From NCBI RefSeq assembly GCF_003253485.1, contig NZ_QKTX01000012.1, positions 62,001 through 126,000 on the forward strand: a DNA stretch of 64,000 bases. Reading direction: 5' to 3'. Made by a program: the position numbers and the translations under genes. This DNA comes from Algoriphagus aquaeductus. GTDB lineage: Bacteria > Bacteroidota > Bacteroidia > Cytophagales > Cyclobacteriaceae. The notes below the pieces were generated by a model. The model did not search any database. It was given only the letters and a program-made list of their open reading frames with translations, and was not told the origin of the DNA. This document shows, one piece after another, positions 1 through 64,000 of this stretch; within the stretch, counting starts at the first letter, position 1, and every line of letters starts with the position of its first letter.

Positions 1-696
1 GTTGGATTTTCGAACGGCCTCCATCACATCCATCAGCGTAACACCATGCGCTTTGAGCGCTGCAGGATCCACATCGACTTGGTATTCCTTCACATAACCG
101 CCTACAGAAGCCACTTCAGCCACGCCTTCCACTGCGGTCAAGGCATAGCGGACGTAGTAATCCTGGATAGTTCGGAGTTCGTGCAGATCCCAGCCACCGG
201 TTGGATTTCCGTTTTCATCCCGACCTTCCAAGGTGTACCAATAGACTTGTCCCAAGGCCGTGGCATCCGGGCCGAGTTTGGGTTGGACGCCTTCCGGCAA
301 AAGTCCGGCTGGAAGGGAATTGAGTTTTTCCAGAACACGGGAACGGCTCCAGTAAAACTCGATGTCCTCTTCGAAAATGATATAAATACTGGAAAAGCCG
401 AACGCAGAACTGGAACGAACACTTTTTACTCCAGGAAGTCCGAGCAGGGAGGTGGTGAGGGGATAGGTGATTTGGTCCTCCACATCCTGAGGAGACCGGC
501 CCATCCATTCGGTAAAGACGATTTGTTGATTTTCCCCGATATCGGGGATGGCGTCAACAGGCACGGGATCTCGGGGGAGAAATCCCACATTCCAGTTGAA
601 CGGTGCGGTGACGATGCCCCAACCGATAATCAGCAGGAGGAAAAGTACCGTAACCAGTTTGTTTTCAAGAAAATACTTGAGGATTCGGTTAATCAT
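1..696 (-). CDS. cusA: CusA/CzcA-type heavy-metal RND efflux permease, 5' part only
   Basis: This is the N-terminal 232 codons of an inner-membrane RND pump that exports Cu(I)/Ag(I) or divalent metals through a CusCBA-like tripartite channel. The frame is open from the ATG at 696 to the window edge, so the 3' end is missing. Translation gives MINRILKYFLENK, a first membrane helix, VDAIPDIGENQQIVFTEW, SPQDVEDQITYPLTTSLLG and GGWDLHELRTIQDYYVRYAL, all diagnostic of the CusA/CzcA subfamily rather than AcrB. The HYC_CC_PP gene lies just upstream on the same strand, a common pairing in Bacteroidota metal loci. The choice between Cu and Co/Zn/Cd cannot be made from this part; copper is inferred from the nearby copA. 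Confidence 0.93.
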   Translation of the reverse strand, partial: MINRILKYFLENKLVTVLFLLLIIGWGIVTAPFNWNVGFLPRDPVPVDAIPDIGENQQIVFTEWMGRSPQDVEDQITYPLTTSLLGLPGVKSVRSSSAFGFSSIYIIFEEDIEFYWSRSRVLEKLNSLPAGLLPEGVQPKLGPDATALGQVYWYTLEGRDENGNPTGGWDLHELRTIQDYYVRYALTAVEGVAEVASVGGYVKEYQVDVDPAALKAHGVTLMDVMEAVRKSN

Positions 697-741
697 AATT
701 CCAAGGTTTTAATACAGAATATGTATCCCTTTGCCTTTTGG

Positions 742-768
742 CAAAAGGGTTTACTGCGGGCAAAAGCG
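742..768. repeat. Hairpin between HYC_CC_PP gene and cusA
   Basis: CCCTTTGCC and GGCAAAAGGG around a short T loop form a hairpin with one bulged A, inside the 91-bp spacer between two minus-strand genes. There is no clear T-run, so attenuation or mRNA processing between the two genes is as likely as termination. Confidence 0.35.
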
Positions 769-787
769 ATTTGCCCAAACCTTGGGT

Positions 788-1201
788 TTAGATTAAATAG
801 GTTTCGTAAAGGACTTGAAGGTCCTCAGTTGGCGGGGGAGAGGAGTAGTTGGGAAGTTCCGGATTTTCCTGAAGGGAAGAATCAATTCCAAAAATAAAAA
901 CCTGAACCAGTGCTAGGGCAAAGTTGAGGTCAAGCTTGATTTCAAATTTCTTTAGCTGAACATCCTCATCGACCTGAAGGTGTTCGGTGATGTTTTCGCA
1001 GCAGGATTTGGGGTCTTTTTGATTGTCTTCCTCATTTTCGCTGTGGTCCATATCCATGGCCATACCGCAGTCGAGATGCTTTTCACCAAAACCAATTTCC
1101 GACTTCATCGCATGGCCCATGCAAAAATGCGTGGTCTTCGCCATCCCGATGGTAGAGAAGAGCACGAAAAAGGCAAGCGATATGGAAATCAATGTTTTCA
1201 T
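788..1201 (-). CDS. HYC_CC_PP family exported protein, metal-efflux associated
   Basis: A 137-aa protein with a signal-peptide-like N-terminus (about residues 1-21) and the sparse motif that names the family: HFC near residue 25 (H-aromatic-C), CC at 67-68, and SPPP near residue 122. A His/Met/Asp-rich stretch (GMAMDMDH) between these could bind copper. The family is known from Bacteroidota metal-resistance loci, usually next to CusA/CusB; its biochemical role is not established. Here it is immediately upstream of the cusA-like gene with 91 bp between them. A periplasmic copper-sensing or buffering role is inference. Confidence 0.8.
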   Translation of the reverse strand: MKTLISISLAFFVLFSTIGMAKTTHFCMGHAMKSEIGFGEKHLDCGMAMDMDHSENEEDNQKDPKSCCENITEHLQVDEDVQLKKFEIKLDLNFALALVQVFIFGIDSSLQENPELPNYSSPPPTEDLQVLYETYLI

Positions 1202-1206
1202 TGAGT

Positions 1207-1238
1207 CAAAAGTACGGAATTTTGTTTGGGAAGTTCAA
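1207..1238 (-). promoter_or_regulatory. Candidate Bacteroidota promoter for the metal-efflux genes
   Basis: On the minus strand a perfect TANNTTTG box (TACTTTTG, 1214-1207) follows a TTG at 1238-1236 with a 21-nt spacer, matching the -33/-7 signature of the phylum. It ends only a few bases before the ATG at 1201, so the transcript would be almost leaderless or the start codon lies further in. Confidence 0.4.
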
Positions 1239-1303
1239 TAGTTGATTTGATAGGCTTTCTTGTTTAATTTCATTTCATTGTTGGGATTCAAATTTTTAGA
1301 CTT

Positions 1304-1765
1304 ATGGCAAATACTTTTACTCAAATCCACCTCCAAGTTGTCATTGCTGTTAAATTCAGAATGGGGTTGATATCTCCAGATTGGGAATCTAGGTTATTTG
1401 ATTACATGATCGCGATTATTCAAAATCATGGTCATAAAGTTTTAGCTATAAATGGTATGCCTGATCATGTTCATATTTTGTTTGGATTTCGCCCTAATCA
1501 ATCCTTAAGTGAATTAATGCAATTGCTGAAAGCATCTACTTCGAAATGGATTAATGAAGAAAAGCTCACTAAATCCAAGTTTGCTTGGCAGGAGGGATAC
1601 GGAGCCTTTTCCTATACCAAATCTGATGTGCCCAAAGTGGTAAATTATATCCTGCAACAGAAGGAACATCACAGGAAATCGAACTTTCTTGAAGAGTATA
1701 AGAAAATACTCGATAAACTCGAAATCGAATATAATCCGGTATATATCTTCAAAGAACCTGAATAG
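1304..1765 (+). CDS. REP-associated tyrosine transposase (RAYT), IS200-like TnpA
   Basis: A 153-aa Y1-type HUH single-strand transposase. The HUH pair is in MPDHVHILF (His55 and His57) and the nucleophile is probably Tyr115 in NYILQQKEHH, with Gln119 four residues on, as in IS200/IS605 TnpA. The length is normal and the frame intact. No tnpB is present. Instead of paired IS200 ends, the next 200 bp hold four short GC-rich hairpins, the layout expected for a RAYT with its REP substrates. It sits between the cusA side and the HMA/copA genes and may have split one metal cluster. Transposition activity cannot be judged from sequence. Confidence 0.85.
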   Translation: MANTFTQIHLQVVIAVKFRMGLISPDWESRLFDYMIAIIQNHGHKVLAINGMPDHVHILFGFRPNQSLSELMQLLKASTSKWINEEKLTKSKFAWQEGYGAFSYTKSDVPKVVNYILQQKEHHRKSNFLEEYKKILDKLEIEYNPVYIFKEPE

Positions 1766-1770
1766 GTATC

Positions 1771-1967
1771 GTCCCTACGGGACTAGCAAATCATCAATTG
1801 AATTCATTTTGCTACCGAGCTATGGTCCCTTGCGGGACCCGAGCTGGAAGAAATTACATCCAATTTTTTAAATCTCATCCACCAAATTTTCAAACGGGAT
1901 TTGTGCCGTTAGGCACTAAAGCTTGGTAGAAAAATGGGGATTGGGATCCGTAAAATGCCGTAGGCAT
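1771..1967. repeat. Cluster of four REP-like palindromes next to the RAYT gene
   Basis: Four perfect short hairpins: GTCCC-TAC-GGGAC at 1771-1783, GGTCCC-TTGC-GGGACC at 1824-1839, GTGCC-GTTA-GGCAC at 1903-1916 and ATGCC-GTA-GGCAT at 1955-1967. They form two sequence pairs (GTCCC type and TGCC type). REP hairpins of this kind are the known targets of RAYT enzymes. Confidence 0.7.
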
Positions 1968-1974
1968 GACAGAT

Positions 1975-2184
1975 TTATAATGGATTCGCAATAAATCCAG
2001 CTTTCAACACCGCCTTTTTGATGTCTTCGGGTTCCAGATTTTCTGTTTCTACGGTAAGGGTTCGATCAGGATCTGCAAGATCTACGTTCCAAGAATCGAT
2101 TCCGCTTTGCTCATTGAGCTTGGGAGTGACTTTGGCGAGACAGTTGGAACACTGGATGTTGGTTTTGAATTTTAGAGTTTTCAT
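1975..2184 (-). CDS. Heavy-metal-associated (HMA) domain protein, copper-chaperone-like
   Basis: A 69-aa single HMA domain expected to bind Cu(I) and hand it to the CopA ATPase encoded just upstream on the same strand. The metal site is CSNC at residues 13-16 in the first loop, in place of the usual GMTCxxC; the beta-alpha fold pattern and length fit Atx1/CopZ-like proteins. The spacing to copA is 82 bp, so the two are probably co-transcribed. The missing GMT signature makes the partner less certain than for a canonical CopZ. Confidence 0.8.
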   Translation of the reverse strand: MKTLKFKTNIQCSNCLAKVTPKLNEQSGIDSWNVDLADPDRTLTVETENLEPEDIKKAVLKAGFIANPL

Positions 2185-2266
2185 GTTATAGAAAGTTAGA
2201 TATTAGACGCAAGACACAAGACCTAAGAACAGAATTCCGAATTCTTGTGCCATAATTTTTAAATCT

Positions 2267-4585
2267 TCAAATCTTCAAATTTTTCAATCTCAGGCTATTC
2301 ATCACTACAGAAACCGAGCTAAAGGCCATCGCGGCACCGGCGATCATGGGATCGAGGAGAAAGCCATTGATCGGATAAAGCACTCCCGCAGCAATCGGAA
2401 TTCCGATCACATTATAGATAAATGCCCAAAAGAGGTTTTGTTTCACTCCATTGACGGTCAAGTGAGACAAGCGGAATGCCTGGGGGATTTTTTCCAGATC
2501 TGACGTAATCAGGGTGATTTTGGCTACGTCCATCGCGATATCCGAACCATGTCCCATGGCAATGCTGACATCGGCTTGGGCCAAGGCTTCTGAGTCATTG
2601 ATGCCGTCGCCTACCATGGCAACCACTTTGCCTTTTTCCTGAAGGGATTTGACAAAGTCTGATTTGTCGGAAGGTATCACCTCGGCTTTGAAGTGGTCAA
2701 TCCCTACTTCCTCAGCTACAGCTTTGGCGGTTTGGGGATTGTCTCCGGTTAGCATATAGACTTCCACCCCTGAATTCTGGAGCTTGGCAATGGCTAATTT
2801 TGAACTTGGTTTAATCTGATCTTGAATACCCAAAATAGCCAGCGCATTTTCTTCATCCGCAAACCAAATCACCGTTTGTGCTTTTTCGCTCCATGATTTA
2901 GCTTCTGATTCAAGTTCGGTAGGAATAGAAATCCCGTTTTCGCTCAGCAGTTTTACATTGCCCACAAAGTAGGTTTTGCCTTCAAATTTACCTTTTACTC
3001 CTCTGGCAGTGATGCTCTCGAAGCTTTCTAATTCGACCGATTGAATCCCTTTTTCCTTCAAGAATTTGACCACCGCCTCAGCTAGGGGATGCTCGGATTT
3101 GGATTCTAGAGAAAGGAGTATTTCTACCCCCCAGCCCCCTGAAGGGGGAGATGTGTTTTCAATTGAGAGATTGCTTCGTTCAAGAGACGCTCCCGCCGCT
3201 GCGGGCAGGCGCAATGACGACTGCTCACTGTCCACTGACCACTGCAAACTAACCACAGTCGGTTTCCCCGCTGTAATCGTCCCCGTTTTATCCAGGATAA
3301 TCGCATTGACCTTGTGACCGAGTTCAAGGCTTTCAGCATCACGAATCAAAATTTGGTTTTCGGCGCCTTTGCCTACACCCACCATAATCGCTGTAGGAGT
3401 AGCCAACCCCAAGGCACATGGACAGGCAATCACCAAGACTGAAACTGCTGCCAATAAGGCATGCGAAAAGGCATTTTCTCCTCCTAAAAGCATCCAAACC
3501 GAAAAGGTAACCAACGCTATCCCGATAACTACAGGAACAAAAATCCCGGCAATCTTATCCACGAGTTTCTGTACTGGCGCTTTGCTTCCCTGAGCTTCTT
3601 GGACACGCTGTATGATTTGGGAAAGCAGGGTAGCAGCTCCCACTTTTTCAGCCAGGATCTCCAAGCTTCCTTTTTGATTGATTGTTCCGGCAAAGACCTT
3701 ATCGCCGGCTTTTTTCTCCACTGGCACGGGTTCCCCGCTGATCATACTTTCATCAATGTAGCTGGAGCCAGCTTCCACTATTCCGTCTACCGGGATTTTT
3801 TCTCCGGGTTTGATCAGGATGCGGTCTCCAAGCTGGACCTCTTCGATTTTGATTTCCTGGGTTTGACCGTTTTGGATGAGGGTCAAGGTTTTGGGCTGAA
3901 GGCCGATCAGTTTTTTGAGGGCAGTTCCGGTTTGGGATTTGGCCCGTTCTTCGAGCATTTTTCCAAAGGAAATAAACACCACGATCACCGTGGCTGCTTC
4001 ATAGTAGACATGCGGGTGGATTCCCTGGGCATGCCAAAATTCCGGAAAGAAGGTGTTGAATGCAGAAAAGAGAAAGGCGATACCCGTACTCAAGGCCACC
4101 AAGGTGTCCATATTGGCTTTGCGGTGACGGGCTTGTTTCCAGGCATTGACATAGAAATGACGACCAAAGTAAAACAGCACCGGAATACTCAGCGCCATGC
4201 TGATCCATCGGCCTGCTTCCCAATCCATAAAAAACATCCCCAAAACAAATACGGGTAAGGTCAATAATCCGGCTCCGATGGTCCGGGCTTTTACCTCCTG
4301 GTATTTCTTGGCTTGTTCTTCCTGAACAGTTTCGATAACCGCTTTTTCGCTGATGATGATTCCATATCCCACATCCTGAAGGGCAGCATTGATGCCTTCG
4401 GGAGTTAGGCGATCATCCCATTCGACTTGGACGGTATTGGTCGCAAAGTTGACCGAGGCAGCATGGACCCCATCGGTGTATTGGAGAATGGTCTCCACAC
4501 TCGAAGCGCAGGCGGCACAGGTCATGCCCGTGACGGGAAAAGTCTGTTTATGTATTTTTTGTGGTGTTGTCGTAGCGCTTTCCAT
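2267..4585 (-). CDS. copA: Copper-translocating P1B-type ATPase
   Basis: An inner-membrane Cu(I) exporter of 772 aa. In order: one N-terminal HMA domain with GMTCAAC (residues 20-26), membrane pairs, the actuator SGEP (283-286), the transport motif CPC (388-390), the phosphorylation motif DKTGTIT (432-438), SEHP (497-500) in the nucleotide domain, and GDGIND in the P domain. All catalytic motifs are present. Between DKTGT and SEHP lies an extra stretch of about 40 residues (roughly 447-486) containing SPPSGGWG and RLPAAAGAS, encoded by dispersed-repeat DNA (3127-3248) read in frame. No CueR/CsoR-type regulator is adjacent. Cu(I) specificity follows from CPC plus the HMA domain. Confidence 0.95.
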   Translation of the reverse strand: MESATTTPQKIHKQTFPVTGMTCAACASSVETILQYTDGVHAASVNFATNTVQVEWDDRLTPEGINAALQDVGYGIIISEKAVIETVQEEQAKKYQEVKARTIGAGLLTLPVFVLGMFFMDWEAGRWISMALSIPVLFYFGRHFYVNAWKQARHRKANMDTLVALSTGIAFLFSAFNTFFPEFWHAQGIHPHVYYEAATVIVVFISFGKMLEERAKSQTGTALKKLIGLQPKTLTLIQNGQTQEIKIEEVQLGDRILIKPGEKIPVDGIVEAGSSYIDESMISGEPVPVEKKAGDKVFAGTINQKGSLEILAEKVGAATLLSQIIQRVQEAQGSKAPVQKLVDKIAGIFVPVVIGIALVTFSVWMLLGGENAFSHALLAAVSVLVIACPCALGLATPTAIMVGVGKGAENQILIRDAESLELGHKVNAIILDKTGTITAGKPTVVSLQWSVDSEQSSLRLPAAAGASLERSNLSIENTSPPSGGWGVEILLSLESKSEHPLAEAVVKFLKEKGIQSVELESFESITARGVKGKFEGKTYFVGNVKLLSENGISIPTELESEAKSWSEKAQTVIWFADEENALAILGIQDQIKPSSKLAIAKLQNSGVEVYMLTGDNPQTAKAVAEEVGIDHFKAEVIPSDKSDFVKSLQEKGKVVAMVGDGINDSEALAQADVSIAMGHGSDIAMDVAKITLITSDLEKIPQAFRLSHLTVNGVKQNLFWAFIYNVIGIPIAAGVLYPINGFLLDPMIAGAAMAFSSVSVVMNSLRLKNLKI
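3127..3248. repeat. Composite dispersed repeat inserted in frame within copA
   Basis: This stretch looks like intergenic repeat DNA, not ATPase sequence: CCCCC-TGAA-GGGGG at 3135-3148, CCCGC-CGCT-GCGGG at 3192-3205, and on the coding strand GTCATTGCG, GAACGAAGCAATCTC and CAGTGGTCAGTGGACAGTG. The CACTGACCACTG element recurs in the non-coding stretch near 20549. The reading frame of copA stays open through it. Confidence 0.75.
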
Positions 4586-5170
4586 TTTGTGAAATGATTA
4601 CGCTACAAAGATGAGAGGTCCTTTGCCGGAAAGTTTTACAGGATTTTGCGAAAAAATTATAAGATTTTGGTTTAGTCCTTCTTCAGACAAATCATAACCA
4701 ATCGAGATAAAATCGAAATTTAAGGTAAACATCACCTTTCCCTAATTAACGATCATCCATCTACAGGCTATTTCTCATGCTTATTTGGATTTCTTTTAAA
4801 AAAGAGCCATTTTTAAATCACTTGATGACCCTCATTTGAATCTTACAGGATTGTCCCCTTTGCTTTATTAGTTTAAAAAGAAGTAATCTTTCCTTGACCT
4901 TGGCGACTGATTTTGTCCAAATCAGCCGATTTCTGTTTATTCCGTTTAATTATATAGTTCATTCTACGCTTTGACCGTTGGATCGGTTTATGGTATATCA
5001 AACATTGAGTGTCTCCTAACAAATTGAAGCTAAAATGACCTAGAGAAGCTTAAAAAAGAAATCAAGCTTAATTCTACCCAAACCCCATGTTTCATCACAA
5101 TATTCTTGTGAAACTGGTCTTTTGGCAATCCTTTTAACCCTTTATTCAACCCATTACTCCCTGATTTTTC
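4586..5170. other. 585-bp AT-rich divergent spacer between copA and the kinase gene
   Basis: The spacer must carry the promoters of copA (minus) and the histidine kinase (plus). I see no RNA gene, no convincing open frame, no MerR-type dyad and no strong hairpin. A near-consensus CATCTTTG lies on the minus strand about 20 bp upstream of copA. Confidence 0.4.
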
Positions 5171-7192
5171 ATGGATATTAAAGAAACCAAGCCTTACCAA
5201 AAAATTTTAATCCTTAGTACATTCATCTTTCTCGGTTTGAGTCTTCTTTTATTTGCGACCCGACTTTTTGAATTCCCGTATTTGAATCAAATTTTTCAAG
5301 ATGTCCCGGGCTTAAAATTTAATTCCGTTGTCCTGTTAGTATTGGCTGCTATTATCTGTCATTTTTGGATCCGAGAGGCTCAACAGGGTCTGCGCTTCGG
5401 ATTGGTTTCGCTGATTTTCGGTGTTTCATTTCTTTCTCTTATTCAAGATGTCACAGGGTTTTCATTTGGAATTGACGAGCTCTTATTCCAAGATGTACTT
5501 GGCAGACAGAATCAGGTTCCATTTCCTGGCCGAATGCCGGGTATGACTTCGCTGATATTTGTCTTTTTTTCAGTGGGTTATTTCATTTTGCAATCCAAAT
5601 CCTCAAGAAAAGAATGGGGTCAGATTTTAATTCATGGCATCACGCTCTTGTGTTTCATTGCCCTTTTAGGGTATATGTTGCGTGTACCTGATTTTTACAG
5701 GTTATCTTTTCTGACAGGGATTTCACCAATTACAGCATTTAGTTGGTTTTTGTATTCTCAAATAATCTCGCTCCAAAATCCAAACCTCGGAATCACTGGG
5801 CTTCTGACCGGAAGTCAGATTGGGAGTAAAATGGCCAGAAGATTTACCCCAAGGTTAGTTCTTGTCCTCGTGATTCTTGCGGGGTTGCGGATTGAGCTTC
5901 ATCGGTACGATCTCATACAGGTAGAATTTGGAATTGTATTATTTGCCCTTTCCTTCTTGCTTTTAGGTCTTTGGGTGGTTTGGGATGCCGCTTCTTGGCT
6001 CAACTATTCTGATATAAAGCGTCGAAAGGCTGAAGAAGATTTGAAGCTGAATAATCAGAATTTGGAAAAGTTGGTTTTGATAAGGAATCAGGAGCTTCAC
6101 GCTATTTTAGATACTGCTGAAGCCTGTATAGTCTCTACCGATAAAAATGGGTTAATCAGGCATTTTTCCAAAGGAGCCGAAAGAATGTTGGGATACACCC
6201 CTGAAGAGCTTATTGAGAAAGCAAAGCCGCTGATTTTTCATGATAATATAGAGGTGGAGACGCGCATGAAAAAGATGTCGGAGGAGCTAGGGAAGACAAT
6301 AACAGGTAAAGAGCTATTCACTTCGCTCCCTATCCTTGGAAAAGTCTACTCCGATGAATGGACCTACCTTACTAAATCCGGAAAGAGGATTCCAGTTCAG
6401 CTAAATATTTCACCCATCACTTCACCCGAAGGTAAAAATCTGGGATTCATAGGGATTGCCACAGATATTTCTCAATTGGCTGATTCAAGATTGAAGCTCC
6501 GCGAGCTACTTAAAAAGCTGGAAGGAAGAAATCATCAGTTGCTGAATTTCGCTCATGTTGTATCTCATAATCTTCGTACGCCGGTGTACTCTATTGAGAC
6601 GCTGTTGGGATATTATCAAGAGGAGTCCAATCCCGAGCAAAGAAATGAGTATTGGTCCTTGATCTTAGGGGTAGTTCAGTCACTCTCCCAAAGTATGGAG
6701 GAGGCTTTGGAGGTCTTGAGAGTCCAAGAAGACCAAGGGCAGAATTTAGAAGAGGTATTTTTTGAGGAGATTTTTGAAAAAACAAAATTGGCACTAACAG
6801 GGAAAATTCTCGAATCAGATGCGGAATTGATAGAGGACTTTTCAAATCTACAATCCATTCAGTTTTCCAAATCTTATATGGAAAGTGTTTTTCTCAATCT
6901 TCTATCCAATGCAATCAAGTATAGAGACCCTGAAAGAAGACCACATATTAACCTAAAATCAGGGTTTGAAGATGGAAATGCCTTTTTGGAAATCAGTGAT
7001 AATGGCCTTGGAATCGACCTCGAAAGAAATGGCGATAAGATTTTTGGAATGAATAAAGTGTTTCATGATCATCCAGAGGCCAAAGGAGTCGGTTTATATA
7101 TCGTAAAAACGCAAATTGAATCCATGGGAGGGAAGATTACTGTCCAAAGCAAACCTCACGTAGGAACCACATTTAGAATCCAATTTAGTTGA
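5171..7192 (+). CDS. Membrane-bound PAS-domain sensor histidine kinase
   Basis: A 673-aa kinase with about eight N-terminal membrane helices (residues 12-275), a coiled linker (281-307), a PAS domain (about 308-437), a HisKA helix pair with VSHNLRTP (phospho-acceptor His466) and a HATPase_c domain with the N-box NLLSNAIKY, G1 DNGLGID and G2 GVGLYI. The kinase core is complete. The multi-helix sensor resembles MASE-like integral-membrane sensors, so the input may be in the membrane; the ligand is unknown. No response regulator is adjacent, so it is an orphan kinase in this window, facing a convergent amidohydrolase gene. Confidence 0.9.
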   Translation: MDIKETKPYQKILILSTFIFLGLSLLLFATRLFEFPYLNQIFQDVPGLKFNSVVLLVLAAIICHFWIREAQQGLRFGLVSLIFGVSFLSLIQDVTGFSFGIDELLFQDVLGRQNQVPFPGRMPGMTSLIFVFFSVGYFILQSKSSRKEWGQILIHGITLLCFIALLGYMLRVPDFYRLSFLTGISPITAFSWFLYSQIISLQNPNLGITGLLTGSQIGSKMARRFTPRLVLVLVILAGLRIELHRYDLIQVEFGIVLFALSFLLLGLWVVWDAASWLNYSDIKRRKAEEDLKLNNQNLEKLVLIRNQELHAILDTAEACIVSTDKNGLIRHFSKGAERMLGYTPEELIEKAKPLIFHDNIEVETRMKKMSEELGKTITGKELFTSLPILGKVYSDEWTYLTKSGKRIPVQLNISPITSPEGKNLGFIGIATDISQLADSRLKLRELLKKLEGRNHQLLNFAHVVSHNLRTPVYSIETLLGYYQEESNPEQRNEYWSLILGVVQSLSQSMEEALEVLRVQEDQGQNLEEVFFEEIFEKTKLALTGKILESDAELIEDFSNLQSIQFSKSYMESVFLNLLSNAIKYRDPERRPHINLKSGFEDGNAFLEISDNGLGIDLERNGDKIFGMNKVFHDHPEAKGVGLYIVKTQIESMGGKITVQSKPHVGTTFRIQFS

Positions 7193-7216
7193 TATGAAAT
7201 AAAATGATGGTGGATG

Positions 7217-8551
7217 TTATGGAGAAATGTTTTTAAAGATTTTCCCATCCTTCATCACCATCAGGATGTTTTTCTCGGGTTCATTGATTAATTCTAAATT
7301 TTGGATCAGGTTGCCATCGATCAATAGGATATCTGCCAAAGCTCCTTCTTCAATCACTCCCAATTTACCCGTGTAAGGACTTCTTTTTCCTGACAATGCC
7401 AAGAGTTCCCCATTGTTTCCGGTTGCCATTTGAAGGATTTCGACATTCGAAAACCAGCGCTTCATTTTCAGCAATTGTACTCCAGGTTGAGCGGCTTTTT
7501 GAGCATCAAAAAGCACGTCTGTTCCATAGGCAATTTTAATTTTATATTTTTTTGCCAATTCAAATGCAAGGTCTGTACCCTGATACATTTCAAGTTGCTT
7601 GGCTCTACTTTCCGGGCTTAATACGCCCTTGTCTCCTTCATCAATAAAAGGCTGCAAACTCCAATACACGTTATTATCCACCATCATTTTTACAGTCTCC
7701 TCGTCTATCAGCTGTCCGTGATCAATGCATTTGACCCCGGCTCGAATTGCCTGTTGGATCGCTCTTGGAGTGTATGCGTGAACAGTGACATAGGTCCCCC
7801 AGTTTTCTGCAGCTTCTACCGCGGCACGGATTTCCGCTTCGGTGTACTGGGTTACATCCAGCGGATCATAGATGGAAGACACACCTCCACCGGCCATCAA
7901 TTTGATTTGGCTTGCACCTAGCATGAGTTGCTCGCGGGCTTTGAGCCGGACGGCATCGGGACTGTCTGCAATAGCAGCAGCGTTGATCCGCTCGGCATAG
8001 CTGAGTCCATTGGAAGCATCTGAAGGTACATCATTGGGAAGCCGAAAATCCCCATGACCTCCAGTCTGCGATATAAATGCACCTGAAGGCCAGATTCTTG
8101 GACCGGAGACCACCCCTGCATCGATGGCTTGTTTCAATCCGAAAACAGGCCCTCCCAAATCCCGGATACTCGTGAATCCCTTCATCAAAAGTGCTTCGGC
8201 ATTCTTACCGGCTACCAGATTGACAAAGCCGATATTTCCGGTCAATAGCGCGATTTGCGAAAGATTGGAAAACATCGCATGGTAGTGGGCATCGATCAGG
8301 CCCGGCATCAGGAATTTCCCTTTTCCATCGATGATTTGCACATTGGCGCTCTTGTTGGTAGGAATGGGAGAGGAGGAGATTTTTTTGATCGTATTTCCTT
8401 CGATCAGGACATTACCCTTGATGGTGTTCGGATCTTTGCCGTTGAAAATCTCCACATTGTTGATTAAGATGGTCTTTTGCTGAGAAACCGAAGGATGGTT
8501 TATTCCCAAAGCAAAAACAACAAGGAAAAAAGCTAGCGTAAAAGTTTTCAT
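7217..8551 (-). CDS. Exported amidohydrolase (imidazolonepropionase/prolidase-like)
   Basis: A 444-aa metal-dependent hydrolase of the amidohydrolase superfamily with a signal peptide (about residues 1-23), so it acts in the periplasm. The HxH metal motif is DAHYH (His89, His91); later KLMAGGG, VHAY and CIDHGQ carry further ligand candidates, and AYGTDV carries the conserved Asp. The flanking beta-sandwich (TILINNVEIFNGKD at the start, GALADILLIDGNL at the end) is typical. Related enzymes cleave dipeptides or cyclic amides; the substrate cannot be assigned. It stands alone, with 200 bp before the next minus-strand gene. Confidence 0.88.
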   Translation of the reverse strand: MKTFTLAFFLVVFALGINHPSVSQQKTILINNVEIFNGKDPNTIKGNVLIEGNTIKKISSSPIPTNKSANVQIIDGKGKFLMPGLIDAHYHAMFSNLSQIALLTGNIGFVNLVAGKNAEALLMKGFTSIRDLGGPVFGLKQAIDAGVVSGPRIWPSGAFISQTGGHGDFRLPNDVPSDASNGLSYAERINAAAIADSPDAVRLKAREQLMLGASQIKLMAGGGVSSIYDPLDVTQYTEAEIRAAVEAAENWGTYVTVHAYTPRAIQQAIRAGVKCIDHGQLIDEETVKMMVDNNVYWSLQPFIDEGDKGVLSPESRAKQLEMYQGTDLAFELAKKYKIKIAYGTDVLFDAQKAAQPGVQLLKMKRWFSNVEILQMATGNNGELLALSGKRSPYTGKLGVIEEGALADILLIDGNLIQNLELINEPEKNILMVMKDGKIFKNISP

Positions 8552-8752
8552 ACTCCATTTTTGATTTTATCCGGTGATTAAGATAAGGAAGAAATCGGTT
8601 TATGATTGTCGGCAATTGAACTATCATTCAAAAATTCATCGACTATTGGGTCGGAAGCCTGATGAGCGAAGGATTAAAACCTTTATGATTTAATTCAAAA
8701 AGTGGTTGATTGAAGGTTTTCAAAAAAAAACTGTTTCTAAAAAAGCTGGGAT

Positions 8753-9322
8753 TTAAATTTCATCCAAACTTTTCCTTTTGGATTTTCCCGAGCTTTTGAA
8801 TTCTCTTGGGGTCAGTCCGGTTTCTTTTTTGAATTGTGCACTTAGATAAGCGACACTGCTATACCCCATGCGAAAGGCAATTTCTGAAAGGCTCATTTCC
8901 CCATAGAAAAGCAATTCTTTTACTTTTTCTATTTTCTGGAGTGTGTAAAAGCGTTCGATTGTCATGCTTTCTACCGAAGAAAAAAGTCGGCTCAAGTAAG
9001 AGTAGTCATAATGAATTTGGGCAGTCAAAAAATCAGAAACATTCAAATTTGGTGGATCTTGTTGGTAGTGAATTCGGTCTATCAGCAAGGTTTTGATTCG
9101 TGAAATCAAAGCAGATTTAGAATCCTCCAGCAGCTCAAATCCTTGGATGGAAAGGCTTCGTTCCAGCAACTTTTTTTCCTCTTCCGAGACTGGATTTTGA
9201 GGAGTCACTTTTCCCAGTTCTACTGCCAGAGTCGGTATTCCCAACTCAGCAAAGGTTTTGTTCACCGCTTCAATGCACCGGGGACAAACCATATTTTTGA
9301 TATACAAAACGGATTTTTCCAT
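8753..9322 (-). CDS. AraC-type regulator with N-terminal HMA-like CPxC segment
   Basis: A 189-aa protein. Residues 1-75 look like a heavy-metal-associated fold (VLYIKNMVCPRCIEAV, with Cys13 and Cys16 where HMA domains bind metal). Residues about 100-185 are an AraC-type double helix-turn-helix ending MSLSEIAFRMGYSSVAYLS and GLTPREF. The combination suggests a one-component metal- or thiol-responsive regulator; this is inference, since one copper locus is only 4 kb away but not adjacent. The antiporter gene upstream ends 6 bp before this start, so the two are likely co-transcribed. Confidence 0.82.
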   Translation of the reverse strand: MEKSVLYIKNMVCPRCIEAVNKTFAELGIPTLAVELGKVTPQNPVSEEEKKLLERSLSIQGFELLEDSKSALISRIKTLLIDRIHYQQDPPNLNVSDFLTAQIHYDYSYLSRLFSSVESMTIERFYTLQKIEKVKELLFYGEMSLSEIAFRMGYSSVAYLSAQFKKETGLTPREFKSSGKSKRKSLDEI

Positions 9323-9328
9323 GATCTT

Positions 9329-11476
9329 TTACTTTTTACCGAATAATCTGGAAATAGTTGTTTTGAAAGAAATAAACTGATCAGTGGGGTTGAGTGAGGT
9401 AGAATCCAGCGGATCTGAATTTTCAGGATGGTCAAAGCCCTCCTGCATGGGATAGATGAGCAGGTAATTGTTGGATTGAAAATAATTGTTGAGATACTTT
9501 GGCAGTTTTTTCATGATTGGATCAAAGGATTTTCCATTTTTCCGGCTTAGAACCACGACCAAGGCATCATTGCTTTTAAGATCTCGGGAAATAATCAAAA
9601 AATCATCCCAATCAGCAAATGGTACATAGCTTACCGAGATTTCCTGCATTTTTTGGACCTGACGGATATAGTCAAGGGTATCATTGGTTCCGTAGAAAAC
9701 CAATTTTGCCCCGGTATTCACCCCTATATTCCAGATTCTCAACAACCAGAATGCAAAGCCGATTTCTTTTTCCGCATTTTCAGGAATGACAATCAAATAT
9801 TGGCTGATGGTATTGATAGGCTGTACATTCTTGTAAATAAATGTAGTGATGTTGCAGTTTTTCAGGATTCCCTCTGTAAGCTTTCCCAGAAAAGAATCCG
9901 ATATGCCATGCTGTTTGTGTAGTCCCATGACCAAATCCGTAGCCTTGTTTTCCTTGACTACATTGGTGATTCCATTGACGATGTCCGAATCATATCGGAT
10001 CAGTTCGGTCAGGTGATTGTCGGATCCCGCTGCAATGACGGAAGCTTTCTCCAGGAGCTTTCTCGCGGCCTTTTCCTTGGTGGCATCCTGCGAGTCAGAA
10101 GGCACGATATTCAGCGCCAAGAGGGAGTTTTTGGACTTTTTGGCTTTGATGGTGGTCCCCAAATTGATCAATTCTTCGATGTTCTCCGGATAGTTGATCG
10201 GAATCAGGATTTTTTCTGTTTTAGTTTCCTCGGTCCCCTCATCCTCAGTATTTTCCTCCAATGCCAAAACTGAGGCTCCTTTTTGTGCCACAAATGAAGC
10301 GTGAGTACAAGTGACCAGAATCATCAATATGGTACCGTTCAAGACACTCTCGCTGAGTAAGCGGATAGGTTCTCCGGTCTCATCTGTTCCCAAAATGATG
10401 TTGTAGCCTACCAATACCGCAGCCAAGGTCGCTGCTGCCTGGGCATTGCTCAGACCAAAAATTATATCCCGTTGTGCACTGGAAAAATTGAATGTCCTCT
10501 GAGAAAGCCAAGCAGCAAGAAATTTGGAAAGTGTCGCCACTGCGGTCATGACTATGGCTACGAGGATAGTTTCCCATCCTTCAAAAAATACCCGAAAATT
10601 GATCAGCATCCCCACACCGATCAGAAAAAAAGGAATGAACAAGGCATTGCCCACAAACTCGATTCTGTTCATCAGCGCCGAGGTATGAGGAATCAGACGA
10701 TTGAGTGCCAAACCGGCCAAAAATGCTCCAATGATAGCTTCTATGCCCGCAGCTTCGGCCAAAAATGCCGCTAGAAAGACCATGCCCAACACAAAAATGT
10801 ATTGGGATATATTGTCCTCAAACTTGGTAAAAAACCACCTTCCCAACACGGGAAAAACAAACCAAACCAATGATGCAAAAATCGAAAAGGAAATAACCAA
10901 TCGAATCCAAAACTGTGAGTTGATTTCTCCCTTGCTCATACCGACGATCACTGCCAAAACCAACAGGGCGAGGGTGTCTGTGATCATGGTTCCACCAACA
11001 GTTATATTGACCGCCTTATTTTTGGTCACCCCCATTTTACTGATAATTGGGTAAGCTATGAGTGTGTGGGAGGCAAACATGGATGCCAGGAGTATGGAGG
11101 TATTGAGAGAAAACTCAAGTACATAGAGACCCGCTAAGGTGCCCAAGGTCATCGGAATCAAAAAGGTGTACATCCCGAAAATCAGGCTTTTTTTACTGTT
11201 TTTCTTAAAGTCAGCTAGGTCTATCTCCAATCCAGCCAAAAACATAATATACAAAAGGCCCACCGTACCAAAAAGCACCACACTGCTGTCCCGCTGCAAC
11301 AGATTGATTCCATAGGGACCGATTACCGCGCCGGCGATAATCAAACCGATGATTTGAGGAATCTTGAGCTTATTCAGGAGAATCGGAGCAAAGAGAATAA
11401 TGAACAGGATGGAAGAAAAAATCAGCACCGGATTTTGCCATGGAAGATTGAAATTGAGGTCTGCAACGAGAATCAT
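9329..11476 (-). CDS. CPA2-family cation:proton antiporter with UspA-like tail
   Basis: A 715-aa inner-membrane protein. The first ~400 residues hold about 12 hydrophobic helices of the Na+/H+ exchanger (KefB/NapA-like) fold, including LLYIMFLAGLEIDL and AGIEAIIGAFLAGLALNR. The C-terminal ~300 residues resemble tandem universal-stress-protein domains (KTEKILIPINYPENIEELI onward), likely a cytosolic nucleotide-binding regulatory part. There is no TrkA-N domain. K+ or Na+ exchange for H+ is the family role; the ion cannot be told here. It is the first gene of a likely two-gene unit with the HMA-AraC regulator. Confidence 0.88.
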   Translation of the reverse strand: MILVADLNFNLPWQNPVLIFSSILFIILFAPILLNKLKIPQIIGLIIAGAVIGPYGINLLQRDSSVVLFGTVGLLYIMFLAGLEIDLADFKKNSKKSLIFGMYTFLIPMTLGTLAGLYVLEFSLNTSILLASMFASHTLIAYPIISKMGVTKNKAVNITVGGTMITDTLALLVLAVIVGMSKGEINSQFWIRLVISFSIFASLVWFVFPVLGRWFFTKFEDNISQYIFVLGMVFLAAFLAEAAGIEAIIGAFLAGLALNRLIPHTSALMNRIEFVGNALFIPFFLIGVGMLINFRVFFEGWETILVAIVMTAVATLSKFLAAWLSQRTFNFSSAQRDIIFGLSNAQAAATLAAVLVGYNIILGTDETGEPIRLLSESVLNGTILMILVTCTHASFVAQKGASVLALEENTEDEGTEETKTEKILIPINYPENIEELINLGTTIKAKKSKNSLLALNIVPSDSQDATKEKAARKLLEKASVIAAGSDNHLTELIRYDSDIVNGITNVVKENKATDLVMGLHKQHGISDSFLGKLTEGILKNCNITTFIYKNVQPINTISQYLIVIPENAEKEIGFAFWLLRIWNIGVNTGAKLVFYGTNDTLDYIRQVQKMQEISVSYVPFADWDDFLIISRDLKSNDALVVVLSRKNGKSFDPIMKKLPKYLNNYFQSNNYLLIYPMQEGFDHPENSDPLDSTSLNPTDQFISFKTTISRLFGKK

Positions 11477-11801
11477 TTCGATGAATAGTAAAGATGGAAA
11501 TCAACCAGTTTGAAGCGAAAATAAGAATTTATGGTTGAGGATTTTTTTAAACCCGGAATAAGGCTTAGAATTCCTAATTACGGGACAATCCGCCGCGGCG
11601 ATGAAATCAATCGCTTCGCTGCATTTAACTCATTCACCAGAGCGGTGCCTTGAATCAACCCTCAAATGAGCGGTTGCTTGCATTTTTTTCCATCAATTCG
11701 GACCCTAATGCAAAATCCGGGTCAAATAAATGCCACCTGAATAAATTTACAACAAGAAACTGAAGGAAATTCTCAGCTTCGGATTCGAAAACTAATCAAT
11801 C
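11477..11801. repeat. Divergent spacer holding a degenerate copy of the 26.3-kb inverted repeat
   Basis: The 3' half (about 11680-11735) shares CTTGCATTTT and CTAATGCAxAATCCxGxTxAAA with the right arm of the 175-bp inverted repeat at 26220-26394, and AGCGGTGC with its centre. CTCATT and AATGAG pair around 11629-11670. No open frame or RNA gene is visible; promoters of the flanking divergent genes must lie here. Confidence 0.45.
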
Positions 11802-12623
11802 ATGAGTATTGCGATCAAAGACAAACTCGGTTCGGAATTTACTTTTAAAGTCTCGCGCTTCAAGGAAATCATCAAACGGACCAAGCCTCATAAGCACGAC
11901 GGCTATTTCGAACTGATTTGCATTGCCGAAGGAGAGGGATTTCATCAGGTGGAAATGGATACGTTTCCAATTCAGGCACCTGAACTGTACTTTTTGAAAC
12001 CCAATCAGGTCCATTGCTGGCAGTTTACGGCTATACCCAAAGGTTACGTATTGCTGTTTAAGGAAGAGTTTTTTGATCCGGTATTGGAAGCACCGATTTT
12101 GAATCTGATCCGGAACCTGGATACCATCACCCGCATTTCCCTGGCCGATCATTTGACCTTGGTGACTCTTTTTGAGGAAATGAGAAAGGAAAATGAAAAC
12201 CCAGGAGCCTTGTCAAAAGATGTGATTTCCGGCTACTTGAGATCGGTTTTTGCCCGAATCTTACAACTTTCCCAACTTAATGAAGAAGGGCCGAAGCAAG
12301 AAGATTCGCTTTTTAGAAAGTTTCAAAAGTTGCTGGGAGAAAAATGCCCCGAATACCACTTGGTCGCTGATTTTGCGTCCTTATTGAATACCACTCCTCA
12401 AAATCTGAATGCTGTCTGCCGAAAATATTCCAACAAAAGTGCAGGGGAACATCTGGCCAATCAGCTCAGTCTGGAGGCCAAGCGGTACATCCTTCACACA
12501 GATCTCAGCATGAATGAAATTGCGGATCGTCTGGCCTTCAACGATGCCTCGTATTTCACGAAATTTTTCAAAAAACATAATGGACTAACTCCGCTTCAGT
12601 TTCGTAGTCAATATTTTCAATAG
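11802..12623 (+). CDS. AraC-family transcriptional regulator with cupin sensor
   Basis: A 273-aa regulator: an N-terminal cupin-like sensor (PHKHDGYFELICIAEGEG, then LKPNQVHCWQF) and a C-terminal AraC helix-turn-helix pair (LSMNEIADRLAFNDASYFTKF, PLQFRSQ). Such proteins bind a small effector in the cupin and activate a neighbouring operon. It points into the DoxX-TauE-TolC-RND-MFP set that begins 247 bp downstream, and is the natural candidate activator of it. The effector is unknown. Confidence 0.88.
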   Translation: MSIAIKDKLGSEFTFKVSRFKEIIKRTKPHKHDGYFELICIAEGEGFHQVEMDTFPIQAPELYFLKPNQVHCWQFTAIPKGYVLLFKEEFFDPVLEAPILNLIRNLDTITRISLADHLTLVTLFEEMRKENENPGALSKDVISGYLRSVFARILQLSQLNEEGPKQEDSLFRKFQKLLGEKCPEYHLVADFASLLNTTPQNLNAVCRKYSNKSAGEHLANQLSLEAKRYILHTDLSMNEIADRLAFNDASYFTKFFKKHNGLTPLQFRSQYFQ

Positions 12624-12870
12624 TACCATTTTTCTATTTTTTTCTACCAGAAGCATGGCTTTTTGATGCTTTAAATTGCTAAAGTAAAGCTTTTTCATTC
12701 TCATTGGAAATAAGTTGACTTCTATTATTGCGATCTATCTCAAGTATTCCAACCCTTTTTCGAAGGCTGGCATGCTTCGATTATGTACTCATGTCATGTC
12801 AATATTTTCAATTCCATTTGAAGGAGAAAAACCAACCAGGGGCATCATATTGATTACAACTAATTGAATT

Positions 12871-13302
12871 ATGATTAAAAAAATCACTCAAACTGACCCA
12901 TCGAAAACGACTATTCTTATTCGCCTGATTGTGGGTGCTGTATTTTTATCGGAAGGGGTTCAGAAGTTTCTTTTTCCAGCGATCCGAGGTGCGGGTAGAT
13001 TTGATAAGATAGGTTTACCTTCGCCGGAATTTTTGGGAAGCTTCGTTGGTGCTTTTGAAATTCTCTGCGGAGCCCTGATTCTGTTGGGATTGTACACCCG
13101 ATTGGCAAGCATCCCGCTGATTATCATCATGCTGGTGGCAATTGCTACCACCAAATCCGAGGTTCTAGCCAATCAGGGTTTTTGGGAAATGATGCATGGA
13201 AGCAGAACTGACTGGTCCATGCTTTTAGGAAGTATTTTTCTTTTAATCAAAGGCGGAGGCTATTGGTCCGTAGATCAAAACCTAAGCAAAAACTCCGGCT
13301 AA
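12871..13302 (+). CDS. DoxX family membrane protein
   Basis: A 143-aa protein with four predicted membrane helices; the first holds the DoxX signature LIVGAVFLSEGVQKFLFP, followed by AGRFDKIGLPSPEFLGSFVG. DoxX-like proteins are associated with oxidative-stress and sulfur-related membrane complexes, but function is poorly defined. The stop codon directly abuts the ATG of the TauE/SafE gene (TAA then ATG), so the pair is translationally coupled. The annotation rests on fold and family only. Confidence 0.88.
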   Translation: MIKKITQTDPSKTTILIRLIVGAVFLSEGVQKFLFPAIRGAGRFDKIGLPSPEFLGSFVGAFEILCGALILLGLYTRLASIPLIIIMLVAIATTKSEVLANQGFWEMMHGSRTDWSMLLGSIFLLIKGGGYWSVDQNLSKNSG

Positions 13303-14076
13303 ATGGAAATCCTGATCATCTCCCTAGCGGCTTTTCTCACGGCTATCCTGACCTTCTTTTCGGGGTTTGGACTGGGGACGATTTTGGCTCCGGTTTTCAT
13401 TCTGTTTTTCCCGGTGGACCTGGCGATTGCATTGACTGGCGTGGTTCACTTTTTCAATAATATCTTCAAGCTGTTTCTGGTCGGAAAAGACGCAGACCGA
13501 ACCGTGTTGCTCCGATTCGGGCTGCCGGCTATCGTTGCGGCTGCCTTGGGTGCTTGGTTGTTGCTTCAAATTTCTGATTCGAGGCCTCTTTTGGAGTACA
13601 GCCTGGGAGAAAGTGTTTTCCAGATCACACCTGTTAAACTGACCATCGCTGTTTTGTTGATGGTATTTGCCCTGATGGACTTGATACCCTATTTGGAGCG
13701 AATCAGGATTGATCAAAAATATTTGCCTTTTGGGGGAGTTTTAAGTGGATTTTTTGGTGGGCTTTCCGGACATCAAGGAGCCCTTCGATCGGCCTTTTTA
13801 ATCAAAGCCGGTCTCAGCAAAGAAGCCTTCATCGGAACTTCGGTGGTGCTCGGAGCCTTGATCGATTTTTCCAGATTGACGGTCTATGCCAGCCGGTTTT
13901 TGGATGCCGGATTGGTGGAAAATATACCTCTTGTCCTAATTGCCACTGGATCAGCCATTCTTGGTGCCTATCTTGGAAATAAACTTCTCAAAAAAGTGAC
14001 GCTTACCTTTTTGCAACGCTTTATTGCCATCCTTCTGTTTCTCATTGCCATTGCCTTGGGAGCTGGCTGGATTTAA
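13303..14076 (+). CDS. TauE/SafE family anion exporter
   Basis: A 257-aa inner-membrane protein with about eight helices. Family hallmarks: GFGLGTILAPVFILFFP in the first half and GGVLSGFFGGLSGHQGALRS in the second, an internal duplication typical of TauE/SafE. Characterised members export sulfite, sulfoacetate or related organosulfur anions. It starts immediately after the DoxX stop codon and is followed within 20 bp by tolC, so it belongs to the efflux operon. A sulfur-anion substrate for the operon is inference. Confidence 0.88.
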   Translation: MEILIISLAAFLTAILTFFSGFGLGTILAPVFILFFPVDLAIALTGVVHFFNNIFKLFLVGKDADRTVLLRFGLPAIVAAALGAWLLLQISDSRPLLEYSLGESVFQITPVKLTIAVLLMVFALMDLIPYLERIRIDQKYLPFGGVLSGFFGGLSGHQGALRSAFLIKAGLSKEAFIGTSVVLGALIDFSRLTVYASRFLDAGLVENIPLVLIATGSAILGAYLGNKLLKKVTLTFLQRFIAILLFLIAIALGAGWI

Positions 14077-14096
14077 ACCTTAATTAACCAAACCAA

Positions 14097-15470
14097 ATGA
14101 TAATCAAAATCCTATTTAAACCGATCTTCTCCTTGATTCTGGGATGCTTGCTCCTCGGATCTGGCTTGGCTCGAGGGCAGAGTCTTCCCGAACTGATGCG
14201 GCAGGCCGAGGCTAACTACCCGGCTATTCTGCTTCAAAAGGCAAAAGCCTCCCAAGCCGAAGCCCAATTGGCACTCGAGAAAAACACGCTGTTGCCATCC
14301 CTCGATGCAGCCTATCAGGCCAATCTCGCCACCTACAACAACATCACCGGGATGAACCTACCCGGGCAGTTGATACCCATTTCGGGACCACCTTCGATGG
14401 AAAATTTCAATGTGATGGTTCCCGGAACTGCGGCAAGTTTGCTGATTCGCTGGACTCCTTTCACCTTTGGTCAGCGCGATGCTGCTACGGATTCCAAATC
14501 TGCCCTTTTGGAAAAGGAACTGGCGGGGGTAGAAAATGAAATTCTGAAAGTTCAATACGAAGTGGGAAAGACCTATTTGGACCTTTTGGCTACTCAGGAA
14601 CTGGTTCAAGCCTACCAAAAAAACATTGAGCGAACGGAGTTCAATTTACGTCAGGTAAGAAGCCTGGTGATCTCAGGAATCCGTCCCGGAGTGGATTCGG
14701 TGCGTTTTCGGGGAGAGCTTTCCCGCGCCAAAAGTGAACTGATTCAGCTTCAAAGTCTTTTTGAATCCCAAAAAATCCAACTGGCCGAACTCTTGGTCAG
14801 TTCCGAAGAAATCCAAGTCCCGGAGAATTCGGTTTTCAGTAAAAAGCTTCCAGCTCCCCAAATGGACTTTTCCAGCTCCTCCAACCCTTTGCTGAAAATG
14901 GCTCAATCGGAGCTAAGTTCCTCCCAATCAACTTTGTCTCAACTCAAACGAGCCTGGACTCCCAAACTGGAATTTTGGGGAACGACCTATGCCAGGGGTT
15001 CGGGAATTGACTTCAATGGTGTCGTCAATAAAGCCGATGGCTGGAGTTTCAGCCGCTACAATTATGGTTTTGGGGCGCAACTAGTATTTCCAATTCTGGA
15101 TCTAAGCCGTCAGAAAATCCTCAAAACCCAGCAGGAAGCTGTGGTAAAAGCTGCCGAAAGCCAGCTTCGTCAAACCCAAATTTCGCTTCAGTCTCGAGAA
15201 GCCCGGGCACAAAATGAGTTTCTAGCCAATCTCGAATTGGCCAAAGAAGTGCCTTTGGAACTGGAAGCATCTGAAGCTGCCTTCAAAGCCATTCAGACCC
15301 GCTACAATGCCGGTTTGGTGGATTATTCAGAACTGATCCAAACGCAAAACGAGCTGTTTTTTGCAGAAGCCAAGCTCAAATCAGCCTATCTGAATACCTG
15401 GAAGTCCCTTTTGCTTCAAGCCGCAACTCTGGGAAATATGGATCTTTTTTTAACCCAAATCGACCAATAA
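14097..15470 (+). CDS. TolC-family outer-membrane efflux channel
   Basis: A 457-aa protein with a signal peptide (cleavage near residue 27, before QSLPELMRQAE) and two copies of the OEP helical repeat (AEAQLALEKNTLLPSL...; AVVKAAESQLRQ...). It should form the trimeric outer-membrane duct for the RND pump encoded next. Its stop codon is one base before the permease ATG. The order TolC-RND-MFP differs from the more usual MFP-RND-TolC. Confidence 0.92.
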   Translation: MIIKILFKPIFSLILGCLLLGSGLARGQSLPELMRQAEANYPAILLQKAKASQAEAQLALEKNTLLPSLDAAYQANLATYNNITGMNLPGQLIPISGPPSMENFNVMVPGTAASLLIRWTPFTFGQRDAATDSKSALLEKELAGVENEILKVQYEVGKTYLDLLATQELVQAYQKNIERTEFNLRQVRSLVISGIRPGVDSVRFRGELSRAKSELIQLQSLFESQKIQLAELLVSSEEIQVPENSVFSKKLPAPQMDFSSSSNPLLKMAQSELSSSQSTLSQLKRAWTPKLEFWGTTYARGSGIDFNGVVNKADGWSFSRYNYGFGAQLVFPILDLSRQKILKTQQEAVVKAAESQLRQTQISLQSREARAQNEFLANLELAKEVPLELEASEAAFKAIQTRYNAGLVDYSELIQTQNELFFAEAKLKSAYLNTWKSLLLQAATLGNMDLFLTQIDQ

Positions 15471-15471
15471 A

Positions 15472-18400
15472 ATGAAGCTAATCGAAGGAGCACTTTCCAA
15501 ACCCATTACCGTCATGGTGGCGGTCTTAGCCATCGTTTTCTTCTCGTTTTTGGCGATCCGAAGCATGAAGGTGGACATTTTCCCCACCTTCGGTTTGCCC
15601 ACGATCTATGTGGCTCAGCCGTATGGAGGACTTTCTCCAGAGCAGATGGAGTCCTTTGTGACCAACTACTACGAGTATCACTTTCTCTATGTGACCGGTG
15701 TCAAATCCGTAGAATCCAAGTCGGTGCAGGGCAATGCCCTGATCAAGATCATTTTTCACGAAGGTACAGACATGAGTCAGGCCGCAGCGGAAGTGGTGGG
15801 CTATGTGAACCGAAGCCGGGCCTTTATGCCTCCGGGAACAGTACCTCCATTTATCACCCGATTTGATGCAGGTTCGGTACCGGTCGGGCAGTTGGTTTTT
15901 TCCTCCGAAAGCCGAACGCTTGGAGAAATCTCTGACTTGGCCCTGTTTAAAGTTCGTCCGATGTTTTCCACCCTACCGGGTGTTTCTGCGCCTCCGCCTT
16001 TTGGAGGAAGTGCCAAAACGGTCATCATCAAGATCGATCCTGAGCGGGTTCAGCGCTATAATTCTTCCCCGGATGAGATCGTCCAAGCTTTGGCTTCTTC
16101 CAATTTGATTTCCCCGGCGGGAAATATCCGAGTGGGAGACGAGACCTTGATCACTCCACAAAATACGGTCATCGAAGACGTGCAGGAGTTTGGAGAGATT
16201 CCGCTCCAGTTGGGACAAGGGGCTGCAGTTTATCTCCGTGACATCGCCAATGTGGAGATCGGTTCGGATGTGACCACAGGGTATGCCCTAGTCAACGGAG
16301 CCCGATCGGTATACATTCCGGTGACCAAACGTGCCGATGCTTCCACTTGGGAAGTGGTGCAAAACGTCAAAAAAGCACTTCCCGATATGCAAGCCTCGGT
16401 ACCTGAAGACATTAAGGTATCCTATGAATTTGACCAAAGCGGCTATGTGATCAACTCCCTGAAGAATGTGCTTTTCGAAGGCGGCCTGGGAGCAATCCTG
16501 ACCGGATTGATGGTCTTGGCCTTTTTGGGAGATCGAAGAGGGGCCTTGATTGTGGTGATGACCATTCCGATTGCCTTGCTGAGCAGTGTGATTGTACTGA
16601 ATCTGATCGGTCAGACTATAAACATTATGACATTAGGTGGATTGGCCCTGGCCGTTGGGATTTTGGTGGATGAGGCCACGGTGACGATTGAAAATATCCA
16701 CCGCCATCTGGAAATGGGCAAGCCGAAAGCCTTGGCAATCTTGGATGGCTGTAAAGAAATCGTGAATCCGAAATTATTGATCCTCTTTAGTATTCTGGCC
16801 GTTTTTGCCCCGGCCTTGTTTATGACAGGTGTTCCCAAAGGAATGTTCCTACCGATGTCATTGGCTGTGGGATTTGCGATGATCGCTTCGTTTTTGCTTT
16901 CGATGACATTCGTGCCGGTAATGGCCGTTTGGATGATGAAGCATTTGGATCCTGAGAAAGAGGAAGGTCGGTTTTCCCGTTTCAAAAAGCGGTATGATTC
17001 CTCTCTGAAAAAGGTAGACAGCAATTCCAAACTGGCTTTGCTGGGCTATTTCGCCGGTGCATTGCTGATTTTGGGATTGGGCTTCTCAACCATCGGACTG
17101 GATATTTTTCCCAAAGTCGATGCTGGACAGGCGGCGGTTAGATTACGACTTCCGACCGGAACCCGTGTCGAGCGAACGGAAGAAGCTACTCAAGCCATGC
17201 TCAAGCTCACTGAAGAAATCGTCGGCAAAGGAAACATCGAGATTTCCTCTGCCTTTGTCGGAACACAACCTTCCAGTTTTCCGGTCAACTTGATTCATCT
17301 CTGGACCTCGGGACCTCATGAATCTCTGACTCGGATCAACTTGGCCAAAGATGCCGGAATGGGCATAGAAGATTTCAAGGAAAAGCTCCGGGAGCGCTTT
17401 CAATCTGAATTTCCGGAAGCGACACTTTCCTTTGAACCGGGTGACTTGGTCGATCAGGTGATGAACTTAGGCTCAACCAATCCCATCGAGGTGGCGGTGT
17501 TGAGCAAGGATTTTAAGCTTTCCTCCGAAATCGCCGAAAAACTCAAAGCCAACCTAAATCAAAAACCATATTTCCGGGATGTGACCATTGCCACGCCCTT
17601 GGATTATCCGGGATTGAAAGTGGATATTGACCGGGTGAAAGCCGGGCAGTTGGGATTGACGGTGCAGCAGATTTCCAATTCTTTGGTGACAGCAACTTCT
17701 TCTAGCCGATTTACCCAACCTAACTATTGGAGGGATCCGGCTTCAGGTGTGGCTTATCAGGTACAGGTCGAATACCCACAATATCGGGTGAATTCTCCGA
17801 ATGAAATTGCCCTGGTTCCGGTGTTTAACAGTCCTGAGCGAAAAGTCTTCCTCAGGGATGTGGCCACCTGGGAGCGAACCAAATCTCCGGCCCAATATGA
17901 CCGATTGAATCAGGAACGATTTATCACGCTTACGGCCAATATCCACGATCAGGATTTGGGAGCTGCGGTCAAAGGTCTTGATGAAGCCATTGCAGACTTG
18001 GGCGAACTTCCGGCTGGAGTTCGGATCTTGAAGCGCGGGCAAAGTGAACTGCTGGAGCAGACCTTGGGCGAATTGCAGTTGGGCTTGGGGATCGCCGTGC
18101 TGGTGATTTTTTTGATGCTGGCGGCGAGTTTCCAATCGTTTAAGATTTCTTTGGCCACGGTTTCCATTCTTCCTGCGGTGTTGGCTGGTTCTGTTGGATT
18201 CTTGCTTTTGACCGGGCATACATTGAATATCCAATCCTACATGGGGACGATTATGGCGGTCGGAGTGGCCGTTGCCAACGCGATTCTCTATGTGACCAAT
18301 GCAGAGGATTTGCGGAAAAGGGGGGATTCCAAAGCCTATTTCTCCGCTGCAGGAAATCGTCTCCGACCGATTCTGATGACCAGTTTTGCCATGATTGCGG

Positions 18401-18609
18401 GGATGACCCCAATGGCCTTGGGATTTGGTGAGGGAGGTGATCAGGTGGCGCCTTTGGGCGTGGCGGTGATCGGAGGCTTGATCCTTTCCATGGTCAGCAC
18501 CCTGGTTTTCCTTCCATTAATTTATCGGGCTTTGGTTGGAAAAACCGCTTACCAAAGCGTATCCCTCAATCCTGAAGACCAGGACTCTACCTATTTTATC
18601 CAAAACTAA
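15472..18609 (+). CDS. RND efflux permease (AcrB/MdtB-like)
   Basis: A 1045-aa inner-membrane proton-driven pump with the standard twelve-helix plan: helix 1 at residues 11-29, a large periplasmic loop, the helix 2-6 block (ALIVVMTIPIALL, GGLALAVGILVDEATV with the conserved Asp in helix 4), a second loop, and the C-terminal helix block (IMAVGVAVANAILYVTNAEDLRKRG, RPILMTSFAMIAGMTPMALG). It lacks the metal-pump features of the CusA-like protein at the window start. The drug or metabolite substrate is not readable. It lies between tolC (1 bp) and the adaptor gene (14 bp). Confidence 0.93.
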   Translation: MKLIEGALSKPITVMVAVLAIVFFSFLAIRSMKVDIFPTFGLPTIYVAQPYGGLSPEQMESFVTNYYEYHFLYVTGVKSVESKSVQGNALIKIIFHEGTDMSQAAAEVVGYVNRSRAFMPPGTVPPFITRFDAGSVPVGQLVFSSESRTLGEISDLALFKVRPMFSTLPGVSAPPPFGGSAKTVIIKIDPERVQRYNSSPDEIVQALASSNLISPAGNIRVGDETLITPQNTVIEDVQEFGEIPLQLGQGAAVYLRDIANVEIGSDVTTGYALVNGARSVYIPVTKRADASTWEVVQNVKKALPDMQASVPEDIKVSYEFDQSGYVINSLKNVLFEGGLGAILTGLMVLAFLGDRRGALIVVMTIPIALLSSVIVLNLIGQTINIMTLGGLALAVGILVDEATVTIENIHRHLEMGKPKALAILDGCKEIVNPKLLILFSILAVFAPALFMTGVPKGMFLPMSLAVGFAMIASFLLSMTFVPVMAVWMMKHLDPEKEEGRFSRFKKRYDSSLKKVDSNSKLALLGYFAGALLILGLGFSTIGLDIFPKVDAGQAAVRLRLPTGTRVERTEEATQAMLKLTEEIVGKGNIEISSAFVGTQPSSFPVNLIHLWTSGPHESLTRINLAKDAGMGIEDFKEKLRERFQSEFPEATLSFEPGDLVDQVMNLGSTNPIEVAVLSKDFKLSSEIAEKLKANLNQKPYFRDVTIATPLDYPGLKVDIDRVKAGQLGLTVQQISNSLVTATSSSRFTQPNYWRDPASGVAYQVQVEYPQYRVNSPNEIALVPVFNSPERKVFLRDVATWERTKSPAQYDRLNQERFITLTANIHDQDLGAAVKGLDEAIADLGELPAGVRILKRGQSELLEQTLGELQLGLGIAVLVIFLMLAASFQSFKISLATVSILPAVLAGSVGFLLLTGHTLNIQSYMGTIMAVGVAVANAILYVTNAEDLRKRGDSKAYFSAAGNRLRPILMTSFAMIAGMTPMALGFGEGGDQVAPLGVAVIGGLILSMVSTLVFLPLIYRALVGKTAYQSVSLNPEDQDSTYFIQN

Positions 18610-18623
18610 AAATCAGAACATCC

Positions 18624-19703
18624 ATGAAAATATATCAAACCATCCCGGCTCTTCTTTTGGCATTTGGCCTTTTTTCCTGTGGGGAAAAAGCGACAGAAGG
18701 CCAAGCCGTTTCGGACACCAAATCGGCTTTTATCCTAAAGAAACAAGCCGTATCCAATACACTCCAGCTTCCGGTTGAGCTGTTGCCCTATGAATCTGCC
18801 GAAATCCATCCCAAAGTGGAAGGCTATGTGCAGCGCGTGTTGGTGGATATCGGAGATCAGGTGAAAAAGGGACAACTCCTAGTCCAACTCGAAGCTCCTG
18901 AAGTGAATGCCCGTGCAGCTCAGGCTGGCGCTGGATTCCAGGAAGTGGCGGCTCGCTACGAATCCAGTCGGGATCGGTATCAGCGAATCAAAATAGCGGC
19001 TCAGGAGCAAGGGGCCGTTGCCGAATCGGAATTGATCAGTGCCAAAAATCAGTTTTTGGCCGACAGCTCGGCCTGGTTGGCAGCCAAGGCCAATTCTCAG
19101 GCTTCGGGACAATACCAATCCTATCTGGGAATCCGGGCTCCATTTGACGGGATTGTAACCAAAAGAAAAGTCGATGTGGGTGACTATGTGCAAGCTGGAA
19201 ATCCAGAAGGTATCCTGACGGTTGAAAATCCTGACAAAATCCGGGTGCGGATTCACATCCCTGAAGCCTATGTTTCCAGTCTTCCCGGCGGAGATTCCCT
19301 GAATTTCAGTACAGATGCGTTGGTGAATCAAACCTTTTCGGCCAAACTCAGCCGCAAATCAGGTGCGATCGACCGAACCACCCGCACCGAACTTTGGGAA
19401 TACGAGTTTGACAACCGCTCGGGAGCCATTAAATCCGGCATGTACGCCACTGCCAATCTGAATCTGGGCCGGGCAGAAAGCACCTTCAAAGTGCCAAATT
19501 CCGCAGTGACAACCACTTTGGAAGGGAAGTTTGTAATCCGAATCCGAAATGGACAAACCGAATGGGTGGATGTACGGGAAGGAATCCAGATGAAGGATGG
19601 GAAGGAGATTTTCGGAGAACTTCAGGAAGGAGACACGCTTTTGACCAGGTCTTCGGATGAGATTAAAGCAGGTACTCTTTTGCCGGTAAAGTTGAATAAT
19701 TGA
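18624..19703 (+). CDS. RND periplasmic adaptor (membrane-fusion protein), lipoprotein
   Basis: A 359-aa adaptor linking the permease to the TolC channel. The N-terminus is a lipoprotein signal with lipobox LFSC (Cys19). It has a biotinyl-lipoyl-like half (VEGYVQRVLVDIGDQVKKGQ), a helical hairpin (about residues 95-160), the second lipoyl half (IRAPFDGIVTKRKVDVGDYV), a beta-barrel and a C-terminal MPD part. All parts are present and of normal length. It is the last transport gene of the operon and is followed 22 bp later by a Crp-like regulator. Confidence 0.93.
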   Translation: MKIYQTIPALLLAFGLFSCGEKATEGQAVSDTKSAFILKKQAVSNTLQLPVELLPYESAEIHPKVEGYVQRVLVDIGDQVKKGQLLVQLEAPEVNARAAQAGAGFQEVAARYESSRDRYQRIKIAAQEQGAVAESELISAKNQFLADSSAWLAAKANSQASGQYQSYLGIRAPFDGIVTKRKVDVGDYVQAGNPEGILTVENPDKIRVRIHIPEAYVSSLPGGDSLNFSTDALVNQTFSAKLSRKSGAIDRTTRTELWEYEFDNRSGAIKSGMYATANLNLGRAESTFKVPNSAVTTTLEGKFVIRIRNGQTEWVDVREGIQMKDGKEIFGELQEGDTLLTRSSDEIKAGTLLPVKLNN

Positions 19704-19725
19704 GATTTAGAAAAAGTCATTCATC

Positions 19726-20310
19726 ATGAATTCCAATCCTGAACTGAAGACCCTGATCACTTATTTTGATCAAATTCAAAAATTGAGCGAGGATTCGGTT
19801 CAGGCTTTGGAAGGACTGTGTTCGATCAGGAAATTTGAAAAAAATCAAGAAATCCAAGCCATCGGTGCGACCTGCAAGACCATTTATTTTATGATTTCGG
19901 GAGTGGGAAGGATTTATTACCTCAAAGATGGGGTAGAAGTGACGGAGTATTTTGCCTTCCCTAATGAACTGATTATCCGTGCAGAAAGTCTTTTTACCCA
20001 AAGTCCGAGCAAAAAGGCCATACAGGTATTGGAAGATTCTCTGGTGGTGAGTATTCCTGCCGAACCTCTTTTCCGACTCTTTGAACAGCACCATGAGTTA
20101 GAGCGTCTTTTCCGAAAATTGATTCAACAGGCTTATGTAGAGACGCTTAAGCGATTGGAAAATATACAGTTTTTAACGGCTCAGGAGCGGTATGAAAAGC
20201 TGATTGAGGAAAAACCCGAACTGATTCATAAGATTTCGTTGAAGCATGTGGCTTCGTTTTTGGGAATTACGCAGGTGAGTTTGAGTCGAATCCGAGGACA
20301 GAAGAAGTGA
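19726..20310 (+). CDS. Crp/Fnr-family transcriptional regulator
   Basis: A 194-aa protein with a cyclic-nucleotide-binding-like beta-roll (about 20-115), a dimerisation helix and a C-terminal winged helix ending FLGITQVSLSRIRGQKK. The PGE phosphate-binding cassette of true cAMP receptors is not evident, so the effector may be different or absent. It directly follows the RND operon and could be an autonomous repressor or activator of it. Many Bacteroidota carry such short Crp paralogues with unknown ligands. Confidence 0.85.
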   Translation: MNSNPELKTLITYFDQIQKLSEDSVQALEGLCSIRKFEKNQEIQAIGATCKTIYFMISGVGRIYYLKDGVEVTEYFAFPNELIIRAESLFTQSPSKKAIQVLEDSLVVSIPAEPLFRLFEQHHELERLFRKLIQQAYVETLKRLENIQFLTAQERYEKLIEEKPELIHKISLKHVASFLGITQVSLSRIRGQKK

Positions 20311-20659
20311 TTTTTCACCGCGGCGTAGTGGGCGCGAAGGAATTTTTTACCACGGAGATCACAAAGGAAAAAGGGAACTAGGATAAGGCATTTTTGAGAA
20401 CTTAAGCTTTTTAGGTTTCTACAGACCTTTTTCAAGTGCGCAAAGGAAAAGCTAACGCTTTTTTGATTCACCGCGAAGGGACAGAGAACAAGTGATAAGT
20501 CGGTACTCGCAGTATTCAGTCACAGTTTCCTGTTTATGATCACTGAACACTGACCACTGATTACTCCATTTAAACTCTGCGCGGTGAATTCCTTTTTTAA
20601 CATTTGTAAAAGCTTTCCGAGTCTGAGCACCGGACCTTTGAGAGATAAATCGGTCATTT
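20311..20659. repeat. 349-bp non-coding stretch made of dispersed repeats
   Basis: TCACCGCG occurs at about 20316 and 20470, with the inverted form GCGCGGTGA near 20578; ACCACGGAG also occurs (about 20350), and CACTGAACACTGACCACTG at 20543-20561 matches the element inside copA. No frame of note is open. This is repeat debris of the type common between Bacteroidota genes; a promoter for the MFS gene should lie at its 3' end. Confidence 0.6.
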
Positions 20660-21853
20660 ATGGACGCTCAACTTGGACTCAGGCAAAACTGGAAGCAATT
20701 TTCACTTTTAGTCTTCATCAATGCCTTTGTTGGCGGGATGATCGGAATGGAGCGATCAATTTTTCCGGATTTTGCCACTGAAGTATTTGGCTTGGAGTCC
20801 CATGCAGCCATGTTGGGGTTTATCGCTGCCTTTGGAGTCAGCAAAGCTTTTACCAATTATTTCACAGGCAGATTTGCCAACCGATTTGGTCGGCGAAATC
20901 TATTGATTTTGGGATGGATACTGGTGCTGCCTGTTCCGGTGATTTTGAATTATGCTGAGGTCTGGTCTTGGATCATTTTTGCCAACATCCTACTTGGAAT
21001 CAGTCAAGGGTTGACTTGGAGCAGTACCGTGGTGATGAAAATCGACCTGGTGGGGGATAAAAACCGTGGATTGGCCATGGGCCTAAATGAATTTGCAGGG
21101 TATTTAGCAGTAGGATTGGCAGCAGTGGGCAGTGCTTATCTCACCGCCCGATTTGGTATTCGTCCCGTACCCTTTTGGGTGATGGGAGGAATGGGAATTT
21201 TGGGACTTCTTTTTTCCTTTTTGGTCAGGGATACACATGCCTTTGTCAAACAAGAAGCAGAGGAAAGGGATATAGTTGAGATCAGAGGTGTATTTTGGAA
21301 TACCACTTGGGTCGATAAATCCCTCAGTTCGGTGACCCAGGCTGGATTGGTCAATAATCTCAATGATGGGATGATCTGGGGGTTGTTGCCGGTACTTTTG
21401 ATTTCCAGAGGATTTGGTTTGGAAGAAATAGGGAAAATCGCCTCGGTTTATCCCATTCTATGGGGGATGGGACAGCTTTTTACTGGTAAAATGGCGGATC
21501 ATCTTTCTCACAAGGGAATGCTTTTTTGGGGAATGCTGATTCAGGGGCTTGCGATTATGGGATTGATTTGGGTCCACTCCTTTGAATCTTTTGTGGGTTT
21601 GTCCGTGCTGTTGGGACTTGGCACGGCCGTAGTTTACCCCACTTTTATGGCAGCAATTGCCGCCTCCAGTCACCCAGTACAGCGTGCCGAAAGTTTAGGG
21701 ACATTCCGCTTTTGGCGGGATATGGGCTATGCCGTCGGCGCGGTATTATCCGGAGTAATTGCAGACAGGTTTGGGGTGGATTATGCGGTGGTTTCAATCG
21801 GCGGACTCACGTTGATTTCTTCGCTTATCATTAAGCTCAGAATGTCTCAATAG
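20660..21853 (+). CDS. Major facilitator superfamily transporter
   Basis: A 397-aa, twelve-helix secondary transporter. The loop 2-3 region TGRFANRFGRRNLLILG is a good match to the MFS GxxxDRxGRR signature with Asp replaced, and a related loop GKMADHLSHKGML occurs at the half-way repeat. Substrate unknown. It stands alone between the repeat stretch and a small lipoprotein gene. Similar single genes are often annotated as drug or sugar exporters, but nothing here supports a specific one. Confidence 0.85.
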   Translation: MDAQLGLRQNWKQFSLLVFINAFVGGMIGMERSIFPDFATEVFGLESHAAMLGFIAAFGVSKAFTNYFTGRFANRFGRRNLLILGWILVLPVPVILNYAEVWSWIIFANILLGISQGLTWSSTVVMKIDLVGDKNRGLAMGLNEFAGYLAVGLAAVGSAYLTARFGIRPVPFWVMGGMGILGLLFSFLVRDTHAFVKQEAEERDIVEIRGVFWNTTWVDKSLSSVTQAGLVNNLNDGMIWGLLPVLLISRGFGLEEIGKIASVYPILWGMGQLFTGKMADHLSHKGMLFWGMLIQGLAIMGLIWVHSFESFVGLSVLLGLGTAVVYPTFMAAIAASSHPVQRAESLGTFRFWRDMGYAVGAVLSGVIADRFGVDYAVVSIGGLTLISSLIIKLRMSQ

Positions 21854-21934
21854 AAAATTACCGGTTAAATCATGGCTTGATTTGTTCTAAAAGACTTAAA
21901 TTTCGAATTGTTAACCTTACAACCTTATCCAATT

Positions 21935-22141
21935 ATGAAAAAATTACGATTCACTATTGCCAGCCTGATGATTGTAGGATTTCTTTCTGCAACCCTATTT
22001 ACGTCTTGCGGAGGTAAAAAAGAAGAAGCTGCTGAAGAGACCACTGAGCAAGCAGAGCATCCAACTGAAGGCGAACACCCAAGTGGGGGTGAGCATCCCG
22101 CGGCTGACAGCACAGCAGGTGACACCACAGCTGCACAGTAA
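21935..22141 (+). CDS. Small lipoprotein with acidic/His low-complexity tail
   Basis: A 68-aa protein starting at the ATG at 21935 (MKKLRF); an in-frame codon at 21908 would add nine residues ahead of the signal peptide and is unlikely. The lipobox gives Cys25 in FTSCGGKK. The mature part is Glu/Thr-rich with a repeated EHP motif (AEHPTEGEHPSGGEHPAAD). Three EHP units could bind metal weakly, but no family is recognised. A strong hairpin terminator follows 15 bp after the stop. Confidence 0.65.
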   Translation: MKKLRFTIASLMIVGFLSATLFTSCGGKKEEAAEETTEQAEHPTEGEHPSGGEHPAADSTAGDTTAAQ

Positions 22142-22156
22142 GTAAGGAATAAAAAA

Positions 22157-22190
22157 GAGGCCCGATCTGTTTGATCGGGCCTCTTTTTTT
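22157..22190. terminator. Strong bidirectional rho-independent terminator
   Basis: GAGGCCCGATC (22157-22167), loop TGTTT, GATCGGGCCTC (22173-22183): a perfect 11-bp stem with T7 on the plus side and A6 before it, serving both the lipoprotein gene (plus) and the transglutaminase gene (minus). Confidence 0.93.
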
Positions 22191-22200
22191 GCTCAATTTT

Positions 22201-23535
22201 TTAGGATTTCCTTTGGAAAGTAAAGGTGGTAGGAGCCTTAACTTCTTTGCCATTAATTTCCAGATAAGGATAGGCCAAGAAATTGATCGGCCCATCGGAT
22301 GGACCTGGACTAAGCGCCAAGTCCCTGCCTCTGGTAAATTCGATTCGGTTGGCTGGATGTCGGCCAAAGTAATAAGTAGCCAGGGCCGTGTATTTATTCG
22401 CCTCGCTGATATCCACAGGCCACCATTTTCCATCGGCATAAAATTCCGCCCAGCAGTGGTAACCGTCGATTCCTCCCTCATTTCGATCGGATGGTATCGA
22501 TGCACCAATCGCAAACCGAGCAGGAATACCCACCGACCTTGCAAGTGATATAAAGAAGGAGTGGAATTCAGAGCAATTCCCAGTCTTGGAATCACAGGCA
22601 TAGTTGGAGTCTCCCCGGCCAAAATCCCCGAACTTCATGTAGCGCATGTTGTCGATGATGTAATCGTACAAGGCTCTGGCTTGAACCAAGTGAGAATCAT
22701 TGATTTTTAGACCTAAGGTTTCTTTGGCAATTTGCTCAAAACGTCCCCCGATTGGCATCAGCTTGTTGGAGACCAAATCGACTTTGGGATCAGGGGTTGG
22801 GGCTTCATAAGGAGTTTTTTCTCTTCGTTTTACAGCATAGGAAATCTCGATGGACTTTCCGCTGTCTTCCGGATTAAGTTCGAGATAAAGTACTTTGTTC
22901 CGATTGACTTGGTCCAAGAGCTGGCTGGATTTGCCGGGCACTTTCATGTCTAAGACCTGCACTTCCTGGAAATCATCAGAAAGTGCGATGGGAATCCAGA
23001 TTTTAGCTTTTTCCTTCAACTCAGGAATTGTCACTGTGTAATAGAATTCAAACTTGTCTTTTCCTTCAATGACGCCGAGAAGGTTATTGTCTGATTGTTC
23101 GAGTGGCATTCTGTACCAGGTTTTGTCTGCTTTTTGTTTCCAACTGTAAAAGGGCTTTCCGTTGAGTTTGTGCACGGTAGTCTGTGTGACGGTCATAGCC
23201 CCCGGTTTTCCTTCCATGAAAAAATCCACATCATAGACATCTCCTTTTTCATCTACCAGATCCACACAGGCAAAGTGGCTGTCGGGCCCCAGGTTGGAAA
23301 GATATTCGGTATGAACCCTTACCAGCTTCATTTTGAGGTCATGATTTTCATCTTTAACCGGGAAAAAGCCACCGTTTTCAGCAGTGGTTTGGTCAATAAA
23401 AGACTTGATTCCGGCTTCAATTTCTGCTATTTCAATTCTGGGTGCCACGGGTACAGACTTTTCTTTGGCATGCTCCTGAGGCGCAGAACACGAGAAAATC
23501 AAAGCGAGAAGTCCTGAATAAAGAAGTTTTTGCAT
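22201..23535 (-). CDS. Transglutaminase-like lipoprotein
   Basis: A 444-aa protein with lipobox Cys16 (ALIFSCSAP) and a C-terminal transglutaminase-core domain. The catalytic triad is visible: Cys321 in GNCSEFHSFF, His360 in GYHCWAEFY and Asp375 in WWPVDISEA. Bacterial members act as cysteine proteases or peptidoglycan/peptide amidases in the periplasm; substrate unknown. It is the fourth minus-strand gene after matB, madL and madM, 30 bp behind madM, so it may be expressed with the malonate genes, though no functional link is known. Confidence 0.85.
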   Translation of the reverse strand: MQKLLYSGLLALIFSCSAPQEHAKEKSVPVAPRIEIAEIEAGIKSFIDQTTAENGGFFPVKDENHDLKMKLVRVHTEYLSNLGPDSHFACVDLVDEKGDVYDVDFFMEGKPGAMTVTQTTVHKLNGKPFYSWKQKADKTWYRMPLEQSDNNLLGVIEGKDKFEFYYTVTIPELKEKAKIWIPIALSDDFQEVQVLDMKVPGKSSQLLDQVNRNKVLYLELNPEDSGKSIEISYAVKRREKTPYEAPTPDPKVDLVSNKLMPIGGRFEQIAKETLGLKINDSHLVQARALYDYIIDNMRYMKFGDFGRGDSNYACDSKTGNCSEFHSFFISLARSVGIPARFAIGASIPSDRNEGGIDGYHCWAEFYADGKWWPVDISEANKYTALATYYFGRHPANRIEFTRGRDLALSPGPSDGPINFLAYPYLEINGKEVKAPTTFTFQRKS

Positions 23536-23565
23536 GATGAGTTTGAGGGTTTGGATGGTATTAGC

Positions 23566-24327
23566 TTAAGCTACCAGCCAGTTGAGTATCAAATAAAACA
23601 GAGAAGGACACACCAAACAACCCAAACCTGTGTAAAAGGTTGCGGTAACCGCGCCATAAGGGACCAGTTTAGGATCGGTGGCAGCGAGTCCTGCTGCTAC
23701 CCCGCTGGAGGTTCCCATGATTCCTCCGAAAGCCATGGCTGCTCCCGGCGAATCCAAGCCGATTTTTTTGGCCAGGATGGGAGTGAAGATGGTCACCGCG
23801 ATGGTCTTGACCACTCCGGCGCCTATACTCAGGGCGATCACTTCCGAACTGGCGCCCAGGGCTCCCCCTGTGACAGGACCTACAATATAGGTACAAGCCC
23901 CTGCTCCGATGGTACACAGGCTCACAGCATCCCTAAAACCCATCAACCAAGCCAATACCACCCCACCTATAAAAAAGACACTGATGCCCAATACCAGGGA
24001 AATCAGCCCCAAAAGCCCACTTTTTCGAATCAGGAAAAAGTTAGCGCCTATGGCTGTGGATACGATGGCAAAATCCCGAAACATGGATCCCCCCAACAAC
24101 GAAAGTCCTTGGAAAAGCTTCAAATCGGCCAGTCCTTTTTCACCTTCAGCGATCCATCCGCCCAAGTACCCGAACACCAAAGCCATGAAAATAGCGATCG
24201 CTGACCCCGGGATTTTGGAAGAAAGCACTCTTTTGGAAAAAACATCGGTTGCCCAAGTCAGAAGACCGACCAGGAGAAAAGCGACGATCAATCCGTTTTT
24301 ATCGATCAGCTTGAGAAGCGCTTCCAT
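23566..24327 (-). CDS. madM: Malonate transporter subunit MadM
   Basis: A 253-aa membrane protein with about eight to nine helices, matching the MadM family: VGLLTWATDVFSKR, SKIPGSAIAIFMALVFGYLGG, GAGACTYIVGPVTGGALG and GGIMGTSSGVAAGLAA. Together with MadL it forms a two-component, sodium-coupled malonate carrier in characterised systems. Its start is one base from the end of madL. The neighbouring acyl-CoA synthetase is placed to activate the imported malonate. Length is normal. Confidence 0.88.
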   Translation of the reverse strand: MEALLKLIDKNGLIVAFLLVGLLTWATDVFSKRVLSSKIPGSAIAIFMALVFGYLGGWIAEGEKGLADLKLFQGLSLLGGSMFRDFAIVSTAIGANFFLIRKSGLLGLISLVLGISVFFIGGVVLAWLMGFRDAVSLCTIGAGACTYIVGPVTGGALGASSEVIALSIGAGVVKTIAVTIFTPILAKKIGLDSPGAAMAFGGIMGTSSGVAAGLAATDPKLVPYGAVTATFYTGLGCLVCPSLFYLILNWLVA

Positions 24328-24328
24328 C

Positions 24329-24685
24329 TTAGCTGGGCTTTACGGATTTGACCAGGATCTTAAATACCCAAAAAGCTAAAAATACCGGGATAGTACCGGC
24401 TAAAATGGCTAAAATTCCCGAAGAAAGGGCAGATTTTACATTAAGACTGGCGGCCATCGCAATGACTACAGGGATGTAAAGTCTGTTCCAAAATTCGATT
24501 CCAAATTCCAATTCCGGTTTCCACCATCCTTTTTGCACAAATCCCTCCTTCAGAAAAATCAAAAAGATCATCGCAAAACCAACTCCTCCCACATTGGCTT
24601 CGATACCCAAAAAAGAACCTAAAAGTTCGCCTGTCCACATCCCCAAGAGGAAGGCGAAAGACAATAAAGCAAGGCCTTTGATCAT
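24329..24685 (-). CDS. madL: Malonate transporter subunit MadL
   Basis: A 118-aa membrane protein of four helices; LLGSFLGIEANVGGVGFAM and FWNRLYIPVVIAMAASLNV match the MadL family. It pairs with MadM for malonate uptake. The gene lies 32 bp downstream of the malonyl-CoA synthetase-like gene and directly upstream of madM. The three-gene order synthetase-madL-madM is the main support for substrate specificity. Confidence 0.87.
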   Translation of the reverse strand: MIKGLALLSFAFLLGMWTGELLGSFLGIEANVGGVGFAMIFLIFLKEGFVQKGWWKPELEFGIEFWNRLYIPVVIAMAASLNVKSALSSGILAILAGTIPVFLAFWVFKILVKSVKPS

Positions 24686-24717
24686 GGTTTGAGTTGGGTT
24701 TAAGGGTCGACAGGGAG

Positions 24718-26199
24718 TTAAGCAAAGAGTTTTTTGAGGTCGTTTTTCACGACTTTGCCCATGGCATTTCGGGGAAGTTCCTCTAAAATGAGGTACTTTC
24801 TAGGGGTTTTGTAGGCTGGCATTTGTTCTCTCATCCAATGATTGAGTGCTTTGGTATCGATTTCTCCAAAAGGAATGATCCCTGCCACTACCAATTCTCC
24901 CCATTCCTCTTCAGGCATTCCCACGACAGCGCAATCTTTGATCATGGGATGCTTTCTGAGTATTTCTTCAATCTCCAAGGCAGAAATCTTATAACCACCG
25001 GATTTGATGATATCGACCGAGTCTCTTCCCAAAATTCGGAAGTAACTGTCCTCAATCACCGCTATGTCGCCAGTTTTAAACCAACCGTCTTCTGTAAAGG
25101 TCTTTGCCGTCGCTTCCGGTTTTCCCCAATACTCTTTGAATACCGAGGCGCCTTTGATCTGAATTTCTCCGGGCTGACCTGCGGCTACTTCCTGATTTTG
25201 TTCATCGACCAATCTTGCCGACACTCCAGGAAGAGGTTTCCCGATATATCCTGCCCTGCGTTGTCCATCATAGGGATTGCTGATGGCCATGCCGATTTCG
25301 GTCATGCCATAGCGCTCGAGCAGGTAATGTCCGGAAATCTTTTGCCAGGATTCCATGACCGAAACGGGCAATGCTGCTGAACCCGAAACCATCAACCGAA
25401 AGCGTTTCATGGATTCATGAAGTTGAACTTTTTCGAGTTCTGAACGGGATTCAAATTCGGATATCAGCTTAAAGTAAATGGTGGGTACGGCCATAAATAC
25501 ATTGACTTTTCCCTGAAGGAAAATCTCGAAAACCTGCCTGGCATCAAATGGATGCAGAAAATGGACCGTGGCTCCGGCCCAAAGTGCACAGGACAGGACA
25601 TTTATGATGCCATGTACATGATGCAAAGGGAGTAGACAAAGCGTATAATCCTCAGCCGACCATTCCCATGCATCGATTAACGTGCTGACTTGGGATTCAA
25701 TATTGGCATGGGTGGTAAGAACTCCCTTGGGAAGACTGGTCGTGCCCGAAGTATATAGAATCATAGCTCCCCTGTCTGTGGAAAAATCAGGAAGAAGCTT
25801 CTCACTTATAGGTTGCTTCAACTCTGCCAAAGTCAACCACCGGAGATTTTTTCCGATGGCATAATCACGAAGAATGGCTTCATATTCGGGGCCTGCGATG
25901 ACGAATTCGGCCTGAGTATCTTCTATCACGTAGCTGAGCGAAGGAAGGGGATAGGTGATGCAAAGCGGAACCGCGATACCTCCGGCTTTCCATATTCCCC
26001 ATTGGATGGCTGCATAGTCAATTCCCGGAGAAACCATGAAGGCGACCCGGGTTTGGAGAAGATCAGTTTTTCCTGACAATAGATGAAAGGCAACCTGATC
26101 ACTTTTGAAGGATAGATCCTGATAGGAATAGGTCCCATAGGAGTCAATTATTGCTGTTTTTGAAGGATTTTGATGAGCTTGGGTGAATAGGCGGAGCAT
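24718..26199 (-). CDS. matB: Malonyl-CoA synthetase-like AMP-forming acyl-CoA ligase
   Basis: An adenylate-forming enzyme expected to convert malonate, ATP and CoA to malonyl-CoA. Seen: the P-loop-like MILYTSGTTSLPKG, ERYGMTEIGMA (A5), DGWFKTGD (A7), RDSVDIIKSGGYKISALEIE (A8) and the terminal catalytic lysine in NAMGKVVKNDL. I start at the ATG at 26199 (MLRLFTQAHQNPSKTA), giving 493 aa, close to MatB length. The frame continues upstream to 26352, but those 51 codons lie in an inverted repeat and are not ligase-like. Substrate assignment rests on the madLM neighbours; another short-chain acid is possible. Confidence 0.85.
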   Translation of the reverse strand: MLRLFTQAHQNPSKTAIIDSYGTYSYQDLSFKSDQVAFHLLSGKTDLLQTRVAFMVSPGIDYAAIQWGIWKAGGIAVPLCITYPLPSLSYVIEDTQAEFVIAGPEYEAILRDYAIGKNLRWLTLAELKQPISEKLLPDFSTDRGAMILYTSGTTSLPKGVLTTHANIESQVSTLIDAWEWSAEDYTLCLLPLHHVHGIINVLSCALWAGATVHFLHPFDARQVFEIFLQGKVNVFMAVPTIYFKLISEFESRSELEKVQLHESMKRFRLMVSGSAALPVSVMESWQKISGHYLLERYGMTEIGMAISNPYDGQRRAGYIGKPLPGVSARLVDEQNQEVAAGQPGEIQIKGASVFKEYWGKPEATAKTFTEDGWFKTGDIAVIEDSYFRILGRDSVDIIKSGGYKISALEIEEILRKHPMIKDCAVVGMPEEEWGELVVAGIIPFGEIDTKALNHWMREQMPAYKTPRKYLILEELPRNAMGKVVKNDLKKLFA

Positions 26200-26219
26200 G
26201 GGGTACAAATTTTTGGAAG

Positions 26220-26394
26220 TTAAACCTGAAATATGCATTAGAAAATCTACTACGACCTCAAAATACGTTAAAATCAGTCGTTTCACTTCACTTTTCGCTC
26301 TCACCGTAGCGGTGCTACGCCTCGATCTCCAAAGTGACTGATTTTCTTGCATTTTGAGCTCTCGCTACGAATTCTAATGCATAATCCAGATTAA
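26220..26394. repeat. 175-bp imperfect inverted repeat upstream of matB
   Basis: The left arm from 26220 (TTAAACCTG, then ATGCATTAGA, then AAAATCAGTC) mirrors the right arm ending at 26394 (GACTGATTTT, TCTAATGCAT, then CCAGATTAA); each arm is about 60 bp. TCACTTT/AAAGTGA and CGTAGC-GGT-GCTACG (26305-26319) continue the pairing to the centre. It would fold into one long cruciform or RNA hairpin. It is MITE-like but carries no gene. Confidence 0.8.
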
Positions 26395-26429
26395 AAAAAG
26401 GGATTGGAATGGGGTAGAATACCCAAAAA

Positions 26430-26450
26430 AAGCCTGACAGAATCAGGCTT
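26430..26450 (-). terminator. Terminator of the zwf-pgl unit
   Basis: AAGCCTGA (26430-26437), loop CAGAA, TCAGGCTT (26443-26450); on the minus strand it is followed by a run of T, ten bases after the pgl stop. Confidence 0.85.
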
Positions 26451-26458
26451 AAATTTCT

Positions 26459-27148
26459 TCAATTGGATTGACTTGCAGCTTCATCTGCAAGAATCAGGGA
26501 ATTGGCAGGGTTGATTCTTCCGGCAGGAATGCCCGGATCCTGATTTTGAAGCCGTTTCAGCATTTCGGCCTTTTCTTTCCCGGTGACGATCCATACAATT
26601 TCCTTTGCCCGATTGATTAATGGATAGGTCATCGTTATTCGCTTTCGTCCTTGATAGGGCTGCTCAGTCAATGCGATATCCCGGTCGGTGACCTCGCAAA
26701 CAGGATCTCCGGGAATTAATGAGGCGGTATGTCCGTCAGATCCCAATCCCAGATGGACCAAATCCAAAATTCCTTCTCCGGTGACTTGATGAATGATTTT
26801 GGAGTATTCTTCTGTTTCAGCAGACAGGTCATCTGCTACCGTATGCATGGGAAAGATATTTACCCTCGTAAGAATTCCCGACCCTTCCAGGCTTTGGAAA
26901 AGCTGGGTGAGGTTACGGTCTGGATGTCCATCAGGAGCTTCCCGTTCATCTACCTGAAAAATATTGACCTTCTCCCATCTAAGTTTGGCTTTCACGAGGA
27001 TTTTCATCATCTCCCAAGGGGTACGCCCCCCACTGATAGCCAAGGAAAATTGCCCCTTCTCCAATATTCCAGCCCTGATTTTTTCTTCAATGTATTTTGC
27101 CGCTTGAGCCGCGACTTCCTCAGCAGTTGAATAGATTTCTGTTTTCAT
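26459..27148 (-). CDS. pgl: 6-phosphogluconolactonase
   Basis: A 229-aa cytosolic enzyme hydrolysing 6-phosphogluconolactone to 6-phosphogluconate. Family signatures: LAISGGRTPWEMM near residue 43, FQVDEREAPDGHPDRN near 85 and VHLGLGSDGHTASLIPG near 132. It is 3 bp downstream of zwf, so the first two oxidative pentose-phosphate steps are coupled. No 6-phosphogluconate dehydrogenase gene is in this window. Confidence 0.95.
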   Translation of the reverse strand: MKTEIYSTAEEVAAQAAKYIEEKIRAGILEKGQFSLAISGGRTPWEMMKILVKAKLRWEKVNIFQVDEREAPDGHPDRNLTQLFQSLEGSGILTRVNIFPMHTVADDLSAETEEYSKIIHQVTGEGILDLVHLGLGSDGHTASLIPGDPVCEVTDRDIALTEQPYQGRKRITMTYPLINRAKEIVWIVTGKEKAEMLKRLQNQDPGIPAGRINPANSLILADEAASQSN

Positions 27149-27151
27149 TTT

Positions 27152-28531
27152 TCACTTTTTAACCACGACCGGATTGTTCCAACCACCGGGAGGAAGAATC
27201 AATTCGTCTACATTTTCAGGACCCCATGTACCCGGTTCATAGGTGTAGACAGGTACATCCGATTTTAAGTAATCGTCGACTATTTTCCAAGCTTCTTCTA
27301 CATAGTCCTGTCTGGCAAAATGAGTGGGATCTCCGGCCATGGCATCGGTGAGTACCCGCTCATAAGCATCTTTCTCGTTTGGAAAAGGAGTGGGATTGCC
27401 TTGAACTTCGGAAAGAACAGAAGCCATATCTTCTCCTTGTGCCATAATCAGCATGCCAAAGGCAACAGTGACGTCTGGGCTAATTCTGAATCGGATATGA
27501 TTGGGCTGGGTAGCAATGGATGAATAGGCCGAAGGAAGGTGCTTGAATCGAACCAAGATTTCCGTGCATGTGACCGGGAGGTTTTTACCTGCCCTGATAA
27601 AGAAAGGAACACCTTCCCATCTCGGAGAGTCAATATGGAGCCTCATCGCCGAAAAAGTTTCTGTTTTGGAATCCGGCTTAACGGCTTTTTCATTCAGGTA
27701 ACCGGCGTATTGGCCTTTTACTACGTCTTGACCTCTGAGCGGAGTTATGGCTTTGAGCACCCGTACTTTTTCATCCCGGATCGATTCACTGTCGAGGGCT
27801 TTGGGCGGCTCCATGGTCAGGTTGCAAAGGATTTGGAACAGGTGGTTTTGAATCACATCACGGATAGCTCCGGTCACATCGTAAAATGCCCCTCTGCTTT
27901 GGATCCCAAAATCCTCCGCCATGGTGATTTGCATGGATTCGATATGATCTTTGTTCCAAACGGGTTCGAGCAAAGAGTTGACAAAACGAAAGAAGACCAG
28001 ATTGTTGACCGGTCTTTTGCCCAGATAGTGGTCGATTCGATAGATGGCACTTTCTGAAAATTTGGAAAGGAGCACTTTGTTCAGTGCTCTGGCAGATTCA
28101 AAATCGGTTCCGAACGGTTTTTCGACAATTACCCTCGCCCCTTTGGCACAGCCCGAAAGATCCAATTGCTCGACAATTTTGGGGAAAAGGACAGGAGGGA
28201 TAGCTAAGTAGTGCGTTGGGTTTTTAGCTGATCCCAAGGCCTCCCTGATTCGTTGGAAGGTCTGGGTATCGGTGTAGTCTCCACCGACAAACTTCAAAAG
28301 CTCACAGAATTTAGCAAAGGACTCTTCATCATACTTACCATACTTTTGAACGCTTTCTTTGGCCCGTGCACGAAGTTTTTCCAAATCATAATCTCCCCTT
28401 GCCACTCCAATGATGGGAGAATTGAGATTTCCCCGCTTGACCATCATATGAAGGGCGGGGAATATTTTTTTATAGGCTAGATCCCCGGTTGCACCATAAA
28501 ACACCAAGGCATCTGATTTTACTTGAGCCAT
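27152..28531 (-). CDS. zwf: Glucose-6-phosphate 1-dehydrogenase
   Basis: A 459-aa cytosolic NAD(P)-dependent enzyme. Seen: the N-terminal dinucleotide motif [25 protein letters not shown], and the active-site helix [15 protein letters not shown] with the catalytic His. The length is slightly short of many G6PDHs (about 490-510) but all core motifs are present. It is followed by pgl at 3 bp and preceded 74 bp upstream by a ROK glucokinase-like gene, together giving glucose to 6-phosphogluconate. Confidence 0.95.
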
Positions 28532-28605
28532 AAAGCTTTGAGAATTGGTTGAGTCCTGTCAAGTTTGGAAATTGACAGTCGATTAGGTTTATGGAATAGC
28601 AGGAA

Positions 28606-29265
28606 TTAAATTTTGTAGGATTTGTCCCAAAGTCTAAATCCTCCGGTAAAGGCATTTTTGTTGGAGCCTAGTCGGCAGTCCGCCGGGATATCTTCCAAAA
28701 GCTTGGAATTGCCCCCTCCTAAAACAATCTCATCGGGCTGAAAGCAGTGTCTAAAATGTGCGATAGTCTGATAGACATGTTCCATCCATTTCTTTTTTCC
28801 GAGTTTTTTCAGAGCTGCATTTCCGACATGGGTTTCAAATGTGCCCATTTTAAAAGGCAAGTGACCTCCTTCAAGGGGAAGTAGAAGATCTTCAAAGACC
28901 ATGGCGGTACCCAGTCCTGTACCAAAACCCATGAAGAGCAATTTACCGCCCTCATAGCTTCCCAATGCCTGCATGACTGCATCATTGATAATTCTTACAG
29001 GACATCCAAATGCCTTGTCGAAATCAAACCCTTTCCATCCATTTCCCATATTGACAGGGTCGGCGGCAATTTTGCCATGCTTTACCACTCCGGGAAATCC
29101 AATGGATATGACGTCATACTTCCATTCCCTTGCTGCCTCTTTGACCAAAGGAACCAACTCTTCAGGTCTAAAGTCACTTCCTGAAGGTATCTTGATTCGT
29201 TCAGGTTGACCTGTGGCTAATAGTTTGATATTGGATCCTCCTATGTCAATGACCAGTACATTCAT
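28606..29265 (-). CDS. ROK-family glucokinase-like protein (polyphosphate-glucokinase type)
   Basis: A 219-aa sugar kinase homologue. VLVIDIGGSNIKLLATG is the first phosphate loop, ISIGFPGVVKHG the sugar-binding turn, GFGTGLGTAMV the second phosphate loop and EGGHLPFKMGTFE the ROK EGGH motif. These arrangements and the short length fit the polyphosphate-glucokinase group. It precedes zwf and pgl on the same strand and could feed them with glucose-6-phosphate. ATP versus polyphosphate use is not decidable from sequence alone. Confidence 0.83.
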   Translation of the reverse strand: MNVLVIDIGGSNIKLLATGQPERIKIPSGSDFRPEELVPLVKEAAREWKYDVISIGFPGVVKHGKIAADPVNMGNGWKGFDFDKAFGCPVRIINDAVMQALGSYEGGKLLFMGFGTGLGTAMVFEDLLLPLEGGHLPFKMGTFETHVGNAALKKLGKKKWMEHVYQTIAHFRHCFQPDEIVLGGGNSKLLEDIPADCRLGSNKNAFTGGFRLWDKSYKI

Positions 29266-29510
29266 TCTTGTGTTTCGGTTTGGATAAGGCGGTTTTCAAA
29301 ACCTGCCGGAAGTAATTGATGATTTGGGGTTGAGCTTTTAAAGCCCTTAAAGATAGTACATACTTCGCCCATATACAGAAAAAAAAAGTAGGACATCCGA
29401 TCGATCAAGGTTTTATTGGTTTGAAAATGAGGTAAATAAAGTGAAAAATAAGAGGGGTGAAAAAAAGGTCTGATTCGTTGAAATGGTTGACATTTTTCCC
29501 AAAAAATAAA

Positions 29511-29533
29511 AAAGGTGGGATTCCCCCACCTTT
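29511..29533 (-). terminator. Terminator after the F420-reductase-like gene
   Basis: AAAGGTGGG (29511-29519), loop ATTCC, CCCACCTTT (29525-29533), followed on the minus strand by a T-rich tract; 25 bp past the stop codon of the gene at 29558. Confidence 0.88.
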
Positions 29534-29557
29534 CGGATGACTCAAAAAATACCGGAT

Positions 29558-30175
29558 TTAACTGGCAACCAACTTGAAATGAAAGTTGGATTGATCTTTT
29601 CTGTTCCAGGAAATTTCTTTGCTGAGATGGTAAAATGCTTCCAAAAGTGGTGCGTTTTCTATTAAACCTGCATCCACAGCTTTGAAGCCGATCAACTCGA
29701 TCAGTCGCTTGACTCGGATTTTTTCAGGGATATTATCCCCGCAATAGTAGGTTTCCTTGATGATTCCAAAACTGTCCGAATGAGGATAGTCTATCCCCAG
29801 GTTGTTGAAAGCTTTAAAAAGATGGGCTTTTGGGGCATTTTTTTTGATCAGTTTGGTATTCGAAATGGCTAATTTTTTATCGTATTGTGCATTGGTACAG
29901 TCAATGATCAATTTACCTTCGGTTTCTGCATTTTTCAGTGCCAGGCAGATTTCCGGTAAAGCGGAGGTATCGGCGCAGATCAGAATAATTTCAGATTGGA
30001 TGATGGCCGATTCAAACGGACAAATCCGATGATGGAGCCGATTGAGCATTTTCCATTCGGTTTGTTCGGTGTCAAAATCATGTCTGACTCCAAATACTAC
30101 ATCGATCCCTGCATCGATATATTTTTTACCCAAGGTTTTGGCCAGCGAGGTGCCGCCTAGAAGTCCGATTTTCAT
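29558..30175 (-). CDS. F420-dependent NADP reductase-like Rossmann protein
   Basis: A 205-aa protein with an N-terminal dinucleotide fold (KIGLLGGTSLAKTLGKKY) and the pattern of the NADPH:F420 reductase-like family (VVFGVRHDFDT, LIIDCTNAQYDK, KAFNNLGIDYP). Cofactor F420 is not expected in most Bacteroidota, so the name reflects family, not reaction; an NADP-linked reductase or a sequestered binding role is possible. It is the last ordinary gene before the accessory region and has its own terminator. Confidence 0.75.
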   Translation of the reverse strand: MKIGLLGGTSLAKTLGKKYIDAGIDVVFGVRHDFDTEQTEWKMLNRLHHRICPFESAIIQSEIILICADTSALPEICLALKNAETEGKLIIDCTNAQYDKKLAISNTKLIKKNAPKAHLFKAFNNLGIDYPHSDSFGIIKETYYCGDNIPEKIRVKRLIELIGFKAVDAGLIENAPLLEAFYHLSKEISWNRKDQSNFHFKLVAS

Positions 30176-30474
30176 AGATCAGTTTAGCGATTGTCTAAAA
30201 CTTGGCAGAGAACCAGTAAAACTTGAAGGTGCTCCACATAAACCACTGAAAACTAGGATAATGAAAGCTAAAATCAAAATAATATTTTGAAAAAATTACA
30301 ATTACAACACATTATTCAAATTTTATGATAGAAAAGCCAAATTATTGAGTGTGAAATGAAGGCAGGAAAAAGTTTAATGATGTGTAGTGTGAGTAATTTT
30401 TGAAAGTCAGGGCTTTATCCTGTCAAATCCATGGTGAGTGGAGATTGGTTTTTCTTATCAAGCCTTTAGTTGTT

Positions 30475-30683
30475 CATCCTGCTTAACTGTCAAGGAATCC
30501 TTGACCGTTGCCACTTTGTCTAATTATCATTCTTGAAAGCAGTTGTTGATATACAAGCTGAGGTTTTTGCTGGGATAGGCACACCATTTGATCTTGCGAA
30601 AGTCAAACCGGTTCCTGCTCAAACTTTACTTCGATTGGAGTCTTCCCGTCCTTTCTTAGATAAATCTAGATTTGGTTGTTCAT
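30475..30683 (-). pseudogene. rhuM: RhuM-type gene remnant, N-terminal unit with stop codons
   Basis: From ATGAACAAC at 30683 the minus strand reads MNNQI-stop-IYLRKDGKTPIEVKFEQEPV-stop-LSQDQM and later TVKDSLTVKQ. IEVKFEQ with W-like stop then LSQDQM is the start of the RhuM (Fic/DOC-associated, virulence RhuM) family. The unit ends at the palindrome 30486-30508, and another ATGAACAAC begins at 30477 right after it. The identification is by motif recall. Confidence 0.6.
30486..30508. repeat. Odd-centred palindrome 1 (11-1-11)
   Basis: ACTGTCAAGGA, central A, TCCTTGACCGT: one mismatch in 11 pairs. On the minus strand it encodes TVKDSLTV. Confidence 0.75.
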
Positions 30684-30695
30684 TTCCTAGTTCGA

Positions 30696-30765
30696 TTACC
30701 TTAGCGTATTCGACTCTTGGTCAAATCCAGAGATCAGTATCGATTTTCGTCCTCCAAATCTTTTG
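30696..30765 (-). pseudogene. Remnant copy of the 3' end of the membrane nuclease gene
   Basis: The minus strand reads FDQESNTLR-stop, against FDQETNRLR-stop at the end of the intact nuclease gene at 33747, and the match continues upstream (GAAAATCGAT). The following ATGAACAAC start lies at the same distance (12-13 bp) as at the intact locus, so the nuclease-rhuM junction was duplicated. Confidence 0.65.
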
Positions 30766-30777
30766 GCTTTTTGACTT

Positions 30778-30792
30778 TTGCAAATTTTGCAA
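30778..30792. repeat. Odd-centred palindrome 2 (7-1-7)
   Basis: TTGCAAA, central T, TTTGCAA: perfect. The minus strand can be read IVAKFAKV, like the AKFA core of the palindrome at 32617. Confidence 0.65.
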
Positions 30793-30844
30793 CAATCCTT
30801 ATTTCAGAAATTCAGGGTACTAAGAATAGATTAGTGTTTTACTT

Positions 30845-30862
30845 TTACTTCCCGATACAGAA
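30845..30862 (-). other. Outer attachment-site-like copy of the mnmE 3' end
   Basis: TTACTTCCCGATACAGAA on the plus strand; on the minus strand it encodes FCIGK-stop, the conserved C-terminus of MnmE. It matches 39808-39825 at 15 of 18 positions in the same orientation, with an 11-bp identical core. This is the duplicate expected when an element integrates at the mnmE/trmE 3' end. Confidence 0.75.
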
Positions 30863-31027
30863 AGTGTAACCTATTGTTAATAAGGTTTATGGAAAAAATC
30901 GGTACAAATACGGTACATATCTAAGATGGACTTTTTTTTCGCAATAAAAAATCGATTTTTTTTTTGTCATTTCAAATACTTGGTGTTTGGACTAATTCTG
31001 GTCATTTTACAACAAGAATTTGCCAAT

Positions 31028-31255
31028 TCATAGGAGTATTTTACTGTACCTATTCGGATCTTTTGCATCAATGGGTGCCAATACATGACCAAACATGCTC
31101 AATACATGATTTACCTTGGATAGGTTAAGATTTTCCTTTCCCTGTTCGATTTTCCGGATTACGGTAAGTGCGACCCCGGCTTTGTCGGCAAATTCTTCCT
31201 GAGTCAGTCCTATTTGCTTCCTTCTGGTTTTTACAAATTCGGCTAGTTGATTCAT
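31028..31255 (-). CDS. Y4mF/HipB-type XRE antitoxin-like regulator
   Basis: A 75-aa helix-turn-helix protein (LAEFVKTRRKQIGLTQEEFADKAG, then KIEQGKENLNLSKVNHVLSMFG) of the Y4mF family, usually the antitoxin encoded before hipA. Behind the stop codon there is no HipA-like frame, so it is an orphan. Upstream, in the spacer shared with the divergent fic gene, lie three operator-like palindromes at 40-bp spacing, so it likely represses itself and perhaps fic. DNA binding to those sites is inference from position and symmetry. Confidence 0.85.
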   Translation of the reverse strand: MNQLAEFVKTRRKQIGLTQEEFADKAGVALTVIRKIEQGKENLNLSKVNHVLSMFGHVLAPIDAKDPNRYSKILL

Positions 31256-31257
31256 TC

Positions 31258-31355
31258 TATATGTATTTACATATAAATGTAGAAAAAAGAGTTGGTTTAT
31301 ATGCTTTTGCGTATAAAGATTAGGTTTTATTGATCTTTATATGCTTTTGGATATA
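31258..31355. promoter_or_regulatory. Three operator-like palindromes at exact 40-bp spacing
   Basis: TATATGTATTTACATATA at 31258-31275, TATATGCTTTTGCGTATA at 31298-31315 and TATATGCTTTTGGATATA at 31338-31355. All are 18 bp with the plan TATATG-N6-xxTATA, and start points differ by exactly 40 bp. They fill the spacer between the Y4mF-type gene (minus) and fic (plus). Confidence 0.8.
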
Positions 31356-31450
31356 ATTTTTAGCCAAATCTTTTACAGTGAGGGATAGAAGGCCATTCTA
31401 TAACTCATTTATTTCGTATTATTGATCTATAGGAATAATCTCAATAGCTC

Positions 31451-32557
31451 ATGCAATGGATTTGGGAGAGAGCGGATTGGCCAAACTTCACATTTGACCC
31501 TGCGGCATTCGTTCATTTAGAACGCGAATTTCATCGAAATACGGGTTTGATTTTAGGTTCGCTTAGTTCGGTGTCGTCTGAGGATGCGGATGAACTAAAG
31601 GTTAGTATTTTGAGCAGCGAAGCGTTGGATACCTCGAAAATTGAAGGGGAGATATTAGATAGAGATTCTGTTCAATCATCTATTCGTGGTCAGCTGGGAT
31701 TGCAGACTGATGGAAGAAGGCCTGGTCCCAAAGAAACGGGTGTTTCCCGAATGATGGTGGATCTCTACAAGAGTTACCGTGAGCCTCTTGACCAAGAGCG
31801 CCTATTCTCCTGGCATCAAATGATGATGAACGGAAGGATTGATTTGGTAATTGTCGGAGGGTATCGAGTTCATGTAGATCCGATGCAGATTGTATCGGGG
31901 AGGTTAGATTCGACTCAAGTTTTCTATGAGGCTCCGCCTTCTCATAGGGTGCCAAAAGAGATGGAAAATTGTCTTATTTGGTTCAATCGAGCTTTTAGCG
32001 AAGGAATGCCCACATTGGTTCATGCCGGATTGGCGCACCTGTATTTTGAATTAATTCACCCTTTTGAAGATGGAAATGGTCGAATCGGACGAGCCATTGC
32101 AGAAAAAGCCTTGGCTATGGGAGCCAAACACCCCTTGATTACCTCACTTTCCAGTACCATAGAGCGAAATAAAAAGGCATATTATCATGCTTTAGAGCGT
32201 GCCAATAGCTCGTTGGAGGTGACAGATTGGTTGGTTTATTTTTCTGAAGAGGTGTTGAAAGCCCAAATCAATGTGCAGAAATTGATTCTATTTATTGTGG
32301 AAAAGGCTCGCTACTTTGAAGAATTCCGGACTAAGCTGAATGAGCGTCAGTCCAAAGTCGCGCTGCGGTTGTTTCGTGAAGGACCAGAAGGTTTCAAAGG
32401 TGGACTGAGTGCCGAGAATTACATTCGTATCAGTAAAACTTCTCCCGCTACTGCCACCAGAGATCTGGCGGAAATGGTAGCCCTTGGAGCTCTAAAAAAG
32501 ACTGGTAAACTTAGGCATACGCGATACTATCTCCCAATGGTGGAAATTTCACATTGA
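31451..32557 (+). CDS. fic: Fic-domain AMP-transferase-like protein with DUF4172 N-terminus
   Basis: A 368-aa protein. The N-terminus (MQWIWERADWPNFTFD) is the DUF4172-type segment; DTSKIEGE at about 60-67 fits the inhibitory motif (S/T)xxxE(G/N) with Thr61 and Glu65-Gly66; the Fic core motif is HPFEDGNGRIGR at 203-214, complete with catalytic His; a C-terminal winged-helix-like part follows (GLSAENYIRISKTSPATATRDL). It should transfer AMP to a protein target, with self-inhibition by the N-terminal helix. It diverges from the Y4mF-type regulator across the operator array. Confidence 0.92.
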   Translation: MQWIWERADWPNFTFDPAAFVHLEREFHRNTGLILGSLSSVSSEDADELKVSILSSEALDTSKIEGEILDRDSVQSSIRGQLGLQTDGRRPGPKETGVSRMMVDLYKSYREPLDQERLFSWHQMMMNGRIDLVIVGGYRVHVDPMQIVSGRLDSTQVFYEAPPSHRVPKEMENCLIWFNRAFSEGMPTLVHAGLAHLYFELIHPFEDGNGRIGRAIAEKALAMGAKHPLITSLSSTIERNKKAYYHALERANSSLEVTDWLVYFSEEVLKAQINVQKLILFIVEKARYFEEFRTKLNERQSKVALRLFREGPEGFKGGLSAENYIRISKTSPATATRDLAEMVALGALKKTGKLRHTRYYLPMVEISH

Positions 32558-32825
32558 GGATTTATTGTTTGAATAAAGGTCAAAATATAGGGTTTCATGA
32601 TCTCTATGAACCAAAGTGGTTGTCGCAAATTTTGCGACAACCATTTCCTTCACCAATTCTCCTTCATTAAAAACATTGTTGATGTGTTTGCCGATAGTTT
32701 TGACATCTCTTCCAAAGAGGGAGGCAATTTGATTTCTATTTAGCCAAACAGTATCTTTTTCAAACTTGACCTCGATTTGAGTCTGACCGTCCCTTCCTTG
32801 ATATTTCGATTTGATTGTTGTTCAT
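32549..32825 (-). pseudogene. rhuM: RhuM-type gene remnant with frameshift, truncated
   Basis: MNNNQIEI from the ATG at 32825, then after a one-base shift YQGRDGQTQIEVKF, DTVWLNRNQIASLFGRD, VKTIGKHINNVFNEGELV, MVVAKFATTT. This is the N-terminal third of RhuM-like proteins. Similarity stops right after the palindrome at 32617-32643; the frame then runs into the 3' end of fic and stops at 32551. No full-length product can be made. Confidence 0.75.
32617..32643. repeat. Odd-centred palindrome 3, perfect (13-1-13)
   Basis: TGGTTGTCGCAAA, central T, TTTGCGACAACCA: all 13 pairs match. On the minus strand it encodes MVVAKFATT at the point where the RhuM remnant breaks off. Confidence 0.85.
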
Positions 32826-32842
32826 TTTACAATTTCTATTCA

Positions 32843-32867
32843 ACCTCCAAGGATTCCTTGATAGTTG
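32843..32867. repeat. Odd-centred palindrome 4 (12-1-12, degenerate)
   Basis: AACCTCCAAGGA, central T, TCCTTGATAGTT: 9 of 12 pairs, the inner six perfect. The minus strand reads PTIKESLEVE-stop and is followed 17 bp later by the ATGAACAAC start at 32825, the same arrangement as at 30486/30477. Confidence 0.6.
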
Positions 32868-32901
32868 GAATGAGTTAAAAGCTATCCTCTTTTTTTAAAT
32901 C

Positions 32902-33261
32902 CTATACTCCGAGTACAATTGATGCTTCAATATCCAGTTTCCGGCTGATTTCCCGAGCGATTTTCAAAGTGGGTTCACTTTTGCCATTCAGGTATTCGCT
33001 GATTCGAGAAGTGCTGACTCCCAAAAACTCGGAAAGTGCTTTTTGCGTCAATCCACGCTCATTCATTCTCAATTTTATCGCTTCGGATAGGGTTGGAGGA
33101 GAAATTGGGAAATGGCTTTCTTCATAATCTGCAACGAGATCTGAGAGCAGGTTAAGTTCCACAAAACCTTTTGATTCAGAATTCTCGATGTTCTCTGAAT
33201 CTGCAAGCAATTCTTCTATTCTTTCCAGAATAGCTTTGTATTCTTTTTCAGATTTGATCAT
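32902..33261 (-). CDS. higA: HigA-type antitoxin (XRE helix-turn-helix)
   Basis: A 119-aa protein: an N-terminal HigA-like segment (EYKAILERIEELLADSEN) and a C-terminal XRE domain (RMNERGLTQKALSEFLGVSTSRISEYLNG, LKIAREISRKLDI). It follows the HigB-type toxin gene with 2 bp between, in the toxin-first order typical of higBA. It should neutralise HigB and repress the operon. The gene lies between decayed rhuM pieces but is itself intact. Confidence 0.9.
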   Translation of the reverse strand: MIKSEKEYKAILERIEELLADSENIENSESKGFVELNLLSDLVADYEESHFPISPPTLSEAIKLRMNERGLTQKALSEFLGVSTSRISEYLNGKSEPTLKIAREISRKLDIEASIVLGV

Positions 33262-33263
33262 AC

Positions 33264-33560
33264 TCAGATAGTTTGAATGTCTTTTATTTTGTCGTATTCG
33301 GAATGGGTGCCAATAAATCGGATATAAACCTTCTTTGCATTAAATGAAATGATCGCAACCAGCCGATAGGAGTTTCCCTTTATATTGAAGACAAATCGAT
33401 GATTTCCTACGTAATCGACTGAATTAAAGTCTTTTTTGATATCATTTAGAGATTCCCAGTCTTTTTTGCTAGTTACCGAATACCAGAAGCGAAGCGGAGT
33501 TTCAGCGTCCGCATGCTTTTCAGAAAACTCCTGTATCCGTTTGAAAGTAACGATTCTCAC
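33264..33560 (-). CDS. higB: HigB-type mRNA interferase toxin
   Basis: A 98-aa ribosome-dependent endoribonuclease-like toxin: RIVTFKRIQEFSEKHADAE, LRFWYSVTSKKDWESLNDIK, HRFVFNIKGNSYRLVAII and VYIRFIGTHSEYDKI match the HigB family. I chose the GTG at 33560 (preceded by GGA) because family members begin at this point; an ATG at 33590 would add ten residues. It is encoded directly before higA and both are intact, so this is the only complete toxin-antitoxin pair in the island. Confidence 0.88.
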   Translation of the reverse strand: MRIVTFKRIQEFSEKHADAETPLRFWYSVTSKKDWESLNDIKKDFNSVDYVGNHRFVFNIKGNSYRLVAIISFNAKKVYIRFIGTHSEYDKIKDIQTI

Positions 33561-33639
33561 TCCATTAAAATATTTTGAAATATGAAACAAAATTACAAAA
33601 AATGGAATAATATTGATTGAATTGGCTAGACTTTTTTAA

Positions 33640-33734
33640 TGACCTAATCTCCTAGTGGTTAATTCCTATTTCTTGGGAATGGTATGTCGGAATTTCCGAC
33701 TTACCATTAGCTATATCTCAATCTGGTTGTTCAT
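33640..33734 (-). pseudogene. rhuM: RhuM-type start with internal deletion
   Basis: Thirteen bases after the nuclease stop the minus strand reads MNNQIEI-stop-LMVSRKFRHTIPKK-stop. The RhuM start is fused to the palindrome segment, with about 150 bp missing relative to the remnant at 32549-32825. It shows that rhuM was once the fourth gene of the restriction operon. Confidence 0.6.
33679..33707. repeat. Odd-centred palindrome 5 (14-1-14)
   Basis: ATGGTATGTCGGAA, central T, TTCCGACTTACCAT: 13 of 14 pairs. Same plan as the other four palindromes, different arms. Confidence 0.8.
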
Positions 33735-33746
33735 TTCCTCTTTTGC

Positions 33747-34475
33747 CTACCTTAATCTATTCGTCTCTTGGTCAAAAAAGAAATCGGCATCGATTTTCTT
33801 TTTGTATTTGCCAATTCGATCTTTAGAAATGTAAGGTTTGGTCAATTCCTGAACTGGCAAAATGTACAATGCGGCCGGATCTGAAGCTTTCCCTCCAATA
33901 CCCAAGACAATGAAAACCGGTTGATTCTCTTTTGCAGCAAAGGCCTTGTATCGCTCCAATTGTCCCTCATTGGCGAAGCGGATATAGTCACCTTTGGATT
34001 CAGATCTCCACTTGCATTCTACAGCAAGAGGGTAGGACTGACCTCGAAGAATCAGCGATAGCTGAATATCCGGCTGTGTAGTGGTATCGGCATATCGACC
34101 ATCTACAAACTTGTCGCCTGCCCAATTCCGTATTTTGAAAAATTTCTTGTCAAACTTCTGCACCACAAACTTTTCGAAATCCAATCCTGCTTTTTGGTTT
34201 ACATCGATCAATTCCGTCTCAGAGTCTTCTTCCGATTCTTCCAGTTCACTTTTGATCTGACGGATGGCGAGTTCGGCATCTTTTCCTTCACTGATGGCAA
34301 TTTCGCGGATTAGCTTTTCTTCTTTTGGAGTCAACACACCATCGGCTTTTACCGCTGCAATGGCTTGAGTCAAGGATTCGTTCCTAATTGACTTGGATTT
34401 AACCAAAAGTACAATTCCGGAAACCAATAAAATTCCGCCGAGGATGATTAAGGAGATGGGGAGCATGCGGGGCAT
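33747..34475 (-). CDS. Membrane-anchored TerB-like/PD-(D/E)XK nuclease
   Basis: A 242-aa protein starting at the ATG at 34475, one base after the stop of the upstream gene (TAA-A-ATG); a TTG at 34484 would add three residues. Residues 5-25 form one membrane helix. Residues 33-75 (AIAAVKADGVLTPKEEKLIREIA) resemble a TerB-like helical unit with the ADG..E motif. The C-terminal half is a PD-(D/E)XK fold: FEKFV (Glu101), QPDIQ (Asp136) and AVECKWR (Glu153-x-Lys155). A nuclease tethered at the membrane behind a type IIG enzyme suggests a DNA-entry barrier; this role is inference. Confidence 0.75.
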   Translation of the reverse strand: MPRMLPISLIILGGILLVSGIVLLVKSKSIRNESLTQAIAAVKADGVLTPKEEKLIREIAISEGKDAELAIRQIKSELEESEEDSETELIDVNQKAGLDFEKFVVQKFDKKFFKIRNWAGDKFVDGRYADTTTQPDIQLSLILRGQSYPLAVECKWRSESKGDYIRFANEGQLERYKAFAAKENQPVFIVLGIGGKASDPAALYILPVQELTKPYISKDRIGKYKKKIDADFFFDQETNRLR

Positions 34476-34476
34476 T

Positions 34477-35436
34477 TTAATCAAACATGTTTACATAAAA
34501 TTTTTGAGATGTATATAAGTTGTACCTATTAATGTTCCAATATCCTTCAATTTCTCCTAGCTTTTCTGGTTTCCAACTTTCGAATAAGTTTAGTGATATA
34601 GCCCAAGATTCGATTCTGGTTGCAATTAAATCTGATATTAGTTGTTGATATTTTTGTGGGTAACTTTCATTCCAACTTTTAAAATAACTTTCAATCCAAT
34701 TATTAGTGTATTCATTGGATTTACCTAATATGATAAACAATGATTTTTTGTATGGAATTAAACTAATTAAAACAATAGGGAATGGTTCTGCTTGATCATA
34801 GGATTCTGTACTTGAAATGGGAGAAAATACGCCAGCCCCACAAACTTCCAAAAAAGGGACTTCAAATGTTTTAAAAGTAAAAGAATTTGATGATAACTCG
34901 GCGTTTTCAATTTTTTCTTTATAATAAATTAAATCTGAAATCCCCAAAGCATGAGATTCTATGTTTTGCTGAAGCATTTCCTTTTCTTGACTTGAAAGTA
35001 GAATTCTCAGTCGATTTGATTTTTCCATTCTCTGATAGAATTCTAAATTTCTTTTCTTTTTCCATAATTCACCACAAAGCGACCTATATAAAAAAAGCCT
35101 TTGTGTTTCATGATTGTGAAAATCTATTTCCCCAACTTCAATAGTTCTGAAAATCGAAGTGTCATGTCTGTTACAAAACAAAGGATGACACATTACTTTG
35201 TTAAGACTATTTTTTTTGAAAACAAGAGTTCTTTCTCCATTGTATATTTTAAAGTAGTCGTTTTCGACAAGTTCAACCACATGTGAGTTTAAAGAAATTA
35301 AACTTAGTGTTCCATTTTTTTGTAATAGATGAGATTTTATTGCGTCATTATTACAGCCAATGGACATACAATTCCACTTTTTACTGTGGACATTTTTGTT
35401 TATAGCTTGGAGGATTTTTATTTTCTCTGCACTCAT
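34477..35436 (-). CDS. Unknown protein with HNH-like zinc-ligand motif, restriction-operon linked
   Basis: A 319-aa protein of unrecognised function. Residues 20-95 have paired ligands: CMSIGC (Cys23, Cys28), SH at 35-36, and MCHPLFCNRHD (Cys83, Cys88, His91, Asp92), a pattern fitting a treble-clef or HNH-like zinc site. The rest is helical, with no signal peptide or membrane segment. The start overlaps the stop of the type IIG gene by 4 bp (ATGA) and it ends one base before the membrane nuclease, so the three are translationally coupled. The gene is markedly AT-rich. It could be a nuclease subunit, inhibitor or sensor. Confidence 0.65.
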   Translation of the reverse strand: MSAEKIKILQAINKNVHSKKWNCMSIGCNNDAIKSHLLQKNGTLSLISLNSHVVELVENDYFKIYNGERTLVFKKNSLNKVMCHPLFCNRHDTSIFRTIEVGEIDFHNHETQRLFLYRSLCGELWKKKRNLEFYQRMEKSNRLRILLSSQEKEMLQQNIESHALGISDLIYYKEKIENAELSSNSFTFKTFEVPFLEVCGAGVFSPISSTESYDQAEPFPIVLISLIPYKKSLFIILGKSNEYTNNWIESYFKSWNESYPQKYQQLISDLIATRIESWAISLNLFESWKPEKLGEIEGYWNINRYNLYTSQKFYVNMFD

Positions 35437-38400
35437 TTATCACCCTCTTCCACTATCCCAATCTCTTCCTCACTTAAGCCATATAAATTGTATACCAATC
35501 GGTCAATTAGCTCTTTTAATTCTTCATTTTCTCCATTTTGAAAGATAAGTTCTTCAACCGCTTTTTCAAGTTCATTACTTGACAAAATAGAAGGGAATGG
35601 GATACTTTTGATATATCTTGATTCAAAACTATACCATCCTCCTCTCATTTGAGTAGATGTCAGTTTGATGTACCAGTTGGCTATTTTCGAATTTAAAATT
35701 CCTAGAAGGAAATAGAATGAAATCTCGGGTTTTGGAATAATTCCATATCCTCCACTAGCACCACCTGTAAACATGTATTTTCCTGTCTGGTCTAGTGCAA
35801 AACGAGAGGCAGGTGCAATATCAGGTGTGAAAATTTTTCTGGTTTGAATTATCTCAATGGCTTGATTCCTCCCAAATTGAAACCATTTTTCAACTTTAAA
35901 TTTTCCACTTTCCCTTTCTTCCAAAATACTTTTATTTGTGTTTAGATATTGGGCTGTAAGGGGGGCTTCTTTCTTAAGCAACTCAAACGGAATCAAATTT
36001 CCATTCTCGTAAGGAAACAAAATCAATAATTCAGGTTCGGAAAGGGTATATGCTCTGCTGTTTCCTCCTTTGATTAGTGGAAATAGAAGTGCTTTTTCAA
36101 GCTCAATTTCTTTATCTAACTGTTCTGAAAAAACGATAAAAGTTTTCTCTAATTCACTTATTTTTTTGACTATAAATACTTTATCTGCACTAGTCTTTAA
36201 CCCTTGGAAAATCCTTTCGGTTAGTGTTTCTAGTGTATTTTCAGATTGTTTTATTCTTTGTAGTAGAAGACTTTCCTCATTCTTTAAGAAAACCCAATTT
36301 TCCTTACTAAGAGATGAAATATCTACTTCACTAAATTTCATTTCATTTATTTCCAAAATTGAGGATGGAACCTCACATTCATAAAATGAGATTTTTTCGT
36401 TAGGTTCTTTCAACATAAAAAATATCCCGGTATATGTTGTAGCGTCTTCAAAAACCTGATTTGAACCAAAATGAATAATCTTTTCAAGGAATTGAGTACT
36501 CTTTAAAAATCCTCTTATTTCAGCCCCATAGTTTGCATTCAGAAATTTATGAGGATTAATATATGCTAACGAACCTTTTTTTGAAAGAATTTTATATCCA
36601 AGTTCTATAAATGGTATATAGATATCATAATTTCCTTTTCCAGTTGACTCGTAAGATTTGTTTAAATGCTCCACAAATTCAGGGGAATTTTTTTGAAGCT
36701 CTTGAATTCTGATATAAGGAGGATTGCCGATCACCACATCAAATCCTACAAAATCGCCTTCATCATTGAGCACTTCTGGAAATTCAAACCTCCATTCAAA
36801 GGCATTTTCATAGATCTGATTAGATCTAATTTCCTCGATTTGGGTATCCAGCATGTTGAGTTCCGCAGTGACTTTTTCCACTTTGGCCAGGCGGATTTTC
36901 TTCTCTTTTGCCGATTCCTCGAAAAGTCCAGTCTGACTCGTCAAGTTGTAAAGTTCCCCTCCGAGTTTTGCCCTCCGGAGAATCTTGGGATCGTTTTTGG
37001 AGATCTCGGATCGGAAGTTGGTTTTGATCTGTGCGATCAGGGCTTCCATCGCCCGTTTTTCGTCCTTGCTCTTTGCATTGCGGTAGGTGGAAACTGCCGT
37101 TTTGTAGTCTTCAATCTTCCATGAGCCTTTAAGCGCAGACTTGAGGTCGGAATCCAATGCAAAGCGGGAAACTAGGGAATTGCCGACTTTGATGTTGATG
37201 TCGATATTGGGCAAGGTTTCCAGCTCTCGACCTTGAAACCCTCCAAGGGTTTCGAACCCTTGGAGGGTTGCTATTCTATAATACGCCGATTTCAAAAGCT
37301 CAATCCAAAGCCTCAACCGACAGATTTTGACGGAGTTGGGATTGATATCTACCCCGAAAAGACAGTTCTCGATGATGGTCTGCTTTTCGTGAAAAAGCGT
37401 TTCCTGGATGCGTTGGCTTTCTTTGCTTAAGTAATTGTATTCAAACAGATTACCTTCCAAGTCAGCAATGATCAATTCATCATTGATCACTTCGACGACA
37501 TGGCTACTGATCGGGTCATAATTGGAATCCACCAAAATTTTAAGCTCACTCTTGATGGCAATCAATTCATTCAATACCGAAACCAGAAAATGTCCGGACC
37601 CGACCGCGGGATCCACGATTTTCAGGCTATTGATGATCTCATTGGCTATTCTTCTGACTTCTTTTCTATTTCCGGATCTGATTTCCTCCTGTAGGTCTTC
37701 CTTCAGTTCTTCAAAAGTTTGGCAGTTCCACCCTTTGGCCTGATTGAATTTTTGGACGATTGTTTTCCGAATCGTCTTTGCAGACATATACATGGTGATA
37801 AATCCGGGCGTGAACACGGATCCATCTTTGTAGCCATTGATTTTCTCAAAGATGAGACCAAGCACGGAAGCATTGATCAAGGTCTTATTTTCCTCTTGAA
37901 TGTCCTCTGAACCTTCCGAACTGAAATCGTAGGCATTCAGAAACTCCAAGAGGTATTCCAGAGCGGGAAGACTTCCGGTCCGCTTTTTCCCCTGATCATT
38001 CTTCAAAACCGTGCTTCCGATAATCGGGATGGATTTTTCATCTTGGAGATTGGAGATGAACAAAGTGTCGTGTTCCATATCCGTTGGCTCAAAAAGCGAA
38101 CTGTTCAGGTAAGGAACATTTCCAAAAATCTGGTTGATTTCTTCTGATCGGTCTTGGTACTTTCTGGCTAAGACTTTAAAAAATAGGCTATTGAGGTCGT
38201 CATAATTTTTGATTTTATCCCGATTCAGAAATGAATAGGAGCGGTCTCCCTTATGATAATTGATCAATTGGGCTTCCAAAAGCTTGAGAAACAGGATTCT
38301 ATTGATCCAAGTAATCGAAAGCTCCAAGCCAACATTGAAAAGCCGCTCTTCATGGCTGGTGCCAAACTGGCTTGGCTTTTTCAGTCTGCTGATTTTGTCC

Positions 38401-39287
38401 AAGCTGTCCAGCTCGGTAATCGTACTTTCCAAAATGGAACCCACATTCCGCGCCCCAACCTTACTTCTTCCGATGACTTTTTTTCCGCCATCGTTCGTTT
38501 CGTCAAGTCCTATGATGTGCAGCAGTTCGCTGTAAAACCGTCTGTCCAGGCTATTGCTGTCGTTGGCAAAGGGAAGCTTCAGCAAATGCTCTGGTGAGAG
38601 AAGCTTGAAAAGGGCAATCAGCTTGATATCATCGCTTTTGTCTGTATTTCGCAGTGGTTTTTCATAGTCCCGGAAATCAAAGTAGGTGAACGGTATCTGG
38701 TCTTTTACCTTTTCGATGGCAGGTTCAGCGATGTTTTTGTAGAAAAAGTCAGTCTTTATTTCTGACAATCTTTTTGCTTCGAAGTCTTCAAATTGCTTTA
38801 CCAATGCTTTGTTTTGAGCAAAAAGACGGTCGAAAATTTGGGCTTCAAAAATAAACCACTCATGAATATTGGTTACAACCAAGTGCTTTATTTCCAGATT
38901 TTTATGTGTGATTCGCTCACGTAAATAATAAAGAATAAGCTCTTGAAGTGCTTTATAATTTAGATTTGAAATAGAGATCATCTCACCCTTATTGGTAGGC
39001 TTTTTAGCTTCAATGATCACTCCGACATTGGATTTGGCACTATCTCCCAAATGAATTACCAAATCATTTTTTCCCTTGATGTTGATGAAGTGGCTTGGCT
39101 CGTAATAAGTTTTCTTTAAAAAGTCGATAACCAGATTTTTGTGAAACTCCTCGGGTTCGGAATCATTGATCCGATCGAGTAGTTGAACCAGGTTCGATTT
39201 AAAACTCTCAATAGCAATCCGGTTGGGCTTTACTTTTCGGAATGCTGGATTTAATGCTTGTTTGGGTTTAAGGTACTTTTCGGTCAT
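35433..39287 (-). CDS. Type IIG restriction-modification enzyme (Eco57I-like)
   Basis: A 1284-aa fusion that should both methylate adenine and cut DNA. N-terminal PD-(D/E)XK: NDLVIHL (Asp75) and IIEAKKP (Glu93-x-Lys95). Methylase motif I is DPAVGSGHF (559-567), GVDINPNSV follows at 645-653, and motif IV is NPPY (855-858). The last ~400 residues form the target-recognition region (GGASGGYGI near its end). Residues about 673-684 are encoded by a perfect 15-3-15 palindrome read in frame. The part after NPPY is much more AT-rich than the N-terminal two thirds, suggesting domain exchange. First gene of the coupled three-gene operon. Confidence 0.88.
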   Translation of the reverse strand: MTEKYLKPKQALNPAFRKVKPNRIAIESFKSNLVQLLDRINDSEPEEFHKNLVIDFLKKTYYEPSHFINIKGKNDLVIHLGDSAKSNVGVIIEAKKPTNKGEMISISNLNYKALQELILYYLRERITHKNLEIKHLVVTNIHEWFIFEAQIFDRLFAQNKALVKQFEDFEAKRLSEIKTDFFYKNIAEPAIEKVKDQIPFTYFDFRDYEKPLRNTDKSDDIKLIALFKLLSPEHLLKLPFANDSNSLDRRFYSELLHIIGLDETNDGGKKVIGRSKVGARNVGSILESTITELDSLDKISRLKKPSQFGTSHEERLFNVGLELSITWINRILFLKLLEAQLINYHKGDRSYSFLNRDKIKNYDDLNSLFFKVLARKYQDRSEEINQIFGNVPYLNSSLFEPTDMEHDTLFISNLQDEKSIPIIGSTVLKNDQGKKRTGSLPALEYLLEFLNAYDFSSEGSEDIQEENKTLINASVLGLIFEKINGYKDGSVFTPGFITMYMSAKTIRKTIVQKFNQAKGWNCQTFEELKEDLQEEIRSGNRKEVRRIANEIINSLKIVDPAVGSGHFLVSVLNELIAIKSELKILVDSNYDPISSHVVEVINDELIIADLEGNLFEYNYLSKESQRIQETLFHEKQTIIENCLFGVDINPNSVKICRLRLWIELLKSAYYRIATLQGFETLGGFQGRELETLPNIDINIKVGNSLVSRFALDSDLKSALKGSWKIEDYKTAVSTYRNAKSKDEKRAMEALIAQIKTNFRSEISKNDPKILRRAKLGGELYNLTSQTGLFEESAKEKKIRLAKVEKVTAELNMLDTQIEEIRSNQIYENAFEWRFEFPEVLNDEGDFVGFDVVIGNPPYIRIQELQKNSPEFVEHLNKSYESTGKGNYDIYIPFIELGYKILSKKGSLAYINPHKFLNANYGAEIRGFLKSTQFLEKIIHFGSNQVFEDATTYTGIFFMLKEPNEKISFYECEVPSSILEINEMKFSEVDISSLSKENWVFLKNEESLLLQRIKQSENTLETLTERIFQGLKTSADKVFIVKKISELEKTFIVFSEQLDKEIELEKALLFPLIKGGNSRAYTLSEPELLILFPYENGNLIPFELLKKEAPLTAQYLNTNKSILEERESGKFKVEKWFQFGRNQAIEIIQTRKIFTPDIAPASRFALDQTGKYMFTGGASGGYGIIPKPEISFYFLLGILNSKIANWYIKLTSTQMRGGWYSFESRYIKSIPFPSILSSNELEKAVEELIFQNGENEELKELIDRLVYNLYGLSEEEIGIVEEGDK
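37237..37269. repeat. Perfect 15-3-15 palindrome inside the type IIG coding region
   Basis: AACCCTCCAAGGGTT, loop TCG, AACCCTTGGAGGGTT. It encodes ATLQGFETLGGFQ on the minus strand between AYYR and RELETLPNID, which are conserved methylase segments. The sequence resembles intergenic Bacteroidota palindromes, not protein-driven sequence. Confidence 0.85.
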
Positions 39288-39429
39288 TAGAAATCAGCTT
39301 GCTGGAAAAAATCTTTCAACAAGATGCAATTTTTTTGACTAAAAAGGCAATCGATTTTTAGCGGTGATTGAAAAATTAAGACGGTATTTGTCTTGGTTTT
39401 TAAAAAGAGAAAAAGAATAATCTGATTGG

Positions 39430-39558
39430 TTAGGTTAAATTTTGTACCTGTGTCTTGCGAACCTTGTGATCTCGAACAGCATTGATGATTGTGCTTTTTC
39501 CAGATCCATTTGGCCCTGCAAAGACTCTAAGTCTAAGATTTGATTTAGTCGAGGACAA
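39430..39558 (-). pseudogene. Truncated zeta-toxin-like P-loop kinase
   Basis: From a TTG at 39558 the frame reads LRLRVFAGPNGSGKSTIINA and continues VRDHKVRKTQVQNLT-stop, 42 codons. AGPNGSGKST is a Walker A motif typical of zeta-like kinases that follow such antitoxins; the rest of the usual ~190-aa protein is missing. It overlaps the end of the upstream small gene, as a real antitoxin-toxin pair would. Confidence 0.7.
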
Positions 39559-39790
39559 GTTTTCTGGATTTTGAATAGTCTTTCAATTTCTCAAGCTGAA
39601 TTACCGAACCATCTGAATTCTCACGTACAATCCACCCATTTTCCGCTTTGACCACATATCCAGCGATTTCCATCGAGGCATCTGAAGCTTTTTTTACCGC
39701 AGCGGAAGCTACACGGACTAAATCCCGCTTGGTCAAATAAGCAGTAGTTTTTCGTGCCTTCGATTTTTTAGTTCTTTTTGGACTCTTCAT
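39545..39790 (-). CDS. Small basic antitoxin-like protein partnered with zeta-like kinase
   Basis: An 81-aa protein: a very basic N-terminus (PKRTKKSKARKTTAYLTKRD), a helix and a C-terminal beta part (GYVVKAENGWIVRENSDGS, ending KSRKLVLD). In Bacteroidota such proteins are encoded directly before AAA/zeta-toxin-like kinases, recalled from general family context. Here the kinase is only a fragment, so this is an orphan antitoxin. It is the island gene closest to mnmE, 17 bp from its stop codon. Confidence 0.65.
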   Translation of the reverse strand: MKSPKRTKKSKARKTTAYLTKRDLVRVASAAVKKASDASMEIAGYVVKAENGWIVRENSDGSVIQLEKLKDYSKSRKLVLD

Positions 39791-39807
39791 ATTGTCAATT
39801 TAAGAAG

Positions 39808-39825
39808 CTATTTCCCGATACAAAA
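39808..39825 (-). other. Attachment-site-like repeat, mnmE copy
   Basis: CTATTTCCCGATACAAAA on the plus strand encodes the C-terminal FCIGK-stop of MnmE on the minus strand. It is the inner boundary of the putative island and the partner of 30845-30862. Confidence 0.75.
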
Positions 39826-41190
39826 CTTACTAAAAATATTCGCCAGCAAATCATCGGTGGTCACTTGCCCGGTAATCTCTCCGAGATAGTGCAGAGATCT
39901 TCGGATATCCATCGCCAGAAAATCATTAGTCACTTCCTGATCCAAACCGGATAGGACATCCAGCAAAGATTCTCTGGTTTTGGTCAGGCTATCATAGTGG
40001 CGCACGTTGGTCACAATGGTGTTTCCGGTCCGGAATTTATCCAGGTTGACGAGTTCAAGAATGCGGGCTTTGAGCCCTTCCAGATTCTCTTTTTTGCCTG
40101 CCGAGATAAAAATGGTATCCGGATGTTTTTCCTTTAACTCACTGATAATATTCTCCTTAGCCTTATCCGTCTTATTCGCTACTTTCAGAAAAGGCACGCC
40201 CAAGTTTTCCAGTTTGTTGATGTCCCGATTGATCTCTACCAGGTCGGTATCACTCAGGTCAAAGAGGTACAGAATCAGGGAAGCGGTCTTCATTTTCTCT
40301 TGAGTCCGACTTACGCCTATGGCCTCGATGGTATCAGTGGTTTCCCGCAAACCGGCCGTATCGATAAATCGGAAGATGACTCCGCCGATGCTGATCTCAT
40401 CTTCGATAAAATCGCGGGTGGTACCTGCGATATCCGAAACGATCGCTTTTTCCTCATTGAGTAGGGCATTGAGAAGCGTGGATTTTCCGGCATTTGGCTT
40501 GCCGGCGATGACCGTGGGAACCCCGTTTTTAATCACGTTGCCCAAGTCGAAACTCAAGATGAGTTCCTCGACGATTCTCAGAATCCGCTCTACCAATGTT
40601 CTCAAATCATCCCGACTGGCAAACTCTACATCTTCCTCCACAAAGTCGAGTTCCAACTCAATCATGGAGGCAAAGTGGATCAGTTGATTTCTCAGTTCTT
40701 GGATCTCAGAGGAAAAACCGCCACGCATCTGATTCAGTGCGGCTTGGTGGCTGGTTTCGGAGTCTGCATGGATTAAATCGGCCACGGCCTCTGCTTGGGC
40801 GAGATCAAATTGTCCATTTAAGAAGGCACGTTGGGTAAATTCTCCGGGCTTGGCTAGGCGGATACCTTTGCGTACAAAGAGCTTGAGCACCTGATTGATG
40901 ATGTAGGAGGAACCGTGCGTCGAAATTTCCACTACATTTTCTTTGGTAAAGGATTTCGGAGCTTTAAAAACGGAGACTAAAACTTCATCGATGATTTTTT
41001 CTCCATCCCGGATAGTACCAAAATGAATGGTATGGGTAGGAACTTCTTCCAAGTTTTTTCCAAAAAAGACCTCATTTGTGGCTTTGATGGCATTTTTTCC
41101 GGAAAGACGAATGACGGCAATAGCGCCGACTCCCTGTGGAGTAGCTAGAGCGATGATGGTATCTTCGCGTTCTGCGAGATTAAAACTCAT
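39808..41190 (-). CDS. mnmE: tRNA uridine-5-carboxymethylaminomethyl modification GTPase MnmE
   Basis: A 460-aa GTPase that, with MnmG, modifies U34 of certain tRNAs. N-terminal folate-binding domain (DTIIALATPQGVGAIAVIRL), helical domain, inserted G domain (GKPNAGKSTLLNALL, DTAGLRE, NKTDK) and the catalytic C-terminal FCIGK with the essential Cys. It overlaps the thioredoxin gene by 4 bp (ATGA), so it is the last gene of the metal-transport operon. Its last codons form the island attachment-like site; the C-terminus is intact. Confidence 0.97.
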   Translation of the reverse strand: MSFNLAEREDTIIALATPQGVGAIAVIRLSGKNAIKATNEVFFGKNLEEVPTHTIHFGTIRDGEKIIDEVLVSVFKAPKSFTKENVVEISTHGSSYIINQVLKLFVRKGIRLAKPGEFTQRAFLNGQFDLAQAEAVADLIHADSETSHQAALNQMRGGFSSEIQELRNQLIHFASMIELELDFVEEDVEFASRDDLRTLVERILRIVEELILSFDLGNVIKNGVPTVIAGKPNAGKSTLLNALLNEEKAIVSDIAGTTRDFIEDEISIGGVIFRFIDTAGLRETTDTIEAIGVSRTQEKMKTASLILYLFDLSDTDLVEINRDINKLENLGVPFLKVANKTDKAKENIISELKEKHPDTIFISAGKKENLEGLKARILELVNLDKFRTGNTIVTNVRHYDSLTKTRESLLDVLSGLDQEVTNDFLAMDIRRSLHYLGEITGQVTTDDLLANIFSKFCIGK

Positions 41191-41651
41191 GGTTTGACTC
41201 GGAAAGCTTTTTCGACCAATTCGTTCAATCCTGCCAAAAATGCGTCCGCGGGGCGATAGCCGGGGAGTTGAGCGATGTTTTGAAGTCCAGGTTCGATCAC
41301 CACAAAATTGGGATAAGACCGAACCCGCATGGCTGCCGCCATTTCGGCTTCAGTGTAGGTTTTTCCCATGAATTCAAATTTTCGCTGCGTGTTTTCAGCG
41401 TTCAGTTTGACCGTGTAAAAGTTTTGCTTGAGATGGGCGACCACTTTAGGGTCGGTGAAAGTCTCTTTGTCCATTTTCTTACACCAACCACACCAATCCG
41501 TGTAGACATCGACCAAAATCATTTTTGGCTGTTTGGTATTGGCTGCAATGGCCTCTTCAAACTTCATCCATTGAATCTCATCTTGAGCTTTTAAGGAAAG
41601 ACTCAAAAAGAAGCTGAAAACTAGAAGTAGGAGGTATTTCATTTTTATCAT
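41187..41651 (-). CDS. Exported thioredoxin-fold protein
   Basis: A 154-aa protein with a signal peptide (to about residue 22) and a thioredoxin fold of the DUF255/thioredoxin_7 type; the active site is WCGWC (Cys54, Cys57) in VDVYTDWCGWCKKMDKETF. It likely acts as a periplasmic disulfide reductase or isomerase. It lies 3 bp after the second metal permease and overlaps mnmE, so it is part of the same transcript. Starts at 41651 and 41642 are both possible. Confidence 0.87.
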   Translation of the reverse strand: MIKMKYLLLLVFSFFLSLSLKAQDEIQWMKFEEAIAANTKQPKMILVDVYTDWCGWCKKMDKETFTDPKVVAHLKQNFYTVKLNAENTQRKFEFMGKTYTEAEMAAAMRVRSYPNFVVIEPGLQNIAQLPGYRPADAFLAGLNELVEKAFRVKP

Positions 41652-41654
41652 TAA

Positions 41655-42551
41655 TCAAATTCCTAACGGCTTGGCAGCCTTGTAAGTTCCTTGCAGCCAA
41701 CTTGGTTTTTTGCCTTTTATGATGGCGCTCAACAGAAAGAAGATTCCGGCAACAGTAACCATCATTCCTGCTATCGAACTGTCGATCCAGTAGGCAAGAT
41801 AATAACCTAAAATCGCAATTAAAATGCCAAGTGCGGCGGTAAGTTGAAGTAAGGGCATCAGACTTTTGGTCCATAGGAAAGCAGTCGCCGGCGGAACCAC
41901 CAAGAGTGCCACCACCAAAATCGCCCCCACGGACTCGAAGCTGCTGACCGTAGTGTAGGAAACCATACTCATCAAAGCGAGATTGACTCCCTTGGCATTG
42001 ATCCCAATCACAGAGCTAAAGCTTTCATCGAAGCTAGTCAGGATCAACTCTTTAAATAACAGGTAGATAAATCCTATTACAAAGAAGAAATTCAATCCTG
42101 CCAACCAGGTAATTCTGGGTCCTAAATTCAGCCCACTTTTTGTAACCCAAAGGTCAATCGGCAGGTAGGCAATCTCTCCATAGAGCACACATTCCTGATC
42201 CAAATCTACCTTATAAGCAAACAGATTGATCAGAATAATTCCGATGGCAAAAAGCAGGGTAAAAGTGATCCCGATAGAGGCATCGAGCTGAACTTTGGCT
42301 TTTTTGCGCAAGCCCTCAATCATCAAGGTTGCCAAAATCCCGAGCAATCCCGCTCCCATAATTACTTCAAGGCTCCGCTGACTTCCGGATACAAAGAAGC
42401 CAATCACGATTCCCGGCAGAACGGCATGTGAAATAGCATCTCCGGTCATGGACATTTTTCGAAGCATCATAAAGACCCCCAAAAATCCACAGGAAATTGC
42501 GATGAGGGCGCCGGTGAAAATGATCAGAAAAGCGTTGCTGTCAAAGGTCAT
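41655..42551 (-). CDS. Metal ABC transporter permease (ABC-3 family)
   Basis: A 298-aa membrane protein with about eight helices; GVFMMLRKMSMTGDAISHAVLPGIVIGF and VGAILVVALLVVPPATAFLWT are the diagnostic segments of the Mn/Zn/Fe permease family (MntB/ZnuB). It overlaps the first permease gene by 4 bp and together they should form a heterodimeric channel powered by the ATPase encoded at 43836. Mn(II) is favoured because of the MntR-like regulator heading the operon; Zn(II) or Fe(II) cannot be excluded. Confidence 0.92.
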   Translation of the reverse strand: MTFDSNAFLIIFTGALIAISCGFLGVFMMLRKMSMTGDAISHAVLPGIVIGFFVSGSQRSLEVIMGAGLLGILATLMIEGLRKKAKVQLDASIGITFTLLFAIGIILINLFAYKVDLDQECVLYGEIAYLPIDLWVTKSGLNLGPRITWLAGLNFFFVIGFIYLLFKELILTSFDESFSSVIGINAKGVNLALMSMVSYTTVSSFESVGAILVVALLVVPPATAFLWTKSLMPLLQLTAALGILIAILGYYLAYWIDSSIAGMMVTVAGIFFLLSAIIKGKKPSWLQGTYKAAKPLGI

Positions 42552-43834
42552 GGTTTTTCTCGGGGGATAGTTTCCTGATGGGGATCGAGTGTAGGAAAGT
42601 TGAGCCGCTTCTCGAGCATAGCCTCCAGTTCCGGAGTAAGCAAATGCTCCATTTGTTCGGCTGATTCATGGACGTGATCAGGAGCGATATTCATGGACTC
42701 ATTGAGGTAGAGTTCCCACAATCGATGCAGACGGACGATACGCATGGCATCCGAAGTTCCTTTGGATGTAAGACTTATAAATAATTGATTTTTAATGATA
42801 AAGCCTTCTTTAAGTAAATCTTTGATTGATTGGTTTATTTGCACTTTTTGATAGGGGTAGAGCTCATAGATTTCCTCTATGGACAGTCCTTCTTTGTTTT
42901 CTTCCCTGGCTTTGTAGAGCGCTTTCATCAAGTGGTCTTTATGCGTTTTTCTCAGGTAGTTTTTTCTGGAAAAGTATCGGAAAATGATTCCACTTTTCGG
43001 AGAAAACATAAAGGAAAGCAAGGCTATCAGGGAAAGAAATACCACCACCCAGGGACCGGTGGGCATCTGAGGAATCACGAAGGAAATATAGGTGCCCAAT
43101 ATTCCCGAGACAATCGAAAAGGATGCCGCCAAAATCAAAAGCGGATGGAGTCGGTCGGTCCAGAATCTCGCCGCAGCACCTGGAGTAATCAGCAAAGCGG
43201 CCATCAAGACCACGCCTATCGCCTGTATCCCTATGACCACCGCAAGAATCATCAGGACATTGAATAGAAAGCGAATCGCCTCCATCGGAAAACCAATTGC
43301 TTTCCCATATTCCGGATCAAAGACCATCAGCCGAAATTCCTTCAGAAAAAGTGTCAATACCATAATTATGGTCAGGGATAATCCTCCGTAGATCATCAGG
43401 TCAGATTCGGAAATGCCGATGGCGTTTCCAAAAATAAAGGAGTTCAGGCCGGCGATCTCAGGATTGCCGGACTTCTGTAGACCTGTCAGCATCACGATTC
43501 CAACACCGAAAAACACCGAAAGGATGGTGGCAATGATGGTGTCCTCGCTCAACTTGGTGTTTTTCCTTAGCCAAGAACTCAGAAACGTGGCTAATGCTCC
43601 AGAAAGGAATGCGCCTGTAACAATGTAGACGGGGTTCTTTTCTCCCGCCAAAATGAACCCCAAACAGATTCCCGGTAATACCGCGTGGGAAATGGCATCA
43701 CCCAAAAGCGCTTTTTTATCCAGAAAAGAAAAGGTGCCGACATAAGCCGAACCGATTCCCAAGAGGGTAATGCCCAATACCACCCAGGTGATGGAAGGAT
43801 CCTGAAAAGTGAAGAAGTAGAGAAAGTCCTCCAT
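42548..43834 (-). CDS. Metal ABC permease fused to a DtxR/MntR-like C-terminal domain
   Basis: A 428-aa fusion. Residues 1-290 are an ABC-3 permease (SFLDKKALLGDAISHAVLPGICLGF; GVVLMAALLITPGAAARF). Residues about 300-428 resemble the DNA-binding and metal-sensing part of DtxR/MntR: a winged helix followed by RLHRLWELYL, DHVHESAEQMEHL and LNFPTLDPH. The separate regulator gene at 45535 has the matching motif set. The cytosolic tail could sense metal and gate transport, or bind DNA at the membrane; this is inference. Such fusions occur in Bacteroidota. Confidence 0.9.
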   Translation of the reverse strand: MEDFLYFFTFQDPSITWVVLGITLLGIGSAYVGTFSFLDKKALLGDAISHAVLPGICLGFILAGEKNPVYIVTGAFLSGALATFLSSWLRKNTKLSEDTIIATILSVFFGVGIVMLTGLQKSGNPEIAGLNSFIFGNAIGISESDLMIYGGLSLTIIMVLTLFLKEFRLMVFDPEYGKAIGFPMEAIRFLFNVLMILAVVIGIQAIGVVLMAALLITPGAAARFWTDRLHPLLILAASFSIVSGILGTYISFVIPQMPTGPWVVVFLSLIALLSFMFSPKSGIIFRYFSRKNYLRKTHKDHLMKALYKAREENKEGLSIEEIYELYPYQKVQINQSIKDLLKEGFIIKNQLFISLTSKGTSDAMRIVRLHRLWELYLNESMNIAPDHVHESAEQMEHLLTPELEAMLEKRLNFPTLDPHQETIPREKP

Positions 43835-43835
43835 A

Positions 43836-44624
43836 CTAGCTTTTGAGCGGGTTAAAGTCTTTGTTTCTGATCAGATCAGTGACTTTGGTAAGCAGGTTCA
43901 ATTTTCCGCCATAAGTCTTACGGAGCAAATCCTCCGTAATCACCAATTCCTTTGGACCCGAAGCCACGAGGTGCAGGTTGAGCATGATCACCCAATCGAA
44001 GAAGTTCATCGCAGAGTGAATGTCATGATGTACGACCAAGACCGTTTTGCCGGAATCAGCCATTTCCTTTAGCAATTGGAAAATGGCCGTTTCGGTGGCC
44101 ATGTCTACTCCCGCAAAGGGTTCGTCCATGAGGTATAAGTCTGCTTGCTGGGCCAATGCCCTGGCTATAAATACCCGCTGTTGCTGACCACCGGACAGTT
44201 CGGAAATCTGCCTTTTTAGAAATCCGGTCATTCCCACTTGTTCCAGGCATTGCATGGCGAGGTCTTTTTCCTTTTTTCCGGGTCTGCGAAAAAGACCCAA
44301 TTTCCCATAGGTCCCCATCATGACCACATCCAGCACCGAAGCGGGAAAATTCCAGTCTACCGACTCCCGCTGTGGCACGTAGCTGATTCGTGCCCGGACA
44401 TCATTCAGAGGTTTATCAAAAATCCTTACATAACCCGAAGTGGGAGGAATCAGCCCCATGATGGATTTGATCAGGGTGGATTTTCCAGCGCCGTTGGGAC
44501 CAAGGATTCCCACAAGCTTTCCGGAGGGAAGGCTCAAGTCCACATTCCAAAGTACCGGATTTTGATCATAGCTGACCGTAAGGTCATGGATTTCCAACAC
44601 TGGATTTTCTACTTGGGTGATCAT
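43836..44624 (-). CDS. Metal ABC transporter ATP-binding protein
   Basis: A 262-aa ATPase with Walker A GPNGAGKST, signature LSGGQQQR, Walker B DLYLMDEPFAGVD and the switch His in VVHHDIH. It energises the two ABC-3 permeases encoded downstream (one base gap to the first). It overlaps the binding-protein gene by 4 bp. Family: MntA/ZnuC-like; the metal is inferred from the operon. Confidence 0.94.
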   Translation of the reverse strand: MITQVENPVLEIHDLTVSYDQNPVLWNVDLSLPSGKLVGILGPNGAGKSTLIKSIMGLIPPTSGYVRIFDKPLNDVRARISYVPQRESVDWNFPASVLDVVMMGTYGKLGLFRRPGKKEKDLAMQCLEQVGMTGFLKRQISELSGGQQQRVFIARALAQQADLYLMDEPFAGVDMATETAIFQLLKEMADSGKTVLVVHHDIHSAMNFFDWVIMLNLHLVASGPKELVITEDLLRKTYGGKLNLLTKVTDLIRNKDFNPLKS

Positions 44625-45538
44625 GGCAATAGGTTTTGGTATATGATATTGAGGTTGGTAGAAAACATCCCCAGGTAGGTTCCCGCAGGAGTGTCGGGGG
44701 CATCAAGGCTGTCGGTGTAGAGCGGACCGGCCAACTGAACAAGTTGATTTTTTTCAGCAGCTCCGTTAGCCACAGCCTTGAGTGCCTTGGGAGAAATGGT
44801 CTGTTCGGCGAAAATGGCCTTAACCTGATGCTCCTGGATAATCTGGATCAACTCGGTCAAATCCCGAAGTCCGGGTTCGCTCAAGGTGGAGAGTCCCTGA
44901 AGTGAGTACACTTCTAGACCATAAGCTTTTCCAAAATAAGCGAAGGCATCGTGTGCGGTAACCAACACCTGATTTTTTGACTTCAATTCATTGACTTTGG
45001 TTCTGGTCTCTTGTTCAAGGTTTTTCAATTTCTGAAAGTACACTTCTGAATTGGATTCAATGATTGACTTCCATTCAGGTTTCCATTGGATAAGTTCTTT
45101 GCTCGCATGGGTTAAGGCTTTTGACCAAAGGTTAATATCAAACCAGATGTGGGGATCCACACTATGAGCTTCGGGTCCTGATCGAATCAGGTCAGTTTGG
45201 GGAATTCCATCGGAGGCATCGATCAGATTTTGTCTGAGAGTCAACTTTTCAAAAATCTCCGTCATCTTGCCTTCGAGGTACAATCCGTGGTAAACCACCA
45301 AGTCCGCACTGGTCAAAAGATCAAGATCCCGGACGGAAGCCTTGTATAAATGTGGGTCAACTCCTGCGGGCATCAGCGCGATGACTTCTGCTTTTTCACC
45401 CACCAGATTTTGGATGCCATCAGCCAAAATACTGGTAGTGGCGACGATTAGGGGTTTTTCTCTCTGGGTATCCGATGCAGGTTTACAGGCTCCGAAGAGA
45501 AGTAAAACGAATAGAAAAAATGTCAATGCTCTGCTCAT
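44621..45538 (-). CDS. Metal ABC transporter substrate-binding lipoprotein (TroA/ZnuA-like)
   Basis: A 305-aa cluster A-I binding protein with lipobox LFGAC (Cys18). Likely metal ligands: His in GVDPHLYKAS, His in SVDPHIWFDINLW and Glu in IFAEQT; the Asp ligand near the C-terminus is in TDSLDAP. The His/Asp-rich loop of high-affinity ZnuA is absent, which favours Mn or Fe. It overlaps the regulator gene (4 bp) and the ATPase gene (4 bp). Confidence 0.92.
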   Translation of the reverse strand: MSRALTFFLFVLLLFGACKPASDTQREKPLIVATTSILADGIQNLVGEKAEVIALMPAGVDPHLYKASVRDLDLLTSADLVVYHGLYLEGKMTEIFEKLTLRQNLIDASDGIPQTDLIRSGPEAHSVDPHIWFDINLWSKALTHASKELIQWKPEWKSIIESNSEVYFQKLKNLEQETRTKVNELKSKNQVLVTAHDAFAYFGKAYGLEVYSLQGLSTLSEPGLRDLTELIQIIQEHQVKAIFAEQTISPKALKAVANGAAEKNQLVQLAGPLYTDSLDAPDTPAGTYLGMFSTNLNIIYQNLLP

Positions 45539-46197
45539 GACTGGAGTACCAGAATATTGCTTGCTACATCTTTGGACATGAAAAGTGTCTTTTTCTGATC
45601 GACCAGGATTTCCAGTGAACCGTCAAATTCGACTTTGTCCAACACTTTGATCCGAGCACCGATGTAGGCACCCACTTTATCCAAATAGCGGAGAAAAGCA
45701 GCAGAACTGTCCTTAACCGCTACAATTTGCCCAGTTTGGTCCACATCCATTTCATTGAGCTGGACCCTGGGTCTAGACCTTACATCCCCAAATTCATCGG
45801 GAATGGGATCGCCGTGGGGATCAAACTTCGGAAAGTTGAGATAGGCATCCAGACGCTGGATTAATAAAGGAGATTGGATGTGCTCGAGCTGCTCCGCTAC
45901 TTCGTGTACTTCGTCCCAGGCAAAGTTGAGTTTTTCCACCAAAAAGACTTCCCATAGTCGGTGCTTTCGGATCGTCTGTAAGGCATAGCGCTTTCCCGTT
46001 TCTGTGATTTGGAGACCATAATATTTTCGGTATTCGATCACTTCTTTTTCTCCCAGTTTTCGGAGCATGTCACTTACCGAAGCAGGCTTGGTGTTGATCT
46101 CCGCCGCGATGTCATTGGTGGATACACTTTTTTTTCCTCCATCGGAGAGGTGATAGATCGCTTTCAGGTAATTCTCTTCTGCAACTGTCAAATCCAT
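45535..46197 (-). CDS. DtxR/MntR-family metal-dependent repressor with FeoA tail
   Basis: A repressor of 220 aa when started at the ATG at 46197 (MDLTVAEENYLKAIYHL). The frame continues to an ATG at 46221, but that overlaps the -7 box, so the inner start is preferred. Domains: winged helix (1-65), metal-binding/dimer domain with RKHRLWEVFLVEKLNF, HEVAEQLEHI and LNFPKFDPHGDP, and a C-terminal SH3/FeoA-like domain (145-220). It heads the operon it should control. Mn(II) or Fe(II) would be the co-repressor. Confidence 0.92.
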   Translation of the reverse strand: MDLTVAEENYLKAIYHLSDGGKKSVSTNDIAAEINTKPASVSDMLRKLGEKEVIEYRKYYGLQITETGKRYALQTIRKHRLWEVFLVEKLNFAWDEVHEVAEQLEHIQSPLLIQRLDAYLNFPKFDPHGDPIPDEFGDVRSRPRVQLNEMDVDQTGQIVAVKDSSAAFLRYLDKVGAYIGARIKVLDKVEFDGSLEILVDQKKTLFMSKDVASNILVLQS

Positions 46198-46218
46198 AGC
46201 TAGCTCAAAATTATGAGT

Positions 46219-46249
46219 CAAATATAAAAATTAAATTAGATATATCTAA
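46219..46249 (-). promoter_or_regulatory. Promoter and MntR-like operator of the metal operon
   Basis: On the minus strand TATATTTG (46226-46219) fits the TANNTTTG -7 box. Ten bases upstream lies the perfect 14-bp palindrome TTAGATATATCTAA (46236-46249), placed in the promoter where a DtxR-type repressor would bind. Confidence 0.65.
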
Positions 46250-46520
46250 AAATAAATTTCATAAAAGCTAAATCACCTGTGGAAAACCCAAAAATAACTG
46301 TGTTTTCAAATTTAGGTTTGGCTAAAAATAAATTTAGACTACATCATAAAATGGATTAACTATCACTATTTCAGTAGAATATAAAATTGATCTTTGGTTA
46401 AAATGATCACCAAGAGATGAGAAACCCGAGTTTCCATTTTCCGGATTTGAGTGTAAAAAATAGGGGAGTGGTGGATAAGTTTTCACACTTTTCCACTTGG
46501 GAAGGAAAAATCAAAAGGTT
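46250..46520. other. AT-rich spacer upstream of the metal operon
   Basis: About 270 bp between the regulator promoter and the glycosyltransferase stop codon. I see no open frame, RNA gene or strong terminator. A half-site-like TTTAGACTA occurs near 46335. Confidence 0.4.
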
Positions 46521-47648
46521 TTAAGACAGGAGATTTTGGATAGCTTCTTGAAAATGAAGCTTTTCAGTTTTCCACAATACCGATTCAGGTACCGGTGTGG
46601 AAAAGTAGGTTAGGCTCAAAAACTGTTGAAAAGTGGCTAAAGCTTGATCAGTCTGCTGGAAATCGACCGAGAAGCCTCCGGTGAAATTATGGTAAAATTT
46701 TTCCCATTTCGGGTTGGGAGTCATCAGCACAGGAATGCCCAAAGCGGCACATTCAAAGAGCTTGGTGGGCATTTTTTCCCGGATTGCGGGCTGGATTTGA
46801 TAGGGTAGGATTGCCGCTTGAGCGCTTCTCAAGACTTCTTGGATTTGATCGTGCGGGATCGGCAGATCCGAAATCACCAAATGGATTTGGTCATATTTAG
46901 CGGCTTCCTGATGGAGTTGCCTTTGATAAGCTGGGATGGGACAATGCCCGATTATGGTCAGCTGGAAATGAGGATAGGCTTCGAGAAGTTTTTGAAACCA
47001 AGTCAAACCTTCCCATGTGCCAAAGGAAGGGGAAAGAGTGCCTGTAATGCAGAAATGAATCGGTAAACTTGGGTCAAGTCTAATATTCCTGACCGCTCGA
47101 ATATTCCCTTGATACTTGTTTTCCAATATCAGAAAGGGACGTTTCATCGGCATTTCGGTTTGGTAGCACTTTTCCGCAAGAAGGAATAAATCAATGCCCG
47201 GAACCTGTTCAGCTTTTCGGATTAGCCAACCGATCAGCTTTTTTTTTCTAACCGAAAGACTCGGGTTTAAATCCAGGTTTCGCTGATAATTTTCCTGGAC
47301 ATCAAACACGAACCTGTAACCAATTAAGGGCTTTAAGAGGGAGGCTAGGGGAAGGTATTCATAGGTGCAGCATATCAAAAGTTTGGGCTTGATTTGAATC
47401 AATCTCCAGACAAACCTAAACTGGGCCCATATCCGGTCCCACTTGGCTCTGAAATGGCTCATAGAAGAAAAGAATCGGATTTTGGAGTCGAATTCGGGCT
47501 TTTCCGAAGAAAAACCTATGATGTTTAGGCTGTATTTATTTGTTTCGCCCAGCGAAAGGGCCAGCTTTTGAAAGACACGAACATCCTTAATGGGCTTCAA
47601 CGTTGAAGCGATTACCACAGGAATCAAATTGGCCCCATCAAGACTCAT
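46521..47648 (-). CDS. Glycosyltransferase, GT4-like
   Basis: A 375-aa GT-B-fold protein: an N-terminal acceptor domain (PVVIASTLKPIKDVRVFQK) and a C-terminal donor domain with FCITGTLSPSFGTWEGL, LTIIGHCPIP and the KLFECAALGIPVLMTPNP segment that binds the nucleotide sugar. A glycan or lipid acceptor cannot be named. It is a lone gene diverging from dapD with only 21 bp between the start codons, so their promoters must overlap the opposite coding regions. Confidence 0.85.
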   Translation of the reverse strand: MSLDGANLIPVVIASTLKPIKDVRVFQKLALSLGETNKYSLNIIGFSSEKPEFDSKIRFFSSMSHFRAKWDRIWAQFRFVWRLIQIKPKLLICCTYEYLPLASLLKPLIGYRFVFDVQENYQRNLDLNPSLSVRKKKLIGWLIRKAEQVPGIDLFLLAEKCYQTEMPMKRPFLILENKYQGNIRAVRNIRLDPSLPIHFCITGTLSPSFGTWEGLTWFQKLLEAYPHFQLTIIGHCPIPAYQRQLHQEAAKYDQIHLVISDLPIPHDQIQEVLRSAQAAILPYQIQPAIREKMPTKLFECAALGIPVLMTPNPKWEKFYHNFTGGFSVDFQQTDQALATFQQFLSLTYFSTPVPESVLWKTEKLHFQEAIQNLLS

Positions 47649-47669
47649 AAACGAAACTAAATAAATCTA

Positions 47670-48485
47670 ATGGAACTCAAAACGATCATTGAGAACGCCT
47701 GGGAAAACAGGGAATTGCTCAAAGAAAAAGAAACCGAAATCGCCATCAAGACCATTATCGCAGATTTGGATGCCGGTCGGTTGAGAGTGGCTGAACCTAC
47801 CGAAGATGGAAATTGGAAAGTCAACGATTGGGTGAAGAAGGCGGTGATCCTTTATTTCCCCATCCAGAAGATGCAGACCATAGAAGTTGGACCGTTTGAA
47901 TTTCACGATAAGATGGCTCTGAAAACCAACTATGCCAAGCAAGGCGTGAGAGTAGTTCCTCATGCAGTGGCCCGCTATGGAGCCTATCTGGCAAGCGGAG
48001 TGGTGATGATGCCAAGTTATGTTAATATCGGAGCCTATGTGGACAGTGGCACGATGGTTGATACCTGGGCTACCGTCGGATCTTGTGCGCAGATCGGCAA
48101 AAACGTTCATTTGAGTGGAGGTGTAGGAATAGGAGGAGTATTGGAACCTGTTCAGGCTGCCCCGGTGATTGTAGAAGACGGAGCCTTTATCGGCAGCCGC
48201 GCCATCATCGTAGAGGGAGTTAGAATAGGAAAGGAAGCCGTAATCGGAGCGGGAGTTACGCTCACTGCGAGTTCAAAAATTATCGACGTGACAGGTTCTG
48301 AACCTGTAGAATATAAAGGATACGTGCCACCTCGCTCCGTGGTCATACCAGGGTCCATTTCCAAAAACTTTCCTTCAGGGACTTTCCAAGTTCCCTGTGC
48401 CTTGATCATCGGTCAGCGAAAGGCTTCCACGGATCTTAAAACATCCCTCAATGACGCGCTCAGAGAAAACAATGTAGCAGTCTAA
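47670..48485 (+). CDS. dapD: 2,3,4,5-tetrahydropyridine-2,6-dicarboxylate N-succinyltransferase
   Basis: A 271-aa trimeric hexapeptide-repeat enzyme of lysine/diaminopimelate synthesis, transferring succinyl from CoA. The left-handed beta-helix is clear (GAYLASGVVMMPSYVNIGAYVDSG; ATVGSCAQIGKNVHLSGGVG), with the usual N-terminal helical domain (LKTIIENAWENRELL) and C-terminal tail. Length is normal. Confidence 0.96.
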   Translation: MELKTIIENAWENRELLKEKETEIAIKTIIADLDAGRLRVAEPTEDGNWKVNDWVKKAVILYFPIQKMQTIEVGPFEFHDKMALKTNYAKQGVRVVPHAVARYGAYLASGVVMMPSYVNIGAYVDSGTMVDTWATVGSCAQIGKNVHLSGGVGIGGVLEPVQAAPVIVEDGAFIGSRAIIVEGVRIGKEAVIGAGVTLTASSKIIDVTGSEPVEYKGYVPPRSVVIPGSISKNFPSGTFQVPCALIIGQRKASTDLKTSLNDALRENNVAV

Positions 48486-48575
48486 TTCAGCTCACCAAAA
48501 GCTTTCGAATCGCTGGAAAATGAAAACTTCAGAATCGATCAAGATTTCAGGTGACTGTTGTAAAACAATTAAACA

Positions 48576-49178
48576 ATGAAAATCTTAAGTAAAGTGATTC
48601 TAGTACCTGTTATCGCAGGTACTTTATTCGCCTGTTCTGAACAGAAGTCAAATCCAGCCGATCGATATTTTGAGAAGGGCCAATACGAATTGGCTGCCCA
48701 GAAGTATTCTGATAACCTGAAAAATAAACCCTCAGATGTCAAGCTGCTTTTTGGCAGGGGCAGATCATATCAGGAGCTTGGGATGTTGGCTGAAGCTCAA
48801 TCGGACTTTGAAGCTGCACTTTCTCAAGATCCAAACAACTTTCAGGTATTGTTGAGTTTATCGGCGATTCAACTGGAGCAGAAAAATTATGCGAGTGCCT
48901 TGCTCTATGCCACCAAAGCTGAGGAAATTTCAGGGGCTCCCGCTATGGCGTCCTTTTTGAAAGGAAGAGCGCTGCATCAGTTGGGTATGCCTGAGGATGC
49001 GCTCAAGGCTTATGGACGCGCCATACAGATTGATAAAGATTTCGGACAGGCTTATTACAACAGGGGAATGCTAAAAGTGGCATTGGAAAGAAAGAAACAG
49101 GCTTGCGAAGATTTCAAGCTTGCTTCGGTACTTGACTATCCTGGAGCGGCTGAGTCCTTGGCAAAATATTGTAAATGA
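48576..49178 (+). CDS. TPR-repeat lipoprotein
   Basis: A 200-aa lipoprotein (Cys20 in LFACSEQ) with five consecutive tetratricopeptide repeats from about residue 28 (YFEKGQYELAAQKYSDNLKN; AEAQSDFEAALSQDP; ALKAYGRAIQIDK). TPR arrays mediate protein contacts; here probably in the periplasm or at the inner face of the outer membrane. No partner is evident from the neighbours. Confidence 0.85.
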   Translation: MKILSKVILVPVIAGTLFACSEQKSNPADRYFEKGQYELAAQKYSDNLKNKPSDVKLLFGRGRSYQELGMLAEAQSDFEAALSQDPNNFQVLLSLSAIQLEQKNYASALLYATKAEEISGAPAMASFLKGRALHQLGMPEDALKAYGRAIQIDKDFGQAYYNRGMLKVALERKKQACEDFKLASVLDYPGAAESLAKYCK

Positions 49179-49225
49179 TAATTCAAAGTGTAGGGATCTA
49201 CGCTTCCTGAATCTGAAAATAAAAT

Positions 49226-49268
49226 CTGCCTCAATTCAGAAAATTACTTCTGTGTTGAGGCAGTTTTT
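49226..49268. terminator. Bidirectional terminator between convergent genes
   Basis: CTGCCTCAA (49226-49234) pairs with TTGAGGCAG (49255-49263) with an inner CAGAA/TTCTG stem, followed by T5 on the plus strand and a T-rich run on the minus strand. Confidence 0.85.
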
Positions 49269-49285
49269 ATTGGTAAGGGATGGTT

Positions 49286-49993
49286 TTAATTTTTGGGATT
49301 TGAATCATGTTCGTGAGGAAGGTGATCACAGAGAGCATCAGAGGGGAGCTTTCCCGAACCATTGCACGTTTTACATTCGCTGATTTCCTTTCCGCTTCCT
49401 TCGCATTCCGGGCAGGTTAGTCTTCCCTTTCCAGCACATCGCTCACATTCGAAAAATTCCACAATGTTGAAGACATTGACTTTTTTTATCATTCCGGTGG
49501 CACCACATCTACTGCATCCTACGATTCCTTTAGATTTGCAATACGAGCAGGTTTGTTCGATTTGCTTTTTCCCTTCACATGTAAAGCAGGAATGAAATCT
49601 GTAGCCTCTTCTGTCGCAAAGTTGACAAGATTGAATCTTTGCAAGTGGTTCTTTGAGTTTCTCTTTGAGTTGTGAAGCTCCCTGATAATTCTGTCCATTA
49701 AAGCCGGTCAGCTCCAGGTATTTGTTGAGGAAATTATTGCTATTGTCAAATTGCCCAAGCTCAAACAGGGTTTCTGAAAAGTAATAAGGCATTTCATCCG
49801 GAAGCGGAAGACCAGAATCTATCAGGTTACGAAAAATCGAATTTGCAGTCTGGTAATCTTTTCGCTCCATGGCAGCAAGAGCACCTTTCATCCAACGGTC
49901 GGTTTGACCCAAGTTTACCTGTGAGAAGGCTTGGAATGAAAAGAGAAGAAAGAGAAGGGCGAAGGTGGGTTTGGCTAAGAAATGTGCGTGCAC
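49286..49993 (-). CDS. Exported CxxCxGxG zinc-finger (DnaJ-like) protein
   Basis: A 235-aa protein with a GTG start and a signal peptide (cleaved near FQAFSQ). After a short TPR-like helical part (residues 30-105) comes a cysteine-rich region with six to seven CxxC pairs (CQLCDRRG, CFTCEGK, CSYCKSKG, CSRCGATG, CERCAGKG, CPECEGSG, CKTCNGSG), as in the DnaJ zinc domain, but there is no J domain. It may be an extracytoplasmic chaperone-like or assembly protein; function unknown. Confidence 0.75.
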   Translation of the reverse strand: MHAHFLAKPTFALLFLLFSFQAFSQVNLGQTDRWMKGALAAMERKDYQTANSIFRNLIDSGLPLPDEMPYYFSETLFELGQFDNSNNFLNKYLELTGFNGQNYQGASQLKEKLKEPLAKIQSCQLCDRRGYRFHSCFTCEGKKQIEQTCSYCKSKGIVGCSRCGATGMIKKVNVFNIVEFFECERCAGKGRLTCPECEGSGKEISECKTCNGSGKLPSDALCDHLPHEHDSNPKN

Positions 49994-50183
49994 TGGAAAA
50001 CACTTTTGTTCAGCAATTAACTTACAAGTTTTGATTCCTTCAAGTTAAATATTGTATGCGGATTCAAAAAAATGAAAACGCACCCATTTATTTCCTTCCT
50101 TTTCAGTAAATTTATACCGCTTTCAAAAATTAACCTATCTCGATTTTTACTCACACTAAACAACTTAACTTAAAAAACGAATT

Positions 50184-50591
50184 ATGGGAAAATCAATCAC
50201 AATGATCGAAGGAATCGGTGAAGTGTATCAAGGTAAACTTGCAAATGCCGGTATCAGCACCGTAGAAGGGCTATTGGAAAAGGGTGCGACCCGTTCGGGT
50301 CGAAAAGCAATCGCTGAGGCATCAGGTATCGATGAAGGTCGAATTTTAGATTGGGTCAATATGGCTGATTTGTTCAGAATTAACGGAGTAGCCAGCCAGT
50401 TTGCCGAGTTACTCAAGGCCGCTGGAGTAGATACAGTCAAGGAATTGAGAACCAGAAATCCAGAAAACCTTCATGCTGCTCTGACCAAAACCCAAGAAGA
50501 AAAAGGACTGACCCGAGTGGTGCCCCCCCTGTCCAAAGTGGAAGACTTTATTGCCCAAGCAAAGGCTCTGGAACCCATGGTAACGTATTGA
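50184..50591 (+). CDS. DUF4332 helix-hairpin-helix protein
   Basis: A 135-aa protein of two helix-hairpin-helix-like repeats (IEGIGEVYQGKLANAGISTVEGLL and LFRINGVASQFAELLKAAGVDTV), matching DUF4332. Such repeats bind DNA non-specifically, so a nucleoid or repair role is possible. It is monocistronic with its own terminator. Confidence 0.85.
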   Translation: MGKSITMIEGIGEVYQGKLANAGISTVEGLLEKGATRSGRKAIAEASGIDEGRILDWVNMADLFRINGVASQFAELLKAAGVDTVKELRTRNPENLHAALTKTQEEKGLTRVVPPLSKVEDFIAQAKALEPMVTY

Positions 50592-50616
50592 TTTCAGGCT
50601 ATTGCTAAAATTTATA

Positions 50617-50643
50617 AACCTTGAGGCAACTCAAGGTTTTTTT
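50617..50643 (+). terminator. Terminator of the DUF4332 gene
   Basis: AACCTTGAG (50617-50625), loop GCAA, CTCAAGGTT (50630-50638), then a run of T: perfect 9-bp stem, 26 bp after the stop. Confidence 0.92.
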
Positions 50644-50671
50644 GTAGTTTGAGCCTCAAAGCTTTTTCAAA

Positions 50672-52207
50672 ATGAACAAAATCGAAGATTTCAAAAACCA
50701 TTTGGCTCTAGGCCAACAGTTTAAAAAAGACTACATCATCTTGGGAACCGGAATTTTGGACGGAGCACCCTTAGAAGGCGCTCAGATCAAAATTCCCCTG
50801 AAAACCCTAAATCGGCATGGCTTGATAGCCGGTGCTACCGGAACCGGAAAAACCAAAACTTTACAGGTGATTGCCGAACAGCTTTCTTTGAAGGGAATCC
50901 CTTCCGTATTGATGGATCTGAAGGGAGATCTTTCTGGATTGGCGATGTCAGGCGAAGCTTCAGACTTTATACTCAAAAGATCAGCAACTATTGGGGTTGA
51001 TTTCAATCCTCAGGGGCTTCCGGTAGAGTTGATGTCCATTTCCAACGAAAAAGGAGTTAGGCTAAAGGCGACCGTTTCTGAATTTGGCCCGGTGTTGATT
51101 TCTCAGATTTTGGAGTTGAATGATACCCAAAGAGGGGTTGTGGCATTGATTTTTAGGTATTGTGATTTGCATCACTTGCCACTGATTGATTTGAAAGATT
51201 TCAAACGGGTCCTTCAATACATTACCAATGAAGGCAAATCTGCTATTGAAAAAGAATTTGGCCAAGTCTCTTCGGCTTCTGTCAATACAATCATGCGTAA
51301 AATCATTGAATTGGAACAACAGGGGGCAGATCGTTTTTTTGGAGAGTTATCGTTTGATGTGGATGATTTCGTCCGGACCAAGGAAGGCAAAGGGGTGATC
51401 TCGGTGATTCGGCTTACCGACATTCAAAGCAAGCCCAAGATGTTTTCCACGTTTATGTTAAGTTTGCTATCAGAGATTTATGAAACTTTTCCTGAGCAGG
51501 GAGATGCAGATCAGCCCAAACTCTGCTTGTTTATTGATGAGGCACATTTGGTCTTCTCCAATGCTTCCAAAGACCTTCTGGAAAAGATTGAGGCGATTAT
51601 CAAACTCATTAGGTCCAAAGGGGTTGGCGTATATTTCTGTACCCAGACACCGACGGATGTCCCGGACAGTGTTCTTGGTCAGCTTGGTCTGAAAGTCCAG
51701 CATGCACTAAGAGCTTTTACAGCCAAAGACCGAAAAGCAATCACCAAAACCGCGGAAAACTATCCGGATTCGCCTTTTTACAAAACATCAGAAGTCCTAA
51801 CTTCCATGGGGATTGGAGAGGCTTTAGTCACTGCCTTGAATGAAAAGGGGATTCCTACTCCTCTTGCCCATACCTTGGTGAGAGCTCCGATTACCCGCAT
51901 GGATATTCTTACAGAGGGAGAAATCGACCGTTTGGTTGCCACCTCTGATCTGGCCAAAAAGTATAATATGGATTTAGATCACGATAGCGCATTTGAAATC
52001 CTGGAGCGAAAAATGATGGATATCCAACGGCAACAGGAAAATACCCCAACTCCAAGCTCTCCTCCAAAAACGACAACCCGTACCAAACAGGATGAATCAT
52101 TGATTGAGGAATTGAGCAAAAATACCATGGTCCGTCAATTGGGCAGGACTTTGTTCCGAGAGTTGGCAAGAGGAATTTTGGGATCTTTTTCAGGTAGAAA
52201 AAGGTAA
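50672..52207 (+). CDS. HerA-like ATPase (DUF853, YjgR family)
   Basis: A 511-aa FtsK/HerA-type P-loop ATPase. Walker A GATGTGKTKT at about residues 53-62, the DLKGDLSG strand, Walker B LCLFIDEAHLVF, and a sensor region IRSKGVGVYFCTQTPTDVPDSVLGQL. YjgR-type proteins form cytosolic hexamers; a DNA or protein translocation role is presumed. It lies far from the restriction operon and is likely a core gene, not part of a defence HerA-NurA pair, since no NurA-like nuclease is adjacent. Confidence 0.9.
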   Translation: MNKIEDFKNHLALGQQFKKDYIILGTGILDGAPLEGAQIKIPLKTLNRHGLIAGATGTGKTKTLQVIAEQLSLKGIPSVLMDLKGDLSGLAMSGEASDFILKRSATIGVDFNPQGLPVELMSISNEKGVRLKATVSEFGPVLISQILELNDTQRGVVALIFRYCDLHHLPLIDLKDFKRVLQYITNEGKSAIEKEFGQVSSASVNTIMRKIIELEQQGADRFFGELSFDVDDFVRTKEGKGVISVIRLTDIQSKPKMFSTFMLSLLSEIYETFPEQGDADQPKLCLFIDEAHLVFSNASKDLLEKIEAIIKLIRSKGVGVYFCTQTPTDVPDSVLGQLGLKVQHALRAFTAKDRKAITKTAENYPDSPFYKTSEVLTSMGIGEALVTALNEKGIPTPLAHTLVRAPITRMDILTEGEIDRLVATSDLAKKYNMDLDHDSAFEILERKMMDIQRQQENTPTPSSPPKTTTRTKQDESLIEELSKNTMVRQLGRTLFRELARGILGSFSGRKR

Positions 52208-52242
52208 TCGTAGCTTGTATTAAACCAATTGAAAATACGTCT

Positions 52243-53448
52243 TTGAAAATCGCAATAATAGGTGGGGGAGCGGCAGGCTTTTTTGCCGCAATCCATGCCA
52301 GTGGTCCGGGCAATGAAGTAACGATTTTTGAAAAGTCACCCAAAATCCTTTCAAAAGTCCGAATTTCAGGTGGGGGGAGATGCAATGTCACGCATCAGCC
52401 AATGGAAATTTCCAAGTTGATAAAAAATTATCCCCGAGGAGAAAAGTTCCTTAAAAAAGCTTTCCGTCATTTTTCCATTTCGGATACTTTCAAATGGTTT
52501 GAATCCCGGGGCGTATCCTTAAAAATCGAATCAGATGGAAGGGTTTTTCCGATTACCGATGACTCCCAAACCATCATCCATGCGCTTGTAAGTGAAGCGG
52601 ATAAGCTAGATGTAAAGCAGATCCGTTCTACAGGAATTAAAGATATCAAGCAACATGGAGATGGATTTGACTTGATCAGTGAAAAGGGTCATTTTTTCTT
52701 TGACAAGGTAATCGTAGCGGCAGGAGGTCATCCCAATTTGGATTCTTACGGATTTCTCAAGTCCCTGAATCATAAAATAGTAAAGCCTATTCCTTCGCTT
52801 TTTACTTTCAATGCTCCAAATGAATCAATCCGTGAACTGATGGGGATTTCGATGCCCAATGCTCAGGTAAAAATTGAAGGGACCAAACTGACCTATCAAG
52901 GACCAGTATTGATTACCCATTGGGGAATCAGTGGTCCCGCCGTTTTAAAATTGTCTGCTTTCGGTGCTCAATGGCTTTTTGATCATCAGTACCAGGCCAA
53001 AGCGCAAATCAATTGGAATGCCGAATTGGGAGAGGGTAATTACCTGAATCAAATCCTGAATTATTCCCAATCCCATCCAAATCGAAAAATATACAATCAT
53101 CCACTTTTTGAAGTTCCGTCAAGATTGTGGGAGCATTTTTGCGGAAAATCCGGGATTGAAGAGGGGCAGCTCTTCGGAAATCTTCCAAAAAAGAGCCTAA
53201 ACCGCTTAGTACAAAACCTTTTTTGCTATATTTTGGAAGTCAAAGGGAAGACTACCTTCAAGGAAGAGTTTGTCACCGCCGGAGGAATTTCTCTGGAGGA
53301 GGTCAACCCGGACACCATGCAAAGTATTTATCACCCCAATCTTTACTTTGCGGGAGAGGTATTAAATCTGGATGGAATCACAGGAGGCTTTAATTTTCAA
53401 GCCGCTTGGACCACAGGTTATATCGCCGGAGTTTCAGCAAAATTGTAA
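52243..53448 (+). CDS. HI0933-family flavoprotein (BaiN-like NAD(P)/FAD oxidoreductase)
   Basis: A 401-aa FAD-binding protein: KIAIIGGGAAGFFAAIHA (dinucleotide motif), KVRISGGGRCNVTH, GGHPNLDSYGF, HWGISGPAVL, FVTAGGISLEEV and LDGITGGFNFQAAWTTGYIAG, the standard motif series of the HI0933 family. The frame opens with TTG at 52243, eight codons before GGGAAG; no ATG is available, so TTG initiation is likely. Reaction unknown; related enzymes reduce unsaturated bile acids or other substrates. Confidence 0.9.
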   Translation: MKIAIIGGGAAGFFAAIHASGPGNEVTIFEKSPKILSKVRISGGGRCNVTHQPMEISKLIKNYPRGEKFLKKAFRHFSISDTFKWFESRGVSLKIESDGRVFPITDDSQTIIHALVSEADKLDVKQIRSTGIKDIKQHGDGFDLISEKGHFFFDKVIVAAGGHPNLDSYGFLKSLNHKIVKPIPSLFTFNAPNESIRELMGISMPNAQVKIEGTKLTYQGPVLITHWGISGPAVLKLSAFGAQWLFDHQYQAKAQINWNAELGEGNYLNQILNYSQSHPNRKIYNHPLFEVPSRLWEHFCGKSGIEEGQLFGNLPKKSLNRLVQNLFCYILEVKGKTTFKEEFVTAGGISLEEVNPDTMQSIYHPNLYFAGEVLNLDGITGGFNFQAAWTTGYIAGVSAKL

Positions 53449-53453
53449 AGTAT

Positions 53454-53801
53454 ATGTCCAATTATTATCCTGAGTTGAATCAACGAATTCTTGATATGTC
53501 GGATGGCGATGAGGAGTTTCGTGAAGAACTCACTCAAGCGATTTACAATGGATTAGTCGAACTCAAGAAAGTCTATGCAGAAGGAACAGTTGAAAAGGAC
53601 TTGGTCAAAATTCAGCAAATCCGGCATAAACTGAAGCCTACACTTTCGATGTTTGAGTTTGATTTATTGACTGAAACTTTACAGGAAGGAAAAGAACTTC
53701 TCGAAACCCAAGGGTTTGATGGAAAGTTTGCCCTGCATTTCGAAGATTTTCTGGAAAAAGTAGACCTCGCTATTCAGGAGGTCGAAAAACTTACAAAATA
53801 A
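53454..53801 (+). CDS. Hpt-like histidine phosphotransfer protein (tentative)
   Basis: A 115-aa all-helical protein started at the ATG at 53454, five bases after the flavoprotein stop; an in-frame codon at 53406 lies inside the previous gene. QIRHKLKPTLSMFEFDLL resembles the Hpt motif HxLKGs, with His in RHKLK as possible phospho-acceptor. Helix order and size fit a single Hpt domain. A link with the orphan kinase at 5171 is possible but not shown. Confidence 0.65.
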   Translation: MSNYYPELNQRILDMSDGDEEFREELTQAIYNGLVELKKVYAEGTVEKDLVKIQQIRHKLKPTLSMFEFDLLTETLQEGKELLETQGFDGKFALHFEDFLEKVDLAIQEVEKLTK

Positions 53802-53833
53802 AACGGAACGATACCCATCGCTCCGGTTTTTTA
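53801..53833 (+). terminator. Imperfect terminator hairpin after the Hpt-like gene
   Basis: AACGGAACGAT and ATCGCTCCGGTT pair imperfectly around ACCC and are followed by T6. Confidence 0.65.
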
Positions 53834-53931
53834 ATACCCTGTGAGAAATGTTTCTTTGCAAAAGTAAACGATCCTTGTTGGCTTGGATTTATGCCAATAT
53901 AAAGTAGAAGTGAAGCTTTCTCCTTTTTATT

Positions 53932-54891
53932 ATGCCCATTTTAATACCTTCCTATCACAAACCACCTTTTTATCTTTTCAACGGTCATTTGGAGACCATT
54001 ATCCCCAGTGTTTATCGGAAGATTGAGGGAGTAGCCTATGAAAGGGAAAAAATTGAAACGCCAGACGGTGACTTTTTGAATCTGGACTGGTCATCAATGG
54101 GAGGCAATCAGCTTTTGGTCATTTCTCATGGACTGGAAGGTGATTCAAGGCGACATTATGCTATGGGTTTGGTGAAGCTTTTTAACCAACATGGAATCGA
54201 TGTACTCGTCTGGAACAACCGTACTTGCGGAGGAGAAATGAACCTCCGACCGATACTTTACCACCATGGGGCGAGTTATGACCTCGACACAGTGATTCAG
54301 CATGTACTCAAAACTCATGCATATGATGAAATTTTCCTCTCAGGAATCAGCATGGGAGGAGCTCAGACTTTGAAGTATTTGGGAGAAAAAGGAGCAGACC
54401 TGCCAAGTCAAATTACCAAAGCAGCCGTCTATTCGACTCCGTGCAATCTTCCTTCCAGTGCCGAGACGCTTAAGTGGAAGTCAAACACATTTTACAAGAA
54501 TCGATTTTTGGGAAAACTCAAAATGAAAATAGCGCTCAAAGCCCAACAGTTTCCCGATTTGATAGATCTGGAATTTCTGCACAAGGTGGACAATTTTGAT
54601 GATTTTGATACCTATTTCACCGCTAGGCTTCACGGCTTCAAAGATGCCAGAGATTTTTATCAAAGCGTTAGCGCAGATAACTGGATGCACCGGATTGCCA
54701 TTCCAACTTTGATCATCAATGCCCTCAATGATCCGCTTTTGGGGAAAGCCTGCTATCCGGTAAAACTTGCTGAATCCAAGTCAGAAATTCTTTTGGAAAT
54801 GCCCAAAAGGGGAGGACATACGGGTTTTACTCTTCAAAATCAAGAGTTTACCTGGACGGAATTGCGGTTTTTGGATTTTTTGAATTCATAA
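53932..54891 (+). CDS. Alpha/beta hydrolase, YheT family
   Basis: A 319-aa serine hydrolase: LFNGHLETIIPS near the N-terminus is the YheT/COG0429 hallmark, the nucleophile is Ser in GISMGG, the acid Asp in NALNDPLLG and the base His in KRGGHTGF. Likely cytosolic esterase; substrate unknown. Normal length, monocistronic. Confidence 0.9.
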   Translation: MPILIPSYHKPPFYLFNGHLETIIPSVYRKIEGVAYEREKIETPDGDFLNLDWSSMGGNQLLVISHGLEGDSRRHYAMGLVKLFNQHGIDVLVWNNRTCGGEMNLRPILYHHGASYDLDTVIQHVLKTHAYDEIFLSGISMGGAQTLKYLGEKGADLPSQITKAAVYSTPCNLPSSAETLKWKSNTFYKNRFLGKLKMKIALKAQQFPDLIDLEFLHKVDNFDDFDTYFTARLHGFKDARDFYQSVSADNWMHRIAIPTLIINALNDPLLGKACYPVKLAESKSEILLEMPKRGGHTGFTLQNQEFTWTELRFLDFLNS

Positions 54892-54915
54892 AAAAGGAGG
54901 CTTTCACCTCCTTTT
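54892..54915. terminator. Terminator between convergent hydrolase and lhgO
   Basis: AAAAGGAGG (54892-54900), loop CTTTCA, CCTCCTTTT (54907-54915); on the minus strand the stem continues into a T-run, so it mainly serves lhgO. Confidence 0.88.
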
Positions 54916-54927
54916 ACCGCTTAGCTG

Positions 54928-56127
54928 TCAAAATCTCTTTAAGGCCATTTCCGCTACGGTACCTCCGATCGATAAGGAGCTGGTTGCTGCCGGACTGGGC
55001 GCGTTCAATACATTGATGGCATATTGAGACTCTCTGATGGCAAAGTCATCCAGCAGTCCTCCGGTGCGGTCACAGGCCTGAGCCCTAACTCCGGCGCCAC
55101 CATCCACCAGATCTGATTCCTGAATTTCGGGAATTAATTCCTGAAGTGCCTTGGTAAAGGCGGTCTTTGAAAAAGAGCGATATAGCTCCCCAAAACCGGT
55201 TTTCCAGTATTTGCCTGCAACTTTTTGAAATCCAGGCCAAGCCAAGGTTTCTGCCAATTCACCCAGATTGATCTGAGATTTTTTATAGCCCTCTCTTCGA
55301 AAAGCCAAAACCGCATTGGGACCGGCTTCCACACCTCCCTTTTTCATTCGTGTAAAATGCACCCCTAGAAAAGGGAAATTGGGATCGGGAACAGGGTAGA
55401 TGAGATTTTTGACCAGGTATTCCCGTTCTTTTTTGAGTTTGTAATATTCACCTCTGAAGGGAATGATTTTCACATCATTGACACCCGCATCATTCATTCT
55501 GGCGACTTTGTCTGAATAAAGACCTGCACAGTTGATGACCAATTTTGCCTGGAATGATCCTTTTGATGTTTCAATATGGCTGATGCCGTCTTTCTGACTT
55601 ATTCCCAGTGCTTTATGTTCCAAAAAAATCGCTCCGCCTTGCTGAATAATTTTGCGACCGTAAGCCAAGGCAACTTGAAAATAATCCACAATTCCTGTTT
55701 GGGGAACATGGATAGCGGCCACGCCGGTACAATACGGCTCATATTCTTTGAGTTCTTCCAAGGTGATCTTCCGGGTGCCGGTCAGCCCGTTTTGTAATCC
55801 TCTGTTTAGAAGAGTCTCCAACAGTGGTTTTTGTTCCTCCCGGGTGGCTACCACTACCTTTCCGGTGATTTCAAATGGGATTTTCTCTTCTTGGCAAAAA
55901 TTTACCAATTCATGATACCCGTTGATGCAATTGGTTGCTTTCAGGGAACCGGGCTTGTAGTATAATCCTGAATGGATTACTCCTGAATTGTTTGCGGTTT
56001 GGTGCTGGGCAAGCTGTGCCTCTTTTTCTAAAATAGCGATTTTAAGATCCGGGCGGGATTTCAGGATTTTCAAACCTGTGGCCAATCCGACTATCCCTCC
56101 ACCGACAATTACTGCATCGTATACCAT
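54928..56127 (-). CDS. lhgO: L-2-hydroxyglutarate oxidase
   Basis: A 399-aa FAD-dependent enzyme oxidising L-2-hydroxyglutarate to 2-oxoglutarate. DAVIVGGGIVGLATGLKIL is the FAD motif; NNSGVIHSGLYYKPGSLKA, ELIPEIQESDLVDGGAGVRAQ and LNAPSPAATSSLSIG are family-specific blocks. Membrane-associated in other bacteria through electron transfer to quinones. Single gene with its own terminator. Confidence 0.93.
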   Translation of the reverse strand: MVYDAVIVGGGIVGLATGLKILKSRPDLKIAILEKEAQLAQHQTANNSGVIHSGLYYKPGSLKATNCINGYHELVNFCQEEKIPFEITGKVVVATREEQKPLLETLLNRGLQNGLTGTRKITLEELKEYEPYCTGVAAIHVPQTGIVDYFQVALAYGRKIIQQGGAIFLEHKALGISQKDGISHIETSKGSFQAKLVINCAGLYSDKVARMNDAGVNDVKIIPFRGEYYKLKKEREYLVKNLIYPVPDPNFPFLGVHFTRMKKGGVEAGPNAVLAFRREGYKKSQINLGELAETLAWPGFQKVAGKYWKTGFGELYRSFSKTAFTKALQELIPEIQESDLVDGGAGVRAQACDRTGGLLDDFAIRESQYAINVLNAPSPAATSSLSIGGTVAEMALKRF

Positions 56128-56294
56128 TACTCCACTTATTTTGTCCCAAATATAGCAGAGCGAACTTCAATATTTGAGTTCAAAAACAATCCTCGGGCTT
56201 TCCCCGTATGGAGATTTTTAAAAACTAGCAAGTTGACAGAAAAAATGAAGCTAACTTGCGGTTGTTTTCATTTCAAGTGCCGACCTATCGATCA

Positions 56295-58772
56295 ATGCTT
56301 CGATCATTTCTTTTAGGAGTAATTCTCCTTTTTTCTCTTTCCGCTCAAGCCCAGTTTATAATCAAAGGAAAAGTCACCGATGCAGAGACGGGAGACCCCA
56401 TCGCCTTTGCCAATGTGTTGATCCAGGGAACCACGATCGGGATGACCACGGATTTTGAAGGAAATTATTTGATCGAAAGCAAAAGCCTGGGAGATAGCTT
56501 GAAGGTGAGTTACCTAGGTTATCTTGCTCAATCTAAACCTTTGGGAAAGCAGGAAGAGCAGACGGTCAACTTCCAGCTTTGGCCCACTTCCTTTGAGTTG
56601 GGGACTTTTGTTTTCGAAGCCGGGGAAAATCCTGCCTTCGAAATTATCCGTCGTGCTTCTTCCAAAAGGAAAGAATTTGACAAACGAAGCCTAGAGGCAT
56701 ACGAAACCAGAAATTACACCAAAATAGAGCTGGATGTTGACAATCTTTCAGAGGATTTCAGACAGCGCAAGTCAGTAAAAGCCGTGACGGCTGTCTTGGA
56801 CAGTATCCGCCAATTGACAAATGACGAAGGAGAGAAAATCCTTCCTGTATTTTTTTCGGAGACACTGTCCACTTTTTATTTTAGAAACAGTCCTGATCTG
56901 AAAAAAGAGATCATTGAAAAAACAAAAGTGACCGGAGTGGGAATTACTGACGGCTCTACTACCTCACAGATTACGGGTTCGGTATTCCAAGAATATAATT
57001 TTTATAAAAACTGGCTCAGAATCCTCGAAAAGGACTTTGTTTCGCCCATTGCGGATGGGTGGAAGACCTATTATGATTATGACCTGATGGATTCTGTTTT
57101 GGTAGGTCAGGACAGCTGCTATCGACTCCAAGTCTATCCAAGAAGAGAGCAGGATTTAGCATTTACCGGGACGATCTGGATCAAAAAGGAGGATTACTCA
57201 CTCAAGCAGGTGGACTTGACGATTCCAAAAGCAGCCAATCTGAATTTTGTGGAAAGGATCAAAATCCAGCAAGAGTTGATTGCCACTGATGCAGGTCCAT
57301 TACTGCCCGCAAAGACCCGGGTTTTGGTGAAAATCGGACAAGTCACTGAAAAGACAGCAGGTCTTTTGGCCAAGTTTTATACTACCTCAGATGTGATTCG
57401 GGTAAATGAACCCATGCCGACTTCATTTTTCAATCAGGCCGTGGAGCTCAAGCCGGATTTCAATCAGTATACAGCAGACTTTTGGAGGAGCACTCGACCT
57501 GACCCCTTGACAGAAGAAGAATTGGCGGTCTTGCAGATGGTGGATACCCTGAAGAAAATCCCCATCATCCGCTTCTATTCAGAAGGGCTGAAATTCTTTG
57601 CGACTGGGTACCTCCCTGTGCGTAAAGTGGATTTGGGACCATGGACTGAGTTTGGGAACTATAACAATGTAGAAGGTCTTCGACTCGGGTTTGGCTTGCG
57701 GTCAAATTTCAAATTTTCCAATAAATGGCTTTTGGAAGGCTATGGCGCCTATGGATTGGTCGATCAGCGGTGGAAATACAAAGCTGCATTAACCCGGATT
57801 TTGGATCGGACCCGCTGGACTACCCTTCAGCTCAGAACTTCCCGAGAGCTCGATCAGGTGGGATTGGAAATGGAAAACTTGGAAGGAAACAGTGTGTTCT
57901 TGGCTGCCAGCCGTTTTGGGACCTTGCGTCGGCCTTTTGTCTCTACCAATCACCGCTTGACTTTTCAACGGGAGTTTTTCAAAGGGTTTTTGTTGACCAC
58001 CGGATTTAATCTGGCTGAATTTGATCCACTGTTTAATTTCTATTACCTCGAAAAGGACACAAGGGAATTCAAAAACCGCTTTGAAACCACTGAATTTCGG
58101 GCAGGAATCCGCTACGGTCGGGATGAAGTCATCATCATCAATGACAACGTAAGGGCTTCCCTTGGCTCCAATCGCTGGCCCATCGTGGAGTTGAACTATG
58201 CCCAGGGGATGGATTTTCTGGGTGGAGATATCCGCTACACCAAGTTGAACTTTTACCTCTACCAACGACTGACCATGGGGATTTTTGGAGTAGGTCGCTA
58301 TGAGTTGGATGCGGGCAAAATCTGGGGAGAAGTGCCTTATCCTGTGTTGAAAAACCATTTGGGAAATGAGACCTTTTTCTATACCACGGCAGCTTTCAAT
58401 ACCATGAATTTCAATGAATTTGCTTCAGATCAGTTTATCAGTTTACGGTATAGACAATCTTTTGAGGGCTTTCTTTTGAATTCCCTTCCCTTGATCAAAA
58501 AGCTGAAATGGAGAATGGTCGGAAGTGCCAATGTACTGATGGGGTCCGTGCGTGATGAAAATGTAGCCAATGTACCCGTATTTGATCCTTTGGGTGTTCC
58601 TTTACGGTCATTTGGAAGACTGGACCCTAGCAAACCCTATGTGGAACTTGGGTATGGAATAGAGAATATTTTCAAGTTTTTCCGGGTGGATTTCTTCCAT
58701 CGGATGACCTACATGGATCAACCTGAGGCCAAACCTTTCCATGTAAAAGTCAGTGCGCAGATTATTTTGTAA
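56295..58772 (+). CDS. DUF5686 outer-membrane protein with carboxypeptidase-like domain
   Basis: An 825-aa protein started at the ATG at 56295 (MLRSFLLGVILLFSLSAQA); a TTG at 56256 would put 13 residues before the signal peptide. The first mature domain is a CarboxypepD_reg-like beta-sandwich (IKGKVTDAETGDPIAFANVLIQG) as in the N-terminal part of TonB-dependent receptors. The rest is the DUF5686 region, ending in beta-barrel-like strands (the last residues VKVSAQIIL). An outer-membrane location is inferred. Ligand unknown. Confidence 0.87.
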   Translation: MLRSFLLGVILLFSLSAQAQFIIKGKVTDAETGDPIAFANVLIQGTTIGMTTDFEGNYLIESKSLGDSLKVSYLGYLAQSKPLGKQEEQTVNFQLWPTSFELGTFVFEAGENPAFEIIRRASSKRKEFDKRSLEAYETRNYTKIELDVDNLSEDFRQRKSVKAVTAVLDSIRQLTNDEGEKILPVFFSETLSTFYFRNSPDLKKEIIEKTKVTGVGITDGSTTSQITGSVFQEYNFYKNWLRILEKDFVSPIADGWKTYYDYDLMDSVLVGQDSCYRLQVYPRREQDLAFTGTIWIKKEDYSLKQVDLTIPKAANLNFVERIKIQQELIATDAGPLLPAKTRVLVKIGQVTEKTAGLLAKFYTTSDVIRVNEPMPTSFFNQAVELKPDFNQYTADFWRSTRPDPLTEEELAVLQMVDTLKKIPIIRFYSEGLKFFATGYLPVRKVDLGPWTEFGNYNNVEGLRLGFGLRSNFKFSNKWLLEGYGAYGLVDQRWKYKAALTRILDRTRWTTLQLRTSRELDQVGLEMENLEGNSVFLAASRFGTLRRPFVSTNHRLTFQREFFKGFLLTTGFNLAEFDPLFNFYYLEKDTREFKNRFETTEFRAGIRYGRDEVIIINDNVRASLGSNRWPIVELNYAQGMDFLGGDIRYTKLNFYLYQRLTMGIFGVGRYELDAGKIWGEVPYPVLKNHLGNETFFYTTAAFNTMNFNEFASDQFISLRYRQSFEGFLLNSLPLIKKLKWRMVGSANVLMGSVRDENVANVPVFDPLGVPLRSFGRLDPSKPYVELGYGIENIFKFFRVDFFHRMTYMDQPEAKPFHVKVSAQIIL

Positions 58773-58774
58773 AA

Positions 58775-59327
58775 ATCATTTGAAAAGTTCGGTATTGGCC
58801 TATTTATCTTCATTTTTTCCAGCTATTTCTCTGTTTTTGCTCAATCCGAACCTGAAACATTCACAGCAAAACATGCGGTTTATCTAGATCTTGGTGGTAA
58901 CGCTGGTCAGTATGCCTTCACCTAGGGAAGGCTTATTCATCAGAATGGTGCCATCAAAGGGATGGGTAGTATTGGTTTTTCACTTTGGGCAGACCGTGTT
59001 AATGGCTCGACGGTTCTTAAATCCTGCGATTCTTATAGAAGTTTCTGGACTTTTAGGAAGAGGCAAGCATCACTTTAAATTAGGTATAGGCGGAACCCCT
59101 CATATTGCTACAAGCTTAAATTTTAATGCTGAAACCTCAGAATTAGAAGATAAGTTGGTGTTTAGTTCTCTAATTCCATTAAGAATCGGTTATAGATACC
59201 AAAAACCCGAAGGTGGATTTTTTTTTAGAGTTGGCTATACCCCATTTTCAAAGTTCCTGTAGGAGGGAGAGAGGATTGGATTTTTACGCCAAATTTTGCA
59301 GGATTGAGTTTTGGAAAGAGTTTTTAG
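58775..59327 (+). pseudogene. Broken gene for a small outer-membrane beta-barrel protein
   Basis: Reading shifts across frames: KFGIGLFIFIFSSYFSVFAQ (signal-like), AVYLDLGGNAGQYAFT-stop, GFSLWADRVNGSTVL, then another frame NPAILIEVSGLLGRGKHHFK, LGIGGTPHIATSLNFN, PLRIGYRYQKPEGGFFFRVG, then a third frame VPVGGREDWIFTPNFAGLSF, ending GKSF-stop. At least one stop and two frameshifts. The alternating strands and the Gly/aromatic-rich end fit a barrel protein. Confidence 0.75.
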
Positions 59328-59519
59328 AGTTAGCTGATTGGATTTTGTTCTGCCTAACTGGGATTTGAGAAATGAGTAAAAATATCTTGAAGTTTTTCTG
59401 AATGGTCTTTTTCTATTGAGGGACCTGCTTTGATATGCCGGGTGGGAAGCGTTTTCGTGTGAAGGTATTTGTGTAAATTATTTTTTAGGTTATTTATGAA
59501 TTTTTCCTAGATTAGGAAT
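59328..59519. other. Spacer before the propeller lipoprotein gene
   Basis: About 190 bp after the broken gene, with no frame or hairpin of note. The promoter of the next gene probably lies near 59480. Confidence 0.35.
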
Positions 59520-60734
59520 ATGATAAGAAGGAACCTAAGAGTTGGAATCTATTTTTTATTCACACTTACTTTCTGCACTTCAGATCCTAAGGGGGTATCT
59601 AAACATACTCAGGATGTAGAGAAAATAGAAATTGACCTTTCCAAAGCGAGAGAGGGGAAGCTATCTGAATTTTTCGAGCCGGAAGTCGAATACATCTGGC
59701 TTAAGGATGATTCAGCCGATGCACAATTGAATGCAGGCTTGCAAAAGATTTTTTTTCATGAGGATAAAATTATTACGTTGGACATTTTTGGTTGCAGATG
59801 TATCCAAATTTTTGATCGATCCGGAAACCTTCTGTCGAAAATCCGAGCCTATGGAGAGGGACCTGAAAAGTACCTTGACTTTGATGACGCGATTATAGTC
59901 GAGGATGAGCTCTTATTGTTGGGCGTTTATCCTCCGAAATTGATGTGGTTTTCCTTGGATGGAAAATTTCTTCGAGAGGAAAAACTGGAAAAACGCGTAA
60001 GTTCTGGCATTTACTCTGAGAAGACGGAGCGATACTATTTCTATTCCAATACCCGTGAACCAGGTGATTTTTTTGTGAGGAGTGTGAATGAAAGTTTTAA
60101 GGATTCCACTGCGTTTTTCCCGTTTCAGGAGGAAGGGTACTTTGGGAATTATCCAAGCAGATATAATTTCCTTAAACTGGAAGGGGATATTTTCTTGGGA
60201 ATGGCATTTCAGGATACGATTTGGCAGGTGAAAGGGGGAAAGTTTGTACCCAAACTGTTTTTTGATTTCGGAAAGTATGCCCAAAGTATGGGAGAAATGA
60301 AAAGGCTCAGTGATTTGGACCCTATTCAGGAACTTGATTTTATCAACAAAAAAGCTAAGCTCTATTTCATCCCACACCAATGGTATTTGACCGAGACATT
60401 TTTTTATTCCGGATTCAAATACGAAGAAAGTTTTTTCAATGTGTTTTATGACAGAAAAAGCAAAGAATCTCATGTAATTAAAGGCCGTTTACAAAATGAT
60501 CTGGATGGAGGTTTCGATCCTTATTCTATCCTTTATCAGTTTGAAGAAGGAATTGTCGGTTTTAATGTTCCAGGCAGAGACCTTTTCAAAGTGCTTCAAA
60601 AAAAGGAATCAGAGCTCGGTCAGGAGACTTTTGAATCCTATCGAAAAAGCCTGGGAAGGGATTGGGTCCAAGTGGCGGAAGATGCAAGGGAATCGGAAAA
60701 CCCGGTTTTGGTCATTTATTCTGTAAAGAAATAG
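59520..60734 (+). CDS. 6-bladed beta-propeller lipoprotein
   Basis: A 404-aa protein with a lipoprotein signal (LTFC, Cys19) and the 6-bladed beta-propeller pattern common in Bacteroidota: IFFHEDKIITLDIFGCRCIQIFD, GNLLSKIRAYGEGPEKYLD and PPKLMWFSLDGKFLREE. Such proteins are surface or periplasmic and of unknown function. It stands alone between a broken barrel gene and thrS. Confidence 0.82.
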   Translation: MIRRNLRVGIYFLFTLTFCTSDPKGVSKHTQDVEKIEIDLSKAREGKLSEFFEPEVEYIWLKDDSADAQLNAGLQKIFFHEDKIITLDIFGCRCIQIFDRSGNLLSKIRAYGEGPEKYLDFDDAIIVEDELLLLGVYPPKLMWFSLDGKFLREEKLEKRVSSGIYSEKTERYYFYSNTREPGDFFVRSVNESFKDSTAFFPFQEEGYFGNYPSRYNFLKLEGDIFLGMAFQDTIWQVKGGKFVPKLFFDFGKYAQSMGEMKRLSDLDPIQELDFINKKAKLYFIPHQWYLTETFFYSGFKYEESFFNVFYDRKSKESHVIKGRLQNDLDGGFDPYSILYQFEEGIVGFNVPGRDLFKVLQKKESELGQETFESYRKSLGRDWVQVAEDARESENPVLVIYSVKK

Positions 60735-60843
60735 AGATTCCTTCCTACATTCCTTTCCCCTAAATTTTTCCTTTGAAGGATGGTTATGCATATTTGCAGC
60801 TTAAACCACCTGCCTGTTTGTATGGGCAGAAAACGAAAATTAC

Positions 60844-62793
60844 ATGTCACAACTTATCAAAATCACCCTTCCCGATGGCTCGGTAAGGGAGTATGAAAAA
60901 GGAACTACCGGACTACAGATTGCTGCCAGTATCAGCGAGGGTTTGGCCCGGAATGTTCTAGCCGCCAAAGTCAACAGTCAGGTTTGGGATGCTACCCGAG
61001 CCATTGAACAGGATTCCACCCTTCAGTTGCTCACCTGGAATGACCTGGAAGGGAAAAACACGTTCTGGCATTCTTCTGCCCACTTGATGGCCGAAGCCTT
61101 GGAAGCTCTTTATCCTGGCATCAAATTCGGAATCGGTCCGCCCATCGAAACAGGATTCTATTACGATGTGGACTTTGGGGACCACAAACTGGAAGGAGAG
61201 GAGCTAGAGAAGATTGAGGCCAAAATGATCGAACTGGCCAAGCAAAAAAGTGAGTTCATCCGCAAAGAGGTATCCAAACAGGATGCCATCGCCTATTTCC
61301 AAGAAAAGGGCGATGAATACAAATTAGATCTTTTGGAAGGGCTGGAAGACGGTACGATTACCTTTTATGAGCAAGGAAACTTCACTGATCTTTGCCGTGG
61401 ACCACATATCCCGAATACAGGTTTTGTTAAGGCCGTCAAGCTGACCAATATCGCAGGAGCATACTGGAGAGGAGACGAGAAGCGTAAGATGCTTACCCGT
61501 ATTTACGGAGTTACTTTTCCAAAGGCTCAAGAATTGAAAGATTACTTGACCCTGTTGGAGGAAGCCAAAAAGCGAGATCACCGAAAGATCGGTCGGGAAT
61601 TGGAACTTTTCACCTTCTCAGAAAAAGTAGGCATGGGACTTCCCCTTTGGCTTCCCAAGGGTACTTTACTGAGAGAGCGATTGGTGGCTTTTATGAAAAG
61701 AGCACAGGATAAGTCTGGCTATCAGCAGGTAACTACGCCTCATATCGGGCATAAAGTGCTGTACGAGACTTCCGGTCACTATGAGAAATATGGCAAGGAT
61801 TCCTTCCAGCCAATCATGACTCCAAATGAAGGGGAGGCTTTTCTATTGAAGCCGATGAACTGCCCTCATCACTGCGAGATCTATAAGCACAAGCCAAGAT
61901 CGTACAAAGATCTTCCGATCCGCTATGCTGAGTTTGGAACGGTCTATCGCTACGAGCAGAGCGGAGAATTGCACGGATTGACCCGGGTTCGAGGGTTTAC
62001 TCAGGATGATGCACATATTTTCTGCCGTCCCGATCAGGTGAAAGAGGAGTTTATCAAAGTGATTGACTTGGTGCTCTATGTATTCAAGGCCCTAGGATTT
62101 CAGGATTATACCGCTCAGATTTCGTTGAGAGATCCGGAGAAGCGGGAGAAATACATCGGAACTGACGAGGCTTGGGAAAAGGCAGAATCTGCCATCATCG
62201 AAGCAGCTGCTGAAAAAGGCCTTGAGACTGTTACTGAATTAGGCGAAGCCGCATTTTATGGCCCCAAATTGGACTTTATGGTGAAGGACGCTTTGGGAAG
62301 AAAGTGGCAGTTGGGCACGATCCAGGTGGATTATCAGCTCCCAGACCGCTTCCAACTGGAGTATATCGGTTCGGACAATCAAAAACACCGCCCGGTAATG
62401 ATTCACCGCGCACCTTTTGGTTCATTAGAGCGATTTGTAGCAGTGTTGATTGAGCATTGTGCCGGAGATTTCCCACTTTGGCTGGCTCCTGAGCAAATCA
62501 ATATTCTTCCGATCTCTGAAAAATACATCAGTTATGCCGAAGAGCTGAAAGGTATTTTGGAAGATGCGGGAATTACCGGAAATATTGACAACAGAGATGA
62601 GAAGATCGGTAGAAAGATCAGGGACTCTGAAGTGAAAAAGGTTCCTTTCATGCTCATAGTAGGCGAAAAGGAGCAGGAGGAAAGGAAAGTCGCTGTCCGT
62701 AAACATGGTCAGGGGGACTTAGGGAGCCTTTCACTAGAGGAATTTATTGAGTATTTTCAAGGGATTATTTCTCAATCATTAAGCAAGGAGTAA
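60844..62793 (+). CDS. thrS: Threonyl-tRNA synthetase
   Basis: A 649-aa class II synthetase with the TGS domain (1-62), editing domain ([11 protein letters not shown], zinc-like Hxxx[11 protein letters not shown]), catalytic core ([10 protein letters not shown] with the zinc Cys, [15 protein letters not shown] motif 2, [11 protein letters not shown] motif 3) and the anticodon-binding domain (480s onward). It starts the thrS-infC-rpmI-rplT cluster. A -7-like ATATTTGCAG lies about 50 bp upstream; no T-box is seen. Confidence 0.98.
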
Positions 62794-62841
62794 AAGTTTA
62801 GAATTTTATTCCGTTTTTTGAATTGGAAATAATTCCGATAT

Positions 62842-63432
62842 TTGCAGGCAATTTCATTTAAAACAACCATAGCTAACTTGAATCAAAGACCACAGCAGCC
62901 AAGAGGAAGACAAGAAGAACCCTATCGAATCAATCATAAGATTAGAGTACGTGAAGTAAGGGTAGTAGGTGATTTTGTAGAAGGGGGCAATGCCGTACTT
63001 CCAACAGAAAAAGCCATCAAACTAGCTCAAGACAATGAGTTAGACCTTGTTGAGATTTCCCCTAATGCCGAACCTCCTGTTTGTAAAATCATCGACTATG
63101 CGAAGTTTAAGTATGAGCAGAAGAAAAAGCAGAAGGAAATCAAGGCGAATGCCGCAAAAGTTGTTTTAAAAGAAATTCGTTTCGGACCTAACACGGATGA
63201 CCACGATTTCAACTTCAAGTTGAAACATGCCATCAACTTTCTTAAAGAAGGTGCAAAAGTTAAAGCATATGTTCATTTTGTCGGACGAACGATCGTCTTC
63301 AAAGAACGGGGTGAAATGTTGCTTTTGAAATTTGCACAAGCTTTGGAAGATGTAGGTATGGTGGAGCAGATGCCGAAGTTGGAAGGAAAGCGGATGAATA
63401 TTTTCATCGCTCCGAAGCCTCATAAGAAATAA
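62842..63432 (+). CDS. infC: Translation initiation factor IF-3, non-AUG start
   Basis: A ~180-aa factor that blocks 50S joining and checks start codons. N-domain ([20 protein letters not shown]), linker helix ([18 protein letters not shown]) and C-domain ([21 protein letters not shown], ending PKPHKK) are complete. There is no in-frame ATG before the conserved region. Possible starts are TTG 62842, ATT 62851, ATA 62869 and TTG 62878. A -7-like ATATTTGCAG overlaps 62842, so an inner start (62869 or 62878) is more likely; 62842 is given as the outer limit. Rare start codons allow IF-3 autoregulation, as in E. coli infC (AUU). Confidence 0.95.
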
Positions 63433-63456
63433 TTTCAACCAACTAAATACAGCAAA

Positions 63457-63651
63457 ATGCCAAAAGTAAAAACCAAATCCAGTGCAAAGAAGCGGTTTAC
63501 CCTCACAGGTACCGGTAAAATCAAAAGGAAACACGCTTTCAAAAGCCACATCCTGACGAAAAAATCTACCAAGCGAAAGCATAACCTTACCAAAACCGGT
63601 TTGGTACATGTTTCCGATGAAGGTAGAGTTAGAGATATGTTGAGAATCTGA
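63457..63651 (+). CDS. rpmI: 50S ribosomal protein L35
   Basis: A 64-aa basic protein: [20 protein letters not shown] and [14 protein letters not shown] are canonical L35. Between infC (24 bp) and rplT. Confidence 0.97.
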
Positions 63652-63689
63652 TTTTCAGCTTAGTTCTTTAAAAATTAAGGTTTATTTAT

Positions 63690-63740
63690 TCACCAGATGC
63701 TTTGGTAAAAAAGATCCCTAAATGGGACACCAAGTGTCAA
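63690..63740 (+). promoter_or_regulatory. Possible L20 autoregulatory leader in the rpmI-rplT spacer
   Basis: Within the 102-bp spacer are TCCC-TAAAT-GGGA (63715-63727) and GACAC-CAA-GTGTC (63726-63738), small hairpins in the place where L20 controls its operon in other bacteria. No match to the known L20 mimic structure could be checked. Confidence 0.3.
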
Positions 63741-63753
63741 AAAACAAAAAATT

Positions 63754-64000
63754 ATGCCTAGATCCGTAAACGCGGTAGCGTCAAGAGCAAGAAGAAAAAA
63801 AGTGCTAAAGGCCACAAGAGGATACTTCGGAAGAGGTAAAAACGTGTGGACTGTAGCCAAAAACAAGTACGAGAAAGGTCTTCAGTACGCTTACAGAGAC
63901 CGTAAAGCAAAGAAAAGAGAATTCAGAGCTTTGTGGATTCAGCGTATCAACGCCGGTGCGAGAGAGCACGGTGTTTCCTATTCTCAATTGATGGGATTGT
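63754..64000 (+). CDS. rplT: 50S ribosomal protein L20, 5' part
   Basis: The frame from the ATG at 63754 gives [20 protein letters not shown], then [16 protein letters not shown] and [19 protein letters not shown], the L20 sequence; the last ~30 residues lie beyond the window. It completes the infC-rpmI-rplT order. Confidence 0.97.

Follow-up and report, generated by a model that had tools for sequence, protein, structure and literature searches.

The window, i.e., the whole stretch of 64,000 nucleotides of Algoriphagus aquaeductus that was analysed, contains between two short core repeats a nine-kb block of restriction and toxin-antitoxin genes, which starts exactly at the end of mnmE. The features are given below from the mnmE side onwards, with related genomes denoted by G numbers.

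39808..41190, minus strand: mnmE (trmE), the target gene, whose last 18 bp are the near core (NCBIfam NF003661, 395 bits, cut-off 380)
39808..39825, minus strand: near core on the mnmE side, TTTTGTATCGGGAAATAG, encoding FCIGK-stop
39545..39790, minus strand: 81-aa putative antitoxin, starting 17 bp past the mnmE stop; no Pfam family
39445..39558, minus strand: remnant of a zeta-like kinase, 38 aa (87% over 38 aa; the gene is whole in G016 and G017)
35433..39287, minus strand: type IIG restriction enzyme-methyltransferase (PADLOC REase_MTase_IIG, 7.7e-245; Pfam DUF7149, DUF7814, Eco57I and TaqI_C)
34477..35436, minus strand: 319-aa protein with no match in Pfam, PADLOC or NCBIfam
33747..34484, minus strand: 245-aa protein with a weak TerB-like stretch (TerB, 0.03, below cut-off)
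33264..33590, minus strand: HigB-like toxin (PF09907, 1.3e-33)
32902..33261, minus strand: HigA-like antitoxin (HTH_3, 3.1e-14; PADLOC PD-Lambda-2_B, 1e-25)
32654..32803, minus strand: RhuM gene remnant (56% over 50 aa)
31451..32557, plus strand: Fic/DOC protein (DUF4172-Fic), 88% identical to one in the integrase-bearing element of G009
31028..31255, minus strand: HipB-like antitoxin (TIGR03070, 75.5 bits, cut-off 71.65)
30900..30917, minus strand: paired arm-like integrase sites, TGTACCGTATTTGTACCG, located 37 bp inward of the far core
30845..30862, minus strand: far core, TTCTGTATCGGGAAGTAA, encoding FCIGK-stop and preceded by ATAGGTTACACT
30476..30725, minus strand: second RhuM remnant, outside the island (62% over 37 aa with stops, E 1.6e-9)
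29558..30175, minus strand: flanking chromosomal gene for an F420-type oxidoreductase (PF03807, 1.3e-07)

As the initial annotation had proposed, the content between the repeats is accessory. The 81-aa gene is found in four of 59 genus genomes, every time directly behind mnmE; its homologue in G109, a genus member from another sample, is located on a different contig from mnmE, which rules out that the gene is exclusive to this site. In relatives the zeta-like kinase gene adjoins the 81-aa gene, a zeta-like ORF lies beside it at five of six further loci, and the zeta-like protein of G016 matches Zeta_toxin (PF06414, 1.3e-07). The protein search with the 319-aa protein returned 12 proteins at E <= 0.001, itself counted, and since its gene shares 4 bp with the type IIG gene, both likely belong to one operon. 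The 245-aa protein, that is common to three other mnmE islands (G016, 82%; G192, 90%; G172, 68%), appears nuclease-like when judged by its AVECKWR motif. Over 444 bp the hipB region is 82% identical at the nucleotide level to G174, where pieces of hipA are present, and hipB of the window may be read as the leftover of a hipB-hipA module at the far end of this element, which belongs to the class with GTACCG arms.

The absence of a recombinase from the island, another point of the initial annotation, was confirmed by the ORF list of the window and by scanning eight island proteins: no integrase was found between the repeats, no excisionase was found in the island and there was no relaxase among the eight proteins scanned. 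The genome itself encodes five integrase-domain proteins, none of which belongs to the GTACCG arm class or the mnmE family. The nearest are 29–30% identical over 250–260 residues, and the five were rejected as family members, and with them a helper encoded elsewhere in the genome; four of the five were placed in a quick tree, all outside the rows labelled mnmE.

The attachment site and its arm-like sites

The two 18-bp repeats are identical at 15 of 18 positions, have the same orientation, both encode FCIGK-stop and share an identical stretch of 11 bp, TGTATCGGGAA; re-reading of the minus strand of the window thus bore out the initial description in each of these respects. A pattern close to both cores, the query being letter-identical to neither copy, matched the window twice at <=3 mismatches, where 0.07 matches were expected and none of 100 shuffles gave two. 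Whether the repeat is common by chance was checked in the whole genome (4.9 Mb), in which a degenerate 18-mer has eight places at <=2 mismatches and the perfect ones are exactly the two cores. The next-best place (C5:58545, one mismatch) lies within a ferritin gene and was therefore rejected as a secondary site, and the remaining five have two mismatches each. The 18-bp repeat is an attachment site; by itself such a short sequence would carry little weight, and the evidence for it is strong because relatives were compared and arm-like sites accompany it.

Alignment with island-free relatives was carried out, and in the empty site of G004 mnmE is directly joined by the gene equivalent to 29.6–30.2 kb of the window, which comes 225 bp past mnmE. 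The sequence after the far core of the window matches G004 from 527 bp in, not from the first base, and matches the after-core sequence of G199 from 465 bp in. Other pairs are closer to the core: the sequence after the far core of G192 is 97.5% identical over 400 bp to that after the second core of G196, in which a 76-bp scar separates mnmE from this sequence, and the sequence after the far core of G016 matches that behind mnmE in G023 from the first base (79% over 106 bp). In neither of the filled genomes G192 and G016 does the sequence after the far core match the genome's own post-mnmE sequence. This upholds the proposal that the island at the mnmE 3′ end is site-specific. Fifteen of the 40 genus genomes have a second core (<=2 mismatches, mnmE orientation) within 1.21 Mb of sequence, the G196 scar being counted among them; the same 1.21 Mb from the 40 genomes gave 0 in the opposite orientation and 0 with reversed letters. 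G017 carries the same 81-aa gene at mnmE, yet 77 kb of its sequence contain no far core. For a set of 80 loci with 10-kb flanks, distal repeats at <=3 mismatches were found in five of 64 usable loci, against two in opposite orientation and one with reversed letters, so that this set proves little alone.

The far end also carries the mark of an integrase class. The paired sites TGTACCGTATTTGTACCG have one exact copy in the 4.9 Mb genome, and a similar pair with equal spacing (within one base) is present in G174, G184, G183, G186 and G172, while near-end arm motifs vary with integrase class in the relatives compared. The last 76 bp of the island align at 81–82% with the corresponding ends of two integrase-bearing elements, those of G174 and G184, which were fetched only after the arm motif had been noted in the window. 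The island far end thus has a class-specific arm pair, spaced as in one integrase class; an integrase of a sister class has PF17293-PF13102-PF00589 domains. On the near side no arm motif remains in the window island, and such motifs are absent from all eight integrase-less cases tested. Among four integrase-less islands with a far core, two have the arm pair. The cores of G016 and G192 have a similar lead (ACACT and TCACT), yet the GTACCG pair is absent there, so the class mark is not on every integrase-less island. Where it is present, core and class-specific arm pair together offer a way to spot a defence island as a former mobile element once its integrase is gone.

The mnmE end as a target in Bacteroidota

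What the 3′ end of mnmE is mainly known for is the insertion of SGI1-group resistance islands in Gammaproteobacteria, and the initial annotation considered an island at this site unusual for a Bacteroidota genome. The survey contradicts this: of 80 loci fetched with one query, most of them from Bacteroidota, 76 have an excisionase-like gene 205–274 bp past mnmE, the other four being cut by contig ends, and therefore mnmE is a common target. Within the genus a family integrase follows mnmE in 16 of 40 genomes, in two of them as a remnant only. Related integrases also occur elsewhere, since 14 of 26 integrase places are not beside mnmE, as judged within 1.5 kb; together with the quick tree, which needs at least five label changes on well-supported branches, this leaves a single clean clade of mnmE-specific integrases unsupported. 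Integrases identical in the compared columns are shared by Algoriphagus formosus and Marivirga atlantica, as well as by Cyclobacterium lianum and Marinoscillum furvescens; because each pair spans different families, recent exchange is pointed to. The integrase matched 391 phage records (36–47% identity among the eight matches listed, with one further record in the 60–80% band) and 214 plasmid records (all <60%, the eight matches listed at 37–40%).

The same 18 bp known from SGI1 islands also serve elements across many Bacteroidota, and no description of an mnmE-targeting element family was found in the literature search. It is a nearly balanced question whether the mnmE 3′ end is home to a phylum-wide, currently moving family of mobilizable Bacteroidota elements, whose integrase classes would share the core and differ in arms, and which would leave and regain integrase-less defence islands.

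Origin of the island

Most probably, and with considerable confidence, the block at 30845–39825 derives, without an integrase of its own, from an integrative and mobilizable element of Bacteroidota that targeted mnmE. For its insertion, a tyrosine recombinase would have joined the ancestral attP to the final 18 bp of mnmE, a joining that would keep the FCIGK-stop gene end and leave one core on each side. The ancestor would belong to the class with arm sites TTTGTACCG. Its half with excisionase, integrase and relaxase, along with the near-side arms, would have been lost, rather than the island having been assembled in several steps; the far end would have retained core, arm pair and hipB. As cargo the island carries the restriction operon of type IIG, HigBA, Fic and a zeta-type module that is broken. 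In the elements of G174, G184 and G183, far core, arm pair and hipB follow one another as in the window island, a comparison of far ends that covers these three, as those of G175 and G014 lie beyond the available sequence. In contrast to the island, in which neither gene was found, the elements of G174, G184, G175 and G014 and the second element of G183 keep excisionase and integrase; the G174 element encodes in addition MobC and a PF03432 relaxase, of which neither was found in the window island. Two further genomes, G169 and G019, would count as the same island type by the type IIG gene alone, on short contigs, and this assignment was set aside.

How the two ends came together is addressed by a plausible, if somewhat doubtful, proposal, in which two or more elements accreted at mnmE and a deletion joined the near part of one, with the 81-aa gene and zeta, to the far part of another, of the GTACCG class. 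It is a route to the integrase-less derivative, not contrary to it. The ends differ in relatives, the 81-aa/zeta start being found in G016, G017 and G176 and the far end in G174 and G184, and RhuM remnants flank the far core, but among the genomes examined none has both parents side by side. In the stretch 30476..30725, seven of nine residues also match where the 245-aa protein ends, which at E 0.98 is not significant alone; the remnants of this stretch (RhuM, perhaps last codons of the 245-aa type) may be what is left of a neighbour that once lay there in tandem.

A more tentative proposal regards integrase-less mnmE islands with a restriction module and far core as cis-mobilizable units in their own right, regularly moved by incoming mnmE elements. 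In the islands of G000, G016, G192 and G172, which have genes in common and a far core each, no integrase of the family was found. Between the window and G192, identity is 90% for the 245-aa gene, against 65% for the flanking glucokinase, a contrast that is only a hint because the compared genes may evolve at different rates. G183 and G186 have tandem arrays with integrase-bearing elements. Against regular movement stand the lack of near-side arm motifs in all eight integrase-less cases tested and the presence of the arm pair in just two of the four islands with far core. For the derivative favoured here, mobility could persist given an autonomous neighbour of the same class: such an element would land at mnmE beside the island, and the pair would excise between the near end of the newcomer and the far end of the island. 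The arrays of G183 and G186 hint at such possible movement in cis, with which they are only compatible.

The SGI1-type affiliation suggested at first was not supported. A table of PMC5704250 places both SGI1, with a toxin-antitoxin system, and MGIVchHai6-type islands at the trmE 3′ end, and SGI1 insertion uses the terminal 18 nucleotides of trmE according to PMC6531882; the window island shares this gene end and is likewise inserted in the last 18 bp. However, it resides in another phylum, the SGI1 hosts named in the literature passages being Gammaproteobacteria, and its far end is built like those of a Bacteroidota integrase class that has GTACCG arm sites of its own. No integrase was found between the repeats and none of the GTACCG class in the genome, and the Pfam, PADLOC and NCBIfam scans named no SGI1 mobilization or tra genes. 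An SGI1-family island with an SGI1-type integrase, dependent on an IncA/C-type helper, is thus highly improbable. Hardly credible is also a chance repeat with accessory genes that ordinary recombination had gathered in the variable intergenic stretch past mnmE: the ferritin near-copy is plainly chance, G017 has shared genes without a far core and decayed genes also lie outside the repeat, but the orientation controls and the filled and empty pairs, which break at the core, reject it, and the unique arm pair at class spacing largely refutes it as well.

Among known systems, CIMEs of Streptococcus are integrase-less, flanked by attachment sites and arranged in tandem with complete ICEs or IMEs. 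The window island resembles these accretion arrays in having attachment sites at both ends (on the near side the core only) and no integrase or transfer genes, and differs in phylum and in site; the terms CIME and accretion occur in PMC5704250 and PMC7563491. NBU1, NBU2, MTnPi4 and Tn6031 are Bacteroidota IMEs with tyrosine integrases that insert at the 3′ end of a gene, in their case tRNA genes and not mnmE, as listed in a table of PMC5704250. As cargo stranded at a single hotspot and perhaps mobilised from it again, the restriction and toxin-antitoxin genes of the island described here make a case that can be tested.

Core repeats and content of the island

The two 18-bp copies of the mnmE end, claimed by the initial annotation to flank a nine-kb defence/TA island, were borne out in the window sequence, and both encode FCIGK and a stop codon. 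When the 18-mer is written in degenerate form it occurs at 8 places in the 4.9-Mb genome at ≤2 mismatches, and perfectly only at the two cores of the island. The third-best place (G000:C5:58545–58562, L039) agrees with the far core at 17/18 bases; it lies within a ferritin gene, named by reading of its protein, and is due to chance. By itself the 18-bp repeat is suggestive of an attachment site rather than decisive.

Features of the island, in order from mnmE to the far core
39808–39825: near core, end of mnmE
81-aa gene, first gene going down from mnmE, start 17 bp past the mnmE stop
zeta-like kinase gene remnant, 38 aa, next after the 81-aa gene
type IIG restriction enzyme-methyltransferase gene, next after the zeta-like remnant
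34477–35436: 319-aa gene, overlapping its neighbours on both sides (type IIG and 245-aa genes)
245-aa gene, between the 319-aa gene and HigB
HigB, then HigA, between the 245-aa gene and the RhuM remnant
RhuM remnant, between HigA and the Fic gene
31451–32557: Fic gene, on the strand opposite to the other island genes named
HipB-like gene, between the Fic gene and the arm-like pair
arm-like pair, then the far core (30845–30862), last parts of the island

The island yielded no integrase, excisionase or relaxase, in keeping with the annotated lack of a recombinase between the cores. The 319-aa gene overlaps both of its neighbours, and therefore the type IIG, 319-aa and 245-aa genes probably form one operon; a homology search of a very large protein collection matched the 319-aa protein to 12 proteins, itself included. 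The 81-aa protein and the zeta-like kinase are a recurrent gene pair in Bacteroidota, adjoining in 5/6 other loci by ORF reading (L231–L236), and of this pair the window (39445–39790) keeps whole the small partner alone. A Fic protein with 88% identity to that of the window lies ~2.3 kb in from the far core in the integrase-bearing element of genome G009, thus this cargo is common to different element classes.

Filled and empty states in the genus

The genus sample comprised 59 genomes, 51 of which have the mnmE end; the downstream side was fetched for 41, 10 being left unclassified, mostly with mnmE close to a contig end, and 40 were read (G178 had no downstream sequence). In the 1.21 Mb behind mnmE of these 40, a second core in the mnmE orientation was found at ≤2 mismatches in 15 genomes, one of them the scar of G196, and at the same limit in 0/40 for the opposite orientation and 0/40 for a reversed-letter control of the core. 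G015 and G187 add two far cores, which came up only when a third reference spelling was used or the limit was loosened.

A family integrase lies ≤1 kb behind mnmE in 14/40 genomes, and its remnant in two more (G180, G002). Integrase-less islands with a far core are present in 4/40 (the window's own genome G000, G016, G192 and G172), and integrase-less regions sharing island genes in another 4/40 (G017, G176, G169, G019), with no far core within the sequence examined, three of them ending within 14 kb. The F420-type oxidoreductase gene that flanks the island in the window (29558–30175) lies ≤3 kb from mnmE in 7/40 (G004, G196, G071, G010, G182, G057, G189); the remaining 9/40 belong to none of these groups or their sequence is too short.

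The initial annotation had proposed a comparison with island-free relatives, and G004 shows the plain empty state of the window locus, with the F420-type gene starting 225 bp past mnmE and glucokinase, zwf and pgl following it as in the window. G196 carries at mnmE only a 76-bp scar with a second FCIGK end, and the sequence past its second core is matched at 97.5% by 400 bp past the far core of G192. In G016, 106 bp past the far core match the post-mnmE sequence of G023 at 79%, from the first base; in both filled genomes, G192 and G016, the after-core sequence has no match to their own post-mnmE sequence. For the window itself, similarity to the sequence past the far core of G199 (78% over 345 bp) begins 465 bp past the far core, and to G004 (68% over 254 bp) 527 bp past it. 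The stretch before these matches holds a broken RhuM gene and possibly the final codons of a gene of the 245-aa type, a match too weak to count alone; we infer that these broken genes are the wreck of a former neighbour.

Second mnmE 3′ pieces were also observed, in G190 (C1:248280–248495, L209; 76 codons, ~26.6 kb from mnmE) and in G196 (L187; 76 bp after mnmE), and the end of mnmE may itself be subject to exchange, through elements or recombination.

Arm motifs and the class of the far end

The integrase classes of mnmE-targeting elements differ in their near-end arm motifs, counted as exact copies over the 272 bp that follow mnmE. TTTGTACCG is found at the near ends of G014, G174, G175 and G184 (2–3 copies each), TTGTTGCTAA at those of G015, G190, G168, G187 and G185 (1–2 copies), TTTGTACCT at those of G177 and G002, and TTGTTGCCA at that of G199, these counts not being independent, since the motifs were derived from the same near ends. 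The motif written for the G009 class is a poor match (1/4 near ends), and the seven empty genomes have no arm motif in those 272 bp.

A GTACCG pair is present in 4/4 far ends fetched after the motifs were defined (G174, G184, and the second ones of G183 and G186). The window far end carries the pair TGTACCGTATTTGTACCG, the sole exact copy in its genome, with a pair-to-core spacing within one base of those in G174, G184, G183, G186 and G172. Its last 76 bp align with G174 and G184 at 81–82%, and its hipB region with G174 over 444 bp at 82%. G174, G184, G183, G186, G172, G016 and the window all have a hipB-like gene inside the far core. In G174, HipA N- and C-terminal pieces come after hipB just within the far core, and MobC, a PF03432 relaxase and a DUF5906 protein lie further in; of this hipB-HipA set the window retains hipB alone. 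The island is real and site-specific, as initially annotated, and its origin can now be named more precisely: it is very probably an integrase-less derivative of a GTACCG-class mnmE element.

Elements of this class also stand in tandem. In G183 a G009-class integrase element (20 kb) shares a core with the GTACCG-class element behind it (17.7 kb, with excisionase and integrase). In G186 the block behind a G009-class element is 17.4 kb long, has a far end of the GTACCG class and yielded no family integrase. By eye, the sequence past the far core of G172 resembles TTGTTGCTAA-class near ends, with no integrase found in the next 10 kb. Judged from sequence, such arrays would fit accretion as well as a subsequent movement in cis of blocks like that of the window.

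The element family and its hosts

A review table gives the trmE 3′ end as the site of SGI1 and MGIVchHai6, and other sites for the Bacteroidota IMEs that it tabulates (PMC5704250). The view that the site is unusual in Bacteroidota did not survive a scan of 84,980 species genomes with an alignment of four excisionase-like proteins, which gave 252 confirmed stretches. Among the best 80, which were fetched, mnmE ends directly upstream on the same strand in 76, with the excisionase start codon 205–274 bp behind it; the other four have ≤315 bp before the excisionase gene, mnmE being beyond view. An integrase match is present in 77 of the 80, and the three without one end ≤700 bp from the excisionase gene. 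By record titles the hosts are mostly Bacteroidota of several orders, and the mnmE 3′ end is an ordinary site for Bacteroidota elements. No description of these elements, or of the family behind the site, was found in titles and abstracts among the open-literature matches listed, and the TIGER/Islander island catalogue may hold such elements unnamed (PMC12424338).

Excisionase-integrase pairs were also seen behind mnmE in four Acidobacteriota bins (L123, L136, L138, L146) and one Rickettsiales bin (L092), by either mis-binning or wide transfer; in the integrase tree that of L092 is placed among those of Bacteroidota, and that bin may be mis-binned. Hosts of different families carry integrases with no difference over the compared columns. 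An integrase alignment run against 146 genomes of the order found 26 places, 12 of them beside mnmE, so that, taken more widely, the integrase family is not bound to this site. A single clean clade of mnmE integrases was not given by the tree. As to cargo, the G015 element (TTGTTGCTAA class; L044, L058) carries, by reading of its sequences, a type I restriction system and ORFs resembling a metal efflux pump set.
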